From NCBI RefSeq assembly GCF_017908595.1, contig NZ_JAGKTL010000004.1:1-64000 (forward strand): a stretch of DNA of 64,000 nucleotides, given 5' to 3'. Below the pieces are notes generated by a model. The model made no database searches. It was given only the letters and a program-made list of their open reading frames with translations, and was not told the origin of the DNA. This document shows, in pieces, positions 1 to 64,000 of the stretch. The translations under genes were made by a program, and so were the position numbers. The stretch is from Rhodothermus bifroesti. GTDB taxonomy: Bacteria; Bacteroidota; Rhodothermia; Rhodothermales; Rhodothermaceae. Numbering within the stretch: the first letter of the stretch is position 1; the number at the start of each line of letters is the position of its first letter.

Positions 1-2636
1 ACATTGAAGGCTCCGGCTTCGGCCTGGGTGGCGAGACCCGCCTTAGCGGACGCATCCTCAACCGCGGACGACTCTATGCCTCTGGTAGCGCTAGCGTCTA
101 CCTCACAGGTTCTCTGATTAACCAGGGGATCTTGGAGTTGAATACGCTATTTGTGACTGGGCGGGAGCGTCGCACCCTCTGGTTAGGAGAAAATGCGCGT
201 GCTAGTGTGCAAGTCATAGATCGCGCCACCTTAATAGGCAACAATTATCTTCCCAACGTCCAAATTGGTTCTAGTGGCTTACTCATTGTGCAAGATACTT
301 TAGAGCTTGGCAGTGGACCGTTTAGTGGGGTGGAAAGAATTTTGGTAACAGGAGTGGTGCGTAGTCGCCTAAAGCATGCTCCGTCTACGTTTATCATGCC
401 TGGCCTACGGCTCGAAGGCGTAAGTGGGGTCGATTCTACGCGTAGTCTACACATTGCCTATTATGGTCTAAGCACGCCAGCGTCTTTTTCTAACGCAACA
501 CTCGGCTGGTGGCGCTTTAGCCCTGTGGACTCTGCGACCACACCCACAGCGCAGCGGTTAATTTTGCCCTACAATCAGGCTGCTTTAGGTGGTATCTCAG
601 AAGATTCGCTCTTTGTGTTTTATTCACCCGATGGGACAAGCTGGCAACTGTTTTCGGGCAGCTTAACACGAGACTCCGAGGCCAATACGTTCACGCTCCA
701 GCAGGCTCCCCTGCGTGGTCTTTATGCAATTGCTCAAGCAAGTGCTTCTCCAATTGATGCGGTCCCTGCCTTACATGTGGAAATTGTAGGAAGGCCAACC
801 TTACGTATCGGCGCCCCCAATCGTTATACCGTTTTGTATACGAATTTAGGTCGTGTACCCACAGGACCCATACTGATTCGGCTGCAGTACGACCCTGCGG
901 CAATGCGGCTTGATTACGTAGAGCTCAGCCGTCTAAACGATGATGCGCCAATTAGACTACCCGCCGACAGTGTACTTATTGAACCTGGGCTGATTGTAAT
1001 TTTAGGTCGCTCCTTAAATTTTGCTGAGACAGCTTCCTTTGATTTGGTTTTTACCGGCCTTCCTGGTGCCCTCAGCAAACGTGCCGCCTATGCAGAACCC
1101 CAGGCTCTACCAGTAATAGTGATAGGAACATTAGTATTAAATGCAGGAAAATTAGCAATAGCATGGGCAATATCGGGTCTCGTATCTGGCTATATCAACG
1201 ACTTAATGACCACGTTCTTTTGCGAAGAGTTATGGGATCCGGTATCTCCAGATGCAGATGTCAAAAAAGAACTTTCTAAAGCCTTTGCAGATGCCCTTGC
1301 CAAAACAAACGCAGAATGGTTTTCATGGCAAAAAGTGAAGAATGAGATAGTAAACAATGTAAAAGATGAGATAAAAAATAAAGTTAAAGAAAATGTCATT
1401 CCTAAATATGTGCAAGAAATGCTTGAGGGTCCCATTAATGTCGCTTCCCTGGCTTATAACATACTAGAGTGTCTGTGGAAGGGAGCTAATCGGTGCATGA
1501 ATCCTAATCCTAAGGTTAACGCCACCCCGCCCAAGCCAGAAAGATTAGAACTACCCCAAATTACGGGTTTAACTTCTCAAGGCGATTGCGGGGTGAATCT
1601 CAGCTATGAGCTACAGCCGATACGTTCTTGGGACCCCAATGAAAAAGCCGGGCCAGCAGGGATAGGTGAGGGGAACTATTTGAATGAAGTTGGGCGGTTG
1701 CACTATACGATTTTCTTTGAAAACCTAGCTACAGCTACAGCCCCAGCCTATCGTATTGTCATTGTGGACACGTTAGCAGCTGAACTCGACCCTGAGAGCG
1801 TCGAGTTTGGTAAAACGAGCCACAAAGGTTGGCAAATCACACGCCAAGGGAACGTCTTGCGCTGGGAAATTGAGGGCATTGAGCTACCGCCCAACGTTAA
1901 CCCGCCTGAGGGTGAAGGGTTTGTGACGTTTTCTGTCCTGCCACGTCCAGGGGTAGTGGTTGATGGCACGCGGATTGAAAACCGGGCTACCATTGTTTTT
2001 GACATGAATCCGCCGATTATGACCAATACGGTTGTCAACACCTTCGACTTGTCGCCACCGGCCATCACACTGCTTCCCTTGCCAGAAGAGGTCAACCAAG
2101 ATACCCTTGTGGTGCGTTGGCAAGCCCAAGATGCTGGCTCGGGCGTAGCGCGTGTATTCCTATTCCGTGCGATTGATGGGGGGCCTTTTGAGCAAGTGGC
2201 CACTGTGAGCGGCGAGGTGGATTCTGTGCGGATAGCTGTTGAGCCTGATCGCAGCTATACATTCTATGCCTTAGCGCAAGACTTTGTAGGTAATACCATG
2301 CAGCGGCGCTCTAACGAGGTAAGCACGCGCGTGGTGATTGTGAGCACCGAGAAAACGCCCGAAGCCTTGCCAGAACGCTTTGTGTTGGATGCGATTTATC
2401 CCAACCCCTTCCGGACGCATGTTACTTTCCGTGTAGGATTGCCTAAGCAAGAGCGGGTTCGGCTCGTCGTCTATGATCTACTAGGCCGGGAGGTAGGGCG
2501 CGTTGTAGACCAAGAGCTACCGGCGGGCTGGCATGAGCTGCGCTGGACAGAGCCTGAGCTGGCCAGTGGCTTGTACCTGGTGCGCTTCGAGGCCGAGCGC
2601 ACGCAGCAAGTACGCACTTTCCTTAAGGTGCACTAA
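1..2636 (+). CDS. Large T9SS-sorted surface protein, 5' end outside window
   Basis: The frame is open from base 3 with no stop, so the gene starts before the window; a TTG at 132 is internal. The visible part is beta-rich. A DUF11-like beta domain lies at about 785-1075, then an AT-richer stretch coding for a hydrophobic segment and long charged helices (about 1090-1500). Next comes a domain opening with the motif SWDPNEK (near 1626), a form common before C-terminal domains of Bacteroidota and cyanobacterial surface proteins. A fibronectin-III/Ig-like module (about 2050-2340) follows. The last 80 or so residues carry the type IX sorting signature: YPNPF, then VYDLLGREV, then GLYLVRF. Such proteins cross the outer membrane by T9SS and stay on the surface or are released. 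Substrate and role are unknown. A strong hairpin follows the stop codon. Confidence 0.85.
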   Translation, partial: IEGSGFGLGGETRLSGRILNRGRLYASGSASVYLTGSLINQGILELNTLFVTGRERRTLWLGENARASVQVIDRATLIGNNYLPNVQIGSSGLLIVQDTLELGSGPFSGVERILVTGVVRSRLKHAPSTFIMPGLRLEGVSGVDSTRSLHIAYYGLSTPASFSNATLGWWRFSPVDSATTPTAQRLILPYNQAALGGISEDSLFVFYSPDGTSWQLFSGSLTRDSEANTFTLQQAPLRGLYAIAQASASPIDAVPALHVEIVGRPTLRIGAPNRYTVLYTNLGRVPTGPILIRLQYDPAAMRLDYVELSRLNDDAPIRLPADSVLIEPGLIVILGRSLNFAETASFDLVFTGLPGALSKRAAYAEPQALPVIVIGTLVLNAGKLAIAWAISGLVSGYINDLMTTFFCEELWDPVSPDADVKKELSKAFADALAKTNAEWFSWQKVKNEIVNNVKDEIKNKVKENVIPKYVQEMLEGPINVASLAYNILECLWKGANRCMNPNPKVNATPPKPERLELPQITGLTSQGDCGVNLSYELQPIRSWDPNEKAGPAGIGEGNYLNEVGRLHYTIFFENLATATAPAYRIVIVDTLAAELDPESVEFGKTSHKGWQITRQGNVLRWEIEGIELPPNVNPPEGEGFVTFSVLPRPGVVVDGTRIENRATIVFDMNPPIMTNTVVNTFDLSPPAITLLPLPEEVNQDTLVVRWQAQDAGSGVARVFLFRAIDGGPFEQVATVSGEVDSVRIAVEPDRSYTFYALAQDFVGNTMQRRSNEVSTRVVIVSTEKTPEALPERFVLDAIYPNPFRTHVTFRVGLPKQERVRLVVYDLLGREVGRVVDQELPAGWHELRWTEPELASGLYLVRFEAERTQQVRTFLKVH

Positions 2637-2670
2637 AAAGAGGCTCCAGTGGCTTGGGTCCTTTATAAAA

Positions 2671-2703
2671 ACAGGGGCGGCAGGCTGAGCCTGCCGCCCC
2701 TGT
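2671..2703 (-). terminator. Intrinsic terminator of hsp20
   Basis: A perfect 15-bp inverted repeat with a TGA triloop lies between two convergent genes. Read on the minus strand the stem is followed by TTTTTATAAAG, so it fits termination of the Hsp20 gene. On the plus strand the following bases are not T-rich, though the stem could still slow transcripts from the surface-protein gene. Confidence 0.85.
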
Positions 2704-2715
2704 GTCAATCTAGGC

Positions 2716-3159
2716 TTAGCCGATCTCAATGCGCCGCGCCTTGCTGGCCTCGGCCTTAGGTAGCCGAATCGTTAGCACTCCGTTTTCATACTTGGCTTCA
2801 ATGCGTTTATCATCGACCGCCTTGGGCAGCGTGAAGCTCCGGTAGAAGCGGCCGTAGCTTCGCTCTATGCGAACATAGTTCGCCTTTTCCTCCTTCGTTT
2901 CTGTCTTCCGCTCGCCACTCACCGCCAGCGTGCCGTCTTGGTAAGTGATCGAAAGCTCCTCCTTATTCATGCCCGGCAAATCCAGGTGAATCAAATAGGC
3001 ATCTTCAGTTTCGGCCAAATCTGCCCGTGGTACCCACACAACAGGGGCTTCCTCGGTTGCTTCAGCTTCGCGCCCAAAGAACGTATCGAACAAGCGGTCC
3101 ATTTCCTGCTGCAAGCGGCGCAGTTCGGCCATCGGAGCAAAGCGAACCAAGCTTGTCAT
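2716..3159 (-). CDS. Small heat-shock protein, Hsp20/alpha-crystallin family
   Basis: 147 residues, the usual length for a bacterial Hsp20. A short N-terminal arm rich in charged residues (MAELRRLQQEMDRLFD) is followed by an alpha-crystallin domain at about residues 42-140. The domain includes the LDLPGMNKEEL segment and the diagnostic YENGVLTIRLPKAE strand pair. The C-terminus ends in RRIEIG, which carries the I-x-I anchor that docks onto neighbouring subunits. The protein is an ATP-independent holdase that binds unfolding proteins in the cytoplasm. A strong AGGAGG Shine-Dalgarno site lies 7-12 bases before the ATG. It appears to be a single-gene unit with its own terminator. I found no convincing CIRCE element upstream. 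Confidence 0.93.
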   Translation of the reverse strand: MTSLVRFAPMAELRRLQQEMDRLFDTFFGREAEATEEAPVVWVPRADLAETEDAYLIHLDLPGMNKEELSITYQDGTLAVSGERKTETKEEKANYVRIERSYGRFYRSFTLPKAVDDKRIEAKYENGVLTIRLPKAEASKARRIEIG

Positions 3160-3511
3160 AGCACACCTCCTTGGGTTGGTTGACTAGGGTTCGTTTTCAC
3201 CCCTATTAGCTATCAACCCCTGTGCCTAAGACGATTTTCCGACAGATTGGCACGCTCGCTAAACAATCATAGGGATACAACTTGTACAGATTATGCAGGG
3301 TTGGCAAGCGCTTTTCTCAAAAATGACGAGAAGAAGAGCGACAGGTTGTCTGAGTCTGCCAGGCGCGTTAACTTAAAGGGGTTTCGGAAGGACTTTCGGG
3401 CACCTAAATGTTTTTTAGGTCGTTGTGATGGGAGACTCCTTACGGAACCCAGCAGCACAAGGCCGCCGCATAAGGCTGGTAAACGATTTTTCAACCCATA
3501 CACCCTAAGGT
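3160..3511. other. Divergent intergenic region between hsp20 and TPR lipoprotein gene
   Basis: 352 bases without a convincing gene; both neighbours are transcribed outward, so promoters for both must lie here. A small AT-rich palindrome (ACCTAAA / TTTAGGT, 3402-3420, 5-base loop) is the most regular element. I could not assign a clear -35/-10 pair or CIRCE-type heat-shock operator. Confidence 0.5.
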
Positions 3512-4759
3512 ATGATGAACGCATTAACCTGCCGCCGCTGGAAGCATGCTCTAGGCCTCTTCACAGGAGGACTCCTGGCTTTGGTGTTGACAGGCGCCAA
3601 TGGATGCTCCAGTGATCCCAACATTGAGGGCGCGAAGCTTGACCTGCGCAACAAAGACTACGCGCGGGCACTAGAGAACGTGGAAAAAGCCCTGCAGCGC
3701 AATCCGCAGAATGCCGATGCTTACGAGCTCAAAGGGCGCATTATTCTGGATATCCTCTCTAATCAGCAGAACATGCCCTTAGAGGCTCGGCGCGATACGG
3801 TAAAGGCGATGGTAGCTGCTTTTCAAAAAGCAATAGAACTGAATCCTAAGCTGCGCGAAGATGTGATTAACCAGCTCCGTTTTGCCTTTGTACGGGAGTT
3901 CCAAAACGGGGTCAATGCCTTCAACCGTGGGCGAGAAGATTCTACTTACTTTGTACGGGCCGCGACCTTTTTTGAACTGGCTACGCTGATCCAGCCTGAC
4001 TCAGCGGGCGCTTATGTTAACCAAGCCTTTTCGCTATTGAACGCGGGGCGTCAGTCAGAATCGATTGCCCCCCTAGAAGCGGCCATTGCTAAGGGCGAAA
4101 CCTCACTGGATGCTTACCTGATCCTGGCCGATTTATATCGGTTTCAAGGACAGCCTAATAAAGCTATTGAAGTGTTAGAGAAAGCCCGCTCGCTGTATCC
4201 AGATAATGCGGAGCTGCAGTCTCAGCTGCTTAATGCTTACGTGCAGGCGGGGCGCACCGACGAGGCTATGTCTATCTATGGCCAGGCAGTTGCCCAAGAA
4301 CCCAACAACAAGCTCTATCGCTACAACTATGGCTCGTTGCTTTTAGAGGCTGGACGCTACGATGAAGCCATCGAGCACCTTAAAAAAGCCATTGAGCTGG
4401 ACCCTGAGTACGCCAATGCCTATTACAACTTAGGGGCAGCCTACATTAACAAAGCTGTAGACGTCAACGAGAAAGCGATTGCGCTGGACGATAGCCTGAG
4501 GGCCAACCGCAGCCAGCTTTCTCGTGAGCAGCAACAGCAGCTTGAGGCCCAGATCGACCAGCTGGTTCGTGAGCGTCGTGCTTTGTTTGCTGAAGCTATT
4601 CCGCCGCTAGAGCGGGCGCGTTCGCTCATGGAAGCCCAGGGCGAAAACGTTGCTGGCATCTGCCGGGCGCTGTTTCAGGCTTACGTGCAAACCGACCAAA
4701 CCGACAAAGCCCAAGCCGTTGCATCCTGTGCTGGACTAGAGGACAACAACGGAAACTAA
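3512..4759 (+). CDS. TPR-repeat lipoprotein
   Basis: 415 residues. The N-terminus has a basic stretch, a hydrophobic segment and a lipobox ending LTGANGC, so the mature protein should begin at a lipidated Cys near residue 32. Tetratricopeptide repeats cover most of the rest. The clearest units are KDYARALENVEKALQRNPQN, the QPNKAIEVLEKA unit and the GRYDEAIEHLKKAIELDPEY unit. A Gln/Arg-rich coiled-coil insert lies at about residues 325-350. TPR arrays are protein-protein scaffolds, so the likely role is in an envelope complex, but no partner is evident from the neighbours. The second ATG at 3515 is spaced slightly better from the AAGG upstream. A terminator follows directly. Confidence 0.85.
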   Translation: MMNALTCRRWKHALGLFTGGLLALVLTGANGCSSDPNIEGAKLDLRNKDYARALENVEKALQRNPQNADAYELKGRIILDILSNQQNMPLEARRDTVKAMVAAFQKAIELNPKLREDVINQLRFAFVREFQNGVNAFNRGREDSTYFVRAATFFELATLIQPDSAGAYVNQAFSLLNAGRQSESIAPLEAAIAKGETSLDAYLILADLYRFQGQPNKAIEVLEKARSLYPDNAELQSQLLNAYVQAGRTDEAMSIYGQAVAQEPNNKLYRYNYGSLLLEAGRYDEAIEHLKKAIELDPEYANAYYNLGAAYINKAVDVNEKAIALDDSLRANRSQLSREQQQQLEAQIDQLVRERRALFAEAIPPLERARSLMEAQGENVAGICRALFQAYVQTDQTDKAQAVASCAGLEDNNGN

Positions 4760-4779
4760 AGCCATAGTTTGGCCCAAGG

Positions 4780-4813
4780 GAAGCCCGGGCGCTTGCCCGG
4801 GCTTCTGTTTTTT
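4780..4813 (+). terminator. Intrinsic terminator after TPR lipoprotein gene
   Basis: An 11-bp perfect stem (GAAGCCCGGGC / GCCCGGGCTTC) with a GCTT loop is followed by TGTTTTTT, 20 bases past the stop codon. It also separates this gene from the convergent dehydrogenase gene. Confidence 0.93.
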
Positions 4814-4818
4814 ATGGC

Positions 4819-6963
4819 TCAGTAAGCCAGTAGCGCACGCGCAGCCTTGAGGATGTCTTCGTCTTGTGGCAGGACGGCATTTTCAAGCGGCTCGGCATAA
4901 GGAATGGGAGTAAAGGCTCCAGCTACGCGAGCGATTGGCGCATCCAAGTATTCAAAGGCCTTTGAGGCGATCTGAGCTGCAATTTCAGCGCCGAAACCAG
5001 CAAATTCATGGTCTTCGTAAACAACCAATACCCGATTGGTCTTTTGCACCGAAGCTAGAATCGTTTCGATGTCCAGGGGCACAATGGTGCGAATGTCAAT
5101 TATTTCAATGGAAGCCCCATCTTCTTTGGCGATCCGCTGCGCTACATTTAGCGATTTATACACCATCAGGCCATAGGTAACGATGGTCAGATCACTACCC
5201 GACTGCACGACACGCGCCTTACCAAAGGGCAGTAAGTAATCGGCGTCTGGCTCAGGTGTACGCGCAGCAGCTGCGCGGTAAAGCGCTTTGTGCTCCAAAA
5301 ACAGTACAGGGTCGTGCATGCGAATGGCTGTCTTGAGCAGCCCTTTGGCGTCGGCTGCATTGGAGGGCATGGCGATCTTATAGCCAGGCATATGCGCAAA
5401 AATGCCCTCAATGTTTTGCGAGTGGCATAGCCCCCCGTGGATATAGCCACCACAGGGCACGCGGATCACCAGCGGACACTCCCAGGCATTGTTTGACCGA
5501 TAGCGGAACGGGGCTACCATGTTGCGCAGTTGCGACATGGCCGGCCAAATGTAATCGGCAAACTGAATTTCAATGACCGGTTTAAACCCTGAGGCAGCCA
5601 GTCCCACAGCTGTGCCAACGATCGATGCTTCGGCCAGCGGAGAATTGAAGCAGCGATGCGGGCCGAAACGCTCTGTAAGCCCACGTGTCGCAGTAAACAC
5701 ACCGCCTTTAGGCCCAGCCACATCTTCGCCATAGACCAACACGCGCTCGTCACGTTCCATCTCTTCATGGAGCGCATGGTTGATGGCATCCACCATGACA
5801 ATTGGCTTACCTGAAGGCGTTGATTTTTCGTAGGTTAGATCAAGCGTTCCTTCAAAATACACATAACGGGTAGCCGATGCCGGATCCGGGTCAGCTTGCT
5901 GTTCAGCCCAGTGCGTAGCTTCGTCGACCTTGCGTCGCACTTCATGGCGCAGCTCTTCAATGCGGGCTTTAGTCAGCACACCCGCTTCGAGCAAGGCCTG
6001 CTCGAAACGCAAGATGGGATCAACTTGGCGGTCTTTTTCTAACTCTTCTGGCGTGCGGTATTTAGCATGGTTGTCCGATGAGGAATGCGGCAACAGGCGC
6101 ACCACATCGGCCACCAAGCAGACGGGCCCTTTGCCAGCACGGATATGCTCCACGGCAGCACGCACGGCAGCATACGTCTGGAAAAAGTCCGTGCCATCGA
6201 CGTGGATTCTTGCCAGGCCCTCATAACCCGCTGCCAGTTTGTAAGGATTGCCCCCCGCTGTTTGCTGCGCAACCGGTACCGAAATGGCGTAGTGGTTATT
6301 TTGAATAAAGTACAAAACTGGTGCTTTGATGCGGGCGGCCCAGTTGAGCGCCTCGTGGAATGATCCCTGCGAAGTAGCCCCTTCGCCTGCTGAGCAGTAC
6401 ACGTAGGCATCTTCGCCACGGCGCTGCACGCCCATAGCAAGCCCCAAGGCAGGTAAGAATTGAGACCCTACCGAAGAAGAGGGGGTTACAATATGTTTTT
6501 CGCGATCGCTATAGTGTGCAGGCATCTGGCGCCCGCCAGAGTTCGGATCGTTCGCCTTAGCTAAATGCGCTAGTAGCACGTCTTCAGGACGTCCGCCCAG
6601 CGACAGGTACATGCATAGGTCGCGATAGTACAGAATAAACCAATCGTACCCTGGACGGGAAAGCAGCCCAGCGGCTGCTTGTGCAGCTTCGTGGCCGGCA
6701 CCGCCGATGTGGAAGAAGCCTTTGCCCTGCTTGAGCAACGTCAGCATCTTTTCGTCTAAACGCCGCGCCAGCAGCATCGTGCGATAAACACGCAGCAGGG
6801 TAGACACATCAAAGTCGGCAGGGCTAACTGGCCGAAGATCTAGATCACCTTCGCAGGCCCAAACTACTGCACTTTGCACCTGGCCATTAGCACCAGAGCG
6901 ACGAACCACTGTTTCTGGAAGCGCTTCTTTTATGGTATGCTCGGATTTCTTTTTCCGGGGCAT
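4819..6963 (-). CDS. 2-oxoacid dehydrogenase E1, fused alpha and beta subunits
   Basis: 714 residues, equal to an E1-alpha joined to an E1-beta. E1 decarboxylates a 2-oxoacid with thiamine diphosphate and passes the acyl group to the lipoyl arm of E2. The alpha half (about 45-360) carries the ThDP motif GEGATSQG at 193-200 with the NN pair at about 222, plus the SHSSSDNH-like loop seen here as LPHSSSDNHAKYRT. The beta half starts near residue 385 (GKPIVMVDAINHAL) and includes GEDVAGPKGGVF and SPLAEASIVGTAVG. The sequence resembles the branched-chain 2-oxoacid type at least as much as the pyruvate type, so the substrate is left open. No E2 or E3 gene is adjacent, so the complex must be assembled from distant loci. 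Confidence 0.9.
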   Translation of the reverse strand: MPRKKKSEHTIKEALPETVVRRSGANGQVQSAVVWACEGDLDLRPVSPADFDVSTLLRVYRTMLLARRLDEKMLTLLKQGKGFFHIGGAGHEAAQAAAGLLSRPGYDWFILYYRDLCMYLSLGGRPEDVLLAHLAKANDPNSGGRQMPAHYSDREKHIVTPSSSVGSQFLPALGLAMGVQRRGEDAYVYCSAGEGATSQGSFHEALNWAARIKAPVLYFIQNNHYAISVPVAQQTAGGNPYKLAAGYEGLARIHVDGTDFFQTYAAVRAAVEHIRAGKGPVCLVADVVRLLPHSSSDNHAKYRTPEELEKDRQVDPILRFEQALLEAGVLTKARIEELRHEVRRKVDEATHWAEQQADPDPASATRYVYFEGTLDLTYEKSTPSGKPIVMVDAINHALHEEMERDERVLVYGEDVAGPKGGVFTATRGLTERFGPHRCFNSPLAEASIVGTAVGLAASGFKPVIEIQFADYIWPAMSQLRNMVAPFRYRSNNAWECPLVIRVPCGGYIHGGLCHSQNIEGIFAHMPGYKIAMPSNAADAKGLLKTAIRMHDPVLFLEHKALYRAAAARTPEPDADYLLPFGKARVVQSGSDLTIVTYGLMVYKSLNVAQRIAKEDGASIEIIDIRTIVPLDIETILASVQKTNRVLVVYEDHEFAGFGAEIAAQIASKAFEYLDAPIARVAGAFTPIPYAEPLENAVLPQDEDILKAARALLAY

Positions 6964-7117
6964 GGCATCACGGGGTTAGCTACCAGCAAGACAACGCCGG
7001 TGAATGCCGGCTTACCTAAGGGGCGAACGTGTGGAGGGCAGCGCACGTTCCGTAAAATCGTAAGGGTTGTGGATGCACCCTTTCAATTTACAAAGCCGTC
7101 GGCAGGCTTGCAAAACC

Positions 7118-8614
7118 TTAGGCACTCACCGGCTGGTCCGTTTCAGCGTAGGGCAGCTCAAACCAAAACCGTGTACCCCGCCCTACCGTACTTTCGACGT
7201 GAATGGCTTCCCCGTGGGCCTGTAAAATCTGCTTCACAATGCTGAGTCCTAAGCCCGTACCCCCACTGCGGCGAGAACGATCGGGGTCCACGCGATAGAA
7301 GCGTTCAAAAATGCGATCTAGATGCTCTTCGGGGATACCCCTGCCGGTATCGACCACCTCCACCTGCACTTTGTCGCGCCGGCGGCGCAGCCGGCAACGG
7401 ACGTAGCCTTCGTCGGTGTAGGCAATCGCGTTGTCGATCAAGTTGGTGAGTACCTGACGAATGCGTTCGCGATCGGCCCGCACGTAAAGGGGGCTGTTTT
7501 CGGCATGAATAATCAGTCCTTTCTCCTCGGCCTTTGGCCGGAGCATCTCAACAACCTCGTCGAGCAGTTCTTGTAGGTTAAAAACTGCAGGATGGATGAG
7601 ATCAGCGCGATACTCCAAGCGGGCAATTTCGATTAGATCGTTAAATAGATTATTTAGGCGCTGTAGGTTCTGCAGGGCCTTTTCCGCATAGCGTTTGCGC
7701 ACTTCAGGTTCTAGCGTAGGCGAAGCCAAAGCTTCCAGATAGCCCCCGATTGAGAAAATGGGGTTGCGCACTTCATGGGAGATGTTACCGATAAACTCGG
7801 TCTGCAAACGTGTTAAGCGCTGCAGCTCGGCAATTTTTTCGCGAAAACTATCCGACATCTTGTTGAGGTGGTGGGCCAAGTCCTGAAACTCAGCAGCCCG
7901 GGTATGCACCTGTATTTTTTCGTCAAAGTGCCCTTCAATGATGTTGCGAGCGCTGTTGCGAATGGCATGTAGGGGTCCCGTAACCTTTTGGGTAGCAATC
8001 CAACTGCCCAGGAGCGCTAGTAGCAACGCTGCCAGCATACCTACCAGTAACGTCAGCTCCATTTGCTGGGCCAGTTTAAAAAGAACGGGCTCTGGCTGGC
8101 CCAAACGCAGCACCCAGGCTGAAGCTGGACGGTAAAGAACCACGTACAACCAACGCTGGCCGTCAGGGTGTAGGCGTTCGAAAAAGCGCACCGGCCTTTC
8201 AGTATCGACATCCATCCCCAGCCGCGCACGAAGGTTTTCGCCTTCAAGCGGGCGATCCGCTTCACTATCCCAAAGCACTGTTTCGCCGCGGGCCAAGGTC
8301 AGATGCACTTCCGTCACGCGGCTGTAGCTACGTGCCAGCGCAACCGCTTCTTCAGGCGTTGGGGCCTGTTCCAATTGGGTAAGCAAGCGTTCAGCTTGCG
8401 TACGCAGCGTCTGTTCCATCGCGCTGCGGAGCTGGCCATGCAGTACCAGACCAGTGTACAGGCCGGCGCCCACCACGGCCAGCCCCACAAAGAGCGCAAA
8501 GGTTAGAAACATCCACGTGCGCACCGGCGCCCGCGTAGGGAAAATCCATCGCCAGAGCCGATAGAGCACGTAGCGTAAGCCTTTTGGGCGTAGATACTTA
8601 CGCGATCGGTTCAT
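7118..8614 (-). CDS. Membrane sensor histidine kinase (HAMP, HisKA, HATPase)
   Basis: About 498 residues. A first membrane helix lies near residues 35-60 and a second near 185-205; the roughly 125 residues between them form the periplasmic sensor. A HAMP linker follows. The HisKA phosphoacceptor box is NISHEVRNP. The ATP-binding domain has the boxes NAIAYT, DTGRGIPEEH and GGTGLGLSIVKQIL. This is the PhoR-like layout, and the signal is unknown. The gene lies directly downstream of the response-regulator gene and overlaps its 3' end. The ATG at 8614 sits inside the regulator's last codons with AGGAGG touching it, so reinitiation by terminating ribosomes is likely; a TTG at 8626 is an alternative start. 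Confidence 0.9.
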   Translation of the reverse strand: MNRSRKYLRPKGLRYVLYRLWRWIFPTRAPVRTWMFLTFALFVGLAVVGAGLYTGLVLHGQLRSAMEQTLRTQAERLLTQLEQAPTPEEAVALARSYSRVTEVHLTLARGETVLWDSEADRPLEGENLRARLGMDVDTERPVRFFERLHPDGQRWLYVVLYRPASAWVLRLGQPEPVLFKLAQQMELTLLVGMLAALLLALLGSWIATQKVTGPLHAIRNSARNIIEGHFDEKIQVHTRAAEFQDLAHHLNKMSDSFREKIAELQRLTRLQTEFIGNISHEVRNPIFSIGGYLEALASPTLEPEVRKRYAEKALQNLQRLNNLFNDLIEIARLEYRADLIHPAVFNLQELLDEVVEMLRPKAEEKGLIIHAENSPLYVRADRERIRQVLTNLIDNAIAYTDEGYVRCRLRRRRDKVQVEVVDTGRGIPEEHLDRIFERFYRVDPDRSRRSGGTGLGLSIVKQILQAHGEAIHVESTVGRGTRFWFELPYAETDQPVSA

Positions 8615-9308
8615 CCTCCTCAACAAAGCGATACCCTACCCCACGCACCGTCTGAATATGCTTGGCAAAATCGCCCAGCTTTTCCCGAAGATTCTTGATA
8701 TGTGCGTCGACGGTGCGTTCGGTCACCATCATGGCATCTTTCCAGATACGCTCAAGCAACTCCTGGCGTGTAAAGGCTTTGCGCGGATGCCGAACCAGAT
8801 AGCGCAGCAGCTCGAACTCTGTCAGTGTCAGCCCTAGGTCTTTGCCCCGCAGGGAAGCCCGATATTCGTCCTCGTAGATGGTCAGGTCCTTTACCTGCAG
8901 CGTTCGGCTTTCTTCAACGCCAGCCCGACGCAAGACCGCTTTAATGCGTGCCAGCAACACCGGCAACGCCACCGGCTTGGTTAGGTAATCATCCCCCCCC
9001 ATCATCAGGCCTCTCACTTGATCTTCCTCCTCACTTTTAGCCGTCAGGAAAATGATAGGGATATGTTCGGTTTCGACGCGCGAGCGCAAACGGCGGCAAA
9101 CTTCGTAGCCGTCTAGACCTGGGAGCATAATATCAAGCACAATCAGGTCAATTTCGGAAGTTGCCTTGCGCAACGCTTCCTCGCCGTCATAGGCCTTCTC
9201 GACCTGAAAGCCCTCCTGGTTTAGAAAGTGGCTGATGACCTCGACGATGTCTTCTTCATCGTCAACCACCAGGATTTTGATTTCCGAAGGTTCTGCTGTC
9301 CGAGGCAT
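8598..9308 (-). CDS. OmpR/PhoB-type response regulator
   Basis: 236 residues. The receiver domain (about 10-125) has the acidic pocket VVDDEED, the phosphoacceptor Asp in VLDIMLPGLDG, the switch Thr in FLTAKS and the Lys in YLTKP. A winged-helix effector domain occupies about 140-232, including the VTERTVDAHIKNLREKL recognition region and VRGVGYRF at the end. It should bind DNA as a phosphorylated dimer under control of the overlapping kinase. The target genes cannot be told from this window. The upstream gap to the alanine racemase gene is only about 70 bases and should hold the promoter. Confidence 0.94.
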   Translation of the reverse strand: MPRTAEPSEIKILVVDDEEDIVEVISHFLNQEGFQVEKAYDGEEALRKATSEIDLIVLDIMLPGLDGYEVCRRLRSRVETEHIPIIFLTAKSEEEDQVRGLMMGGDDYLTKPVALPVLLARIKAVLRRAGVEESRTLQVKDLTIYEDEYRASLRGKDLGLTLTEFELLRYLVRHPRKAFTRQELLERIWKDAMMVTERTVDAHIKNLREKLGDFAKHIQTVRGVGYRFVEEDEPIA

Positions 9309-9377
9309 GGTTGATATACCTTGCTTAGGTGGGAAAAACCGCTCGCTTCAACGCTAGAGTGTAAATATAAGTTTTCT

Positions 9378-10538
9378 TCAAATGTTTTCCATACAGGGCT
9401 CTGCGCTCGGGAGCGTTTCTTGATAACATCGAGGCACGCGCCGAGCAACGCCGCAACTGAGTTCATAAGGAATGGTGTCGGCCCAGGCCGCAACCTCCAT
9501 AATGGAAGGGCCGCCTTCACCAAACAGCACGGTCTCTTCGCCTTCCTGCACATCGGGGGCTGCATCAGGTGCACCCAGGTCAACCATGAGCAAATCCATA
9601 CACACAGCACCTACAATCGGAAACTGTTGTCCCCGAATGCCTACCCGGCCGCGGTTGGACAAGCGGCGGGGCACGCCATCACCATAACCCGCGCCAACAA
9701 CAGCAATGCGGCGCCAGTCGGGGGCTGCCCAGGTGCGGCCGTACGAAATCGTGGTTCCGGGTGGTACCGTCCGCACCTGCACCACACGCGAAACCATGCG
9801 CATGACAGGTCGGAGTCCAACATGACGCAACAGTTGGGGATGGGACGTGTAGCCGTAAAGCGCTGCGCCCACCCGTGCCTGTTGCCGCGGACTGTGCCAG
9901 TAGGTTTCTGGCAACCGAAGCAGCGCACTGCTATTGGCGATGTGGATTGCCTCAAAGTCGTCACCAAACTGGCGGCAAAGCTGCTCAAAGCGTTCAAGCT
10001 GCTGATACAAGAAGGTGTCTTGCGGATCGTCGGCCGTAGCTAGGTGCGTCCAGAGTCCGACCAGGTGGACGGCGGGGGTCTGTGCTAGCTGGCGTACTAT
10101 AGAGGGCACTTCGCTGGGCCATAGGCCAAGCCGTCCCATACCGGTATCGACTTTCACATGCACGCGTAGCAAGCCTAAGCGTGGCGCCGCTGTGCAGACA
10201 GCCTCGGCAACGGCCGGCGACGCGACCGTCACGTCGAACTGCTGAGCAGCACATACGGGAAGGTCTTCTGGAAACGCTACGCCCAAAACCAGAATCGGGG
10301 CCTCCACACCCGCTTCACGCAAGGCAAGGGCTTCCGCAACCCGCGCTACGGCAAAATGACGAACACCAACGTCCTGAAGTGTACGAGCCACCGGCACCAG
10401 CCCATGTCCATACGCATCGGCCTTCACGACAGCCATTAGCGTGGCCGGACCTAGCCGCTGCTGCAACAACTGTGCATTATGCCGAAGATGCGGCAGACAA
10501 ATTTGAACGAGCGTAGGAGTATGCAACACTGTAAGCAT
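9378..10538 (-). CDS. alr: Alanine racemase
   Basis: About 386 residues from the ATG at 10538, preceded by CAGGG; the longer frame to 10601 adds 21 residues not typical of the family. The enzyme interconverts L- and D-alanine for peptidoglycan synthesis. The pyridoxal phosphate lysine sits in the family motif VVKADAYGHG near the N-terminus of the TIM-barrel domain. The substrate-binding HxxxxTGMGRLG region is VKVDTGMGRLG. The catalytic tyrosine of the C-terminal beta domain is in VGAGYGDG, and the AVCMDLLMVDLG strand follows. A 240-aa frame on the opposite strand is a shadow. Confidence 0.95.
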   Translation of the reverse strand: MLTVLHTPTLVQICLPHLRHNAQLLQQRLGPATLMAVVKADAYGHGLVPVARTLQDVGVRHFAVARVAEALALREAGVEAPILVLGVAFPEDLPVCAAQQFDVTVASPAVAEAVCTAAPRLGLLRVHVKVDTGMGRLGLWPSEVPSIVRQLAQTPAVHLVGLWTHLATADDPQDTFLYQQLERFEQLCRQFGDDFEAIHIANSSALLRLPETYWHSPRQQARVGAALYGYTSHPQLLRHVGLRPVMRMVSRVVQVRTVPPGTTISYGRTWAAPDWRRIAVVGAGYGDGVPRRLSNRGRVGIRGQQFPIVGAVCMDLLMVDLGAPDAAPDVQEGEETVLFGEGGPSIMEVAAWADTIPYELSCGVARRVPRCYQETLPSAEPCMENI

Positions 10539-10655
10539 CCCTGCTGCAAACGCCGCGCGGCTCACGCTCGGCAAGCAAAAAAGATCCTGCCTGAGGCACA
10601 ACCTGTAGCCATACCTTAAGGTTTAACGGCAGACCATCGCAGCAAACCGCCCACC

Positions 10656-11699
10656 ATGGTGACCTCTACGCCTTGGGTTTCGGTAATCATCGTGTCTTGG
10701 AATGCCCGGCATTTACTCGAGCAATGCCTGCCTTCGGTTGTAGCGACCGATTATCCTCACCTCGAGATCATTTTAGCGGACAACGGCTCTACCGATGGAT
10801 CTGCTGAATGGGTAGCTACCCGGTTTCCAACTGTACGCATTATTCGCCATCCTGAAAATTGGGCCTTCTGCCGTGGAAACAATGCGGCTATCCCCCATGC
10901 GCGAGGGGACTACATTGTGCTCCTCAATAACGACGTTGAAGTCCCCCCAAACTGGCTTTGGCCCTTAGTGCATCGCATGGAGGCCGATCCGCAGCTTGGC
11001 GCCGTGCAACCCAAGCTCCGCCAGTATCATCGCCGAACCCACTTTGAGTACGCCGGGGCAGCAGGAGGTTTTTTAGACCGTTTTGGATATCCGTTCGCGC
11101 GCGGGCGCATTTTCGATACTGTAGAGCCCGACGAAGGGCAATACGACAATCCTGGACCTATCTTCTGGGCCACAGGAGCTGCCATCATGCTTCGCCGCAG
11201 CGCGCTCGAGCAGGTCGGATTGCTGGACGAGCAGTTTGTACTCCACATGGAAGAGATCGACCTGTGCTGGCGATTGCAACGTGCAGGGTATCGTATTGAG
11301 CTCGTACCCCAAAGCGTTGTCTACCATCTGGGCGGAAGTTCTCTCCCCCCTCACGATGCCCGCAAGACGTACTTCAACTTCCGCAACAGTCTACTTTTGC
11401 TGTATAAAAACCTGCCGCCGGCCGAATGGCACCGAACGTTCCCGCTGCGCATCTTGCTCGATGGGATAGCCTTTTTGCGCTTTCTTTTTCTAAGGCGCTG
11501 GAAAGATGCCTTGGCGGTTATCAAAGCCTATCACGATGCCCATCGCCTTAGCCGGCATTACCGGCAAATGCGCCCAAAGGATAACGAGCTGGTGGTGTTA
11601 CCCTCCTATCGAGGCAGCATTGCTTGGGACTACTTTGTGCTACGCCGACGGCGCTTTCAGGACCTTCCTGCACGACGCTGGCTTACGTCGGCGCACTGA
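10656..11699 (+). CDS. Family 2 glycosyltransferase
   Basis: 347 residues. The GT-A fold starts at once with VSVIIVSWNARHLLEQCL, then LADNGSTDGS (nucleotide binding) and VLLNNDVEVPPNW (the DxD-equivalent metal site). Further on are GAAIMLRRSALEQVG and LDEQFVLHMEEIDLCWR, the acceptor-side motif of rhamnosyltransferase-like GT2 enzymes. The C-terminal 90 residues are basic and probably membrane-peripheral. It should add a sugar to a surface polysaccharide or lipid. It is not next to other polysaccharide genes. It is divergent from alr and overlaps the transporter gene by 17 bases at the 3' end. Confidence 0.88.
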   Translation: MVTSTPWVSVIIVSWNARHLLEQCLPSVVATDYPHLEIILADNGSTDGSAEWVATRFPTVRIIRHPENWAFCRGNNAAIPHARGDYIVLLNNDVEVPPNWLWPLVHRMEADPQLGAVQPKLRQYHRRTHFEYAGAAGGFLDRFGYPFARGRIFDTVEPDEGQYDNPGPIFWATGAAIMLRRSALEQVGLLDEQFVLHMEEIDLCWRLQRAGYRIELVPQSVVYHLGGSSLPPHDARKTYFNFRNSLLLLYKNLPPAEWHRTFPLRILLDGIAFLRFLFLRRWKDALAVIKAYHDAHRLSRHYRQMRPKDNELVVLPSYRGSIAWDYFVLRRRRFQDLPARRWLTSAH

Positions 11700-12600
11700 G
11701 CTGCCGCCGCAGTTGCAGGTGCTCGTAACGTACGGCAAAGCCTACGGCCCCTAGCACCAACAGCATCCCCAAAAGAGAAAACGGTGATGGCATTTCATGA
11801 AAAAGTACATAAGCCAAAATCGAGGCTCCTACAGGCTCTAGCAGCGACAGCAATCCCAGCCAGGCTGCTGGCAAGTACTTAACACTGTAGTTAAACGCAC
11901 CATGACCTAAAATCTGGGGCCCTAGGGCCATAAGTGCACAAAGTCCGTAAAAGCGCAAACTGTAGCCGGTTAGCGGTGTTTTTAGCAACAAGGCCAGTAT
12001 AAGTGCAGTCAAAGCGGCCGCTAAGTAAAGTAAGAAGACGTACGGCAGCCAAGCGGTCTGCTGTCGCACTACGCGGCCAATCAAAAGATACAGGCTCACC
12101 AAGAGCGCGCCACTTAATGCCAGCATATTCCCTAAAAGCGGCTTGCGGCCAGCAAAAGCCTGCACATGATCCCCCCAGCTCATTAGCATCGCACCCAGCA
12201 CGGCCATACCGATTGCAAGCACAACAGGCATCGAAAGCCGCTCTTTAAGTAACGCAAACCCCAAAGCTGCCAAAAACACTGGACTTAAACATACCAGCAC
12301 CGAGGCACTAGCCACCGAAGTGTAAAAAAGCGAGAGAATCCAGACCACAAAATGCAGCCCTAAGAAAACGCCGGCCAGCAAGATCAGCATCAGCTCACGG
12401 AGACCATAGCGAAGGCGCGCTATAGGACGCAGGGCAGCTGGGGCAAGGAGGCCAACGGCAATGCCTGTACGCCAAACGGCAATAGCCAAACCAGGTGCTT
12501 CATCCCCTACCAGGCGCACCAGGATGGGACTAATCGCAAAACTGAGCAATCCCAGCGCCAGGATAGGATAGACGCGAAAAGGGACTGCGGCCCGATCCAT
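11683..12600 (-). CDS. EamA/DMT-family transporter
   Basis: 305 residues with about ten hydrophobic helices in two EamA repeats of five (roughly 10-150 and 160-295). Features of the family include LVGDEAPGLAIAVWRTGIA early on and LPAAWLGLLSLLEPVGASIL in the second repeat. Members export or import amino acids, nucleotides or other small metabolites; the substrate cannot be read from sequence. It ends inside the last codons of the convergent glycosyltransferase gene. The DUF4293 gene lies 18 bases upstream on the same strand, so the two are probably co-transcribed. Confidence 0.88.
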   Translation of the reverse strand: MDRAAVPFRVYPILALGLLSFAISPILVRLVGDEAPGLAIAVWRTGIAVGLLAPAALRPIARLRYGLRELMLILLAGVFLGLHFVVWILSLFYTSVASASVLVCLSPVFLAALGFALLKERLSMPVVLAIGMAVLGAMLMSWGDHVQAFAGRKPLLGNMLALSGALLVSLYLLIGRVVRQQTAWLPYVFLLYLAAALTALILALLLKTPLTGYSLRFYGLCALMALGPQILGHGAFNYSVKYLPAAWLGLLSLLEPVGASILAYVLFHEMPSPFSLLGMLLVLGAVGFAVRYEHLQLRRQLSAPT

Positions 12601-12618
12601 AGGTAGGACAGCTCTGCT

Positions 12619-13044
12619 TTACCGCAGCCGGTGCATCGACTGCAGCAACGCTAGGTCATGCTCAATGCCGCGTCGGGCCAGCCTCAAAAACAGGTAAGCG
12701 ATGAGCGGCAGTGCTAACCAAAACAACCGTTCCCAAAGTATGCCTTCGGTCGTCCGCACGCCTAAAGCCCCCCCAACGTATAACCCACCCAAGTACAGCG
12801 CGCTCAGCAGCAGAACGCCAAGTTGGGCCAGTACCACCAGTTTGCGCTGGCGCGAAAGCTGACGGTATAGGAAAATCAACCCTACCGTTCCAAGCGCAAG
12901 TACAGCACCCAAGGCACGCACCAGCAGCACGAGCCAGCCTGGGCCGGCCAGGGCCAGCAGTTGCCCAGGAACCGGCGCTAGCACCAGCAATCCCAGCGCA
13001 GCAGCTGCCAGGAGTAAATACAAAGATTGCACGCGTTGAATCAT
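12619..13044 (-). CDS. DUF4293 family membrane protein
   Basis: 141 residues with four predicted membrane helices. The opening MIQRVQSLYLLLAAAA is the hallmark of DUF4293, a Bacteroidota-restricted family of unknown function. It sits just after a terminator that ends the ExbB/ExbD operon, and just before the EamA transporter on the same strand. Confidence 0.85.
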   Translation of the reverse strand: MIQRVQSLYLLLAAAALGLLVLAPVPGQLLALAGPGWLVLLVRALGAVLALGTVGLIFLYRQLSRQRKLVVLAQLGVLLLSALYLGGLYVGGALGVRTTEGILWERLFWLALPLIAYLFLRLARRGIEHDLALLQSMHRLR

Positions 13045-13062
13045 AGCGATATCCTACCCGAC

Positions 13063-13090
13063 AAAAAAGCCCCGCCAATGCAGGGCTTTT
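13063..13090 (-). terminator. Terminator of the ExbB-X-ExbD-ExbD operon
   Basis: On the minus strand AAAGCCC, a 10-base loop and GGGCTTT are followed by TTT, about 25 bases past the stop of the last ExbD gene. The plus-strand arm is also A/T-flanked, but no plus-strand gene needs it. Confidence 0.8.
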
Positions 13091-13113
13091 ACCTAAACAG
13101 GCCGCATCCCTAA

Positions 13114-13578
13114 CTACAGTGCAGTTGGGCTTTCAGGGCGTGCGGAGTAGTTAATGCGAAGCGTACCTGCTTCGCGCAGTTCTTGCTGCACATCATAAAC
13201 CAACTTCATTTTGGCATCCTGGTCGATGCGCAGCGATACAATCAACTTGGGTTGTTCAACTAGCTTGTTATACATAACCGTACGGATGAGCGTTAGATCA
13301 TCAATCAACGCATCGTCGATCTGCACCCGCTGCTCCCCTAGACGCCCATCCGGCAGTTTTCTTGGGCCGATATAGATATAGGAAAGCAGGCGTTTTTGAT
13401 CTATTTTGGTGAGTGCTTCAGCGTGTGGAAGTATCGTTCGCACCATAACCGTAGTCTCCCGAAGCACGGTGCTGACCATGAAAAAGATCAGCAACAAAAA
13501 GATAATGTCCGGGAGTGAAGCCGTAGGAATTGCAGGCTTGGTGTCGCCTGTCTTTTTCTTAAAATGCTGTGAAGCCAT
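13114..13578 (-). CDS. ExbD/TolR-type biopolymer transport protein (second copy)
   Basis: 154 residues. One membrane helix lies near residues 24-42 (PDIIFLLLIFFMVSTVL); its Asp is the proton-carrying residue of the ExbD/TolR family. The periplasmic domain follows. With ExbB it forms the proton-driven motor that energises outer-membrane receptors through TonB-like partners. It lies 6 bases after another ExbD gene. Paired ExbD genes are usual in Bacteroidota. No tonB gene follows; the operon is closed by a terminator. Confidence 0.9.
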   Translation of the reverse strand: MASQHFKKKTGDTKPAIPTASLPDIIFLLLIFFMVSTVLRETTVMVRTILPHAEALTKIDQKRLLSYIYIGPRKLPDGRLGEQRVQIDDALIDDLTLIRTVMYNKLVEQPKLIVSLRIDQDAKMKLVYDVQQELREAGTLRINYSARPESPTAL

Positions 13579-13584
13579 AATTTC

Positions 13585-14142
13585 TTAGCCGCAGTCCGGT
13601 TCAGCTACTGAAATTTGCGCGGGGATCATTTCACGCACCTGATTTTTTTCATCGGCCCCCAGCGTTACACGGTAGGCATTGTAGTTTGGATAACCCAGCT
13701 TGCGTGCCTCAGCGTCCCAAAGCTCAAAGTATCCCATCCAAACTTCATCGAGTACCTGAATGTAGGTGTTATACGCCGTCTCACAGTCTGTCTTAATAGA
13801 GACCACTGCTTTCTGAGGGCTCTCGGCGTAGTTCGGATCGACCCCGTTGTTTGTCAGGTGCTTTTTTACTTCCTCACGAATTTGAGGCACCGAAGCCAGC
13901 TTGTCTTCAATCAGGACCTGTCCCTGCGCATTCACCAAAATCTTCAACATGTTCCGCTCTCGCACAGGGGGCGGCTCCTGATTTTCTTCCAGCTTGGGTG
14001 GCAGCGTCATTCCGATCCCTGCATCCGCATCAATTGTCGTTGCCACTAGGAAAAAAATCATCAGCAGGAAGGCAATATCGGCCATCGAAGCCGTTGGGAT
14101 CTCTGCCTCCACGCGCTTTTTCTTTTTCAGCAATCCAGCCAT
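13585..14142 (-). CDS. ExbD/TolR-type biopolymer transport protein (first copy)
   Basis: 185 residues. The membrane helix near 20-40 has the family pattern MADIAFLLMIFFLVATTID with the conserved Asp. The periplasmic part is longer than in the second copy and includes a Tyr-rich stretch (YAESPQKAVVSIKTD, then YFELWDAEARKLGY). It is the third gene of the ExbB operon, 9 bases after the small membrane protein gene. The two ExbD copies probably form a heteromeric pair within one ExbB ring, by analogy with other Bacteroidota. Confidence 0.9.
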   Translation of the reverse strand: MAGLLKKKKRVEAEIPTASMADIAFLLMIFFLVATTIDADAGIGMTLPPKLEENQEPPPVRERNMLKILVNAQGQVLIEDKLASVPQIREEVKKHLTNNGVDPNYAESPQKAVVSIKTDCETAYNTYIQVLDEVWMGYFELWDAEARKLGYPNYNAYRVTLGADEKNQVREMIPAQISVAEPDCG

Positions 14143-14151
14143 AGCCCAACC

Positions 14152-14427
14152 TCAAAAGCTCAACAGGTTGCGAACACCCGAAAACAACAAGGCAAGCACT
14201 GCCAGCCCAAACATGATCATTAGCGTGATGACCCCTGCTTGGGCCCAACTAGCCACGCTGAACCCCAAAATCAGCATCAGCAAAACGGGCAGTACCACAA
14301 TTAACATCGAAATCGGGCTGATCTTGCCATACGTTAAGTTACGTAGCCCAAAAATGGCCTGCCCTACCAAGGCTAGAGCCAGCAAGATCAACGCAACCCA
14401 AATCGATAAAGCAACAAGCGTATCCAT
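14152..14427 (-). CDS. Small membrane protein of the ExbB/ExbD operon
   Basis: About 91 residues from the ATG at 14427; a longer frame to 14475 would overlap exbB. It has three hydrophobic segments (about 4-27, 42-65 and 68-88) with a short polar loop FGLRNLTYGKIS between the first two. Not a named family that I can identify, but a small membrane gene at this place between exbB and exbD is common in Bacteroidota. It is likely an accessory part of the motor. Only a weak GGGA lies before the start, so translation may be coupled to exbB, which ends 19 bases upstream. Confidence 0.75.
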   Translation of the reverse strand: MDTLVALSIWVALILLALALVGQAIFGLRNLTYGKISPISMLIVVLPVLLMLILGFSVASWAQAGVITLMIMFGLAVLALLFSGVRNLLSF

Positions 14428-14446
14428 AGGGGTATCCCAATATTCT

Positions 14447-15160
14447 TCACTGCTGTGGCTCTGCTTTCTTCTCACGTGTCGTCAGCGGCTGACCGCTTTG
14501 CATCAACACCAACGAATCGATCAGCTCAATAGAGGCCTCTTCCATGTCGACCACAATCCGGTCGATCTTGGAAACCGAATAGTTATAGAAAAACTGCAAC
14601 GTAATGGCCGCGATTAGACCAAAGACTGTAGTTAACAATGCTACCTTAATACCACCGGCAACCAAGCTGGGCGAAATGTCTCCTGCACGTTCGATTGCAT
14701 CAAACGCCTGCACCATACCGACTACAGTACCCAGGAAGCCAAACATAGGTGCCAGCGAGATAAAGAGCGACAGCCACACCAGTCCACGCTCCAAAAAGCT
14801 CATTTCAATCGAACCATACGAGACAATCGCTTTCTCCACTGCCTCAATACCTTCATCGGCACGCAACAGCCCAGCCTGAAAGACCGACGCTACGGGGCCA
14901 CGTGTCTTAGCACACACCTCCTCGGCTGCCTGAATCCCTCCCTCTTCAAGCGCCTTTTTAACGTTTACAATAAACTTGCGCGTGTTGATGTCTGCCAAGT
15001 TCAGCGTAATAATGCGCTCAAAAGCAATGGCCAATCCAATGATCAGCGAAACCAGGATCGGCCACATGAACTCTCCCCCCTCATTGAAACGTTGCACCAG
15101 CACGTTGATGAACCCTTCGTTTCCCGCAGCAGCCTGGGGCAGCATCAGCAGCAGTTCCAT
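14447..15160 (-). CDS. MotA/TolQ/ExbB proton channel family protein
   Basis: 237 residues, with three membrane helices: about 30-50, about 133-155 and about 170-195. The conserved channel stretch is SLAPMFGFLGTVVGMVQAF followed by LVAGGIKVALLTTVFGLIAA, which carries the family's Thr residues lining the proton path. It forms the pentameric ring of the inner-membrane motor that powers TonB-dependent uptake. It is the first gene of a four-gene operon and has a strong AAGGAGGAAA ribosome site before the ATG. A second, separate ExbB gene lies at 36.3 kb, so the cell has at least two such motors. Confidence 0.93.
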   Translation of the reverse strand: MELLLMLPQAAAGNEGFINVLVQRFNEGGEFMWPILVSLIIGLAIAFERIITLNLADINTRKFIVNVKKALEEGGIQAAEEVCAKTRGPVASVFQAGLLRADEGIEAVEKAIVSYGSIEMSFLERGLVWLSLFISLAPMFGFLGTVVGMVQAFDAIERAGDISPSLVAGGIKVALLTTVFGLIAAITLQFFYNYSVSKIDRIVVDMEEASIELIDSLVLMQSGQPLTTREKKAEPQQ

Positions 15161-15522
15161 GGACGATTTCCTCCTTGTTCTGTCATGTACATCCTAATCA
15201 TACTTGCATACCGCTTCCCTGTCTCTAATGCAGGGTCAGCAACAGTTACCATATTACCGATTTTTATCGGCAGAGTCAATCCCAGCACATTGCTCGACAT
15301 CACTTAAAGCCATGTCCACTTCTATCATATCCCCCAGCGCTTTTTAGATTTACACCAAAACACTCTCTTAGCGCACAAAATTCGCAAAACGTTTCTATAG
15401 CTACCAAACGTCAAAGATACGCATTCGTACCGGTTTATACTGCTGACGAACATGACCAGGTTTGCTGGCGCAGCTGGCGTCCATGCTGTAACTTGGGATT
15501 TTGAGCTTAGTGCGCTTGTGGC
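15161..15522. other. Divergent intergenic region, exbB / penicillin-acylase homologue
   Basis: 362 bases between divergent genes. It is AT-richer than the flanks and lacks a plausible gene. The exbB ribosome site is at 15163-15176. I see possible -10 boxes (for example TATGAT on the minus strand near 15192-15199) but no clear partner -35, and no structured RNA. Confidence 0.5.
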
Positions 15523-17418
15523 ATGCGACGCCTGTTACAGGTTTTGCTATTGTTGGGCTTAGGGTTGTCCTTTATAGCCCTCGGCTTACGTTATGTACTT
15601 CGAGGAGCGATAACTCCCAAACCCACGGTATTCCTACGCGGGTTAGCTGCGCCGGTTATGCTCAGCGAATTACCTGGACACGTGCTTCACCTGAGTGCTC
15701 AAAGTGCATCCGATGCTTGGCAGGCTTTGGGTTATGCGCATGGTCGCTGGCATGCTTGGCCACTGCTGCTTTGGCGCCAAGCCGCGCTGGGCAGACAAGC
15801 CGAATGGTTTGGATCCTTTGTCTTGCCTTTTGACAGCCTGATCCGCATGCTACAACTGCCTGCAACTTCACAACAAGCTTTTGAGCAACTGCCGCAAGCT
15901 ACCCGTCGGGTTTTAGAAGCCTACAGCACCGGGCTTAATGCTGCTTTACAAGAACAGGACGTCCGTTTGCGTGATGAACTCGTCCTGCTTAACCTTTCCG
16001 TTGAGCCTTGGCAACCCTGGCATAGCCTAGCCCTCGAGCGGTTACTGGCTTTGCTGGCCTTACCTGACTCCATCGACGCAGCGCTCCCTTTGCTGGCGCC
16101 TTTGCGTGCCTGGCTGCACCTGTATGGATCGCAACACAGTGTAGCCTGGGTGCACACAAGTTCGGATCAAGGGCCTGTTTTTTTTCAGCGCCACGTCTAC
16201 GGGAACCTGGCATTACCGTTTTTTCAAGAAGTGATTTTAAGCTACGAGGGCTCCAGACGCTGGCTTGTAACCGTTCCAGGCACGTTGCTTTTTCCAGCGG
16301 GGCAAACGGAGCACCAAGCGTGGTGTGTATTTCTAACCTCCCATCGGGCACGCACCGAGCAGCACCCTCGTGCATCCCTACCGCTCCAGCCGGTATACGA
16401 ACGCCTAAGGCTCCCTTCGGGCGACGAACACCTCCTGCGCATGGAACAGGCCGATGCGTACTTGGTCCTTCGTGAACTGGCGCCAGATACCGTGCGTGTA
16501 CTTTGGTGGCCGGGACTACAGCCCGTGAGCGATCTACCGGCCTGGCTGGCCTTGCTGGCCGACAGTGAGGTCACCTTTCAGCTGTTCGACGGTAGTGGCC
16601 TGCGCATAGACGCTACCGGACAGCCCGTAGTGCTCGGCACACCACCCGTGATAGAGCCTATCCCTGGTGGCCTCTTGGTTGGTCAAACCCCATGGCATCG
16701 TTACTTAGCCAGACGACTCCGTGAGCTACCGCTAAGCCCTAACCCCCCCTCTGAAGACCACCACAGCCTTTGGGCAGCTGAACAGCTGTCCCTGCTGCTC
16801 ACCCTGATCGACTCGCTGCACACAACCGATACCTTACTGCAAGAGGCGTATACTTTCCTGCGTAATTGGGACGCTACCTACCATCGTGCGAGCATTGGGG
16901 CTACCCTCTTCGATGCATGGCTAGCGCACTACCAAAGCCGATACGACTCCCTCCCCCCCCTCAGCCTTCCCGATAGTAGCCTTCGCGTTCAGCTTCGACA
17001 AGCGCTGCATGTCGCCTTGCAAGATGCCGTCTCGACCCTGCGGAAAAGCCTAGGCACTGACCCCAACCGCTGGCGCTGGGAGCATGCTCAACCGTTACGC
17101 CTAACCTTTCCGGTATGGGCCTACCAGGCTAATCTACCTGCCGCCAATCGCTATGCGCCCGTACTCCTCCCCGGCGAAGGTCATCCTTCAACACTGCGCT
17201 GGAACCCCTCAGCGCTGTTAAGTGACCGACCCGCACCAGCCCATTGGGAGGGATGGACCTACTTCCCCCACAGCCAACGCTTTTACGTGCGCCGCTGGTG
17301 GCCACAGCCCGACCGCTTCTTAGGACGCTACCGCATGCCTAACCCCGAGCCCCAAATACTCCCGCTGGACCCGACGCTGACGCCCATACAACAGACTACA
17401 CTGCGGCCTCTCCGTTAA
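15523..17418 (+). CDS. Divergent penicillin acylase (Ntn hydrolase) homologue
   Basis: 631 residues. A membrane or signal helix covers about 4-22. The alpha-chain region follows the penicillin acylase pattern: LGYAHGRWHAW, then WRQAALGRQAEWFG, then VLEAYSTGLNAAL. The beta chain of the family starts with a catalytic Ser in GSN-x-W. Here the matching place reads GSQHSVAW, with the candidate nucleophile at Ser203, so the Asn and Trp are altered. The strand after it (FQRHVYGNLALPFFQEV) and the C-terminal GEGHPSTLRWNPSA still match the family frame. Relatives hydrolyse acylated amides such as penicillins or acyl-homoserine lactones. Activity and self-cleavage here are uncertain. It is convergent with acs. 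Confidence 0.78.
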   Translation: MRRLLQVLLLLGLGLSFIALGLRYVLRGAITPKPTVFLRGLAAPVMLSELPGHVLHLSAQSASDAWQALGYAHGRWHAWPLLLWRQAALGRQAEWFGSFVLPFDSLIRMLQLPATSQQAFEQLPQATRRVLEAYSTGLNAALQEQDVRLRDELVLLNLSVEPWQPWHSLALERLLALLALPDSIDAALPLLAPLRAWLHLYGSQHSVAWVHTSSDQGPVFFQRHVYGNLALPFFQEVILSYEGSRRWLVTVPGTLLFPAGQTEHQAWCVFLTSHRARTEQHPRASLPLQPVYERLRLPSGDEHLLRMEQADAYLVLRELAPDTVRVLWWPGLQPVSDLPAWLALLADSEVTFQLFDGSGLRIDATGQPVVLGTPPVIEPIPGGLLVGQTPWHRYLARRLRELPLSPNPPSEDHHSLWAAEQLSLLLTLIDSLHTTDTLLQEAYTFLRNWDATYHRASIGATLFDAWLAHYQSRYDSLPPLSLPDSSLRVQLRQALHVALQDAVSTLRKSLGTDPNRWRWEHAQPLRLTFPVWAYQANLPAANRYAPVLLPGEGHPSTLRWNPSALLSDRPAPAHWEGWTYFPHSQRFYVRRWWPQPDRFLGRYRMPNPEPQILPLDPTLTPIQQTTLRPLR

Positions 17419-17426
17419 TGACGGAC

Positions 17427-19412
17427 TTAGCGATTCAGTCGATTGTGCACCAACTCCTCAACAACCGACGGATCGGCCAGCGTAGATACATCGCCCAGGT
17501 CTTGATATTCGTTGGCCGCTATCTTCCGCAAAATGCGCCGCATGATCTTGCCCGATCGCGTCTTCGGTAATGCCGGTGTAAACTGCAAGAGGTCGATCGT
17601 AAAAATTGGCCCAAGCACATTACGCACGTGCTGAATCAGCGCGTTGCGCAAGACGTCGGTGGGTTCATACCCCGCCTTGAGCGTCACAAACGCATAAATC
17701 CCTTGCCCTTTGACCTCATGTGGATAGCCTACGACGGCCGCCTCTGCTACTGCCTCGTGCAATACCAATGCGCTTTCGACTTCGGCGGTACCTAAACGGT
17801 GTCCCGACACGTTGATCACATCGTCCACCCGTCCCACAATCCAGTAATACCCATCTTCGTCGCGTCGCGCCCCATCACCCGTAAAGTACATCCCTGGGAA
17901 ACGCGTAAAATAGGTCTCAACAAAACGATCATGCGCACGGTAGACCGTACGCATCTGCCCTGGCCAAGAATCTAAAAGAACCAGCATACCGTCGGCCGGC
18001 CCTTCTAGAATGTTTCCGTCGTGGTCCACAATGGCCGGACGCACCCCAAAAAACGGCAGCGTAGCCGATCCGGGCTTAAGCGGCGTAGCTCCTGGTAGCG
18101 GCGAAATCATAATGCCACCGGTCTCGGTCTGCCACCAAGTGTCTACAATCGGACACCGCTCCTCACCAACTACCCGATAATACCATAACCACGCTTCGGG
18201 GTTGATCGGCTCACCCACAGTGCCTAAAAGGCGCAGCGACTTGCGACTGGTTTTTTTCACCCATTCATCTCCTTCTCGCATCAGGGACCGAATTGCCGTA
18301 GGCGAGGTGTACAGCGTATTCACTTGGTACTTGTCGACTACCTGCCAAATGCGTGAAGGGTCGGGATAGTTCGGTGTGCCTTCAAAGAGCACCTCGGTAA
18401 CACCGTTCGCCAGTGGACCATAAACAATGTAGCTGTGACCGGTCACCCAGCCAATATCGGCTGCACACCAGTACACATCCCCATCGTGATAGTCGAAAAT
18501 GAGCTGGTGTGTGAGCGAAGTAAAGACCAGGTACCCCCCGGTTGTGTGCACCACGCCTTTGGGCTTCCCTGTAGAGCCTGAGGTGTACAGGAAAAAAAGC
18601 GGGTCTTCGGCATCCATCACCTCAGGAGGGCATTCTGCCGAAACGGTTTGCATTTCTTCGTGGTACCAGTGGTCGCGCCCCTCTACCCAAGGGATGTCGC
18701 CCCCAGTACGGCGTACCACAAGTACGGTCTTAACCTCTGGGCAACGCGCAAGCGCCTTGTCGGCGTTTTGCTTGAGCGGTACGCGGCGCCCAGCACGCAG
18801 GCCTTCGTCGGCTGTAATCAGGTATGCCGACTCCCCGTCAAGTATGCGATCGGCCAGTGAGTCCGGCGAAAACCCACCAAAAACGACTGAATGAATAGCC
18901 CCAATGCGCGCGCAGGCCAGCATGGCATAGACAGCTTCCGGTATCATCGGTAGGTAGATGGTCACCCGGTCACCTTTCTTTACCCCATGCTTTTTGAGCA
19001 CATTGGCTAGGCGACACACCTCCTCATAGAGCTGCCGATAGGTGATGGCTTTGCCTGGCTCATTGGGATCGTCTGGCTCCCAATAGAAAGCTACCTGCTC
19101 AGCCCGCGTTGCTAGATGACGGTCAATGCAGTTATAAGCTGCATTCAGCTTGCCCCCCTCAAACCAGCGAATGTAGAGGTTGGCTGGGTCAAAGGAAGTG
19201 TTTTTCACGGTATGGAAAGGCGCAAACCATGTGATACGCTGGGCCTGTTCTCGCCAAAAGCCTTCAGGATCTTGAATGGAGCGCTCATACAGCGCCCGGT
19301 ATTGCTCCATAGAGCGAATATGGGCACGCCGACGAAACGCTTCCGAAGGCGCAAAAACCAACCCTAGTCCCGAATAAGCAGCAGTCGCATTGAGCGTTTC
19401 TGAAATACCCAT
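17427..19412 (-). CDS. acs: Acetyl-CoA synthetase (AMP-forming)
   Basis: 661 residues, the family's usual length. It activates acetate with ATP to acetyl-AMP and then forms acetyl-CoA. The ATP-binding loop is [20 protein letters not shown]. The Trp that closes the acetate pocket lies in [11 protein letters not shown]. The hinge is [20 protein letters not shown], and the C-terminal lysine controlled by acetylation lies in [15 protein letters not shown]. It is a single-gene unit; the 240 bases upstream are shared with the divergent TonB receptor gene. Confidence 0.96.
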
Positions 19413-19650
19413 AGCACACCAACGGTTGATGATCAGGGGGTTTCTCGGTCCTGGTGGTACAACGGCAACGGTTTACAGATTTTACAAAAAATAACCTTCA
19501 AAAACGACTGGTCAAAATCAAAACGGAACCGCTCTCATGAAGCCGTGAGAAAACGGCAAGTAACGATAGCTTAACAGTTCGATCATCATGAGCTAATCTC
19601 TCCAAGGGATCTTTTTAGCGATCCTACATAACTTTTATTGTGTCATTTCT

Positions 19651-22401
19651 ATGAAGCTTCGGCTACAGGTACTGTTTGCCCTCATTGGACTTGGAAGTGT
19701 CTGGCCTGCCTGGGCGCAGCATAACGGTATCGTCGAAGGACGTGTGGTGGATGCCCGTAGTGGTGAGCCCCTTATTGGGGTTCACGTCGTTGTCGAAGGA
19801 ACTTCGATGGGCACCACGACCGACCTGGAGGGACGCTTTGCGCTACCCCTACCTGCTGGGACGTATACCCTTGTTTTTCAGTACCTCGGCTACCAGCCCT
19901 ACCGTGTCGTCAACGTGCGCCCAGAAGCCGGGCAGCGCATAGCGCTCTCGGTAGCTCTTTTGGAAGCTTCGCTGCAAATGGGCGAAGTGGTGGTAGAAGC
20001 ACAGGCCATTCGCAATACCGAGGCTGCCCTACTCACCATGCAACGCAAGGCGCCTGCCATTAGCGACGGCATGGCAGCTGAACAAATGCGTCGCGCCCCA
20101 GATCCTACCTCGGCCGACGCACTACGCCGAATTACAGGGGTTTCAGTGCTCGGGGGCCGCTACCTCTACGTGCGTGGAACCCCCGAACGCTATTCGGTGG
20201 CCCTTCTCAACGGTGCTCCTTTAGCGGGGACCGAACCCGACCGCCGCAGCTTTGCTTTTGACCTGATTCCAGCAGAGCTGCTAGATAATACGGTCATCCA
20301 AAAGGCCTTTACCCCCGATCAGCCCGGCGATTTTGCCGGTGGCGTGGTGCGCCTAGAAACGGTAGACTTCCCTACCGACCTTCTTGTGCGGCTAAGCAGT
20401 TCAGGTGCTTGGAACGCAGCTGCCACAGGACGCACGTTTTGGACCTATCCGGGAAGTCGTTTCTGGGGAATCGACGACGGGCGGCGGCGCCTGCCCAAGC
20501 ATTTCCCAGAAAACCTGGCCGCCTTACCCCTAAGCGAACGCCACCAAGTTGCCCAAACTTTGCCTAACATCTGGACGCCCAAGCCAAGCCGAGCCCCAGC
20601 CAATTTCAACCTCGGCTTTTCGATCGGCGACGGAGCACGCCTTCTAGGCCGTGCCTTTGGATTTGTGGCCGCCGCCTCCTATCGCAACGGCTATACGGTC
20701 GAAGATCTTGTGCGTCGTGAATATGAAGCCTCGGGAGATTTGCGCTTCGATTACCGTGGCCAACGCCATGCTTTCTCTACCCTTTGGGGTGGGTTATTGA
20801 ACGTAAGTCTGCGCCTGGGCAACGCGCACCGGTTGAGCTGGCGCAACACGTATACCCGCTCAGCCGAAGACGAAGTCATTCGACTTTATGGCGTGCAGTA
20901 CACCGATGCAGGGACCGAGCAGCACCAAACCGCTTTGCGTTTTACCAGTCGCGGGCTCTACACAGGACAGCTGGACGGCGCCCACTTTTTCGCGTCCCTT
21001 GGACGGCTGGAGCTGGGCTGGAGCGCACGCTACAGCCGTTCTAATCGCAACGAACCTGACTACCGCCGCTACCTCTACGCCCGAGAATTGGGCTCCGATG
21101 GTCCTTTTGCGGCCGTGCTGGGCTTTCAGGCCAATCTCAAAAACGGTGGCCGCTTCTATTCGGAAATGGACGAAACCACCCGGGGCTTTGGCCTGGACCT
21201 GCGTAAGCCCATTGGGGACTTGCGACTCAGCGCTGGAGGAGGGTGGGAAGACCGTGATCGCAATTTCTGGGCGCGCCTTATTGGCGCGGTCATTAATGCA
21301 CCAGGCAACGGCTTTACAGACTTCCGCTTACTCTACCTACCGCCCGACTCGCTATTCCATCCGGAAAACTTTCGCCGAAACGGTTTGGCCCTCGACGAAT
21401 ACCGCAACGGTACCAATCGCTATCGGGCTGGATCGGAGCTCATCCATGGCTATGTTATGTTCGACTGGCCCCTTCAGCTAGCACCGGGCCACACGCTGCG
21501 CATGGTCGGCGGCTTGCGTTTGGAAGATGCTGACCTCTGGGTAAAAACCCGTGACTTTTCGGATCAGATGGATGTCTTGATCCAACAGCAAAAGCTGGAC
21601 TTGTTACCTGGCCTTAACCTGACCTATAGCCCAGGCGAGCACACAAACCTGCGTCTGGCCTGGAGCCGTACAGTCAACCGGCCAGAACTCCGTGAGTTGG
21701 CGCCTTTCACGTACTTCGACTTTCAGACGCAAACTTCAGTACGCGGCGACGCTGCATTGCGTCGCGCCTCAGTGCACAACTGGGACCTACGTTGGGAATA
21801 CTATCCAGGCATCGGTGAGCTGATTGCCTTAGGACTGTTCTACAAGCACTTGCGCAACCCAATTGAGCAGGTTATCGTCTCGGGCAGTGCTTTGGGGTCG
21901 GAGCGCACGTTTGCCAACGCTGATCGGGCAGTAAACAGTGGCTTTGAGTTCGAAGTGCGCTTGGGCTTGGAGCGCCTTTTGGGCTCCTGGGCAAACCCGC
22001 TGCGGCTCCAGCTGAATTACGCCTGGATTCACTCTCGCGTCTTTGTACCTGGAACGGAAACAACCATCGCGCGCGAAAACCGACCGCTGCAGGGGCAATC
22101 ACCCTATATCCTCAATACCGGTCTACTCTATGAAAGTGGCCCTTTAAGCCTAAGTTTACTCTATAACCGCATTGGCAGTCGCATCGTCGAAGTGGCTACC
22201 GCCTACGAGGAAGACGTCATCGAAGTGCCCCGCGATATTGTAGACCTCTCCCTTACCTATCAGCTCACCCGCTTTCTGGGCGTTCGCCTAAGCGGTCGCG
22301 ACCTGCTGGCGCAACCGCAACGCTTCATGCAAGGCGGCAAATTGGCCCGAGAAAATAGCCGCGCAACCGTATGGTCGCTAGGTTTTACGGGCCGCTGGTG
22401 A
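19651..22401 (+). CDS. TonB-dependent outer-membrane receptor
   Basis: 916 residues. A signal peptide ends at about WAQ (residue 23). A carboxypeptidase-regulatory-like beta sandwich follows (GIVEGRVVDARSGEPLIGV, about 25-110), usual in Bacteroidota. The plug domain covers about 130-240, with YVRGTPERYSVALLNGAPL and DQPGDFAGGVVRLET. The rest is a 22-strand barrel and the chain ends in an aromatic (FTGRW). It should import a ligand powered by ExbB/ExbD and TonB. The gene just downstream encodes a T9SS-sorted beta-helix protein, probably its surface partner. The ligand is unknown; there is no SusD homologue. Confidence 0.9.
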   Translation: MKLRLQVLFALIGLGSVWPAWAQHNGIVEGRVVDARSGEPLIGVHVVVEGTSMGTTTDLEGRFALPLPAGTYTLVFQYLGYQPYRVVNVRPEAGQRIALSVALLEASLQMGEVVVEAQAIRNTEAALLTMQRKAPAISDGMAAEQMRRAPDPTSADALRRITGVSVLGGRYLYVRGTPERYSVALLNGAPLAGTEPDRRSFAFDLIPAELLDNTVIQKAFTPDQPGDFAGGVVRLETVDFPTDLLVRLSSSGAWNAAATGRTFWTYPGSRFWGIDDGRRRLPKHFPENLAALPLSERHQVAQTLPNIWTPKPSRAPANFNLGFSIGDGARLLGRAFGFVAAASYRNGYTVEDLVRREYEASGDLRFDYRGQRHAFSTLWGGLLNVSLRLGNAHRLSWRNTYTRSAEDEVIRLYGVQYTDAGTEQHQTALRFTSRGLYTGQLDGAHFFASLGRLELGWSARYSRSNRNEPDYRRYLYARELGSDGPFAAVLGFQANLKNGGRFYSEMDETTRGFGLDLRKPIGDLRLSAGGGWEDRDRNFWARLIGAVINAPGNGFTDFRLLYLPPDSLFHPENFRRNGLALDEYRNGTNRYRAGSELIHGYVMFDWPLQLAPGHTLRMVGGLRLEDADLWVKTRDFSDQMDVLIQQQKLDLLPGLNLTYSPGEHTNLRLAWSRTVNRPELRELAPFTYFDFQTQTSVRGDAALRRASVHNWDLRWEYYPGIGELIALGLFYKHLRNPIEQVIVSGSALGSERTFANADRAVNSGFEFEVRLGLERLLGSWANPLRLQLNYAWIHSRVFVPGTETTIARENRPLQGQSPYILNTGLLYESGPLSLSLLYNRIGSRIVEVATAYEEDVIEVPRDIVDLSLTYQLTRFLGVRLSGRDLLAQPQRFMQGGKLARENSRATVWSLGFTGRW

Positions 22402-22492
22402 CCTCATAACACAGCGTTAACGTCTCCTTTATCCAGGATTTACACAGACATCGTAGTCTGTTTCGACCCTAAAAAATCAACCTCAAACTGCA

Positions 22493-24139
22493 ATGCGACG
22501 TTTTGTACTACTTTTAAGCGCTGTATTTGTCGCGTTTGAAAGCGCCCCAGCATGGGCGCAGCTGGCTCGCGTCGACAGCGTGTTAGAAGGACGCATCACC
22601 CGTAACCTGACGCTCCAGGCCAATAAACGGTATCTGCTGCGCGGCTTTGTCAACGTGGATCCACCAGCAACATTGACGATTGAGCCTGGGACTGTGATCT
22701 ACGGTGAAAAAGAAACTAAAGGAACGCTCATCATCAATCGGGGAGCCAAAATCATCGCCGAAGGGACGCCGCAGCGGCCGATTGTCTTTACCAGCCAGCA
22801 ACCTCCTGGCCAGCGCGGTCCAGGTGACTGGGGTGGCATTATCATTGCAGGCCGGGCACCCATCAACGTTCCAGGCGGCACCGCCGAGATCGAAGGCGGC
22901 ACAGGCACGGTCTACGGCGGCGGCGCAAACCCCGATCCTGAGGACAATTCCGGCGTGCTGCGCTACGTACGCATCGAGTTTGGCGGCATTGCTTTCTTGC
23001 CCGATAATGAGATCAACGGGCTCACCCTGGGTGGTGTAGGTCGGGGTACAACCATCGAATATGTACAGGTAAGCTACGTTGGAGACGATGCCTTTGAGTT
23101 TTTCGGCGGCACGGTTAACGCCCGCTATCTAATCAGCTATCATAACGTAGACGACGATTTCGACACAGATTTTGGCTATCAGGGCCGCGTGCAGTTTGCG
23201 CTCGCTGTGCGGGATCCGAACATCGCAGATATTGGCGGATCGAACGGCTTTGAGTCCGACAACGACGGCACAGGAACCACCAATCAACCGCGCACTGCAC
23301 CCGTGTTCTCGAACGTGACCCTTATCGGTCCAGCTGCTACTGCCCAGACGTCCATCAACCCGAACTTCCGGCGCGGCATGCACATCCGACGCGCCTCGCT
23401 GCTTTCGGCTTACAACAGTATTGTGATGGGCTGGCCCGACGGCATCTTGCTCGATGGTACCACAACCACCACAGCCGCACGTGATGGGGAGCTCGAGCTG
23501 CGCAACATGATCCTGGCCGGCATTCGCAACAACCCCCAAGTCAAAACACAAAATCCACCTGCAGGCTTCGACGGATTGACATGGTTTCAAACCAGCGGAT
23601 GGGGCAACCAGATCTTTGCCAATACAGCGGACGTTGGTCTCGTCAATCCCTACCCTGCGCAACCACGCGATTTCGATCCTCGCCCCAACACCAACGCGCC
23701 AGCAGCTACAGGAGCTAGCTTTAGCTGGACTAAACTACAAGACCCGTTTTTCCAACAGGTTGACTACATCGGGGCTTTTGCGCCCAACGAACGCTGGGAC
23801 CTACCGTGGGCGAATTATGACCCCCAAAACACCAACTATGATGTACCGACAGCCATCACACCTTCCGAGCCAATGGGTTCGTTTACCCTCTGGCCCGTTT
23901 ACCCGAATCCAGCGCGTGAAGCCGTAACGGTACGCTTCATGCTGACGCGGCCTTCTGAAGTGCACCTGCGGGTGTATGACCTACTCGGACGTCAGGTTGC
24001 CGTACTGCACGAAGGCTTTCACACAGCCGGCATGCACGAAGTCACCTGGTCTACAAGTGCCTTGCCAGCCGGTCTGTATGTGGTACAGCTAGAAGCTTCC
24101 GGACAGGTCGCGCTGCAAAAACTAACGCGCCTCCCCTAA
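22493..24139 (+). CDS. T9SS-sorted right-handed beta-helix protein
   Basis: 548 residues with a signal peptide ending near AWA (residue 23). The middle is a repetitive beta-solenoid: GTLIINRGAKIIAEGTPQRP, GDWGGIIIAGRAPIN, then EYVQVSYVGDDAFEFFGGTV and acidic turns such as DDDFDTDFGYQG and ESDNDGTG that could bind calcium. The last 85 residues are a type IX sorting domain (YPNPAREAVTVRF, VYDLLGRQVAVL, GLYVVQLEASG). It lies 91 bases downstream of the TonB receptor and is closed by a terminator, so the pair is likely one transcript. I infer a receptor-associated surface protein; the ligand is unknown. Confidence 0.85.
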   Translation: MRRFVLLLSAVFVAFESAPAWAQLARVDSVLEGRITRNLTLQANKRYLLRGFVNVDPPATLTIEPGTVIYGEKETKGTLIINRGAKIIAEGTPQRPIVFTSQQPPGQRGPGDWGGIIIAGRAPINVPGGTAEIEGGTGTVYGGGANPDPEDNSGVLRYVRIEFGGIAFLPDNEINGLTLGGVGRGTTIEYVQVSYVGDDAFEFFGGTVNARYLISYHNVDDDFDTDFGYQGRVQFALAVRDPNIADIGGSNGFESDNDGTGTTNQPRTAPVFSNVTLIGPAATAQTSINPNFRRGMHIRRASLLSAYNSIVMGWPDGILLDGTTTTTAARDGELELRNMILAGIRNNPQVKTQNPPAGFDGLTWFQTSGWGNQIFANTADVGLVNPYPAQPRDFDPRPNTNAPAATGASFSWTKLQDPFFQQVDYIGAFAPNERWDLPWANYDPQNTNYDVPTAITPSEPMGSFTLWPVYPNPAREAVTVRFMLTRPSEVHLRVYDLLGRQVAVLHEGFHTAGMHEVTWSTSALPAGLYVVQLEASGQVALQKLTRLP

Positions 24140-24159
24140 AAGGAAGCGTTCTGCTGCAT

Positions 24160-24201
24160 AAAGAAAACAGAGAGCTTTCCCCCCGGCTCTCTGTTTTCTT
24201 T
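24160..24201. terminator. Bidirectional terminator between convergent genes
   Basis: A 16-bp perfect inverted repeat (AAAGAAAACAGAGAGC and its complement) with a 10-base loop. A T-rich end lies in both directions, so it can serve both the T9SS beta-helix gene and the convergent ParA gene. Confidence 0.93.
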
Positions 24202-24219
24202 ATTGCGCGAACCCAATTT

Positions 24220-25002
24220 TCACACAGCTACTGCAGCTGCTCGGTCTTGTAGCATGCGGCGCAGCAGCTCGTCGGTTGCATTCGCATAGTCTCGAGCACC
24301 ACGGGAGTAGGGGTCTTGCGTAAAGACGGTTGAGCCATCCTCGAATGATTGGGCCAGCGATGCGCTCGTACGAATGACCGTCTCTAAGACCCGATCTCCG
24401 TAGCGTCGACTCAGATAGCGACGATAAAGCTGATGGGTGCGCTTGCGCGCGTCCACTTGGGTAAAGAGAAACAAGGGGGGATGCAAGGTAGGATTCAGCT
24501 TTTCCCGTACCAGATGGACGGTTTGTGCCGTTTGCTCTGCACCCAACACGGGCTGATACTCTGGAGTTACCGGAACAAGCACATGCTGGCTAGCCACCAG
24601 TGCGTTGAGGCTGTAAACCGTAACCGCTGCTGCGGTATCAAAAATGACCACATCGTAGTCTACCCCCCCTTTGGCCAACGCCTCTTTAGCCCAAAACACA
24701 TCGGTAGGACGGTTAAGCTGCCGCATCACCCGTGTCAACCCTGTCGAGGAAGGCAGCAAGTCAAACCCCCCTACGCGATGGCGCTGCACCTCTTGGAGCG
24801 AAAGCGATGGGTTAAATAACGCCAGCACAGAAGCTTCTTCTGGCGGCTCAGGGATCCCCATAACACGGGTAAGAAACCCCTGCGGGTCTAGATCGATCAC
24901 CAACACGCGGTGGCCACTTAGCCCTAGCGCAGCAGCTACGTGAATCGCTGTGGTCGTCTTACCCGTTCCTCCCTTATGATTACAAATGGTTAATGTTATC
25001 AT
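24220..25002 (-). CDS. ParA/Soj-family ATPase, orphan
   Basis: About 260 residues from the ATG at 25002, with AAGGG ten bases before it. A TTG at 25035 would add 11 residues. The deviant Walker A motif is ICNHKGGTGKTTTAIHV, with both lysines of the MinD/ParA group. The switch region is VLVIDLDPQGFLT and the Walker B-like segment is DVVIFDTAAA. Family members dimerise on ATP and position chromosomes, plasmids or protein machines. No parB gene or parS-like cluster is next to it, so this may be a ParA that positions another cargo rather than the chromosomal partition protein. Confidence 0.88.
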   Translation of the reverse strand: MITLTICNHKGGTGKTTTAIHVAAALGLSGHRVLVIDLDPQGFLTRVMGIPEPPEEASVLALFNPSLSLQEVQRHRVGGFDLLPSSTGLTRVMRQLNRPTDVFWAKEALAKGGVDYDVVIFDTAAAVTVYSLNALVASQHVLVPVTPEYQPVLGAEQTAQTVHLVREKLNPTLHPPLFLFTQVDARKRTHQLYRRYLSRRYGDRVLETVIRTSASLAQSFEDGSTVFTQDPYSRGARDYANATDELLRRMLQDRAAAVAV

Positions 25003-25119
25003 GCGTAAGCAACCCTTTAGAAACTCCCTCCGCAACGTGGAAATTAGCCTGCAGCTTAGGCTGTGTCAAACATCAGGCCACAAGCATATTGGATACCTAA
25101 CCCATAAAGCCACGGACAT

Positions 25120-25713
25120 ATGAAACTACGCGTACCGTTCATCTTGGCCTCGCGCTCGCCTCGCCGGCATAAGCTCCTGGCCCAGCTTGGGCTGGATTTT
25201 GAGGTGCATCCTAGCGATCTAGATGAACAGGCCACCCTTTACCAACCGCCAGACCAATTGGTCGAACACCTGGCTTTAGCAAAAGCGCGCCTAGTAGCTC
25301 CACGCTTTCCTGAAGCCCTCACGCTTGGAGCGGATACGATCGTGGTCATTGATGGCACGGTGCTCAACAAACCTGCCGACGCTGCAGAAGCCCGTGCCAT
25401 GCTCCGACGCTTGAGTGGTCGCACCCATACCGTTTATACCGGTCTGGCCCTGCTGCATCCTGTCAGCAAACGGGAAGTTACTGCCAGCGAAGCGACCCGT
25501 GTAAGCTTTGCCCCTTTGAGCGACGAAGAAATTGAAGCCTATATTGCTACGGGCTCGCCTTTAGACAAAGCAGGTGCTTATGGCATTCAAGACGACTACG
25601 GTGCGGTCTTTATTCGGCGTATTGAAGGGGACTATTACAATGTGGTTGGGCTGCCTTTACATCGCCTTTACCGGCTTTTGCGTACACATTTTGCTGATCT
25701 GCTGCTCTCGTGA
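25120..25713 (+). CDS. maf: Maf-family nucleoside triphosphate pyrophosphatase
   Basis: 197 residues, standard length. The N-terminal signature FILASRSPRRHKLLAQLG binds the nucleotide. Further family features are TLGADTIVVIDGTVLNKP and SPLDKAGAYGIQDDYGAVFI. Maf proteins hydrolyse dTTP/UTP or modified nucleotides to monophosphates and so clean the nucleotide pool; overproduction blocks septation in some bacteria. It starts 117 bases from the divergent ParA gene and is followed by the agmatine genes on the same strand. Confidence 0.93.
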   Translation: MKLRVPFILASRSPRRHKLLAQLGLDFEVHPSDLDEQATLYQPPDQLVEHLALAKARLVAPRFPEALTLGADTIVVIDGTVLNKPADAAEARAMLRRLSGRTHTVYTGLALLHPVSKREVTASEATRVSFAPLSDEEIEAYIATGSPLDKAGAYGIQDDYGAVFIRRIEGDYYNVVGLPLHRLYRLLRTHFADLLLS

Positions 25714-25785
25714 AAATCGTGCATAAGGAAACCCTGCACTCTCTAAGGCATTGTGCAGCGCGCTATCTGGTGGTTTTTTACGACC

Positions 25786-26685
25786 ATGGCCGATACCCTG
25801 ACAGTTGGTCTGGTGCAAATGCGCTGCAGCGAAGATCCAGAGCAAAACCTGCAGCGCGCTATCGAAGGCATTCGCGAGGCAGCCCAGCAAGGCGCGCAAA
25901 TCGTTTGCCTACCCGAGCTTTTTCGCACGCCCTATTTCTGCAAGCACGAAGACCCAGGTTATTTTCAGCTCGCCGAGCCGGTACCCGGACCAACCACCGA
26001 GCGTTTGGCGCAGCTGGCCATGGCACTTAACGTAACCATCTTGGCAAGCCTATTTGAAAAGCGCACCGATGGCCTCTACCATAACACCCTTGCTGTGCTT
26101 GATCCAAGGCGGGGATACTTGGGCAAATACCGCAAAATGCACATTCCGCACGACCCGCTCTTTGAGGAAAAATTTTACTTCACGCCAGGCGATTTAGGCT
26201 TCCGAACGTTCGACACTGCTGGAGTGCGCATTGGAACGCTCATTTGCTGGGATCAATGGTTTCCGGAAGCTGCACGCCTAACGGCCCTTCAGGGAGCCCA
26301 GGTGCTTTTCTACCCTACAGCCATTGGCTGGCTTCCAGAAGAAGAAGCCACCGAAGGGGCTGCGCAGCATGAAGCCTGGGAACTGGTGCAACGTGCACAT
26401 GCCATCACCAACGGCTGCTATGTGGTGGCCGTCAACCGAACGGGCTTTGAGCCTGCTCCCCCTGGGGCCCCTTCACGGGGCATTCGGTTTTGGGGCCAAA
26501 GCTTTGTAGCCGCACCAGACGGTACCGTACTGGCACGCGCCCCCATCGATGAGGAGGCTGTTTTGGTGGTAGCGCTGGACTTACGGCGCCTGGACGAAGT
26601 GCGCACGATTTGGCCGTTTTTCCGCGATCGCCGTATCGATGCCTATGGAGACCTTAGCCGACGTTTTCTGGACGACACCCCCTAA
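25786..26685 (+). CDS. aguB: N-carbamoylputrescine amidase
   Basis: About 299 residues from the ATG at 25786 (a longer frame begins at 25753). It belongs to the nitrilase superfamily. The catalytic triad is visible: Glu in IVCLPELFRTPYFC, Lys in YRKMHIPHDP and Cys in LICWDQWFPE. The WDQWFPEAARL and FEEKFYFTPGDLGF segments are typical of N-carbamoylputrescine amidases, which turn N-carbamoylputrescine into putrescine, CO2 and ammonia. The next gene encodes agmatine deiminase, which supplies the substrate, and this supports the assignment. Confidence 0.93.
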   Translation: MADTLTVGLVQMRCSEDPEQNLQRAIEGIREAAQQGAQIVCLPELFRTPYFCKHEDPGYFQLAEPVPGPTTERLAQLAMALNVTILASLFEKRTDGLYHNTLAVLDPRRGYLGKYRKMHIPHDPLFEEKFYFTPGDLGFRTFDTAGVRIGTLICWDQWFPEAARLTALQGAQVLFYPTAIGWLPEEEATEGAAQHEAWELVQRAHAITNGCYVVAVNRTGFEPAPPGAPSRGIRFWGQSFVAAPDGTVLARAPIDEEAVLVVALDLRRLDEVRTIWPFFRDRRIDAYGDLSRRFLDDTP

Positions 26686-26713
26686 CGCATCGCCTGCTGC
26701 CCAAGGATTTTAT

Positions 26714-27715
26714 ATGCCTGCCGAATGGGCTCCCCACCAGGCCACGTGGCTATCGTGGCCACATAACCGCGATACCTGGCCCGAGGAGCTCGCGTGCGTT
26801 GAGCGTACAATGGCTCAAGTGGTACGCTTACTAAGCCAGCATGAAGCTGTTTACATCAATGTCAACGATGCTGCGCACGAGCAGCACGTTCGTCAGGTGC
26901 TCGATGCAGCAGGCGTTTCTGGAACAGTGCGCTTTTTCCACATCCCCACAGATGACGCCTGGATTCGAGACCATGGTGCTATCTTTGTCACCCATACTCA
27001 AACGCGTAGCCTGGCTGCTACCGTCTGGGGATTTAACAGTTGGGGAGGTAAATACCCTTGGGCACGCGACGCGCAGGTGGCTCGTCGCATGGCACAGATA
27101 CTTGGCGTACCTGCCTTCGACGGGGAAATGATCCTCGAGGGGGGCTCGATCGACACCAATGGGGCTGGTCTGCTGCTGACTACCGAGCAGTGTCTATTGC
27201 ATTCAAACCGGAATCCTCAATACTCTCGAGAAGCCATCGAAGCGCGCCTTAAGGCTTTTTTGGGCGTTGCACAGGTGTTGTGGCTAGGCCAAGGCTTGGT
27301 CGGGGATGACACCGATGGACACGTAGACGACTTGGCCCGTTTTGTAGCCGAAGATGCGGTGGTGATCGCCGTTGAAACCGACCCCCGTGATCCGAACTAC
27401 GATATCCTCCAGGAAAATCTCGAACGGCTCAAAGCCGCACGTCTACCGGATGGCCGTCCGCTGCAGGTAATCCCCCTACCTATGCCAGAGCCGCTGGAGA
27501 TTGCCGGCGAGCGCGTCCCAGCCACGTATGCGAATTTTTATATTGCCAATCAGCTCGTGCTAATGCCTGCCTATGGCTGCAGGCAAGATGCCTTGGCTGA
27601 AGCGGTGCTGGCTCGTTGCTTTCCAGGGCGAACGGTCATTCCTATCGATTGCCGCGCCATCATCCGTGGTTTAGGTGCTCTGCACTGCCTTACGCAACAG
27701 GTCCCAGCTTCATAA
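26714..27715 (+). CDS. aguA: Agmatine deiminase
   Basis: About 333 residues from the ATG at 26714, chosen because AAGGA lies 6 bases upstream and the family begins at MPAEWAPHQATWLSWPHN. An ATG at 26639 in the same frame would overlap aguB by 47 bases. The enzyme belongs to the guanidino-group modifying superfamily with a catalytic Cys near the C-terminus, here in GLGALHCLTQQ. Other active-site parts are DAWIRDHGAIFV, EGGSIDTNGAG and DDTDGHVDDLARF. It converts agmatine into N-carbamoylputrescine. With AguB it makes a two-step route to putrescine, needed by many thermophiles for polyamine synthesis. Confidence 0.95.
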   Translation: MPAEWAPHQATWLSWPHNRDTWPEELACVERTMAQVVRLLSQHEAVYINVNDAAHEQHVRQVLDAAGVSGTVRFFHIPTDDAWIRDHGAIFVTHTQTRSLAATVWGFNSWGGKYPWARDAQVARRMAQILGVPAFDGEMILEGGSIDTNGAGLLLTTEQCLLHSNRNPQYSREAIEARLKAFLGVAQVLWLGQGLVGDDTDGHVDDLARFVAEDAVVIAVETDPRDPNYDILQENLERLKAARLPDGRPLQVIPLPMPEPLEIAGERVPATYANFYIANQLVLMPAYGCRQDALAEAVLARCFPGRTVIPIDCRAIIRGLGALHCLTQQVPAS

Positions 27716-27716
27716 C

Positions 27717-28577
27717 TTAGGCTGGGCGCAGCTTTTTGAGCTCTTGTAGCAGCCAAACCAGTGCTTCTTCCGATAGCCCCAGAAAGTGCTGCACTGAAGT
27801 GCCCACAGCTAGCCACTCAGCTGCAGGAGGTTGGTGCAGCATCTGGCGCACCAGATGCTGGGCTGCCATCAAGACGGCCAGGTATTTAACCGTAACGTCA
27901 GCAGCCTCGGCCTGGTAGTAATCGATCGGATCATGATGTCGCAAAATAGCTTGGCAGAACTCGGCAGGCAGTTTCCAAGCACGGGCAAGCAAAAAACCTG
28001 CAGCAGCGTGGTCCGTACGCAAGCGCTCACGCTCCACCTCAATTAATGGGCGCGCGTCGGCTTCGCGCTCTGCTGCTTCGTAGACCCCCGCATACTCCGG
28101 AAAGCGGCGTAAAAGCAGCGGCATGCCACAGTCGCAGAAAAGCCCCAGCGTATAGGCCTCTTCTTGAGCCAGGGCCCGGCTTGCACGGGCTACCAGTGTT
28201 GCGGCGTGCGCCATCCACTCAGCCCGGCGCCAGAACCACTCCATCAGCGTCCCTTTGGAGCCGCGGAAAGCCTGATGCAAAAGCAAAGCGGTAACCAAGC
28301 TGACGATATTCCGCATTCCTAACAGACGCACAGCGTGGCCGATATCCACCACAGGCCGTGATAAACCAAATAGCGGAGAGTTTACCAGCTTAAGCGTGCT
28401 AGCTGCCAGTGCAACGTCCTCACTTACAAGCCGGGCAATACGCTCCAGGTTCGGCTCTGGTCGATTCTGCTCTTCCAGCACTTCAACCAATAGCGCAGGG
28501 CGCGGTGGAATCAGTACACCACGCAAAATCTCCTCGGTCTGCGCGACATCCAAAGCACGCTGCGTATCCAGTTCCAT
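27717..28577 (-). CDS. HDOD-domain signalling protein
   Basis: 286 residues. The HDOD domain covers about 20-215: IPPRPALLVEVLEEQNRPEPN, then VSEDVALAASTLKLVNSPLFG, then AVRLLGMRNIVSLVTALL. The metal-binding His/Asp residues of true HD phosphodiesterases are mostly absent, as usual for this group. HDOD proteins serve as scaffolds in signal transduction and stress pathways. It lies 3 bases from folB on the same strand, and is convergent with aguA with only one base between them. Confidence 0.88.
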   Translation of the reverse strand: MELDTQRALDVAQTEEILRGVLIPPRPALLVEVLEEQNRPEPNLERIARLVSEDVALAASTLKLVNSPLFGLSRPVVDIGHAVRLLGMRNIVSLVTALLLHQAFRGSKGTLMEWFWRRAEWMAHAATLVARASRALAQEEAYTLGLFCDCGMPLLLRRFPEYAGVYEAAEREADARPLIEVERERLRTDHAAAGFLLARAWKLPAEFCQAILRHHDPIDYYQAEAADVTVKYLAVLMAAQHLVRQMLHQPPAAEWLAVGTSVQHFLGLSEEALVWLLQELKKLRPA

Positions 28578-28580
28578 AGC

Positions 28581-28997
28581 TTAGCGTCGGGACATGTAGA
28601 CCACTTCCGCTTGGTCACAGGCTCCACCAACCGGGGGATTGGGTTTACGTACGGTAACCGCAATTGCTTCAACTATTGGATAGGCCTCCAGAATATGCTG
28701 GGCAATCTGGTAGGCCAAACGTTCAATGAGGTAAAACTTATTCCCCGTTACCAGTGCATGTACCAATCGATAGACGCCCTCATAATCAACGGTTTGGGAC
28801 AGGTCGTCTGTTTGAGCAGCCGCTTCTACATTAAGCTCCATGGCCACATCTACCTCATAACGCCCACCAATCCGATGCTCTTCTTGCGTAATGCCATGGT
28901 GGGCATAAAAGACCGCATTGACCAGGCGAACTATACCCCGAGACTGCCCTGATGCGACGGGGATGGGCTCAAGTGCACGCGTGGCTTCGGGGTGCAT
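28581..28997 (-). CDS. folB: Dihydroneopterin aldolase
   Basis: 138 residues. The core starts at GIVRLVNAVFYAHHGITQEEH, with the pterin-binding Tyr-x-x-His segment, and continues through the RYEVDVAMEL strand. Further on are SQTVDYEGVYRLV and LIERLAYQIAQHIL, where the Glu recognises the pterin. It cleaves 7,8-dihydroneopterin to hydroxymethyl-dihydropterin in folate synthesis. The N-terminal 20 residues are longer than usual, so a GTG or ATG further in could be the start. No other folate gene is adjacent. Confidence 0.92.
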   Translation of the reverse strand: MHPEATRALEPIPVASGQSRGIVRLVNAVFYAHHGITQEEHRIGGRYEVDVAMELNVEAAAQTDDLSQTVDYEGVYRLVHALVTGNKFYLIERLAYQIAQHILEAYPIVEAIAVTVRKPNPPVGGACDQAEVVYMSRR

Positions 28998-29029
28998 ATG
29001 GGCACGTTAGAAAATGGGACCCGTACGTT

Positions 29030-29065
29030 AAAAACGGGTAGCCGGAGAACGCGGCTCCGGCTACC
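29030..29065 (-). terminator. Terminator after the YqjD/DUF883-like genes
   Basis: An 11-bp perfect stem (GGTAGCCGGAG / CTCCGGCTACC on the minus strand) with a 7-base loop is followed by CG and TTTTT on the minus strand. It lies about 60 bases downstream of the 222-aa gene's stop. Confidence 0.88.
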
Positions 29066-29125
29066 TGATGCAAGATACGATGCACTGCTGATCAAGAAAC
29101 AGGCCGAATCCATTTTTTGCACAAA

Positions 29126-29794
29126 TTAGCCAATTCGGCGCATCCAGTCATTGAGTTTCTTGAGTGTTGCAGCTGCAGCAGCCGTTGCGGCTACGCTCAA
29201 CAACGCTTCGGCCGTAGCCAAACCACGTTGTGAAGCACGCTTGACACGCTTGGAGGTATGGCGCGCAGCTGCCTCAAGCGTTTCCGTGGTCGTTGCGGCT
29301 TGTTGGGCCAGAGCTTTGCTTAGCGCCTCGGCTTGCTCACGCACGCGCTCAGCAAGCGCAGCGGCCTGATCTGGTAGTTCTTCCTGAAGCGCACGGGCCC
29401 GCTCAGCTACAGTTTCCCCCAAGGTACTCATTTGTTTGGAAAGCTGACGCCGCAAGCGCTGTGCTTCCTTTTGGGCTTTTTTGGCCAGCTTAGCCGCACT
29501 GCGCCGCGCCCGTTCACTTAAAGGCGGCGGAGACGGTGCTGCAGCCAGTGCAATCAACCTGCCTGTTGCAACGCCAGCTCCTAAAGCCAGGAGCAAAGCT
29601 AAGGCCGGGTTCTGTGCGATCCAGTCGCGGGCGCGCTGCGCAGCAGCCTCTGCATCTAACCGCGCAAGCTGTTCCCGCAGTCGAGCTAGCGCCTCATTAA
29701 GTTCCTTACGTGTTTTTTCATAGGCATCTACCAGCGTACGCGTGGCGTTTTCTTCTGGCTGCGCCACGGACTGTTGTTTTTCCATCCTTGCCAT
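29126..29794 (-). CDS. YqjD/ElaB (DUF883)-like helical membrane protein
   Basis: 222 residues. It opens with a charged coiled coil (about 15-60, ending AAQRARDWIAQNP). A glycine-zipper membrane helix follows at about 63-85 (LALLLALGAGVATGRLI). A long Ala/Arg/Glu-rich helix then runs to about 195, and a second Ala-rich stretch comes near the end. The N-terminal half resembles ribosome-associated membrane proteins of the YqjD/ElaB group; the C-terminal extension does not and is apolipoprotein-like in pattern. A ribosome site GAAGGTGAG lies before the ATG. It probably shares a transcript with the 69-aa gene upstream. Function unknown; a membrane or ribosome anchor in stress or stationary phase is a guess. 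Confidence 0.7.
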   Translation of the reverse strand: MARMEKQQSVAQPEENATRTLVDAYEKTRKELNEALARLREQLARLDAEAAAQRARDWIAQNPALALLLALGAGVATGRLIALAAAPSPPPLSERARRSAAKLAKKAQKEAQRLRRQLSKQMSTLGETVAERARALQEELPDQAAALAERVREQAEALSKALAQQAATTTETLEAAARHTSKRVKRASQRGLATAEALLSVAATAAAAATLKKLNDWMRRIG

Positions 29795-29818
29795 AGCTCA
29801 CCTTCAATCAAATTACGT

Positions 29819-30028
29819 TTAGCGACGCCAAAGCACTCCTAAAAACACCCCTAGCGCGAAAGCGCCCAGCACGGCAGCGACCTGATGCGTCCGCACCCAT
29901 TCCAGCGCTGCCGCTACACCCGACGTCGCCGCTTGCTCCAACTCTTCCAGCGGCGAGCGTTCCTGTTCCGATGCAGCAGAAGCACCGCTGGTCTTGGGTT
30001 CTTGAACCGGACGTTCTTGCTGTGCCAT
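29819..30028 (-). CDS. Small YqjD-like membrane protein
   Basis: 69 residues. A polar, disordered N-terminus is followed by an acidic helix (SPLEELEQAATSGVAAALEW) and a C-terminal glycine-containing membrane helix (VAAVLGAFALGVFLGVLWRR). This ends like the tail-anchored YqjD/ElaB proteins. A strong AGGAGGG ribosome site lies 6 bases before the ATG. It is 24 bases upstream of the 222-aa protein of similar build, so the two may act together. Confidence 0.7.
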   Translation of the reverse strand: MAQQERPVQEPKTSGASAASEQERSPLEELEQAATSGVAAALEWVRTHQVAAVLGAFALGVFLGVLWRR

Positions 30029-30239
30029 AAGACCCTCCTGTATTTTTCGTGGAACGATTCGCGGACTTGACCTTTCTGGCCAGAGTTTCTGCTTATTTTT
30101 CTAATGAAGTGCCCAAACGTTCCGTCCAGCAGCGTGCAATTACAACTTTATTAACACCCCGCTTCTTATGCACAGACAATTTGATATGGGCATGCGACGT
30201 TTTTTCTTGCGATCCCAAGCGCTTACAACCCAAGGCGTC

Positions 30240-33224
30240 ATGCGGCGATGGTATTTACTGTTTGTCCTATTTTTTAGCCCATCCCTTTGGGCGCAACCAA
30301 AGCCGTCGACAGCTGAGCTGGCGTTTTCACAAGCGCTGATGCTGCATCAAGACGGCTTTTACGGCCAGTCGGCCCTAGCGTTTGCGCGCTATCGCCAGGC
30401 CTACCCTACCGATAGCCGAGCAGCTGAAGCTCTTTTCTACGAAGCTGAAGCGCGCCTGGCCCTAGGCCAAACCGAAGAAGCTGCTGCCTTGCTGAACCTG
30501 TTTGCAGCACGCTACCCTAATCATCCCCTTACCTATGAAGCCCAGCTGGCGCTAGGGAAGTATTTTTATGATACCGGTGCCTATGAAGAGGCACGGCAGG
30601 CCTTTAGCCAAGCGTTGCGCGCAGGCGTGCCCGAAGCATTGGCCGCACGCGCCTTGTTCTGGATGGCGGAATCGGCTCAGCGCTTAGGACGCCCCAGCGA
30701 AGCCGTTGGACACTACCGCCGCCTGGCCGATACCTACCGCACCTCACCGTGGGCGCCACGCGCGCTGCTGGCTATGGCCTACACGCAGGTGGAAATGGGC
30801 AACTACGCTGAAGCAGCACGTACGTTTGAGCTGCTGGCCGCCCGCTATCCCGACGCGCCTGAAGCCCAACACGTCGGCTTGGCCTTGGCACAAGTCTACT
30901 ATGAACTGGGTGACTACCGTCGCGTCGTCTCGGAAGTCGAGCGCCAATTGCCTAACCTCAAGGGCAACGACCTAGAACAAGCATGGCTGCTTTTGGCAGA
31001 ATCCTATAACCAGCTGCGCAATAGCGAAAACGCTATAGTCTATTACCGCCGCGTGCTGGAACGCCAAAATAGCCCCTACTACCGACGCGCACTCTACGGC
31101 CTAGCCTGGAATTACTATCACCAGGGGGTCTACCAATGGGCTGCCGATCACTTCCAGCAAGTCCGTGAATCCGGGCACGACTCGCTGGCCATGCGCGCTA
31201 CCTACTACGAAGCCGTCAGCCGCAAACGTGCTCAAGACCTCCCACAGGCATTGGCTTTGTTTGAAACGTTCGTGCGCGAGTGGCCCTCAAGTCCCTTGGC
31301 GCCTTATGCCCAATACGAACAGGCCATGCTGCACTATGAAATGCGGCGCTGGGAAGAGGCACATCAAGCCTTCGACCGGTTTGTCCGGACCTACCCTAAC
31401 CATGCCCTGCTTGGCGATGCGTTGCGCATGCGCGGCTACACCGAAATTGCTCTGGGACGCTTCGACGCTGCCTTCAACAGCTTTGACCGGGCTGTCGCGC
31501 TCCAGGCAGCTTCCCCGCGCCTACGGGCCGAAATCGCCTTCCAACAAGCTTGGCTGCGCTACCGCCAAGGACAATACGCCGCAGCCAGCGAGGCATTCTG
31601 GAACCTGTACCAGCAAGACCCGCGAGGCGAAAAAGCTAGCGATGCTCTGTTTTGGGCTGCCGAAAGCTTCTACCAATTAGGACGTCTGGATCGGGCAGAG
31701 ACGCTCTTTCGCGAGTACCTGCGCAGTTTTCCCAACGGCCAACATGTGGAAGCCGCCCATTACGCGCTAGGCTGGGTTTATTTCCGACAAGAACGCTATG
31801 AAGCAGCCGCACAAGCCTTCCAACGCTTCCTGCAGGTGTACCGCCGAGGCGATGAGCCTGTCCCTTATCGACTCGATGCCTTGCTGCGCTTGGCCGACAG
31901 CTACTATGCGCTCAAGCGTTATCCCGAAGCAATTCGCTATTACCGCCAGGCCGCATCCGAAGGCGAAGATTACGCACTTTATCAGATTGGTCAAGCCTAC
32001 TATAATGCCGGTAATGCTGAAGAAGCCTTGCGTACGTTTAATCAATTGCTTACGGAGTACCCCGACAGTCCCTGGCGGGAAGAAGCCCTCTACCAAATTG
32101 GGTATATTCACTTTCTGAACCAGCGCTATGATGCTGCCATCGCTGCTTATCGACGGCTGATTGAATCAGCACCTAACGATCCGCTGGCTGCCAAAGCCCA
32201 GTATGGTATCGGCGACGCGCTGTTCAATGCCGGTCGCATGGAGGCTGCAGTGAATGCCTACAAACAGGTGCTGGAACGTTATCCCCAAAGCCCGTTTGTA
32301 GGCGACGCGGCCATGAGCATCCACTTTGCCCTGCTGGCCACTGGCAACGAAGCCCGCGCAGCCGCCTTGATCGACTCCTTTGCTACAGCCTATCCGAATG
32401 CTCCTGTAGTGGAGGAGCTGCGTTTCCGGCAAGCGGAAGCCCTCTACCGCAGCGGCCGTACGCAGGAAGCCTTGCGGCGCTTGGAAGCCTTTGTTCAAGG
32501 CACCTATTCTCCTAACCTGATGGGGGAAGCCCTGTATTACTTGGCTACGTTACAAAGCGAACAGGAACAATACGCTGCCGCGGAACGCAACCTGCAACGC
32601 TTACTCAGTGCCTATGCCGAACATCGCCGCGTACCCGACGCCCTGGCATTGCTGGGAAATATTTACTTAAAGCAGGAACGCTACGAACCTGCTTTACAAG
32701 CTTTCCGTCGCCTAGAAGCACTCGCGCCAGCCCGCTCTGGGCTGCAGCTGCAGGCGCTTTACGGTCAAAGCCTTGCCTTACTTGAACTGGGACGCCTAGC
32801 CGAGGCCCGGCAGCGCTTGGAACAAGCCCAGGCCTTGGCCCCAACCGGCAACGCGCCACCCCTGCTGCAATTGGGACTGGCAAGACTGGCCGAAGCAGAA
32901 GGGCGGCTAGAGGAAGCCGCTACGCTATACCGTAACGTGGCTAGCCGCGCTCAGGACGAAACCGGGGCCGAAGCGCTCTATCGGCTCGGCGCTCTTTTGC
33001 TACGGCGCGGCAACCCGCAGCAGGCTATCGAAGAACTTAGCCGCCTGCCTACGCTTTTTCCAGCCTATTCAGAGTGGCTCGCACGCGGCTACTTGACCCA
33101 GGCCCGTGCATTTGTGGCTTTGGGTCGACGCGGCGATGCCGCACGGCTCTACGATCTGGTATTGGCCGAATTTCCTAATACTTCCTTTGCCCAAACAGCT
33201 GCCCAAGAAAAAGCTGCCCTTTAA
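30240..33224 (+). CDS. Large secreted TPR-repeat protein
   Basis: About 994 residues from the ATG at 30240, which gives a clean signal peptide (MRRWYLLFVLFFSPSLWAQ). The frame is open back to 30168. The mature chain is almost wholly tetratricopeptide repeats, more than twenty, with units such as GQSALAFARYRQAYPTD, GDYRRVVSEVERQLPNL and QRYDAAIAAYRRLIESAPND. The organisation resembles the long periplasmic TPR proteins and YbgF-like factors of Tol-Pal and assembly machines. The next gene begins 3 bases after the stop, so translation is probably coupled. With the barrel, SPOR, TolQ and TolR genes downstream I infer a periplasm-spanning scaffold in one envelope complex. Confidence 0.85.
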   Translation: MRRWYLLFVLFFSPSLWAQPKPSTAELAFSQALMLHQDGFYGQSALAFARYRQAYPTDSRAAEALFYEAEARLALGQTEEAAALLNLFAARYPNHPLTYEAQLALGKYFYDTGAYEEARQAFSQALRAGVPEALAARALFWMAESAQRLGRPSEAVGHYRRLADTYRTSPWAPRALLAMAYTQVEMGNYAEAARTFELLAARYPDAPEAQHVGLALAQVYYELGDYRRVVSEVERQLPNLKGNDLEQAWLLLAESYNQLRNSENAIVYYRRVLERQNSPYYRRALYGLAWNYYHQGVYQWAADHFQQVRESGHDSLAMRATYYEAVSRKRAQDLPQALALFETFVREWPSSPLAPYAQYEQAMLHYEMRRWEEAHQAFDRFVRTYPNHALLGDALRMRGYTEIALGRFDAAFNSFDRAVALQAASPRLRAEIAFQQAWLRYRQGQYAAASEAFWNLYQQDPRGEKASDALFWAAESFYQLGRLDRAETLFREYLRSFPNGQHVEAAHYALGWVYFRQERYEAAAQAFQRFLQVYRRGDEPVPYRLDALLRLADSYYALKRYPEAIRYYRQAASEGEDYALYQIGQAYYNAGNAEEALRTFNQLLTEYPDSPWREEALYQIGYIHFLNQRYDAAIAAYRRLIESAPNDPLAAKAQYGIGDALFNAGRMEAAVNAYKQVLERYPQSPFVGDAAMSIHFALLATGNEARAAALIDSFATAYPNAPVVEELRFRQAEALYRSGRTQEALRRLEAFVQGTYSPNLMGEALYYLATLQSEQEQYAAAERNLQRLLSAYAEHRRVPDALALLGNIYLKQERYEPALQAFRRLEALAPARSGLQLQALYGQSLALLELGRLAEARQRLEQAQALAPTGNAPPLLQLGLARLAEAEGRLEEAATLYRNVASRAQDETGAEALYRLGALLLRRGNPQQAIEELSRLPTLFPAYSEWLARGYLTQARAFVALGRRGDAARLYDLVLAEFPNTSFAQTAAQEKAAL

Positions 33225-33227
33225 GCT

Positions 33228-34967
33228 ATGCGCCCTCTTGTCGTTTTGGGATATCTGCTCTTAGGAAGCGGATCGCTGACACTTTCAGCCTGGGCCCAAG
33301 TGACCGATACCGCCCAGGTCGTCTTGCCCGATCTGGCACCCCGCGAAATAGAGATTCGAGGCACGCTAGAGATTTCCTTTCCCTCTCTGCAGCGCCAGCC
33401 ACTTGTGGGGTTTAATCCACCACCGCTGGTACCTCAAGTCTCTCCAGACCGACAGCCTTATATTGAACCCTACTCTGAGGCGGCACGGCTTGCAGGCCCT
33501 GTTTCACTCCAGCGCCCAGTACCGCCTGCCATTGCGACCATAGGCAGCGGTCGCCCTGCCCGGGGCCTTTTTGAAGGCGCACTGGGGCGCTACGTAACCC
33601 GCAGCTTTAACGGATACCTAGAGCAATCTTTTTCCAACGGGCTAATGCCTTACGGAGCGGTGCGCTACACCGGCAGCAATGGTTTTGTACCTTTTGCTGA
33701 CCGCCCCGAAATCGAAACCCCCTACGACTTGCTCAACGTCCAAGCTGGGCTCGCCTATAGCGGCCCGGTGCATGCGGGTCTAGAAGTAGGTGGCTTTGCG
33801 CACACCTATCGCCTCTACGGCCTAGTAGAAACACTGCCGTTCGATGCCCCCCAACGCGAAGGTACAGGCGCATATGCCCAGCTATGGCTTGGTCCTTCGG
33901 CGCAGGACGATGTAGAAGGCGGCCTGGAGCTGCGCTTGAGTAGCAGCCGCTACCGCACCACCTATCCAGAAGGATTCTTCAGTCCAGCAGCCGAAACCTA
34001 TCGGCGCTTAGAGCGCCGACTGGACGCCCAAGGCCAGCTGGCTTTACCGCTCACTGCAGGCACGCTTCATTTGGATGCTCAAGGACACCTGGCCGGCATA
34101 GATCCTTCTGGCTTTTTGGAGTCGGACGTGTGGTCGCTCTCTGGTGGGGCTTCGCTTGCGCTGCCTCTCGGAAGCACACTCCAGCTTAGCATAGGCGGCC
34201 GTGTATTGGTCCTTGAGGCAACCCCTACCCGCACGCGCGCTACGTACGTCTCGCCAGTCTTAGCAGTGGACGTCTCGCTCACCCCACGTAGCCGCCTGTA
34301 CGTACGCCAGCAACCCCACCTTATACCCTACCGGCTCGATGAACTGCTGCGCGAAATGCCCATTCTTGACGACAGCGTGCTACCTCAACCCGCACTACAC
34401 ACGGTTGATCTCGAAGCCGGTAGTGAAGTGTTCTTCAGGGCTGTACGTTTGCGCGCCGCCGGTGGTTTTAGAGCATCTCCGTTTGAACGCTATGCGGTCC
34501 TGTCCCGACGTCTGGTGGGCACAGAACTCCGTTACCTTACCCAGCTCGGGTATGCCCAACAACGCCGCTACTATGCCCAGGGCGAAATTGCAATGACGCT
34601 GCCCGGTAGCCTGCAGGGAAGTTTGCGTCTAACGTACCAGCAGGTGCGTTTACCAGAAGTGGATCGCCCTGTACCGTACGAACCTTCCTGGCGAGGTCAA
34701 CTCCTTTTGGCTTATCCCTTGCCAAAACAACGGGGCTTGGTCCAACTCACCGGTAGCTACGAAGGCCTGCGCTATGCTGACCTAAGCCAAACCCAGCGTG
34801 TTTCCCCGTACTTAGATATCGACCTGCAAGCAACCTACCAGCTTACTCCTGCTATCGGCTTCATAGGTTCCTTGGAGAATCTGACGCCTGGCACTTACCG
34901 CAGTCGCTGGTTAGGCTATCCAGAGCCCCACGTATTGCTTAGTGCCGGCATGCGGATTCGCTGGTAG
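33228..34967 (+). CDS. Outer-membrane beta-barrel protein
   Basis: 579 residues. A signal peptide ends near SAWAQ (residue 24). A Pro-rich periplasmic segment (about 45-110, FNPPPLVPQVSPDRQP) leads into a barrel of alternating strands from about 120. The C-terminus (LSAGMRIRW) ends in an aromatic residue, the signal for the BAM insertase. The strands resemble the barrel of a TonB-dependent receptor (LQATYQLTPAIGFIGSLENL), but there is no recognisable plug domain. It may thus be a plug-less relative or a structural barrel. Sitting 3 bases after the TPR gene, it is the probable outer-membrane partner of that scaffold. Confidence 0.78.
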   Translation: MRPLVVLGYLLLGSGSLTLSAWAQVTDTAQVVLPDLAPREIEIRGTLEISFPSLQRQPLVGFNPPPLVPQVSPDRQPYIEPYSEAARLAGPVSLQRPVPPAIATIGSGRPARGLFEGALGRYVTRSFNGYLEQSFSNGLMPYGAVRYTGSNGFVPFADRPEIETPYDLLNVQAGLAYSGPVHAGLEVGGFAHTYRLYGLVETLPFDAPQREGTGAYAQLWLGPSAQDDVEGGLELRLSSSRYRTTYPEGFFSPAAETYRRLERRLDAQGQLALPLTAGTLHLDAQGHLAGIDPSGFLESDVWSLSGGASLALPLGSTLQLSIGGRVLVLEATPTRTRATYVSPVLAVDVSLTPRSRLYVRQQPHLIPYRLDELLREMPILDDSVLPQPALHTVDLEAGSEVFFRAVRLRAAGGFRASPFERYAVLSRRLVGTELRYLTQLGYAQQRRYYAQGEIAMTLPGSLQGSLRLTYQQVRLPEVDRPVPYEPSWRGQLLLAYPLPKQRGLVQLTGSYEGLRYADLSQTQRVSPYLDIDLQATYQLTPAIGFIGSLENLTPGTYRSRWLGYPEPHVLLSAGMRIRW

Positions 34968-35030
34968 CATTGGATTCTCATAGATTCTGTTGTAGTTTTA
35001 AAGCAATCATAAACAAACCCCCGCTGCAAC

Positions 35031-35261
35031 ATGGCCGCTCCTGCTTTAGAGGATGTGGCGCAAGCCTTAGCCGAACTGGTACAAGAAGCTCTGATGCGAG
35101 GGGAATCGGTATATGTGCCAGGAATAGGCACTTTTTCCGTCGAACATCATGGCAGTACTACCGAGCAGTTACCCGACGGACGCCTTGTGCTACACCCGCC
35201 GCGTGACGTGGTCTGTTTTACCCCAGAAGCCACGTCAGCCGAACCTGAAGCGTCCCACTAA
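35031..35261 (+). CDS. Small HU/CCDC81-like protein
   Basis: 76 residues. The core ALAELVQEALMRGESVYVPGIGTFSVEHHG matches the HU/IHF fold, where the conserved GIGTF turn precedes the beta arm. The C-terminal part (LHPPRDVVCFTPEA) fits the final strand, and the tail is acidic. It lacks the strongly basic arm of a nucleoid HU, so DNA binding is doubtful; Bacteroidota carry HU-like domains in envelope proteins. The next gene, 12 bases away, encodes another HU-like domain fused to SPOR. Confidence 0.7.
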   Translation: MAAPALEDVAQALAELVQEALMRGESVYVPGIGTFSVEHHGSTTEQLPDGRLVLHPPRDVVCFTPEATSAEPEASH

Positions 35262-35273
35262 ATGCCTTAACCT

Positions 35274-36299
35274 ATGCCTGAACCGCTGATTGTCGCCTTG
35301 GCCCAGCGCTTGGCCTGCTCTCCGGAAGAAGCCGAAGCGGCTCTCTACCAGCTTGTTGCCCGCTGGCAACAGCAATTGCAGCAAACTGGCCAAGTTGTCA
35401 TTCCAGGTTTAGGGGGTTTTTACCAGACCGCCCAAGGCCTACGCTTTGAACCTGCGGGAGCTTTAGCCCAAGCCGTTAACTATCGTTTTGCTGGACTGGA
35501 GTCCGTGACCATTGAGCCAGCAGAAGAGCAAGCCTACCGCAAAACAGAGGTTGTTCCTCCCGAGGTACCTGAAGAAACAGCGCTGGCCGAAGACATCGAG
35601 GTCACTACACCAGAGGTTTTCCCACCTTCGGAGGCGCTCCTGCAAACGCCAGAACCCGAGTCGACAGCGGTATCCTCAAACCTGGAAGACACGCTGACCC
35701 CGCCTGCAACCGAACCCCCTCAGCCCATTCCGGAAGCGGTAAAACCTGCCACTGCGCATCGCCCGGTGGAAACGTCGCCCCCGCCACGCCCACCGCGCAT
35801 CCACCTCCACGAAGAACGCACACGCAAACTGCCCTTATGGATTCCAGCAGCACTTGTTGTCGTGATCTTAGGAGCCATTGGCGTTTGGTGGCTTCTTTCG
35901 ATGCGCCCTACCGCTCCCGTTAGCTCACCCCCCATAGCTTCCCCACCGGCAAGTACTGCGATGCCTGCCGAAACCACGGCTGTTGCCACTACCCCACAAG
36001 CCGACACAGTCCAGCCCTCACCAACCCCGCCTGAGGCACCAACGCGTGGTAACTATGCCCTGGTTGTTGGTTCTACAACCAATCGGGCAGTAGCAGAACA
36101 AATGGCTGAGCAATTTCGCCAGCGCCTTGCGGGACAAGGCTTGGCGATTGAAATCGTTACAGCTCCAGCAAACGGAACCACACGCTACCGCATTGCGGTT
36201 GGACAATACCCGTCGGCCGAAGAGGCCCTCGCAGCCAAAGAGCGCTTGGGCGACTTGGTCCCTGCCGATGCCTGGGTTTTGCGACTTTCCACCAATTAA
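35274..36299 (+). CDS. HU-like and SPOR domain membrane protein
   Basis: 341 residues. An N-terminal HU/CCDC81-like domain (about 1-85) includes TGQVVIPGLGGFYQTAQGLRF. A Pro/Glu-rich disordered linker runs to about 185. One membrane helix lies at about 187-210 (LPLWIPAALVVVILGAIGVWW), then another Pro/Thr-rich linker. A C-terminal SPOR domain covers about 255-341 (NYALVVGSTTNRAVAEQMAEQF). The HU domain would be cytoplasmic and the SPOR domain periplasmic, where it binds peptidoglycan stripped of stem peptides at division sites. The HU-SPOR pairing is known from Bacteroidota. It lies 13 bases before TolQ/ExbB, so it may connect the cell wall to that motor. Confidence 0.85.
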   Translation: MPEPLIVALAQRLACSPEEAEAALYQLVARWQQQLQQTGQVVIPGLGGFYQTAQGLRFEPAGALAQAVNYRFAGLESVTIEPAEEQAYRKTEVVPPEVPEETALAEDIEVTTPEVFPPSEALLQTPEPESTAVSSNLEDTLTPPATEPPQPIPEAVKPATAHRPVETSPPPRPPRIHLHEERTRKLPLWIPAALVVVILGAIGVWWLLSMRPTAPVSSPPIASPPASTAMPAETTAVATTPQADTVQPSPTPPEAPTRGNYALVVGSTTNRAVAEQMAEQFRQRLAGQGLAIEIVTAPANGTTRYRIAVGQYPSAEEALAAKERLGDLVPADAWVLRLSTN

Positions 36300-36311
36300 C
36301 GTCACAAACCT

Positions 36312-37016
36312 ATGATGCTGGTCTTGTTGCAGACGGTTGCTTTGCCCTCTGAGGCCCCACCCTCTAGCACTTCTTTTCTAGACATCCTGATGCAGGGCGG
36401 ATGGGTTATGATTCCTATAGCCCTGCTTTCCCTACTAACGGTCTACTTGATCGTAGAGCGTTGGATTACGGTCCAAAAAGCCAAAATCAACCCCCAGCAG
36501 ATTATGGACCGCGTGCGCAGCTACGTTGAAGCCGGCGACGTGCGCGGCGCCTTAGCTTATTGTGAAGCCCAGGACAAACCCATCACCCGCATCCTCCGGC
36601 ACGGCCTAGAGCGCCTGGGACGGCCAATCGCAGAAATTCGGGACGCTGTCGAGGCCGCTGGCAAATACGAAGCCTTCGAGCTAGAAAAACGCATGGACGT
36701 GCTCGCCAGCATCGCTGGCATTGCTCCTATGCTGGGCTTTCTAGGAACAGTAACCGGCATGATCGAAGCATTTCAGCAAATCCAAAACCTTCAGGGCAAC
36801 GTAAACCCCAGTGTGCTAGCCGGGGGCATCTGGGAAGCCTTGCTGACCACAGCTTTTGGTTTGATTGTAGGCATTTTGGCACTTTTTGGTCATAACGTGC
36901 TGCTGACACGAATTAACCGACTGGTCAACGACATGGAACGCTCGGCCACTGACTTTATTGATCTGCTTCAGGAGCCCGTACCGCATCCCCGTCGCCATCC
37001 GGAAACCTTGCTTTAA
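36312..37016 (+). CDS. MotA/TolQ/ExbB proton channel family protein (second set)
   Basis: 234 residues with three membrane helices (about 35-55, about 130-155 and about 175-198). The channel signature is IAGIAPMLGFLGTVTGMIEAF, then LAGGIWEALLTTAFGLIVG. It should form the proton-conducting ring with the ExbD/TolR protein encoded 11 bases downstream. Placed after SPOR, HU and barrel genes, this set may act like Tol (envelope constriction and outer-membrane stability) rather than in nutrient uptake; that is an inference from context. It differs clearly from the copy at 14.4 kb. Confidence 0.92.
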   Translation: MMLVLLQTVALPSEAPPSSTSFLDILMQGGWVMIPIALLSLLTVYLIVERWITVQKAKINPQQIMDRVRSYVEAGDVRGALAYCEAQDKPITRILRHGLERLGRPIAEIRDAVEAAGKYEAFELEKRMDVLASIAGIAPMLGFLGTVTGMIEAFQQIQNLQGNVNPSVLAGGIWEALLTTAFGLIVGILALFGHNVLLTRINRLVNDMERSATDFIDLLQEPVPHPRRHPETLL

Positions 37017-37027
37017 ACCGGATTGCC

Positions 37028-37441
37028 ATGCCGCTGAACTTCTCCACAGCCCGCAAGCCAATTATGACGTTTGCCCTCGCCGGGCTGGCCGACATCGTGC
37101 TTTTGCTACTGATTTTTTTCCTGTTGACCTCCAGCTTCGTGCCCCAGTTTGGCATTCGCGTTAACCTACCCCGGGTTGAAGCTGGTGCGCCCACGCAGGC
37201 CCAGTACGTAACGGTGGTGCTGACTGAAGACGGCCGTTTTTACGTAGAGCAGCAGCAGGTTGGCCGCGAAGACCTATTGAACGTGCTACGTAACGTAAAA
37301 GGGGAACGCACAACGCTTGTGCTGCGTGCCGACCGCCGAGCAACCGTTGAGCAATTCGCCTACGTGGCCAGCACTGCCCGCGCGCTAGGCATGACTGTAT
37401 TGATGGCTACCGAACGCCCCGACGTGAGCCCACTTCGCTAA
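37028..37441 (+). CDS. ExbD/TolR family protein (second set)
   Basis: 137 residues. The single membrane helix near 18-40 is AGLADIVLLLLIFFLLTSSFV, with the conserved Asp. A compact periplasmic domain follows (GAPTQAQYVTVVLTEDGRFYV, then RADRRATVEQFAYVASTARALG). It is the last gene of the TPR-barrel-HU-SPOR-TolQ-TolR cluster. Its stop codon overlaps that of the convergent yifB gene by 4 bases. No TonB or TolA gene follows. Confidence 0.9.
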   Translation: MPLNFSTARKPIMTFALAGLADIVLLLLIFFLLTSSFVPQFGIRVNLPRVEAGAPTQAQYVTVVLTEDGRFYVEQQQVGREDLLNVLRNVKGERTTLVLRADRRATVEQFAYVASTARALGMTVLMATERPDVSPLR

Positions 37442-38979
37442 CGCAAAAACCAAGACTCCCGGTCAAGCGAGCGATACTGAATCGCCTCAGAAAGGTGCTC
37501 GGGCCGAAGCGATGCACTGCCTGCTAGGTCGGCAATCGTACGGGCTACTTTGAGGATGCGATCGTAGGCCCGCGCGCTTAGCCCCAGGCGATGAATAGCC
37601 ATCTTCATCAGCTGCTGACCTTCGCTATCTAGCGTGCAGTAGCGCCGTACCAGGCGAGCTGGCATCTGGGCATTACAGTAGACACCTGGCAGATCTCGAA
37701 ACCGTTCAGCCTGAAGCTGGCGTGCCGCTACAACCCGTGCCCGAATCGCAGCCGAAGGCTCGCCTTCTTGCTTGCGACTCAGCTCTTCAAAGGGAACCGG
37801 CGTCACTTCAATATGCAGGTCGATACGATCTAAAAGCGGTCCACTGATTTTCGACAGGTAGCGCTGCACTTGAGGTGGCGTGCATAAACATGTGCGCCGG
37901 GGATCGTTCAAGTAACCGCAGGGGCAAGGATTCATGCTGGCCACAAGCATAAACTGCGCCGGATACTCAATGGTGTATTTGGCCCGGCTAATGGTAATCC
38001 GGCCAGCTTCAAGCGGCTGACGCAACACCTCAAGCACTTGCCGCTTGAACTCCGGGAGCTCATCCAAAAAGAGCACACCGTTATGGGCAAGCGAAATTTC
38101 CCCTGGTAAGGGGGGTGCTCCTCCACCGCAAAGCCCGACGTCTGAAATGGTATGATGCGGCGCACGAAACGGACGTTGGGCAATAAGTCCCGTTTTCCCA
38201 AGCATGCCACCAACCGAGTGAATTTTGGTAGTTTCCAGTGCTTCATCAGGCGTAAGCGGTGGCAAGATCGTAGGTAAACGCCGAGCCAGCATGGTTTTGC
38301 CTGCGCCTGGCGGTCCCACCATCAACACATTATGTCCACCTGCTGCAGCTACCTCTAAAGCCCGTTTGACGTTCTCTTGGCCACGTACCTCGGCAAAGTC
38401 GATGTCGTAGTGCTGCGCCTCATCAAAGAGCGCCTTCAGGTCCCGCCGAAACGGCAATCGCGGCTGCGTGCCGGTAAGCAAACCGACAGCCTCAGCCAGC
38501 GAAGCGACTGGATAGACTTCCAGTCCCTCAACCAGTGCGGCCTCTTCGGCATTGGCTACGGGCACGATTACTCCTTTTCGCCTTTCCTGACGAGCCCGAA
38601 TGGCTATAGGCAGTACGCCCCGAACCGGCCGTACCGTCCCATCCAGTGCCAGCTCCCCCACAATCCACAACGACGCAAGCGCCTCTGCACTAGGCTTGCC
38701 TTCGCTCGCTGCTAACAACCCGAGCGCCATCGGTAAATCAAAAGCAGCCCCCTCTTTGCGTAAATCGGCTGGCGCTAAATTGATCGTAATGGCCCCGCGC
38801 GGCAGCGGCAATCCACTATTGCGCAAGGCGGCATAAATGCGATCACGGCTTTCACGCACCGCACCATCAGGCAAGCCAACCACCGTGTAGCGCGGCATGC
38901 CCGACTCGATGTGCGTTTCGATCTCCACAGGAATGGCCTCAATGCCCAGCGGGGTACTACTCCAAACTTTGCTCAGCAT
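37438..38979 (-). CDS. YifB/ComM family AAA+ ATPase (Mg-chelatase-like)
   Basis: About 513 residues from the ATG at 38979, where the family begins (MLSKVWSSTPLGIEAIPVEI). The longer frame to 39117 would overlap the divergent nadK gene. An N-terminal ChlI/Lon-like domain (about 20-150) is followed by an AAA+ module with Walker A MVGPPGAGKTMLARRLP, Walker B VLFLDELPEF and sensor segment SMNPCPCGY. The C-terminal Mg-chelatase domain follows (SARAYDRILKVARTIADL). ComM, the studied relative, is a hexameric helicase that extends branch migration of incoming DNA in natural transformation. Confidence 0.93.
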   Translation of the reverse strand: MLSKVWSSTPLGIEAIPVEIETHIESGMPRYTVVGLPDGAVRESRDRIYAALRNSGLPLPRGAITINLAPADLRKEGAAFDLPMALGLLAASEGKPSAEALASLWIVGELALDGTVRPVRGVLPIAIRARQERRKGVIVPVANAEEAALVEGLEVYPVASLAEAVGLLTGTQPRLPFRRDLKALFDEAQHYDIDFAEVRGQENVKRALEVAAAGGHNVLMVGPPGAGKTMLARRLPTILPPLTPDEALETTKIHSVGGMLGKTGLIAQRPFRAPHHTISDVGLCGGGAPPLPGEISLAHNGVLFLDELPEFKRQVLEVLRQPLEAGRITISRAKYTIEYPAQFMLVASMNPCPCGYLNDPRRTCLCTPPQVQRYLSKISGPLLDRIDLHIEVTPVPFEELSRKQEGEPSAAIRARVVAARQLQAERFRDLPGVYCNAQMPARLVRRYCTLDSEGQQLMKMAIHRLGLSARAYDRILKVARTIADLAGSASLRPEHLSEAIQYRSLDRESWFLR

Positions 38980-39087
38980 GAACGTGCCGGATGTTTTTTC
39001 TTTAAAGACACACCGACACCCTTGCTGTAACTTAAATACTTTGGCATTAGCCCCTGTTATGCTTAACTGCAACCTAACGCTGCATCC

Positions 39088-39960
39088 ATGATTTACGGCA
39101 TTACCGGCAATACGCAAAAAGAACAGCTCTGGGAGCCTGTAGCCAAGCTGCTAAGCTGGCTCGAGCAGCAAGGACTGCAAGCTAAGCTGCACCCTGCCGT
39201 TGCTGAAGGGCTAGCGCTGCGCAAGCTACTTCCCCAAGCGCAAGCCGCAGCCTGCACCGCACACGATTTAGCAACAGAAGTCGACGTAATCCTCTCGTTT
39301 GGCGGCGATGGTACACTGTTGCAAAGCGCTCATTTGGCCGGACGCCACGGAACGCCCGTACTGGGCATCAACATCGGCCGCATGGGCTTTTTGGCCGACG
39401 TAGAAGTAGAACACGTACGCGAAGCCATCTGCGCCATCGAGCGCGGGGACTACACCGTGGAGGCACGCATGGCGCTGGAAGCCGAACTGGAAAATAGCCT
39501 TTCTCTTGAGCTGCCCTGGGCTTTAAATGAATTTGTGATCGACCGCACGGGTCCAGCTGGGCTTATTACCATCGACGTCACCGTTGACGGCGTGCCCCTC
39601 AACCAATACTGGGCCGATGGCCTCATTTTCTCCACGCCTACCGGATCGACGGCCTACTCACTTTCGGCTGGGGGCCCAATCGTCTCTCCAGGCTGCGAAG
39701 TCATCATCCTCACGCCTATTGCACCCCACACGCTGACCCTTCGACCTATCGTGCTTCCAGCTTCGGTAACGCTCGAGGTCCGCGTGTACACCAGCGGACA
39801 ACCCTACGTGCTAGCCGCCGACGGCCGTAGCCAACTCATTACGCAGGAAGGCCAACGCATCACCATTCGCCGTGCCACCCATACCGTCAACCTCATCAAA
39901 CTACCGGGACAACACTACTTTCAAACCTTACGCAACAAGCTGATGTGGGGCGCGCGTTAA
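39088..39960 (+). CDS. nadK: NAD kinase
   Basis: 290 residues. The ATP/inorganic polyphosphate site is ILSFGGDGTLLQSAHLAG with the invariant GGDG. The NAD-binding stretch is GINIGRMGFLADVEVEHV. The conserved block DGLIFSTPTGSTAYSLSAGG completes the active site. The enzyme phosphorylates NAD to NADP and is usually essential. It is divergent from yifB across about 108 bases. It meets the LacI-type regulator gene at the 3' end with a 4-base overlap of stop codons. Confidence 0.96.
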   Translation: MIYGITGNTQKEQLWEPVAKLLSWLEQQGLQAKLHPAVAEGLALRKLLPQAQAAACTAHDLATEVDVILSFGGDGTLLQSAHLAGRHGTPVLGINIGRMGFLADVEVEHVREAICAIERGDYTVEARMALEAELENSLSLELPWALNEFVIDRTGPAGLITIDVTVDGVPLNQYWADGLIFSTPTGSTAYSLSAGGPIVSPGCEVIILTPIAPHTLTLRPIVLPASVTLEVRVYTSGQPYVLAADGRSQLITQEGQRITIRRATHTVNLIKLPGQHYFQTLRNKLMWGAR

Positions 39961-41012
39961 GTTGTCGGCGTACGCTCTACCGCCATACGTACCGCAAAAC
40001 GCCGCAGATAATCTTCTGGCGTAATGAGCTCGGTCTTAAGCACGACATGCTGGGGCGCACGACCATCCTCCCGCTCAATTTCAGCGACTAAAATCTCCAA
40101 CGCCCGCCGACCCATCTCACGGGCAGGTTGCCGAACGCAGATATGTGGATATACATAAAATTCGTTCAAACCACCTTCGCTAAACGAAATCAACTGAATA
40201 CGCTCCAAAAGCGATGGATCACTCTCGCGCATAGCCGCCCGAATCCCCAGCTCTACGGGAAACGTCACCGCAAAAATCACCTCAGGCAGCTCTCCTTGCA
40301 ACAGGCGTTTGAAAGCATAGTAACCATGCCATTCATCAAAGCCCCCCTCAATAATCCACTCCGGCCGAATGGGCAAACCAGCCTGGCGGAGAGCAGCTTC
40401 ATAACCTGCCCGACGTTCCCGACCAATGAGCACTTCTGGCGTGCCAGCTACATGGGCAATCTTGCGGTATCCTTTGCGAATCACATACTCCACAGCACGA
40501 TAGGCCCCCTCACGGTCATCAACCGTCACGCTGCTAAAACCTAATCCTTCAATGGCGCGGTCAAAAAATACCAGCGGGATACCCATCTCTCTAACCCGCT
40601 CATAGACCTCCACATGGGGCGCTTGCTGCGAAACCGAAACCAGCAACCCATCCACCCGCATAGCCAGCAGCCGCTCAATATGCTGCCGCTCCAAATCCGC
40701 CCGCTCCTGCGAAACCGCCAACACAATCCCATAACCCCGCTGCGTAGCAGCCTCTTGAATGGCATCAACCACCGTAGCCATGAACGTATGCGCAATCTTG
40801 GGAACCACCACACCCAACGTATACGAGCGCTTGGAAGACAACGAACGCGCTAGCAGGTTGGGCAAGTACCCCATCTCGGCAGCGGTCTTCTTCACCAGCT
40901 CACGGGTCTCCTTAGAAATGTCCGGATGATCCCGAAGGGCTTTCGAAACGCTGACTTTGCTGAGGTTTAACCGTTCGGCAATATCAGCTAGCCGCACACG
41001 CTTTTTGGCCAT
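39957..41012 (-). CDS. LacI-family transcriptional regulator
   Basis: About 351 residues from the ATG at 41012; ATG 41021 is also possible. The helix-turn-helix and hinge helix are at the N-terminus: RLADIAERLNLSKVSVSKAL, and LPNLLARSLSSKRSYTLGVV. A periplasmic-binding-protein-like effector domain follows (about 60-340), including VDGLLVSVSQQAP and FDRAIEGLGFSSVTVDDREGA. It is divergent from the hexuronate genes and probably represses them in the absence of a sugar-acid ligand. A palindrome with a central CG upstream of the SDR gene is a candidate operator. Confidence 0.92.
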   Translation of the reverse strand: MAKKRVRLADIAERLNLSKVSVSKALRDHPDISKETRELVKKTAAEMGYLPNLLARSLSSKRSYTLGVVVPKIAHTFMATVVDAIQEAATQRGYGIVLAVSQERADLERQHIERLLAMRVDGLLVSVSQQAPHVEVYERVREMGIPLVFFDRAIEGLGFSSVTVDDREGAYRAVEYVIRKGYRKIAHVAGTPEVLIGRERRAGYEAALRQAGLPIRPEWIIEGGFDEWHGYYAFKRLLQGELPEVIFAVTFPVELGIRAAMRESDPSLLERIQLISFSEGGLNEFYVYPHICVRQPAREMGRRALEILVAEIEREDGRAPQHVVLKTELITPEDYLRRFAVRMAVERTPTT

Positions 41013-41062
41013 AATGACCATCAACCGTTTACTTCATTGGATAGCTCTGTGTAAGTTACCGC

Positions 41063-41068
41063 ATTATA
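41063..41068 (-). promoter_or_regulatory. Candidate -10 box of the lacI-type gene
   Basis: On the minus strand a perfect TATAAT lies about 50 bases before the start codon. I could not find a matching -35 at 16-18 bases, so only the -10 is proposed. Confidence 0.4.
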
Positions 41069-41150
41069 GAGCGAAGTTCAAAGAAATTTTTTGCACCCTA
41101 GCCCTTGGTAGGTGTAGGTTTGGATGGTTTTATAGTCATCGGATTTTACC

Positions 41151-41164
41151 CGGTTGCGTTACCG
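41151..41164. promoter_or_regulatory. Candidate LacI-type operator upstream of hexuronate genes
   Basis: CGGTTGCGTTACCG has dyad symmetry in its outer four bases (CGGT/ACCG) and a central CG. This is the form recognised by LacI-family dimers, whose hinge helices open a central CpG. It lies 25-38 bases before the SDR start and downstream of a TATAGT (41131-41136), so a bound repressor would block early elongation. No second copy was found nearby, so it stays a candidate. Confidence 0.35.
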
Positions 41165-41188
41165 TTAACTTTTTGCGATCTTGGGATT

Positions 41189-42019
41189 ATGATGCATCCT
41201 GCACTGACCCAGCAGTTTGACCTAAGCGGCCGCGTGGCCCTTGTCACCGGGGGTAGCGGTGCCTTAGGCCGTGCCATGGCCCGTGGACTGGCCTTGGCGG
41301 GAGCCCGCGTGGCCCTGCTAGCCCGGCGGCCAGAAAAGCTTGAAGCAGCGGTAGCCGAAATCCTGCAAAACGGTGGCGAAGCCCTAGCGCTCAGTGGAGA
41401 CGTGCTCGATCAAAAAGCGCTTGAACGTGCGCGGGAAGTGCTCCTTCAGCATTGGGGACGTCTCGATATTCTGGTGAACAGTGCCGGGGGTAACGTGCCC
41501 GAAGCCACGCTGCATCCCGGCCAAAACATCTTCTCGCTCACCGAAGCCGCATTCCGTGCGGTTATTGACCTCAACCTGATGGGGACAATTCTGCCAACGC
41601 TGGTTTTTGGCGAAGTCATGGCACGCCAGCGCCAAGGCGTGATTGTGAACATCTCGTCGATGGCGGCAACGCGCGTTCTGACCCGTGTCGTGGGCTACAG
41701 TGCAGCCAAAGCAGCTGTAGAAAATTTCACCCGCTGGATGGCCGTCGAGCTGGCCCGCACCTATGGAGAAGGGCTGCGCGTCAACGCGATCGCTCCAGGC
41801 TTTTTCTTGGGTGAGCAAAACCGTCATCTGCTGGTGCACGAGGATGGTTCGCTCACCGAACGAGGCCAGGCCATTTTAGCCCATACACCTATGGGCCGCT
41901 TTGGCGAAGCCGATGACCTCATTGGCACACTCATCTGGCTGTGCAGCGATGCTTCCCGGTTTGTCACCGGCGTGGTTGTACCCGTAGATGGCGGATTTTC
42001 CATTTTCACAGGAATCTAG
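41189..42019 (+). CDS. SDR oxidoreductase, probable fructuronate reductase-type
   Basis: About 276 residues from the ATG at 41189 (41192 also possible); the frame open back to 41105 is non-family. A Rossmann fold with TGGSGALGRAMARGLA (NAD binding), the NSAGG turn, catalytic Ser in NISSMAA and the YSAAKAA Tyr-x3-Lys pair marks a classical short-chain dehydrogenase. SDRs of this subgroup reduce fructuronate to mannonate in organisms that lack the classical UxuB. The gene pairs with the tagaturonate epimerase gene 6 bases downstream and is divergent from a LacI regulator, so a role in hexuronate breakdown is likely. The precise substrate is an inference from context. Confidence 0.82.
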   Translation: MMHPALTQQFDLSGRVALVTGGSGALGRAMARGLALAGARVALLARRPEKLEAAVAEILQNGGEALALSGDVLDQKALERAREVLLQHWGRLDILVNSAGGNVPEATLHPGQNIFSLTEAAFRAVIDLNLMGTILPTLVFGEVMARQRQGVIVNISSMAATRVLTRVVGYSAAKAAVENFTRWMAVELARTYGEGLRVNAIAPGFFLGEQNRHLLVHEDGSLTERGQAILAHTPMGRFGEADDLIGTLIWLCSDASRFVTGVVVPVDGGFSIFTGI

Positions 42020-42025
42020 CTCCCT

Positions 42026-43582
42026 ATGGAAGCATTCCCCTTACTGTTACCTGGATGGGCGTTGCAAGCTCAAGCAGATGGGCCTAAGCTGGCTGCAGCA
42101 CTCAGCACCTTGATCCGTGCACACGTCTATCCTCAATCCTTAGAAGTAACCCCCAAGGGCGTATTTTTTCTGATCCGAAAGGATCAAGAAAAACGGTTGG
42201 GCATCTTATCCTCTGGTGGCGTGGCCGACTTTGGAGGGTTGCGTCATGAACTGACCTTCAACGGCCAAGCGCTGATTTTTCAGTCCTGTCCCCTAACACC
42301 GGAGCATGCTCAGGCCTTGCGTCGTCATGTGCCTTGGACCGCCCCACGCACGTTGGGTCTGCGTGCTTCGGTTGGTTGTGGAGACCGGCTGGGGTTGGCT
42401 ACACCGGGTCACGTACGTGCGGTACGCAAGCACACGTTGGCCCCCGTTTTTGCCCAGCAGTCTATTCGGGAAATGACGCGTACAGGACGCTCACCCCAGC
42501 AGGTCCTTGACGATGCCATGTGGGGCGTTTTTCAAGAAGGCTGGCGCCAAGGCTATGGTGCCGACGCGGACCACCTGAAAACCGAAGAGGACGCTGATCG
42601 CTGCATTGCTGCGGGGTTTACTTGGTTTACCATTGATCCCAGCGCCTTTGTCGACAACGACGCCGATGGTGCAGACGCCGCTACCCTCGCGGCCAAAGTA
42701 GCAGCGCTGCCTTGGGCAGATCTTGAAACCACGTGGAACGACCTGCGGCGCGCTTATTTGGGCCAAACGTTTCATGTAGGCCCTTACATGCTGTCGTTTG
42801 AAGAGCGCACGCTGCGCCAAGCCCTAGCTAAGTATGGCGCTGCTATTGCGCATACGGCCCGCATGTACCGGCACATTGCCTCACGCATGGGCAATTGTCC
42901 TTTTGAACTAGAGATGTCTGTTGACGAAACTGAAGTACCTACCTCACCGGCCGAACATTTCTTTGTGGCACGGGAGCTTGCCCGCTTGGGCGTACGCTGG
43001 ATTAGCCTGGCACTGCGTTTTGTCGGACGCTTGGAGAAAGGGGTCGACTACATCGGCGAGCTAGGGGAGTTTGAAGCCCACCTCAAGTTGCACGTAGCCA
43101 TTGCCCGCACACTAGGACCCTACAAACTCAGCCTGCATTCCGGATCCGACAAGTTTGCTCTCTATCCTTTGTTTGCCCAACATGCCGGCGAACTGTTTCA
43201 CCTCAAAACGGCTGGGACATCCTACTTGGAAGCCCTGAGGGCAGTAGCCGAACTAGACCCCACCCTATTCCGGGAAATTCTGGACTTTGCTCGCAGTCGC
43301 TATGAAACCGATCGGGCTACGTATCACGTTTCGGCCCTATTGGAACGCGTTCCTCACCCGGCTGAGGTGCCCGATCGGGACTTACCGGCCCTACTCGAGC
43401 ACTTCGACACGCGGCAAGTACTCCACGTCACGTTTGGCTCGGTGCTGACGGCAACCGATGCCCAGGGCCGCCCGCGCTTCCGCGATCGCCTGCTTGCCGT
43501 ACTCCAGGCCCACGAAGAAACCCACTATCGGCTACTTGAGGCTCACTTTGACCGTCACCTGCGCCCTTTTGATGCAACATAA
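42026..43582 (+). CDS. uxaE: Tagaturonate epimerase family protein (UxaE-like)
   Basis: 518 residues. It matches the UxaE family first shown in Thermotoga maritima, in conserved stretches such as VGCGDRLGLATPGHVRAV, YGADADHLKTEEDADRC and GFTWFTIDPSAFVDNDADG. The family has several His/Asp/Glu residues for a metal site, of which GADADH and LHSGSDKF are visible. UxaE interconverts tagaturonate and fructuronate, so galacturonate joins the glucuronate branch without the usual UxaB. With the SDR gene in front this gives tagaturonate to fructuronate to mannonate. No isomerase (UxaC), mannonate dehydratase or transporter lies in the window, so the rest must be elsewhere. Confidence 0.78.
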   Translation: MEAFPLLLPGWALQAQADGPKLAAALSTLIRAHVYPQSLEVTPKGVFFLIRKDQEKRLGILSSGGVADFGGLRHELTFNGQALIFQSCPLTPEHAQALRRHVPWTAPRTLGLRASVGCGDRLGLATPGHVRAVRKHTLAPVFAQQSIREMTRTGRSPQQVLDDAMWGVFQEGWRQGYGADADHLKTEEDADRCIAAGFTWFTIDPSAFVDNDADGADAATLAAKVAALPWADLETTWNDLRRAYLGQTFHVGPYMLSFEERTLRQALAKYGAAIAHTARMYRHIASRMGNCPFELEMSVDETEVPTSPAEHFFVARELARLGVRWISLALRFVGRLEKGVDYIGELGEFEAHLKLHVAIARTLGPYKLSLHSGSDKFALYPLFAQHAGELFHLKTAGTSYLEALRAVAELDPTLFREILDFARSRYETDRATYHVSALLERVPHPAEVPDRDLPALLEHFDTRQVLHVTFGSVLTATDAQGRPRFRDRLLAVLQAHEETHYRLLEAHFDRHLRPFDAT

Positions 43583-43635
43583 AACACCCCTATTATGCAA
43601 ACCTTCGTGAAACCCGCTGCACCAGCAGGCGTTTG

Positions 43636-43665
43636 TTGCCTGCAACAAGGCAGCGAGTGTATATT
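43636..43665 (+). promoter_or_regulatory. Candidate promoter of tRNA-Phe
   Basis: TTGCCT, 18 bases, then TATATT, ending 14 bases before the first tRNA base. This is a reasonable sigma-70-type promoter placed where the tRNA would need it. Confidence 0.5.
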
Positions 43666-43679
43666 TGCATCCCGCCAAC

Positions 43680-43755
43680 GGTCAGGTAGCTCAGTCGGTA
43701 GAGCACAGGACTGAAAATCCTGGTGTCGGCGGTTCGATTCCGCCCCTGACCACCA
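43680..43755 (+). tRNA. tRNA-Phe (anticodon GAA)
   Basis: 76 bases with a full cloverleaf. The 7-bp acceptor stem is GGTCAGG with CCTGACC; the D-arm is GCTC...GAGC. The anticodon stem is CAGGA/TCCTG with loop CTGAAAA, giving anticodon GAA. The T-arm is GGCGG-TTCGATT-CCGCC, discriminator base A, and CCA is encoded at the 3' end. A terminator hairpin begins 3 bases later, so it is a monocistronic tRNA gene. Confidence 0.97.
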
Positions 43756-43757
43756 AG

Positions 43758-43783
43758 CCCCACCATTTAAGGTGGGGTTTTTT
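43758..43783 (+). terminator. Terminator of tRNA-Phe
   Basis: A 7-bp stem CCCCACC / GGTGGGG with loop ATTTAA is followed by TTTTTT. It lies just after the tRNA's encoded CCA and abuts the stop codon of the convergent glycerate kinase gene. Confidence 0.92.
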
Positions 43784-43784
43784 G

Positions 43785-45101
43785 CTAATAGCGTAGCGCA
43801 ACCTGCACGTCCATAACGTTTGTGTGCGTGGGCCCGGTCACCAAGAGCTGATCAAGCGTTTTAAAAAACGCATAGGCATCATTGTTGTTAAGATAGGCCA
43901 GTGGATCCAGTCCGCGCTGGCGTGCTTCAGCAACCGTGTTTGGGGTGACCCAAGCGCCGGCAGCATCGGTAGGGCCATCGCGGCCGTCGGTGCCTCCACT
44001 AAGCAACACAGCTTGAGCCGGCCAGTCCTGCATCGCTAATGCAGCAGCTAGCGCAAGCTCTTGGTTGCGGCCGCCTTGGCCAGAGCCCCGCACGGTAACC
44101 GTTGTCTCTCCGCCCCAAAGCAAGCAAACCGGACGGGGCTCGCGTACCTCCCGCAACATGGCTACCAGGTGGGGCCCTACCTCCCGAGCCTCGCCTGTTA
44201 GGCGATCCGAAACAATCCGCACCGAATAGCCACGCCTGCGCGCTTCGTCGGCCGCAGCTTCAAGCGCTCGTCGGTTGGTACCCACCAAGCGCGTAACCAC
44301 GCGAGCAAAACGTGGATCGGCTGCTTTGGGAGTTTCTAAAAATGGATTGCGCACACCCGCTTCCAGCCGCACCCGAACCGGTTCTGGAACCCGATGCCAA
44401 AGCCCGTAGCGCCGCAGCACAGCAATGGCCTCGGCAAACGTGGTAGGATCAGGTACTGTCGGACCGCTGGCAACGACAGAAAGCTCATCCCCTACCACAT
44501 CCGAAATCACCAGTGCTAACACGTCGGCTGGCGCTGCAGCCCGGGCTAATTGACCACCACCAATGCGCGACAAATGCTTACGTACAGCATTCAGCTGGTA
44601 GATGTCCGCGCCACTGGCAAGCAAAAGCTGAAATGTCGTTTGCGCATCGGCCAGCGTGACCGGTGGCACAAAATCCGTGCATAGGGCCGACCCCCCACCG
44701 GAGATCAGTACCAGCAACAGATCCTCTGCTGTGCAGCTTTCGGCCAGTTGCAAGATGCGCTGTGCGGCCTGCAGACTACCCTCATCGGGTAGAGGATGTC
44801 CCCCCTCTAGCACGGCAATCCGTTGGGGGAAAACCAGCGACGCGGGCAGCGTCTCTAAGTAGCCGCGAGGTACCACAACCGTACCCGTGGCAATCTGATC
44901 GCCTAGCTGCGCTTCCACTACACTGGCCATGGCCAGGGCCGCCTTACCCATGCCCACCACCACAACACGTCGATACTGATCTAGCGGTCGCGGCGCCCAC
45001 TCGGTCCAGGGCGTCTGCGTAAGCAATACGTCTGCCTGCGCCGCGCGTACCGCTGCTCCAAAGATGGCGCGCGCATCGGCGACCAACTCAAAAGACATCA
45101 T
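43785..45101 (-). CDS. Glycerate 2-kinase, MOFRL family
   Basis: 438 residues. The DUF4147 N-terminal domain (about 10-245) includes VVGMGKAALAMASVVEAQLG and LLLVLISGGGSALC, the phosphate-binding glycine loop. The C-terminal MOFRL domain includes GGRNQELALAAALAM and LLSGGTDGRDGPTDAAGAW, which carry the catalytic Lys/Asp region. The enzyme phosphorylates glycerate to 2-phosphoglycerate. Neighbouring hexuronate genes and pyruvate phosphate dikinase suggest use of sugar-acid breakdown products. In thermophiles glycerate is also a precursor or product of mannosylglycerate. Confidence 0.9.
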   Translation of the reverse strand: MMSFELVADARAIFGAAVRAAQADVLLTQTPWTEWAPRPLDQYRRVVVVGMGKAALAMASVVEAQLGDQIATGTVVVPRGYLETLPASLVFPQRIAVLEGGHPLPDEGSLQAAQRILQLAESCTAEDLLLVLISGGGSALCTDFVPPVTLADAQTTFQLLLASGADIYQLNAVRKHLSRIGGGQLARAAAPADVLALVISDVVGDELSVVASGPTVPDPTTFAEAIAVLRRYGLWHRVPEPVRVRLEAGVRNPFLETPKAADPRFARVVTRLVGTNRRALEAAADEARRRGYSVRIVSDRLTGEAREVGPHLVAMLREVREPRPVCLLWGGETTVTVRGSGQGGRNQELALAAALAMQDWPAQAVLLSGGTDGRDGPTDAAGAWVTPNTVAEARQRGLDPLAYLNNNDAYAFFKTLDQLLVTGPTHTNVMDVQVALRY

Positions 45102-45208
45102 GCTTTGCGTTTGGTAAGCTTAGCAACCTAGTTTACTATCTGCTTAGCAACAAAACACATTTTTTATAAAAACAGCATACTGGCTGCAAACTGCAACCCC
45201 TTACTGCA

Positions 45209-45236
45209 TTGACAACGTCGGGCAGAAGGCTATCTT
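45209..45236 (+). promoter_or_regulatory. Probable sigma-70-type promoter of ppdK
   Basis: A perfect TTGACA is followed after 16 bases by TATCTT. It ends about 50 bases before the chosen ppdK start codon, in the only gap between ppdK and the divergent glycerate kinase gene. Confidence 0.6.
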
Positions 45237-45288
45237 ATGCCGGAAATGATGCCCGATGGCAACCATAACCGCTTTACAGGAGGGGTCT

Positions 45289-47964
45289 ATGAACGCGAAA
45301 AAGTACGTGTACCGCTTCGGAGGCGGGCAGGCCGAAGGCAATAAAGACATGCGCGAGCTGCTAGGAGGCAAAGGAGCTAACCTGGCAGAAATGAGCGCCA
45401 TTGGCCTGCCAGTACCTCCTGGCTTTACGATCACAACAGAAGCCTGCGCCTACTATCACGAGCATAACGGCAAATGGCCCGAAGGCCTAGAAGAAGAAGT
45501 GCGCGCAGGCGTTCGGCACATCGAGCAGCTCATGGAGGCGGGCTTTGGCGACCCCAATAACCCACTGCTGGTATCTGTGCGCAGTGGTGCAGCGCTTTCT
45601 ATGCCAGGCATGATGGATACCGTACTCAACCTAGGCATTAACGATCGGGTCGTCGAAGGCCTTGCCCGCCGCACAGGCAATGAGCGCTTTGCTTACGATG
45701 CCTATCGTCGCTTTATTGACATGTTCGGCGATGTGGTGATGGGCGTCCATCACGAACACTTCGAAGCCGTACTCGCCGCGCTCAAAAAAGAAAAGGGCGT
45801 TAGCGAAGATACTGAGCTGGACGCCGAAGCGCTCAAAGAACTGGTGCGCCGCTACAAAGAAGTTTACCGACAGCACACAGGCTCCCTCTTCCCAGAAGAC
45901 CCCTACGAGCAACTCTACCGGGCCATCAACGCGGTCTTTGAGTCGTGGAATAGCGAGCGTGCCATTAAGTACCGCCAAATCCACAAAATCCGGGGCTTGT
46001 TGGGGACGGCCGTCAACGTGCAGGCCATGGTCTTCGGCAATATGGGCGAGCGAAGCGGCACGGGCGTCTGCTTTACCCGGAACCCAGCAACAGGCGAAAA
46101 CGAGCTCTACGGCGAGTTCTTGATTAACGCGCAAGGGGAAGACGTCGTGGCAGGCATCCGCACGCCCAAGAGCATTTCTGAAATGAAGCAGGTCATGCCC
46201 GAGCTTTATGAGCAGCTTGTACGCCTGGCCCGCCAACTCGAAGAGCATTATAAAAACATGCAGGACATCGAGTTTACGGTCCAGGAAGGGCGGCTCTTTA
46301 TTCTGCAGACGCGTAACGGCAAGCGTACGGGCGTGGCAGCTGTTAAGATTGCGGTCGACATGGTCGACGAAGGTCTTGTGGATCCCAAAACAGCTGTGCG
46401 CGACCTCGTAGAACCAGCCCACTTAGACCAGCTCCTGCATCCACGCTTTAAGTCGGAGACGGCTTACAAGGACCGGGTGATTGGCCGCGGCCTGCCGGCT
46501 TCGCCTGGTGCAGCTGTAGGCCAGGTGGTCTTTACCGCTGAAGATGCCGAAGCGTGGCGGGCTCAAGGCAAACGCGTTATCCTTGTTCGCATAGAAACCA
46601 GCCCAGAAGACGTAGGTGGCATGCATGCTGCCGAAGGCATCTTAACCTCCCGTGGCGGCATGACCTCGCATGCTGCCGTTGTCGCTCGCGGCTGGGGGAA
46701 ACCCTGCGTAGCTGGCTGCGGCGACATCGTGATCGACTACAGCACCAAGACGTTCCGCGCGGGCAACGTTGTCGTCAAGGAAGGCGACTGGATCTCCATT
46801 AACGGGTCGACGGGCGAGGTGATTCTAGGACAGGAAGCATTGGTTGAGCCCTCGCTTTCTGGAGATTTTGCCCGCTTTATGGAGTGGGTCGATCAGTTCC
46901 GCACCCTAGGCGTCCGCACCAACGCCGACACGCCGCAAGATGCCCGCAAGGCTGTTGAGTTTGGCGCGGAAGGCATCGGCCTATGCCGTACCGAACACAT
47001 GTTCTTTGAAGGCGACCGCATCCTGGCCATGCGGGAAATGATCCTGGCCACCACACTCGAAGAGCGGCGCGCTGCCCTAGCCAAGCTGCTGCCCTATCAA
47101 AAAGAGGACTTCCGGGGCATTTTCCGCGAGATGGCGGGCAAGCCGGTCACCATTCGCTTGCTCGATCCCCCACTTCACGAATTTCTCCCCCATGATGAAA
47201 AAGAGCAGCAGGAGTTGGCTCAGCAGCTGGGTATTCCTGTGGAAACCGTTCGGACCAAGGTTGAGGCGCTTAAGGAATTCAACCCGATGCTAGGCCATCG
47301 CGGCTGCCGCCTGGGCATCACCTATCCAGAGATCACCGAGATGCAAACCCGGGCTATTCTAGAGGCCGCGCTTGAGCTTAAGCAAGAAGGGGTCGACGTG
47401 CGCCCCGAAATCATGGTCCCGCTTGTAGGCACACGGGAAGAGCTGGAACACCAGCGGCGCGTGATCGAGGAAACTGCTCAGAAAGTCTTCGCAGAAAAAG
47501 GCGATCGCATCGACTTTCTCGTAGGCACAATGATCGAGGTGCCACGAGCAGCGCTCTTGGCCGACCAGATCGCCGAGGTAGCCGAATTTTTCTCGTTTGG
47601 TACCAATGACCTCACGCAGCTGACCTTCGGCTACAGCCGCGATGACGCTGGCAAGTTCCTCCCCTACTATGTCGAGCAAAAGATTCTCAAGGACGATCCG
47701 TTCCAGACGCTCGACCAGGAAGGGGTAGGCCAGCTGGTGCAGATCGGTACCGAACGCGGTCGGAAGACGCGGCCTTCGCTGAAAGTGGGCATTTGCGGAG
47801 AACACGGCGGCGACCCGGCCTCGGTAGCCTTCTGCTACAAAGTGGGGCTCGACTACGTTTCGTGCTCTCCCTTCCGCGTTCCCATCGCCCGCCTAGCAGC
47901 TGCCCAGGCTCACTTGCGTGCCGAAGCGCAAAAAGAAAAGAAAGCCGTGATGGTCGATGTGTGA
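45289..47964 (+). CDS. ppdK: Pyruvate, phosphate dikinase
   Basis: About 891 residues from the ATG at 45289, which has AGGAGGGG before it; the longer frame at 45256 lacks such a site. The N-terminal ATP-grasp domain starts [20 protein letters not shown]. The phosphohistidine domain has [23 protein letters not shown], with the swinging His near residue 461. The C-terminal TIM barrel (PEP/pyruvate site) has [10 protein letters not shown] and SFGTNDLTQ. It converts pyruvate, ATP and phosphate to PEP, AMP and pyrophosphate, in either direction. It has its own promoter and terminator. Confidence 0.96.
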
Positions 47965-47991
47965 GAGCGCAAACTGGCCTTAAAAAGCACC

Positions 47992-48024
47992 ACCGCCGGG
48001 TCTTAACGACCCGGCGGTTTTTTT
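47992..48024. terminator. Terminator between ppdK and the trp/his operon
   Basis: A 10-bp perfect stem ACCGCCGGGT / ACCCGGCGGT with loop CTTAACG is followed by TTTTTT on the plus strand. On the minus strand the stem is followed by GGTGCTTTTT, so it can also end the long tryptophan operon transcript. Confidence 0.93.
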
Positions 48025-48049
48025 GTCGTCATCAAGCCCTCAGCCCTAG

Positions 48050-48397
48050 TTAGCGCCTTGGCGCCAGCTGCGGCAGTGGGCTAGCGTATTGCTCGGCTAA
48101 GAGCCGATCCTGAACGATCTGGTGTAACCGCTGAAGCGCTTTGGGATTACGAGCATAGGCTTCTAGACGACGAGCCACCATGGCGGAGTCCATGCCATAG
48201 CGTGCCCAAACCGAATCGCGTAGTGCTGGCGCTTCGTCGCCCACCACGGCCTTTCGCGCAGCAAGCAAATGCAACTCAACAAGCACCTCAGCCAAGGTGC
48301 TGTCTGCAGAGGTCGTCTCGTAGGGCTCATCTGCACATCCAGCCAGCAGCAGCCCAGCGGCTACAACACCAATCCATAGCTTCCTACGATCGACCAT
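48050..48397 (-). CDS. DUF4296 family lipoprotein
   Basis: About 115 residues from the ATG at 48397; ATG 48409 is possible but puts acidic residues in the signal peptide. The lipobox is LLLAGC, so the mature protein starts at Cys with CADEPY. The rest matches the DUF4296 pattern: LAEVLVELHLLAARKA then a helical tail ALQRLHQIVQDRL. The family is confined to Bacteroidota and has no known function. It is the last gene before the terminator, 36 bases after hisG. Confidence 0.82.
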   Translation of the reverse strand: MVDRRKLWIGVVAAGLLLAGCADEPYETTSADSTLAEVLVELHLLAARKAVVGDEAPALRDSVWARYGMDSAMVARRLEAYARNPKALQRLHQIVQDRLLAEQYASPLPQLAPRR

Positions 48398-48433
48398 ATC
48401 CTCATCCAACCGAATGTACCCCCAACAAGAGGC

Positions 48434-49366
48434 TCAGGGGATCACTTTATTGAGGGGATACTCAATAATCCCTTCAGCACCGGCGCGTTTGAGCTCAGGA
48501 ATCAGGCGACGCACTTCTTTTTCTTCGATGATCGTTTCAATAGCCACCCATTCTTCCCCGTCAGAGGCTAGGGGAGAAATGGTCGGGCGCCGCAGGGCTG
48601 GCAGCATCTGGATAATTTGCTCTAAATCCGCTTTACGAGCATTCATTTTCAACCCTACGCGATGCTCCGCCCGAATAGCGCCTTCCATGAGCAACGCAAT
48701 GTTTTCAATCTTGCGGCGTTTCCAAGGGTCTTGCCAGGCTTGTTTGTTGGCGATAAGCTGCGTGTTGGACTCCATAAGCACTTCCAGAATGCGCAACCGG
48801 TTCGCCCGAAGCGAAGCGCCGGTTTCGGTCACTTCCACGATAGCATCTACCAGCTCCGGACACTTGGCCTCGGTGGCGCCCCAAGAGAATTCCACCTCGG
48901 CCTCTACGCCACGCTCGGCCAGCCAGCGCCGGGTCAGGTTAACGACTTCTGTGGCAATACGCTTACCTTGTAGATCCTGCACAGACCGAATGTCGGCGTC
49001 TTCTGCTACCGCAAGTACCCAACGCACCGGCCGCATGCTTTGCTTGGAATAGATCAGATCGGCTACCGTAACCACATCGGCGCCTGTTTCCAGAACCCAG
49101 TCTTTACCCGTGATGCCCGCATCAAAAACCCCCTCTTCCACATAACGGGCCATCTCCTGGGCGCGAACGAGCATGGCGCTGAGCTCTTCGTCGTCCGTAG
49201 AAGGAAAATAGGAGCGTTCACTAACACTGAACTTAAATCCTGCTTTTTCGAGCAGTTCCAGCGTAGCCTGTTGGAGGCTGCCTTTAGGCAGTCCTAGGCG
49301 CAGCACGCGGCGCGTCTGTGTCTTATCTGCCGCTGTGGTTACTGCAAAAGCTGTTTCTGTAGACAT
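48434..49366 (-). CDS. hisG: ATP phosphoribosyltransferase, long form
   Basis: 310 residues, which is the long form with its own C-terminal regulatory ACT-like domain (no HisZ needed). It joins ATP and PRPP in the first step of histidine synthesis. Conserved parts are [20 protein letters not shown], then [19 protein letters not shown], and the PRPP-binding region [16 protein letters not shown]. The C-terminal [30 protein letters not shown] ends like other long HisG proteins. It lies 22 bases downstream of the DUF4837 gene at the tail of the tryptophan operon, so histidine and tryptophan synthesis may be partly linked through readthrough. No other his gene is here. Confidence 0.96.
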
Positions 49367-49388
49367 AGTGGATTTCTGGGTTTACCTG

Positions 49389-50492
49389 TTAAGGTATTGC
49401 TGGTTGTGCAGCCGCTTCTTCTTCACGGGTTCGAAACGTGTAGGCAATCGCCTCCATTTGGCGTAAAAACTCCCGCTTTGTAAAGCCTGGAGCAAAGACC
49501 ATCCCGTCGATCATGTAGATGCGGCCACTGGCCTGGTCGTAGAAAGCGTAGTTCACAAACGGACCGCCCATACCGGCTGGCAAAAGCTGGCCATCTGGCA
49601 TAAGGGTTACCATGTGCCACAGGCCGCGTGTTTCATAGCCATAGCGGCCTAAAAAGTTAATTGCACGCGTCTCTAAGGGCTGGCGGTAATCGATTTGGAC
49701 AAACCCTCCTGCATTCCCCTGCAGGTAGTGCCGAGCGAGCGAGTCTCGGGTGGCATAGATCCAGGCCGGAGTCAGTTTGGCTGGATCAGCGCCTTCTTCA
49801 TAGTACACAAACAGGCTTCGCCAGGTATCGGGCAGAATGCGTCGCAGCCAGACAAACCGGGTAGTATCAATAGCAATCAGATAGTCGTGCTGGACGTTAA
49901 CAGCAAAACCATGATGGGCCATCAGGGTGTCTTCGAGCGCCTGTTGGCGACCTTTTTCAAACATTTCGGCCGTAAGCCGCTCGCGGCTGGCTTCTGCAAA
50001 AGCTTCGCGCAGGCGTAGTGCACCTTCACGGATAGCGGCTACAAGCTGGGTATCGGTTGACGCTACAATGAAATACACCAATTGTCGCCGGCGCCACAAG
50101 TCATGCCGCGGCACGATCGCGGCTGTTCCCTGCTGCACCACCTGCAGCGCTTCGGCAGAAAAGGCCTGCTGCACCAGGCGTGACACGCGGCCAGAATCAC
50201 TCAGCGCAGCCACAAAGAGGACGTTTTTAAATTTTTTCACCTGATTCAGCGCATCTTGGGTTCGGGGCTCAAGCGGGCGTAACGTAAAAAGCGGTTCTGG
50301 ATTGGGCAGCGTTTGTACATAATAGCCCAGGGCAGCACGCAATGCGTCACCGACCGGCCCCTGCCACAACGCTGAATCGATCACTACCTGGATTTCGCCT
50401 TCTTCCCCAAGAGCCAGCGGCCGATAATCGACGTTTCCACACCCCCAGATCCCCACCAGAAATAAAGGCCAAAAAACCAAGCGAAAGGGCAT
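49389..50492 (-). CDS. DUF4837 family lipoprotein
   Basis: About 367 residues from the ATG at 50492, with GAGGT before it. A lipobox VGIWGC near residue 17 marks it as a lipoprotein. The sequence follows DUF4837: ALGEEGEIQVVIDSALWQGP, then RAALGYYVQTLPNPEPLFTL, and later AWIYATRDSLARHYLQGN. The family is common in Bacteroidota, with no known function. It lies between trpA and hisG, 65 bases after trpA, so it is probably co-transcribed. Confidence 0.85.
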   Translation of the reverse strand: MPFRLVFWPLFLVGIWGCGNVDYRPLALGEEGEIQVVIDSALWQGPVGDALRAALGYYVQTLPNPEPLFTLRPLEPRTQDALNQVKKFKNVLFVAALSDSGRVSRLVQQAFSAEALQVVQQGTAAIVPRHDLWRRRQLVYFIVASTDTQLVAAIREGALRLREAFAEASRERLTAEMFEKGRQQALEDTLMAHHGFAVNVQHDYLIAIDTTRFVWLRRILPDTWRSLFVYYEEGADPAKLTPAWIYATRDSLARHYLQGNAGGFVQIDYRQPLETRAINFLGRYGYETRGLWHMVTLMPDGQLLPAGMGGPFVNYAFYDQASGRIYMIDGMVFAPGFTKREFLRQMEAIAYTFRTREEEAAAQPAIP

Positions 50493-50557
50493 GGGGATGA
50501 CCTCATGTTTATGACACAATCGCCCTTAGAACGTCCACAGCCAACCTAAGTGCCCTT

Positions 50558-51385
50558 TTAAGAAGCCGGCACTGAAGTACCATACTTGAGTTCATGCACA
50601 AATCGCTGCACGGCTTCCAGTCGATCTACGAGCGACAAGCCCGCATCGTCCCACAAGCGCTCTACAAGCCGAATCAGCGCTGAGCCTACGATAAATCCAT
50701 CGGTATGTCGACCTAAGCGCAGCGCATCTTCATGTGAACGAATGCCAAATCCCACCAGCAACGGATTACGTGTAACCAGCTGACGTGCGCGTGCTAAATA
50801 GGCCTCGATGGCTTCGTGGCTTTGAAGCGTACTGCCTGTTAGGCCCGTTATGGATACGGCATATACAAAGCCAGTGGCTAACGCATCGATCTGCTGGATG
50901 CGCTCGCTTGGCGTATTGGGTGCAATAAGGTAGACCATGGCCAGACCTGCTTCTTGGGCAGCTTCGGCCAACGCTTCGCTTTCTTCAGGTGGAAGATCGG
51001 CCAAAATCAACCCATCCACGCCTGCCTGCGCGGCATCCCGGCAAAACGCCTGCATGCCATAGCGATACACTGGGTTGACATAGCCCATAAGCAGCAACGG
51101 GGTCTGGCTACGCGACCGAAAAGCCTCGGCCATGTGTAAGACATCTACCAGACGGATTCCATGACGCAGGGCGCGTTCGCTGGCGCGCTGGATGGGCACG
51201 CCTTCGGCCAAGGGATCGCTAAACGGCATGCCCAGCTCAATGAAATCGGCCCCAGCCTCATCAATGACTTTTAGAAGCTCAAGCGTACTTTCCGGATCAG
51301 GGAATCCCCCGGTCAGAAACAGTCCCATAGCCTTCTCCCTTCGGGCTCGCAGCGTTGCGAACATCGATTGCAAGCGGGTTATCAT
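50558..51385 (-). CDS. trpA: Tryptophan synthase alpha subunit
   Basis: About 275 residues from the ATG at 51385, whose ATGA overlaps the trpB stop codon. Alpha splits indole-3-glycerol phosphate. The catalytic Glu and Asp lie in [16 protein letters not shown] and in the ADLPPEES segment ([10 protein letters not shown]). The phosphate site is [11 protein letters not shown] and [10 protein letters not shown]. The tight overlap with trpB suggests coupled translation in equal amounts for the alpha-beta-beta-alpha complex. The plus-strand frames here are shadows. Confidence 0.96.
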
Positions 51386-52617
51386 AGGTTGTTTGTGCAC
51401 TTACGCTCCAGGTAGCGGGCAATGGTACCCATGTCTTTGTCGCCGCGGCCAGAAAGATTCACCACCACGACAGCATCCGGGCCTAGTTCTTGGGCTAAAC
51501 GGGGCAAAAAGGCAATGGCGTGGGCTGTCTCTAGCGCTGGAATGATGCCCTCGGTACGCGCCAATAGTTGCACCCCTTCGAGTGCCTCTGCATCGGTGGC
51601 CGTCACATAGGTAACGCGACCTAAATCCTTGAGATAGGCATGTTCTGGTCCTACGCCGGGATAGTCAAGCCCAGCCGAGATCGAGTGGGCCAGCAATACT
51701 TGGCCATCGTCGTCCTGTAACAGGTAGCTCAAAGCACCGTGCAGAATGCCGGGTCTGCCGCAGCTCAGGGTAGCTGCATGACGACCCTCAAGTCCCTCGC
51801 CTGCGGCCTCCACCCCATACATACGCACGCAGCGATCGGTAAGGAAAGGATAAAACAATCCCATGGCATTGGACCCCCCTCCCACGCAGGCCACCAGCGC
51901 ATCAGGAGTCTCCCGTCCCAGTTGCTCAGCCAGTTGCTGCCGCACCTCATCGCCAATGATGCGCTGAAAATCCCGAACGATCATTGGATAGGGATGGGGC
52001 CCGACTACCGAACCAATGAGGTAAAAGGTATCGTGCACATTGGTCACCCAGTCTCGGATCGCTTCATTGGTAGCATCTTTTAACGTACGACTTCCGCTTT
52101 CGACCGGCCGTACTTCGGCTCCCAAAAGCTGCATCCGTAGCACGTTGAGCCGCTGGCGCTCCACGTCCTCAGCCCCCATGTACACGATGCACTGCATCCC
52201 GAAGCGGGCACAAACCGTTGCGGTAGCCACGCCATGTTGCCCTGCGCCGGTTTCGGCAATGATGCGCTTTTTGCCCATGCGCTGGGCTAGCAGAATCTGC
52301 CCCACGGTGTTATTGATTTTGTGCGCGCCGGTATGGCACAGGTCTTCTCGCTTCAGAAATACACGCATCCCGCCCAGACGCTCGCTTAAGCGTGGCGCAA
52401 AGGTTAGCGGTGTAGGCCGCCCCACATATTCACGCAACAGCGCGGCATAGTCCTCCCAGAAGGCCGGATCCTGTCGCGCTTCAGCATACGCTTGCCGCAA
52501 GGCCTCTAGGGCTGGAATCAGAATCTCAGGGACAAAGGCACCACCATACGGTCCGAAGTGACCACGGACGTCTGGGGCTTCATAGGTAAATGCAGTGTCT
52601 AGGTTGACCGATGCCAT
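51382..52617 (-). CDS. trpB: Tryptophan synthase beta subunit
   Basis: 411 residues. Beta joins indole and serine by a PLP reaction. The PLP lysine is in [11 protein letters not shown]. The phosphate loop is [17 protein letters not shown] and the C-terminal serine contact is [12 protein letters not shown]. Residues [19 protein letters not shown] form the catalytic Glu and substrate loop. It is the TrpB1 type, in agreement with the adjacent trpA. It lies 15 bases downstream of trpF. Confidence 0.97.
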
Positions 52618-52632
52618 AAAACTGCTTTGTCT

Positions 52633-53289
52633 TTAGCCAAAGGCTTCTTGCTTAAGCTGGGCGCGCAGGGCATGAAACACCTCAAAAAAGTGCGCAAGTT
52701 TATCTAGATCTTTCTTTCCCGGCCTGGCCTCCACACTGCTCGACAAGTCCACGCCCAGCGGCCGCATGGTGCGCACGGCTTCTTGGAGGTTATGCACACC
52801 GATGCCGCCAGCCAGTAAGATGGGAAAATCGGCAGCAAGCTCACGTGCCACACGCCAGTTGAACGACTCGCCTGTCCCCCCCCATAGGTTCGTTTTGTGC
52901 GTATCGAGCAAAAAGTAGGCAACCCAAGGTTGGTAGGGTTCCATGAGGGCACGGAGCTGTTCGGCCGAAGCATCGTGCACCACGTGAATGGCCTTAATGA
53001 CCGGTGCATCGATCTGTGCACACCACGCTGGCGGTTCGGTACCGTGTAGCTGCACCATTGTAAACCCCACTTCTTCGATCGCTCGATTAACCGCCTCAGG
53101 CGTGGCATTCACAAACACCCCTACTTTTTCGGGGCCGTGGATCCATTCAATAATTTCTCGAGCCACCTCTGGTGCTACATAACGAGGGCTTTCAGGATAT
53201 TGAATAAAGCCCAAAAAGTCTGCCCCTGCTGCAGCGCAAAAACGCGCATCTTCTAGATTCGTGATGCCACAAATTTTGACTTTAAGCAT
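52633..53289 (-). CDS. trpF: Phosphoribosylanthranilate isomerase
   Basis: 218 residues. It opens with VKICGITNLEDARFCAAAGAD (catalytic Cys). The catalytic Asp falls in YFLLDTHKTNLWGGTGESFNW. The phosphate-binding end is LLAGGIGVHNLQEAV and GVDLSSSVEARPGKKDLDKL. It isomerises PRA to CdRP, the substrate of TrpC. It lies 10 bases downstream of trpC as a separate gene, not fused as in enterobacteria. Confidence 0.97.
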   Translation of the reverse strand: MLKVKICGITNLEDARFCAAAGADFLGFIQYPESPRYVAPEVAREIIEWIHGPEKVGVFVNATPEAVNRAIEEVGFTMVQLHGTEPPAWCAQIDAPVIKAIHVVHDASAEQLRALMEPYQPWVAYFLLDTHKTNLWGGTGESFNWRVARELAADFPILLAGGIGVHNLQEAVRTMRPLGVDLSSSVEARPGKKDLDKLAHFFEVFHALRAQLKQEAFG

Positions 53290-53299
53290 GATGTATCCC

Positions 53300-54124
53300 T
53301 CATGAACCTACCAAGCGCAATACTACTGGCCGCTCTAAGCAGGCCTGCAACTCCTGCCGTAAAGCTTCCAACGCACGGCCTGGCTCCAGCGCGCGCATAA
53401 ACGTCTCCCCAATAAGAACAGCATCGATGCCGTTACGACGCAAGTAAGCCAGCTCTTCAGCCGTACGCAACCCGCTTTCGGCTACCCGTACGATGTGCGC
53501 TGGCACGCGCTGAAGCACCCGAACCGCCTGGGTCACATCGACCTCAAAGTTGTGCAGGTTGCGATTATTGACCCCTAAAATCTCGATCCGATCCAGGTCA
53601 AGCTGGTCCAGCTCTGCTTCTGCATGCACCTCTACCAAGCACGAAAGCCCTAGCTCAGTGGCCATGTCGTAAAGTTCATGCAGTTGCACTGGGTCGAGTA
53701 GCGCTGCAATAAGCAGCACCGCATCAGCACCATAGGCACGCGCTTCAATGAGCTGGTAGGGATCGAGGATAAAATCTTTGCGCAACAGGGGAAGATCGAC
53801 CGTGCGCCGCGCGGCTTCCAAATGCTCCAAACTGCCTTGGAAAAAGTCTGGCTCGGTGAGAACCGAAATGGCGGCAGCCCCATACCATTTGTACTGTTGG
53901 GCAATGTCCGATACGTTAAATTCGCGGCGTAGAATACCCTTCGAAGGCGAAGCTTTTTTAATCTCTGCAATGATGGCTAACTCGTCCGTGCGCAATGCTC
54001 GGGCCAGCGGTAGCGTGGGACTGTGGTAATGAGCGCGTTCTTGCAAGCATGTGATAGGTATGCGGCGTTTGCGCTCTTCAAGACGTTCGCGAACGGTTTG
54101 CGCAATGCGGTCTAAAATGGTCAT
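53300..54124 (-). CDS. trpC: Indole-3-glycerol phosphate synthase
   Basis: About 274 residues from the ATG at 54124, chosen because AGGAGG lies 8 bases before it and the family starts MTILDRIAQTVRERLEERK. The frame is open back to 54232 without further similarity. The catalytic Lys is in AIIAEIKKASPSKGIL and the second Lys and Glu in LRKDFILDPYQLIEARAYG. NNRNLHNFEVD and VAESGL complete the barrel. It forms the indole ring from CdRP. The 175-base gap to trpD is the largest within the core operon. Confidence 0.96.
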   Translation of the reverse strand: MTILDRIAQTVRERLEERKRRIPITCLQERAHYHSPTLPLARALRTDELAIIAEIKKASPSKGILRREFNVSDIAQQYKWYGAAAISVLTEPDFFQGSLEHLEAARRTVDLPLLRKDFILDPYQLIEARAYGADAVLLIAALLDPVQLHELYDMATELGLSCLVEVHAEAELDQLDLDRIEILGVNNRNLHNFEVDVTQAVRVLQRVPAHIVRVAESGLRTAEELAYLRRNGIDAVLIGETFMRALEPGRALEALRQELQACLERPVVLRLVGS

Positions 54125-54299
54125 GGCGGCTTCCTCCTGGCTACAATGAATGTTCTCGGACAACGTGTATAGGCGATGACTTACCTTGGCCCCAGCGGGG
54201 CCAGTAGACACGCCGCCCGAGAAATCGTTCATCGTGGCAAAGGCATCGCCACAATGGGCCAGGTGCCAAGCGCAAGTCTGCTGTATCCATAGCCTTTCC
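54125..54299 (-). other. Intercistronic gap trpD-trpC with GC-rich hairpin
   Basis: A 175-base spacer in an operon where the other core junctions overlap or are under 25 bases. On the minus strand it contains GGCCCC-GCT-GGGGCC (54188-54202) without a T-run and a weaker GTGGC/GCCAC stem. An internal promoter, a pause or processing site, or mere drift are possible; I see no convincing -35/-10. Confidence 0.4.
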
Positions 54300-55361
54300 T
54301 TAAGCCGCTGGTTGCGTAGCAGCCGATGCAGACGCTAGCTGACCAGATACCTCGATCAAGCGTTCCAAACGCGCGCGGGCAGCCCCGCTGTCGAGGCTTA
54401 CCCGTGCTGCTTCCAAGCAGGCTTGTAGGTCGTCGCCAAAACGACCGCTTACGTAAAGGGCATAAGCCGCATTGAGCAGTACCACATCGCGGTGCGGCCC
54501 CGGATCGCCAGAAAGTACTTGACGTAGCAATTTGGCATTGGCCGTCGCATCGCCACCGCGCAACTGTTCCAGCGGTACGCGTGGTAGCCCCAATGTTTCT
54601 GGCTCAATGCGTCCAGGACGTGGCACGGCATCGCCTAGCCGATACTCATACGTTGCCGTAGGCGCCGAAAGTGAGAGCTCATCGAGCCCATCTTCGCTGT
54701 GCACGGCGACCACATGTTCGGCTCCCAACCGCGCCAGGATCGCGGCCATCGTTGCCGCCACCTCGGCACGGAAAGCCCCCACTAGCTGCCGCCGCACACC
54801 GGCTGGATTACAGAGCGGCCCCAAGATATTGAAAAACGTCCGCACGCCCAGCGCCTTGCGCACGGGCATCACATGGCGCATGGCCGGATGAAACTTTGGA
54901 GCAAAGACAAAGGCGATGCCGGTTTCTTCTAAGCAACGCTCGACCCCCGCTGCATCGAGATCGATCACGACCCCTAGGGCTTCCAAAACGTCGGCCGATC
55001 CGGCCTGCGACGAAACCGATCGGTTACCGTGCTTGACCACCGTAACACCTGCACCAGCACACACAAAGGCCGCAGCTGTTGAGATATTGAACGTACCGGA
55101 CCGGTCGCCACCTGTGCCACACAGATCGATCGCATAAGGATCTTCGGTACGCACAGGTACCGCATACTGGCGCATTACGCGGGTAAAGCCTACGAGCTCA
55201 TCCAACGTTTCACCTCGGGCACGGAGGCCCAGCAGAAAGCCTGCAACCTGCTCAGGTGCGGCTTCACCACGCATCATCACATGCATGGCCGCCTCTGCCT
55301 CTTCCTGCGAAAGCGTGCGGCCTTCGGCCAAAGCCGTCAGGTAAGGATGCAAAGGATTCAT
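54300..55361 (-). CDS. trpD: Anthranilate phosphoribosyltransferase
   Basis: About 353 residues from the ATG at 55361, which overlaps the trpG stop as ATGA. The PRPP-binding loop is DLCGTGGDRSGTFNISTAAA and the anthranilate region is VVKHGNRSVSSQAGSADVLE. Also visible are FFNILGPLCNPAG and VVAVHSEDGLDELSL. It moves a phosphoribosyl group onto anthranilate made by TrpE/TrpG. It is not fused to TrpG. Confidence 0.97.
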   Translation of the reverse strand: MNPLHPYLTALAEGRTLSQEEAEAAMHVMMRGEAAPEQVAGFLLGLRARGETLDELVGFTRVMRQYAVPVRTEDPYAIDLCGTGGDRSGTFNISTAAAFVCAGAGVTVVKHGNRSVSSQAGSADVLEALGVVIDLDAAGVERCLEETGIAFVFAPKFHPAMRHVMPVRKALGVRTFFNILGPLCNPAGVRRQLVGAFRAEVAATMAAILARLGAEHVVAVHSEDGLDELSLSAPTATYEYRLGDAVPRPGRIEPETLGLPRVPLEQLRGGDATANAKLLRQVLSGDPGPHRDVVLLNAAYALYVSGRFGDDLQACLEAARVSLDSGAARARLERLIEVSGQLASASAATQPAA

Positions 55362-55969
55362 GGTTGGGTTGCTGTAAGCGTCTGAGACGCGAGAGGCCAC
55401 ATCTTCACCTGGCGCAGCCAGTTGGCTATTAGGCGTGGCCCTTCGGTAGTGAGCACACTTTCAGGGTGAAACTGCACCCCTTGAACTGGATAGTGGCGGT
55501 GGCGTAGTGCCATGATCACACCATCTTCGGTCCACGCCGTAACTTCCAGCACCTCGGGCAGCGTAGGCCGATCTACTACCAGCGAATGATAGCGTGTAGC
55601 GGTAAAGCCTTGAGCTGCGCCTTCAAACAGCCCTTGCCCGGTGTGATAGATCCGGCTTGTCTTGCCGTGCATCAGCGAGGGTGCATGCACCACGCGACCG
55701 CCATAGACTTCGCCAATGGCCTGATGGCCCAGGCATACCCCCAGGATAGGCGTGGTTGGCCCTAGCTCAGCAATAACCGCTTCGGTAATACCCGCCTCGG
55801 CTGGGCGCCCCGGTCCTGGGGAGATCAGAATGCCCTCAGGCCGCAAAGCCCGCACTTCTTCCACGGTGATGGCATCGTTGCGCACCACACGCACCTCGGA
55901 CGTATACCGACCCAGCAAGTGGACCAGGTTGTAGGTAAAGGAGTCGTAATTGTCGATAACCAAAATCAT
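55358..55969 (-). CDS. trpG: Anthranilate synthase component II (glutamine amidotransferase)
   Basis: 203 residues of class I glutamine amidotransferase. The nucleophilic Cys is in TPILGVCLGHQAIGEVYGG and the His-Glu pair in GVQFHPESVLT. The oxyanion strand is ILISPGPGRPAEAGI. It supplies ammonia to TrpE; as in many bacteria it could also serve PabB in folate synthesis. Both ends show ATGA overlaps: with trpS upstream and trpD downstream. Trp-operon context favours trpG over pabA. Confidence 0.95.
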   Translation of the reverse strand: MILVIDNYDSFTYNLVHLLGRYTSEVRVVRNDAITVEEVRALRPEGILISPGPGRPAEAGITEAVIAELGPTTPILGVCLGHQAIGEVYGGRVVHAPSLMHGKTSRIYHTGQGLFEGAAQGFTATRYHSLVVDRPTLPEVLEVTAWTEDGVIMALRHRHYPVQGVQFHPESVLTTEGPRLIANWLRQVKMWPLASQTLTATQP

Positions 55970-57033
55970 ATCGCCTCCGGACGATACGTCGTGTAGTTCA
56001 GCCCAACCAGCTCACGCACTTGCTCCATAATTTCCTGAGCCCGCTGCCGCGCTTTGCGCCCCCCTTCACGCAATACATCCATCACATAATCTGGATGGCG
56101 CAGCAGCGCACGCCGCCGCTCGCGGGCTTCAGCAAAATGCGCCTCAATAAGCCGAATCAGTTCTTTTTTGGCCTCGCCATAACCGTAACCGCCCTGTCGG
56201 TAAGCGTCTGCAATCCGGCTGCGCGTGGCTTCGTCGGCAAACAGCTTAATCAGGGCGAACACGTTGCAGCGCTCCGGATCCTTAGGCGCTTCGAGCGGCG
56301 TAGAGTCGGTCACAATCGCCATCACCTTTTTGCGCAGCGTTTTACCCTCGTCGAAAATACCTATCGTGTTGCCATAGCTTTTCGACATCTTGCGCCCATC
56401 AATACCAGGGACAACCGCCACTTCTTCCCGAATGAGCGGCTCTGGCAACGGGAACAGCGGCTGGTCTGGTGCACAAAACGTACGATTAAAGCGCTGCGCA
56501 ACGTCGCGGCAAATCTCGATGTTTTGCTTCTGATCGGCCCCCACGGGCACCAATGTGCCGCCGTAAATCAAAATATCTGCTGCCTGCAAAACAGGATAGT
56601 TCAGCAGCCCAGCATTGGCCGGTAGCCCCTGGGCAACTTTATCCTTATAGGCTACGCCTTTCTCGAGCGTGGAGACCGGTATCAGGTTATAAAAAATCCA
56701 GGCGAGCTCGGTTACCTCAGGTACGTCGCTTTGCACAAACAGCGCGGCCTTTTGGGGATCAAAACCCAGTGCCAGATAGGTAAGCGCTGCCTCGAAAGTG
56801 TAGCGCCGAAGCGCCTCACGATCGGCAATGGTGGTCAGGGCGTGATAGTTAACAATGAAGAAGTACGACTCATACTGCTGATGCAGTTCGATATGCTGAC
56901 GAATCGCCCCAAAGTAATTGCCTAAGTGCAGCTCACCTGAGGGTTGGATACCCGAAACCACAATGGTGCGCTGCTTCAAGCCACCTGTCGACAGGGCATG
57001 CTGCTGGATCGTTTCTGTCGAAACCGTACTCAT
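55966..57033 (-). CDS. trpS: Tryptophanyl-tRNA synthetase
   Basis: 355 residues, class I. The HIGH-like motif is in SGIQPSGELHLGNYFGA and the KMSKS motif in GIDGRKMSKSYGNTIGIF. The Trp/AMP pocket includes YPVLQAADILIYGG and VPVGADQKQNIEICRD. It charges tRNA-Trp. Its start ATG overlaps the stop of the preceding unknown gene, and its stop overlaps trpG's start. Placement within the biosynthetic operon and behind the attenuator is uncommon; it means low charged tRNA-Trp would raise both Trp synthesis and charging capacity. Confidence 0.97.
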   Translation of the reverse strand: MSTVSTETIQQHALSTGGLKQRTIVVSGIQPSGELHLGNYFGAIRQHIELHQQYESYFFIVNYHALTTIADREALRRYTFEAALTYLALGFDPQKAALFVQSDVPEVTELAWIFYNLIPVSTLEKGVAYKDKVAQGLPANAGLLNYPVLQAADILIYGGTLVPVGADQKQNIEICRDVAQRFNRTFCAPDQPLFPLPEPLIREEVAVVPGIDGRKMSKSYGNTIGIFDEGKTLRKKVMAIVTDSTPLEAPKDPERCNVFALIKLFADEATRSRIADAYRQGGYGYGEAKKELIRLIEAHFAEARERRRALLRHPDYVMDVLREGGRKARQRAQEIMEQVRELVGLNYTTYRPEAI

Positions 57034-57521
57034 GATGCTGCAGCAAAGGCTGGTTTCGGATAGCGCCGCGCCACTCCCTCTAGGTAACGCAGCCGCTCTT
57101 GGCTATGCTGCGCTACCAGGTTGAGGATGGCTTTGGTGCGGATTTGATGGTTAAGTTTAAGCTCAGCCTGCACTAGGGCTAACAGCTGCCGCTCAGCCTC
57201 CAACAAGCGATAAATCATTTCAGCTGGATCACTCCCTAGATTGAAGTCGCTGGGCTCCGTATCCACCCCACTGTAGGCCGTACCTCCAGCGCTAAAGACC
57301 ACCTCAGCCAGTTTGCCTACATCGGCGCGCGCGATTTTTTGAAACTGCTCCAACTGTTCCACCACATCGGCCTGGCCAAGTGCACGGATGACGTAATCGT
57401 GCTGGTGATTGAGTGCAATATGCGCACGAATCAGCGGATTAATGCGTTCGACGGTTTCTTGGCGGGAAAGCGACTTGCCGATGCCGCCTTTGTTGAAAAT
57501 CAGTTCTTTGAGCGAAGTCAT
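57030..57521 (-). CDS. Uncharacterised helical protein in the trp operon
   Basis: About 163 residues from the ATG at 57521; the frame is open to 57566 within the end of trpE. I do not recognise the family. The chain seems all-helical: RINPLIRAHIALNHQHDYVI, then LEQFQKIARADVGKLAEVVF, then a Gly/Asp-rich loop (TEPSDFNLG), then AEMIYRLLEAERQLLALVQA and TKAILNLVAQHSQERLRYLE. Repeated Glu/His on the helices recall a ferritin-like four-helix bundle, but a full diiron set is not clear. It lies 22 bases after trpE and its stop overlaps the trpS start (ATGA), so it is surely co-expressed with the trp genes. Its role is unknown. Confidence 0.8.
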   Translation of the reverse strand: MTSLKELIFNKGGIGKSLSRQETVERINPLIRAHIALNHQHDYVIRALGQADVVEQLEQFQKIARADVGKLAEVVFSAGGTAYSGVDTEPSDFNLGSDPAEMIYRLLEAERQLLALVQAELKLNHQIRTKAILNLVAQHSQERLRYLEGVARRYPKPAFAAAS

Positions 57522-57543
57522 GGTTGGTTTAGGGTTGGTTGCA

Positions 57544-59037
57544 TCAAAGTAAACCGGACGCTGCAATGCGCATCGCCTCGAGCAGGGCCCGAGCTTTACT
57601 CACCGTCTCCTCATACTCCCGGTCAGGATCGCTATCGGCCACAATGCCCGCTCCGGCCTGAACGTAGATCGTGCCGTTGCGAACGACCATCGTGCGGATC
57701 GCAATGCAAGTGTCCAAGTTCCCCGAAAAGTCCATGTACCCAACAGCTCCCGCGTAGACGCCTCGCCGCGTGGGCTCTAGCTCATCGATAATTTCCATCG
57801 CTCGCACTTTAGGAGCACCACTAACGGTCCCCGCTGGAAAACAGGCAGCCAACGCATCAAGCGCGTCGTGCTGGCCATCTAACTCGCCGGAAACCAGTGA
57901 GACCAGATGCATTACGTGCGAATAGCGTACTACAAAGGCAAAGCGCTCCACCTGCACCGAGCCAAAACGACACACGCGCCCTAAGTCGTTACGTCCCAGA
58001 TCAACCAGCATCAAGTGCTCAGCCTGCTCTTTAGGATCGGCCTCGAGTTCAGCCTCAAGTTGCCGATCTTCCTCAGGTGTACAACCACGCCTACGCGTGC
58101 CCGCAATAGGCAGCACTTCAGCCCGGCCTTGCTCGACGCGCACCAGCACTTCGGGCGAGGAGCCTACCAACGCCAAATCGCCAAAATCTAAGAAAAACAG
58201 ATAGGGCGACGGATTAACTTGGCGCAGTGCTCGGTACAAATTGAAGCGGTCTCCAGCAAAAGGCGTGGCAAAGCGTTGCGAAAGTACCACCTGAAAAATA
58301 TCGCCTTCGTAGATGTACTGCTTGGCCTTACGAACAGCTTCGCAAAAAGCCTCGCGCGTAAAGTTCGAGCGCAGCGGTGCCTCTGGAAGCACAACCGGTG
58401 CCGGCACTTCGACAGGAGTGTGCACCAAGGTTTCAGCCAATGCATTCAGCCGCAGAACGGCATTCTCATAAGCAGCGCGCAGATCCGTGTCGGGATCAAC
58501 AAACACACCAGCAATAAGCACAAGCTGATGACGCACGTGATCGAAGGCCACAACCGTATCATACAAGCCCCAACGTGCATCTGGCAAGCCCAGTTCATCC
58601 GGGGGGGGTGCAGGCAGCCGCTCTAGCTGCCGTACCATGTCATAGCCCAAGTAACCCACCGCTCCCCCTGTAAAGCGAGGGAGTTCGGGTAGGTGCACCG
58701 CATGATAGCGCCCTAACAACCGACGCATAAGGGTAAAAAAGTCTGCATCAACCCTCTCCACAGTGCCTGTAGCCATCTCTTGCTGGTAAACCTGACCGCC
58801 GCGCACCTCAAGCATTACGTACGGACGGACCCCTAAGAAAGAGTAGCGCCCAAGCGTTTCCCCCCCTTCGACGCTTTCCAGCAAAAAGCCAACTGGATTT
58901 GCCAACCGCAGCTTGAGAAAAGCCGAAACCGGCGTCAATAGATCGGCGCTTAACCTCCGGAAAACCGGCACAAATAAGTGCGTATAGCCGGCTGCTCGGT
59001 GCGTATCGACCAGCTGTTGAAACGCGTCGAACGTCAT
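57544..59037 (-). CDS. trpE: Anthranilate synthase component I
   Basis: 497 residues. It makes anthranilate from chorismate with ammonia from TrpG. The feedback (Trp-binding) motif is LLESVEGGETLGRYSFLGVR, where the LLES serine binds tryptophan. The chorismate-binding domain includes YEGDIFQVVLSQRF, GSSPEVLVRVEQGRAEVLPI and CFPAGTVSGAPKVRAMEII. The ATG at 59037 is only 13 bases past the U-run of the leader terminator. A GGAG sits just 2 bases before it, and the sequence before the start reads ATGGAGCTATGA, a three-codon frame whose stop overlaps the trpE ATG. Expression is predicted to be set by the attenuator upstream. Confidence 0.97.
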   Translation of the reverse strand: MTFDAFQQLVDTHRAAGYTHLFVPVFRRLSADLLTPVSAFLKLRLANPVGFLLESVEGGETLGRYSFLGVRPYVMLEVRGGQVYQQEMATGTVERVDADFFTLMRRLLGRYHAVHLPELPRFTGGAVGYLGYDMVRQLERLPAPPPDELGLPDARWGLYDTVVAFDHVRHQLVLIAGVFVDPDTDLRAAYENAVLRLNALAETLVHTPVEVPAPVVLPEAPLRSNFTREAFCEAVRKAKQYIYEGDIFQVVLSQRFATPFAGDRFNLYRALRQVNPSPYLFFLDFGDLALVGSSPEVLVRVEQGRAEVLPIAGTRRRGCTPEEDRQLEAELEADPKEQAEHLMLVDLGRNDLGRVCRFGSVQVERFAFVVRYSHVMHLVSLVSGELDGQHDALDALAACFPAGTVSGAPKVRAMEIIDELEPTRRGVYAGAVGYMDFSGNLDTCIAIRTMVVRNGTIYVQAGAGIVADSDPDREYEETVSKARALLEAMRIAASGLL

Positions 59038-59049
59038 AGCTCCATAACG

Positions 59050-59133
59050 AAAAAGCCCACTGCAGATCTTGCAGTGGGCCGCTTATTGTCGCTGTATAAA
59101 GTGTGTCGTCTAGGCACGCGCGCAGCCCACTGC
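59050..59133 (-). promoter_or_regulatory. trp attenuator: antiterminator / terminator switch
   Basis: Seen in the leader RNA (minus strand). Segment 1, GCCCACU (59169-59163), lies just before the Trp codons. Segment 2, GCAGUGGGCUGC (59133-59122), follows them. Segment 3, GCGGCCCACUGC (59082-59071), and segment 4, UGCAGUGGGC (59064-59055), come next, then UUUUU (59054-59050). 1:2 pair over 7 bp; 2:3 pair over 12 bp (antiterminator); 3:4 form a perfect 10-bp stem with a 5-base loop (terminator). This is the classical layout: stalling at the Trp codons blocks 1 and frees 2 to pair with 3; reading to the stop codon covers 2 and lets 3:4 terminate. Confidence 0.9.
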
Positions 59134-59196
59134 GGAGGCGGTAAACCACCACCAACCAAAATAGTGGGCGCTATGGTAAGCAACGTGCCGCATCAT
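59110..59196 (-). CDS. trpL: trp leader peptide with three tandem Trp codons
   Basis: A 28-codon frame beginning ATG ATG and ending TAG. Residues 13-19 read FGWWWFT, from TTT GGT TGG TGG TGG TTT ACC; the Trp codons are at 59154-59146. No longer in-frame start exists because a TAG lies 24 bases upstream. No clear Shine-Dalgarno site is visible, which is common in this phylum. The stop codon lies 10 bases beyond attenuator segment 2, so a ribosome finishing the peptide would cover that segment. The role is regulatory sensing of charged tRNA-Trp, not a functional peptide. Confidence 0.9.
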   Translation of the reverse strand: MMRHVAYHSAHYFGWWWFTASAVGCARA

Positions 59197-59203
59197 GGTT
59201 TTA

Positions 59204-59233
59204 AAGATACAGCAATCCTAGAGCCATTGACAA
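59204..59233 (-). promoter_or_regulatory. Candidate promoter of the trp operon
   Basis: On the minus strand TTGTCA, 18 bases, TATCTT, ending 7 bases before the trpL ATG. TATCTTTA also resembles the Bacteroidota -7 element (TAnnTTTG). If used, the transcript would begin almost at the leader ATG, which would make trpL nearly leaderless. The true start could be upstream. Confidence 0.4.
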
Positions 59234-60145
59234 GAGGCTCCTTTAAAAAATCGGCAAACGGAGCCAATGCTTTAAGGCGCAGCCCGCTATCCCTCAAGAA
59301 GACCTACCGACACCCTTGCGAGCTTGCCTGCAGCCCTCCTCGCAAAGGCCAGCTACCACGAACGATCACCCTATCAATAGGCTTGAATGCGCAAAGCCTC
59401 ATGGATCATAGCCCCACCGAAACTTCTCTAAAACGAAACAGCTGCAGGACTTACGATGGCTGCCTGCACCCATCCAATCGCAGTTGCGATGCAGCAAGCA
59501 GCATGAAACGTGCTAGACTACACTTACAGCATTAGACGACCCAAATTGTAACTTTTACTCTTTGAGACTTGACTGTGTGTGTTATTAAAAAGCGGCTTGC
59601 TTCACCTGTACAACTGGTATGCTATCGGGTGCGACAGCAAGTCCGGATTCGTCATGGGCTTTTTGATTTCGAGTTATTTGGCACCAGTATTCTTGTTACA
59701 GCTTAGATAGCCATACCCAAACAATAACGGGTGGAAGCGGATTAGGTGCGGTCTGCAGGCAGTACTGGTGTGGTTTTTGGCGCCTTACCTTTGGTGCAAG
59801 TCTTAGCGTATTGCATAGGATCGGCTGTGTTGTTAGGGCCTACCGCGGCTTCTCTTATCTTTGGCGTATCGACAACCAGGAATTGGCACAACAATTCGGT
59901 GCAACGGATCAGGATGTACAAGCTGCATCTACGAGTATGGCGCTGGAGAGGACCCGTTTTGCAACAAAGGGCTTTCAATGCGTGGCACGGATTATCCCAT
60001 CGTACCCGAGAAAGTAGCGTGCAACAAGATCTGCGCAATCTTCTGTGAATCCCTATGGCAGGCAGCCTATTTACCGCATGACAATGGAACCACTTCCTGT
60101 GTTTGGTCTTTGCGTTGTGAAAAGCAACCGCTTATCCAAAGAGCT
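59234..60145. other. Long intergenic region without recognised gene
   Basis: About 0.9 kb between the trp promoter and ccmF, by far the largest gap here. A GTG-started frame of 43 codons (59575-59706, ending ELFGTSILVTA) and several overlapping open frames at 59740-60050 exist on both strands, but none shows a recognisable family or a consistent coding signal. It may be a decayed gene or leader DNA for ccmF. No tRNA, terminal inverted repeats or IS remnants were seen. Confidence 0.5.
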
Positions 60146-62608
60146 ATGGCGGGCGTTCTAGGTCACTTGGCCGTCTTAGCAGCATTTGTAGCCTGCATTG
60201 TAGCCGGGGTAGCATACGTGCAGGCTGCGCGCCGCCCAGATGTGATCGACTGGTTGCGCTTGGCGCGGGGAAGTTGGAGCGTAATGTTTGGGGCCACCCT
60301 CATCGCAGCAGCCGCGCTGCTCTACCTGATTCTTACCCATCAGTTCCAGTATGCTTACGTCTACCAATATTCCTCTCGGGAGCTGCCGCTGCACTACCTG
60401 ATTTCTTCGTTTTGGGCCGGACAGGAAGGATCGTTTCTGCTTTGGATACTCTACGCAGGACTAGTAGGTTTTGGCTTAATGCGCTGGTCAGGCCGATTCG
60501 AAGCCCCGGCAATGGCCATCCTAGCGCTGAGCCAAGCTTTTCTGCTCTCGATGGTTGTAGGGCTCAAGCTAGGGCCTTTAGCCATTGGCTCGTCGCCCTT
60601 TCAGCTTTTGATCGAGCGCTTTCCAGATGCCCCCATCTTTCGTCAAAATCCAGGCTTTGTGCCAGCCGACGGCAACGGACTCAACGACTTGCTGCTTAAT
60701 CCATGGATGACGGCCCATCCGCCAACGCTTTTTGTAGGGTTTGCGGCCATGGCAGCGCCGTTCGCGCTGGCTGCAGCTGCACTTTGGCAGCGGCGCTACC
60801 GCGACTGGATCCGCGTGGCCATGCCTTGGATGCTCTTTGCTGTACTTGCCCTCGGTGTGGGCATTCTGCTGGGCGGGTACTGGGCTTATGAAACACTTTC
60901 GTTTGGTGGATACTGGGCCTGGGATCCTGTTGAAAATTCCTCGCTGGTGCCCTGGCTGACCGGTGTAGCAGCACTGCACGCCATGCTCATCCAGAGGCGC
61001 AGTGGCCGCGGGTATAAGATGGCCCTGATGCTCAGCCTTGCTAGCTACGTGCTGGTGATCTACTCAACGTTCCTTACGCGTAGCGGTATTCTGGGCGATA
61101 TTTCCGTGCACTCCTTTGTCGACTTGGGCTTGCACAATCAGCTTCTCCTCTGGATTTTGGCAACGGGACTGCTGGGGGGCGGCCTATTGGTGATGCGCTA
61201 TCGAGAGCTCCCTACCCCAAACAGCGAACCTGCAGTTCTTTCGCGCGAAGCGCTGATTTTTACCGGTGCATTACTGCTGACAATCACGGCCTTGGTCATT
61301 CTGGTGGGCACCAGTGCACCCATCTTAGGCCGCCTGTTTCGGGACAATCCAGCCAGTGTAGCCCGGGCTTTCTACGATCAGTGGACATTGCCCCTAGCCG
61401 TCGGCTTTACGTTCTTGATGGGCGCAGCGCAGCTCGTCTGGTGGCACAAGATGGAAGTAGCCCAGGCCCATCGGCTGCTATGGCGACCCCTAGGGCTGTC
61501 GGTAGTAGCCACACTGGCTGTACTACTGCTCACCCCGTTTGTGGAGCACACCGTAGACCCTATGCGCGTGACCCCAGGCAACGCCATGACGCAGGCTAGC
61601 CTGATGATTGGGCTAGAGCAATTCTGGCAGGCTTACGGCTTTAGCCTACTTTTGCTTCTTCTCGTTTTTGCTGCCTTTTTTGCTTTTTTTGGCAATCTAC
61701 AAGTGCTCTGGCGCATAGGACGAGGTAATCCCCGACTGGCCGGTGGGGCGCTATCGCATATCGGACTGGGTGTCATGCTACTAGGCGTGGTGGCTTCAAG
61801 TGGTTTTAGCCTGCCACTACCCCATCGGGGCGTGCCGCTAGCGCTACGCGACGAAGAGCGTACAAACTTTGTCTTGGTACGTGATGAAGCGCGCCGCATC
61901 GGTGGCTACACAATCCGCTACGAAGGCCGCGGCCTTACGCGTGAGGGGCACACGTACTATCAGCTGAACGTCACTGATCCAGATGGCCGCAGCTACACGC
62001 TGCAACCGGTAGCTTATCAGAACCGCCGTGGCGAGTGGATCTTGCACCCCGACATCAAGCTGTCGCTCTGGAAAGATTTGTTCGTGGCCGTTTCGCCAGC
62101 CGAAATGTTTGCCCAGGACTCCACTGCAGCCCAGCAAGGAGGCGAGTTGGTAGTGGCTCGTGGCGACTCGGTTGTGCTCGGCCGCCAAGAGTTTGCACTG
62201 CGCTTTGTAGGATTTGATACGCAGGTGGATACCAGCCTCGTGCCCGACAGCACCGCAATTGCTGTAGCCGCCGTTTTGCGCGTAACCAACCTGCGCACCG
62301 AAGAAACCCGCACGCTGCGCCCCATCTATGTCGTTCTCCACGATCGCTCCGTGCAGTACGTCCAGACCCGCGTGCGCGACTGGAACCTTTCGGTCACGTT
62401 TACTGGCATGAACGTCAGCTCAGGCGAAATTACGCTAGCCATTGAAGGTGTCGACGTCATGCCCGAAGACTGGGTTGTGGTACAGGCCTATGAGAAACCC
62501 CTGATTAACCTGGTCTGGCTGGGCTTTCTGCTACTTAGCGGTGGCATTGGGCTCGCACTCGTACGCCGAGCTGGCGAGCTTCGCCAGACCCTCCGTCGCC
62601 GCTTCTAG
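60146..62608 (+). CDS. ccmF: Cytochrome c-type biogenesis protein CcmF
   Basis: About 820 residues from the ATG at 60146, where the first membrane helix begins (MAGVLGHLAVLAAFVACI); the frame open back to 59861 is not family-like. More than ten membrane helices are present. The tryptophan-rich haem-handling motif is GGYWAWDPVENSSLVPWLTG. Nearby is HPPTLFVGF and a conserved His after it (ALHAMLIQRR). A large periplasmic domain (from about residue 570) precedes the last helix near 785-805. It ligates haem to apocytochrome c with CcmH partners, which are not in this window. Confidence 0.9.
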   Translation: MAGVLGHLAVLAAFVACIVAGVAYVQAARRPDVIDWLRLARGSWSVMFGATLIAAAALLYLILTHQFQYAYVYQYSSRELPLHYLISSFWAGQEGSFLLWILYAGLVGFGLMRWSGRFEAPAMAILALSQAFLLSMVVGLKLGPLAIGSSPFQLLIERFPDAPIFRQNPGFVPADGNGLNDLLLNPWMTAHPPTLFVGFAAMAAPFALAAAALWQRRYRDWIRVAMPWMLFAVLALGVGILLGGYWAYETLSFGGYWAWDPVENSSLVPWLTGVAALHAMLIQRRSGRGYKMALMLSLASYVLVIYSTFLTRSGILGDISVHSFVDLGLHNQLLLWILATGLLGGGLLVMRYRELPTPNSEPAVLSREALIFTGALLLTITALVILVGTSAPILGRLFRDNPASVARAFYDQWTLPLAVGFTFLMGAAQLVWWHKMEVAQAHRLLWRPLGLSVVATLAVLLLTPFVEHTVDPMRVTPGNAMTQASLMIGLEQFWQAYGFSLLLLLLVFAAFFAFFGNLQVLWRIGRGNPRLAGGALSHIGLGVMLLGVVASSGFSLPLPHRGVPLALRDEERTNFVLVRDEARRIGGYTIRYEGRGLTREGHTYYQLNVTDPDGRSYTLQPVAYQNRRGEWILHPDIKLSLWKDLFVAVSPAEMFAQDSTAAQQGGELVVARGDSVVLGRQEFALRFVGFDTQVDTSLVPDSTAIAVAAVLRVTNLRTEETRTLRPIYVVLHDRSVQYVQTRVRDWNLSVTFTGMNVSSGEITLAIEGVDVMPEDWVVVQAYEKPLINLVWLGFLLLSGGIGLALVRRAGELRQTLRRRF

Positions 62609-62971
62609 GACTTCTTGCACCAGGCGCTGTCGAATTTCCTCGCGCCAGGCTTGGTTGAGCAGCGCATAGTCGCGCGCCTGCACCTCAGCATCCACATGCT
62701 GCACGCACAAAAAGCCATAATCGACGGGCGACAGGCTATGCAGCGGGGCACTGCTCAGGTTAAGCAATCCACTACGCCCTAATCCCAAAAGGAACGAGCC
62801 GTAGCGCTGGCCCAACACGCAAGCTGTTCCGTCGGCCAGCTCTAGCCGTCTCAAGTCTACATGGCGATACCATCCCGGATCAACCGCGTCCAGGTAAGCT
62901 GCGCCACGAGCAGCCCGCTGGCGGGCTGCTTTCCAGGAAACTGCGTTGTCACGTCGTTTCCACCACAGCAT
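62531..62971 (-). CDS. Uncharacterised protein overlapping ccmF
   Basis: About 146 residues from the ATG at 62971, two bases after the stop of the TolB-like gene; the frame continues to 63022. The core WKAARQRAARGAAYLDAVDP, then GWYRHVDLRRLELADGTAC, then VLGQRYGSFLLGLGRSG, resembles a small family of unknown function found also in actinobacteria and phages. No catalytic motif is evident. The last 78 bases overlap the end of convergent ccmF, which is unusual here. It is likely co-transcribed with the beta-propeller gene. It could be mobile-element derived, but composition does not stand out. Confidence 0.6.
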   Translation of the reverse strand: MLWWKRRDNAVSWKAARQRAARGAAYLDAVDPGWYRHVDLRRLELADGTACVLGQRYGSFLLGLGRSGLLNLSSAPLHSLSPVDYGFLCVQHVDAEVQARDYALLNQAWREEIRQRLVQEVLEAATEGLAKLASSAYECEPNATAK

Positions 62972-62973
62972 GA

Positions 62974-64000
62974 CTAAGGACGGGTAAAGCTTAGGTCTAT
63001 TGGCTCGGGGTGTTCGACCCAATCTGCTACAAAAAGGTTCGTCTCGCGCGACGCTTCGCCTCGGGCATTGCGGTTTGAGGCAAAAACCAGCCGTCTGCCG
63101 TCGCGGGAAAACATCGGAAAAGCATCAAACGTGCCGGAGTGGGTTACCTGCGCTAAGCCAGTACCGTCCAGATGAATCAAAAATAGATCGAACAGACGCC
63201 CCCCTTTGGTGTGATGATTAGAGGCAAAGATAATGCGTTTCCCGTCGGGATGGAAGTAAGGCGCCCATTGGGCACCTGGGAGGTGGGTTACGCGCCGTGG
63301 GTTGCTGCCATCTGCATTAGCCACGTAGAGATCCATTTCGGAGGGTTCCACCAGTCCTTGCGCAAGCAACTGCCGATAACGTTTGGCCGCTTCACCAGTG
63401 GGTCGGCTAGCACGCCAGACAATTTGGCTGCCATCTGGGGAAAAGAATGCACCGCCGTCATAGCCCAGTTCCTGCGTCAGCTGAAGCAACGCGCCTGTTT
63501 GCAGGTCGTAGCGCCAAAGCTCCAGGTCGCCCGAGCGGCTCGAGGTGAAAACGATATAGCGGCCGTCGGGCGAAACCGTAGCCTCAGCATCGTAGCCAGG
63601 CCCGCCAATGAGCAGCTCAGGCGGCGCACCGGTAGTATCGGTAACGTAGATGTCGTATTCGTACAAAGACCAGACGTAGCGACCTTCGACCGAACGGAGA
63701 ACTGGCGGGCATTCAGGTCCGGCTGCATGCGTCGAAGCATAGAGCACGCGGCTGTTCGGGAGAAAATAAGCACATGTGGTGCGGCCGCGCCCGGTCGAAA
63801 GTAGTCGATAGCGCTGCCCATCGGCCAGCGGTTGCCCGTCGGCGCGCATTAGAAAAATCTGGTCACACCCTTGTGGATTGATGGCGGTCCAGTCACTTTG
63901 AAAAACCAAGTAACGATCATCATAACTCCAGTAGGCTTCAGCATTGTTGCCACCAAAGGTCAATTGACGGATGTTGCGCAAATGCACTTCGCCGGGAAAG
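62974..64000 (-). CDS. TolB-like beta-propeller (PD40 repeat) protein, 5' end outside window
   Basis: At least 337 residues. The frame is open to the window edge, so the start lies beyond it; an in-frame GTG at 63987 is not a credible start because the frame upstream (GEV) continues. Five PD40/WD40-like blades are visible: YWSYDDRYLVFQS, VSPDGRYIVFTSSRSGD, FFSPDGSQIVWRAS, YFHPDGKRIIFASNHH and MFSRDGRRLVFASNRNARG. Such proteins are TolB-like periplasmic scaffolds or amidohydrolase-associated propellers. It is followed by an uncharacterised gene. Confidence 0.82.
   Translation of the reverse strand, partial: FPGEVHLRNIRQLTFGGNNAEAYWSYDDRYLVFQSDWTAINPQGCDQIFLMRADGQPLADGQRYRLLSTGRGRTTCAYFLPNSRVLYASTHAAGPECPPVLRSVEGRYVWSLYEYDIYVTDTTGAPPELLIGGPGYDAEATVSPDGRYIVFTSSRSGDLELWRYDLQTGALLQLTQELGYDGGAFFSPDGSQIVWRASRPTGEAAKRYRQLLAQGLVEPSEMDLYVANADGSNPRRVTHLPGAQWAPYFHPDGKRIIFASNHHTKGGRLFDLFLIHLDGTGLAQVTHSGTFDAFPMFSRDGRRLVFASNRNARGEASRETNLFVADWVEHPEPIDLSFTRP

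Follow-up and report, generated by a model that had tools for sequence, protein, structure and literature searches.

The trp operon in the window, by which we mean the whole 64,000-nucleotide stretch that was analysed, is very probably controlled by a ribosome-mediated (leader-peptide) transcription attenuator, judging from its sequence and that of its relatives. Leader-peptide attenuation is a classical mechanism, and an earlier note on this DNA had interpreted the region upstream of trpE as ribosome-dependent trp attenuation. Our comparative test supports that interpretation, as tandem Trp codons are kept among relatives and RNA segments 2 to 4 covary. The arrangement is confirmed to be conserved and to lie far beyond chance. 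The note also knew of no description of such an attenuator in a Rhodothermales-type bacterium, and a limited literature search found no paper on Rhodothermales trp attenuation. The attenuator is not an isolated oddity: it occurs across the order and the wider class, and in parts of the GTDB phylum Bacteroidota as well. What we add is this breadth, a predicted leaderless start, a sole trpS within the operon and an order-specific ferritin-like gene.

The leader and the operon it precedes

A trp leader-peptide ORF (ATGATG...TAG) occupies 59110..59196 on the minus strand and encodes MMRHVAYHSAHYFGWWWFTASAVGCARA, a peptide found in near-identical form in five congeneric genomes. It carries three tandem Trp codons, TGG TGG TGG (TGGTGGTGG, 59146..59154, minus strand), and such W-runs are kept in relatives; upstream of trp genes we had looked for at least two tandem Trp codons, and the window leader has WWW. 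The earlier description of a 28-codon leader ORF with three tandem TGG codons was thus confirmed on the minus strand at 59196-59110, counting from the first ATG to the TAG stop at 59112-59110. In a genus alignment the first ATG is replaced by ACG in five relatives of the genus, so the conserved leader start is probably the second ATG, at 59193, giving 27 codons. The 5' end of the ORF reads ATGATGCGGCAC and lies five bases 3' of TATCTTTA.

Four segments of the leader, all on the minus strand, alternate in complementarity. Segment 1, GCCCACU (DNA GCCCACT, 59163..59169), can pair with segment 2, GCAGUGGGCUGC (DNA GCAGTGGGCTGC, 59122..59133), which starts 21 nt downstream of the first UGG. Segment 3, GCGGCCCACUGC (DNA GCGGCCCACTGC, 59071..59082), is common to two mutually exclusive structures: the 2:3 antiterminator, a 12-bp helix including one G-U, and the 3:4 terminator, in which its partner is segment 4, UGCAGUGGGC (59055..59064). 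Folding, a terminator scan and relatives all identify 3:4 as an intrinsic terminator (59050..59079) between the leader ORF and the first gene. Its hairpin, GCCCACTGCA-AGATC-TGCAGTGGGC at 59079-59055, has a 10-bp stem and a 5-nt loop and is followed by a T5 run at 59054-59050. The leader fold was more stable than 200 of 200 dinucleotide shuffles (z -4.2), and the 3:4 hairpin was the top terminator-like site in the surrounding 8 kb. Of the exclusive stems proposed earlier, 2:3 (12 bp) and 3:4 (10 bp plus T5) were borne out, while 1:2 found support within the genus only. The gap from the T-run to the trpE ATG (59037) measures 12 nt, not the 13 bases first claimed.

The genes 3' of the leader run in one direction, all on the minus strand. 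The first structural gene, trpE (57544..59037), encodes anthranilate synthase component I (TIGR00564, 579.5 bits against a cut-off of 517.7); it is followed by a gene for a four-helix-bundle protein (57030..57521), trpS for tryptophanyl-tRNA synthetase (55966..57033; TIGR00233), trpG (55358..55969; TIGR00566), trpD (54300..55400; TIGR01245), trpC (53300..54232; PF00218, NF001377), trpF (52633..53289; PF00697), trpB (51382..52617; TIGR00263), trpA (50558..51400; TIGR00262) and a DUF4837 gene. All operon genes would be carried on one transcript. The DUF4837 gene (49389-50519, minus strand) and hisG (48434-49366, minus strand) lie directly 3' of trpA, an arrangement shared by R. marinus-like and f10 genomes, and from this layout hisG may be on the same transcript as the trp genes.

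Two members of this operon stand out. The genome has two PF00579 matches, the trpS here and a tyrS elsewhere, so the operon trpS is the only tryptophanyl-tRNA synthetase found in the genome. In most of the order, trpS lies within the trp operon. The gene between trpE and trpS gave no Pfam or NCBIfam match in profile searches; its AlphaFold model (pLDDT 92) resembles Dps and ferritin in Foldseek (TM ~0.7, E ~5e-4), and this order-specific operon member is therefore predicted to have a Dps/ferritin-like four-helix bundle. It is present in single copy, is confined to this order in the phylum sample, and sits between trpE and trpS in nearly all of the order's loci.

Conservation and covariation of the leader

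We sampled TrpE loci at three levels in the GTDB sense: 114 genomes within the order, further genomes from elsewhere in the class, and genomes from outside the class but within the phylum. The 300 nt before each trpE were scanned with a single script for a short ORF with at least two Trp in four codons, then a terminator, plus an antiterminator. Leader, terminator and antiterminator were found together at 58 of 91 same-order loci and at 34 of 40 loci from other orders of the class, where W-runs were present at 39 of 40. Among other classes of the phylum the full combination was found at 6 of 38 loci and leader plus terminator at 19 of 38. Dinucleotide shuffles gave the full call in 1 of 845 cases (1/455 for the order, 0/200 for other orders, 0/190 for other classes), and regions upstream of other ORFs in 1 of 235. 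A 400-nt search, broken down by family of the order, was positive at 60 of 92 loci, or 61 with L007, where another ORF was picked; the positives fell in 13 of the 14 families having usable loci.

About a third of the order's loci are without a recognisable leader, though most of these retain the operon. The negatives include most of family f3 and all of family f14. Most f3 loci (L053, L058-L060 and others) lack a recognisable Trp leader yet keep the operon, and trp control there must therefore differ. In f14 (L030, L036, L057) there is no Trp leader, trpE lies apart from the other trp genes and the ferritin-like gene is missing. No leader was found at the several loci of family f28 in the phylum-level sample. 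Tandem Trp runs as long as four codons (WWWW) are seen at some loci of other classes (L239, L241, L243, L244, L247, L270-L272); most leaders of this type have a terminator, with little 2:3 pairing by the criterion applied, and their antiterminator may be built differently.

The earlier note had proposed aligning relatives' leaders upstream of trpE, and in this alignment the tandem Trp codons are retained and segments 2 to 4 vary in concert. We anchored the covariation alignment on the CCC/GGG core of the three segments. At position 3 of segments 2-3-4 the combination is C-G-C in 29 sequences (6 families) and U-A-U in 21 (6 families), and at position -1 it is U-A-U in 23 sequences and C-G-C in 19; the segment-2 register was picked to maximise pairing, which biases the 2:3 counts upward. 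The swap test gives both sides the same freedom. When segments were swapped between families of the order, the cognate pairing was the stronger in 2425 of 2994 comparisons for 2:3 (81%) and in 2681 of 2994 for 3:4 (90%). The 2:3 antiterminator, 12 bp in the window, is thus accompanied by compensatory change in both tests.

The 1:2 stem is kept within the genus, and cognate beat swapped in 63% of comparisons across the order and 55% across the class. This weak result beyond the genus suggests that the protector stem is peculiar to the genus rather than shared by the wider group, and on the order-level figure we dropped segment 1 as a conserved feature of the order.

Rfam is without a model that detects these leaders. 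Against RF00513 (Trp_leader) the window leader scored 25.6 bits, below the gathering threshold of 41, and the leaders of 15 relatives gave no Rfam match above threshold either. At a relaxed threshold, a congener scored similarly, below threshold, against unrelated hairpin RNAs and sRNAs; since these were its best matches, we gave the 25.6-bit score no weight. Elsewhere in the same genome, scans of ~1.5 kb upstream of ilvB, leuA, pheA (PDT) and three aspartate-kinase genes, a distance at which operon starts may be missed, found no leader-plus-terminator.

Promoter, proposed switch and alternative readings

Upstream of the leader lies a putative promoter of the Bacteroidota type. A putative -33 element, TTG (59231..59233, minus strand), is separated by a 21-nt spacer from a putative -7 box, TATCTTTA (59202..59209, minus strand; consensus TAnnTTTG); the -33 element was placed by sequence and genus alignment, the -7 box is kept in the genus, and both accord with the promoter offsets measured in 93 leaders of the class. 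In 54 of 59 leaders of the order and 32 of 34 from other orders of the class, 4-8 nt separate the end of the best TTG-TAnnTTTG match from the leader ATG; with the range widened to 0-11 nt, shuffles still reach only 16-20%. In Flavobacterium psychrophilum the -7 box spans -12 to -5 (PMC9723704), so transcription would be expected to start 0-4 nt before the leader ATG. By this analogy the predicted start is ~59197 (59195..59199, minus strand), with a 5' UTR of ~1-4 nt. Because the promoter is so near the leader ATG, the leader ORF is predicted to have a very short 5' UTR or none. Only a small fraction of F. psychrophilum mRNAs is leaderless (5.5%; PMC9723704), and 5' UTRs shorter than 10 nt make up ~3.7% in B. 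thetaiotaomicron (PMC7366714). Shine-Dalgarno enrichment was not found among ORFs of the window (1/35 against 1.1 expected, for a small sample with mechanical ORF starts).

These features suggest how the switch would work. RNA polymerase would initiate ~1-4 nt 5' of the leader ATG, and translation of the nearly leaderless transcript would begin with no Shine-Dalgarno sequence to guide the ribosome. When tRNA-Trp is poorly charged, the ribosome would stall at the three UGG codons, and segment 2, left exposed, would pair with the emerging segment 3; this would block the terminator and allow transcription of trpE-(ferritin-like gene)-trpS-trpGDCFBA. When tRNA-Trp is charged, the ribosome would reach the UAG and occlude the greater part of segment 2, so that segments 3 and 4 would fold into the terminator just before trpE. 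We infer that control is exerted by charged tRNA-Trp, and likewise the transcription start, translation of the leader, termination in vivo and the response to tryptophan. With the sole trpS inside the operon, tryptophan and its charging enzyme should be raised by the same circuit, which would thereby feed back on the signal that it senses.

The spacing agrees with such a switch, in that a ribosome stalled at the Trp codons would free segment 2 and one at the stop codon would cover it: in most leaders 12-25 nt lie between the last Trp codon and the end of the GGG core of segment 2, and the stop codon lies ~10 nt 3' of segment 2. At equilibrium the full-length window leader forms the 3:4 terminator under any ribosome mask, and since the terminator always wins there, the switch would have to be a kinetic one, as the classical model also holds. 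We therefore simulated switching on a transcript cut at the end of segment 3, with segment 4 still inside the polymerase, under a ribosome mask. The trp leader of E. coli, which served as the control, behaved as expected, with 2:3 at 0.62 under stall and 0.03 at the stop. Across 94 leaders of the class, 2:3 was higher with stall than stop by more than 0.3 in 40, the reverse held in 1, and the rest were within 0.3. For the window leader the contrast was modest, 1.00 (stall) versus 0.62 (stop). Without a ribosome its 2:3 pairing was again 1.00, favoured over 1:2, unlike in E. coli; this simulation suggests that an untranslated window leader might read through, although the kinetics of 1:2 could alter that.

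Could the hairpin instead have arisen by chance, or be an ordinary terminator belonging to an upstream gene, beside a chance Trp-rich ORF? Neither component is rare, with 15 terminator-like hairpins found in 8 kb against 10.9 expected and TGGTGGTGG present 90 times in the whole genome. However, the upstream neighbour of the leader is a divergent ccmF-like gene, so that no gene reads into the hairpin and it does not terminate one. The segments covary, and leader, terminator and antiterminator occur jointly at ~64% of trpE loci, compared with 0.2% of shuffles and 0.4% of regions upstream of other genes. Conservation set against these shuffle and other-gene controls led us to reject a chance origin, and we regard this explanation as a whole as extremely improbable. 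A second possibility is that the leader senses translation generally, or works through translational coupling or occlusion of the trpE start, not through transcription termination. With just 12 nt between it and the trpE start, the hairpin could hinder initiation too, in a phylum that does not rely on Shine-Dalgarno pairing, as indicated by the window ORFs and by the F. psychrophilum study (PMC9723704). Yet a U-run directly follows the GC-rich stem in almost every relative, where the terminator often lies 30-100 nt upstream of trpE, too far to hide its start codon, and a general sensor of translation sits poorly with Trp codons specifically, upstream of trp genes. We consider this very unlikely.

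TRAP- and T-box-type elements govern trp genes in Firmicutes, and a protein- or tRNA-binding element (a TRAP site, a T-box or the site of another RNA-binding regulator) might by the same token control the terminator here, the ORF being incidental. The leader holds scattered UAG triplets only, with no (G/U)AG array, and the W-runs are conserved at the codon level while the peptide around them differs. The T-box model (RF00230) had no match in the window at the gathering score, nor in the leader at E up to 10, and on this covariance-model result we rejected a T-box. TrpR repression was rejected as well, a search for trpR having found no TrpR. The chance that such an element is at work seems to us negligible, and ribosome-mediated attenuation remains our reading of the leader.

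Implications and relation to known systems

With slightly more confidence than doubt, we propose that a leaderless, Shine-Dalgarno-free trp attenuator is ancestral to Rhodothermia and to much of the GTDB phylum Bacteroidota, and that in Rhodothermales it forms a closed loop through the only trpS, with an order-specific ferritin-like partner. If so, classical coupled attenuation operates in bacteria whose promoters are unusual and whose translation initiation is independent of Shine-Dalgarno pairing. Charged-tRNA-sensing trp control would be placed in a deep-branching thermophile, in many relatives across its class and in further classes of the phylum; the literature we found describes such control in these groups only in passing. 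This raises the question of how transcription and translation could be coupled tightly enough for attenuation without a Shine-Dalgarno sequence, on a transcript that seemingly begins at the start codon. The only trpS lying in the operon also makes for a simple feedback circuit to model.

Candidate amino-acid attenuators in some Bacteroidetes/Chlorobi were reportedly among those listed by Vitreschak et al. in 2004, and Lopatovskaya et al. are said to have described candidate attenuators in 2010. Naville and Gautheret (2010; PMC2965389) stated that, until their Firmicutes case, no leader peptide had been demonstrated outside Proteobacteria and Actinobacteria. In the B. thetaiotaomicron map, some short ORFs are likened to leader peptides (PMC7366714). 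From the same broad lineage, the F. psychrophilum transcriptome study reports strong clues for leader-peptide attenuation before amino-acid biosynthesis operons, with structured 5' regions, leader peptides and TAnnTTTG promoters as at our locus; trp is not named in its main text (PMC9723704).

The trpLE(G) attenuator of Sinorhizobium meliloti resembles the one described here in having a leaderless trpL, its RNA starting at the ATG as is predicted for ours, and in attenuating without a transcription repressor (PMC7298713). It differs in its unrelated leader sequence, its 14-aa peptide and its control of trpE(G) only, and trans functions are known for both its peptide and its RNA (PMC7298713).

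By sequence anatomy, the window leader is a member of the ribosome-mediated trp attenuators. It shares with E. coli trpL the tandem-Trp leader ORF, the 2:3 antiterminator, the 3:4 terminator with its U-run before trpE, and the same folding switch in simulation. There are three TGG codons here and two in E. coli, and the peptide has 27-28 residues here as opposed to 14. Unlike E. coli trpL, it has no Shine-Dalgarno sequence and a start predicted to be nearly leaderless, it occurs with no TrpR and with trpS inside the operon, and its 1:2 stem is poorly conserved. A synthetase under an attenuator that reads its own product has a precedent in the E. coli pheST operon with its pheM leader; the likeness lies in an aminoacyl-tRNA synthetase being placed under an attenuator, and the difference in that the synthetase gene here sits inside the biosynthetic operon.
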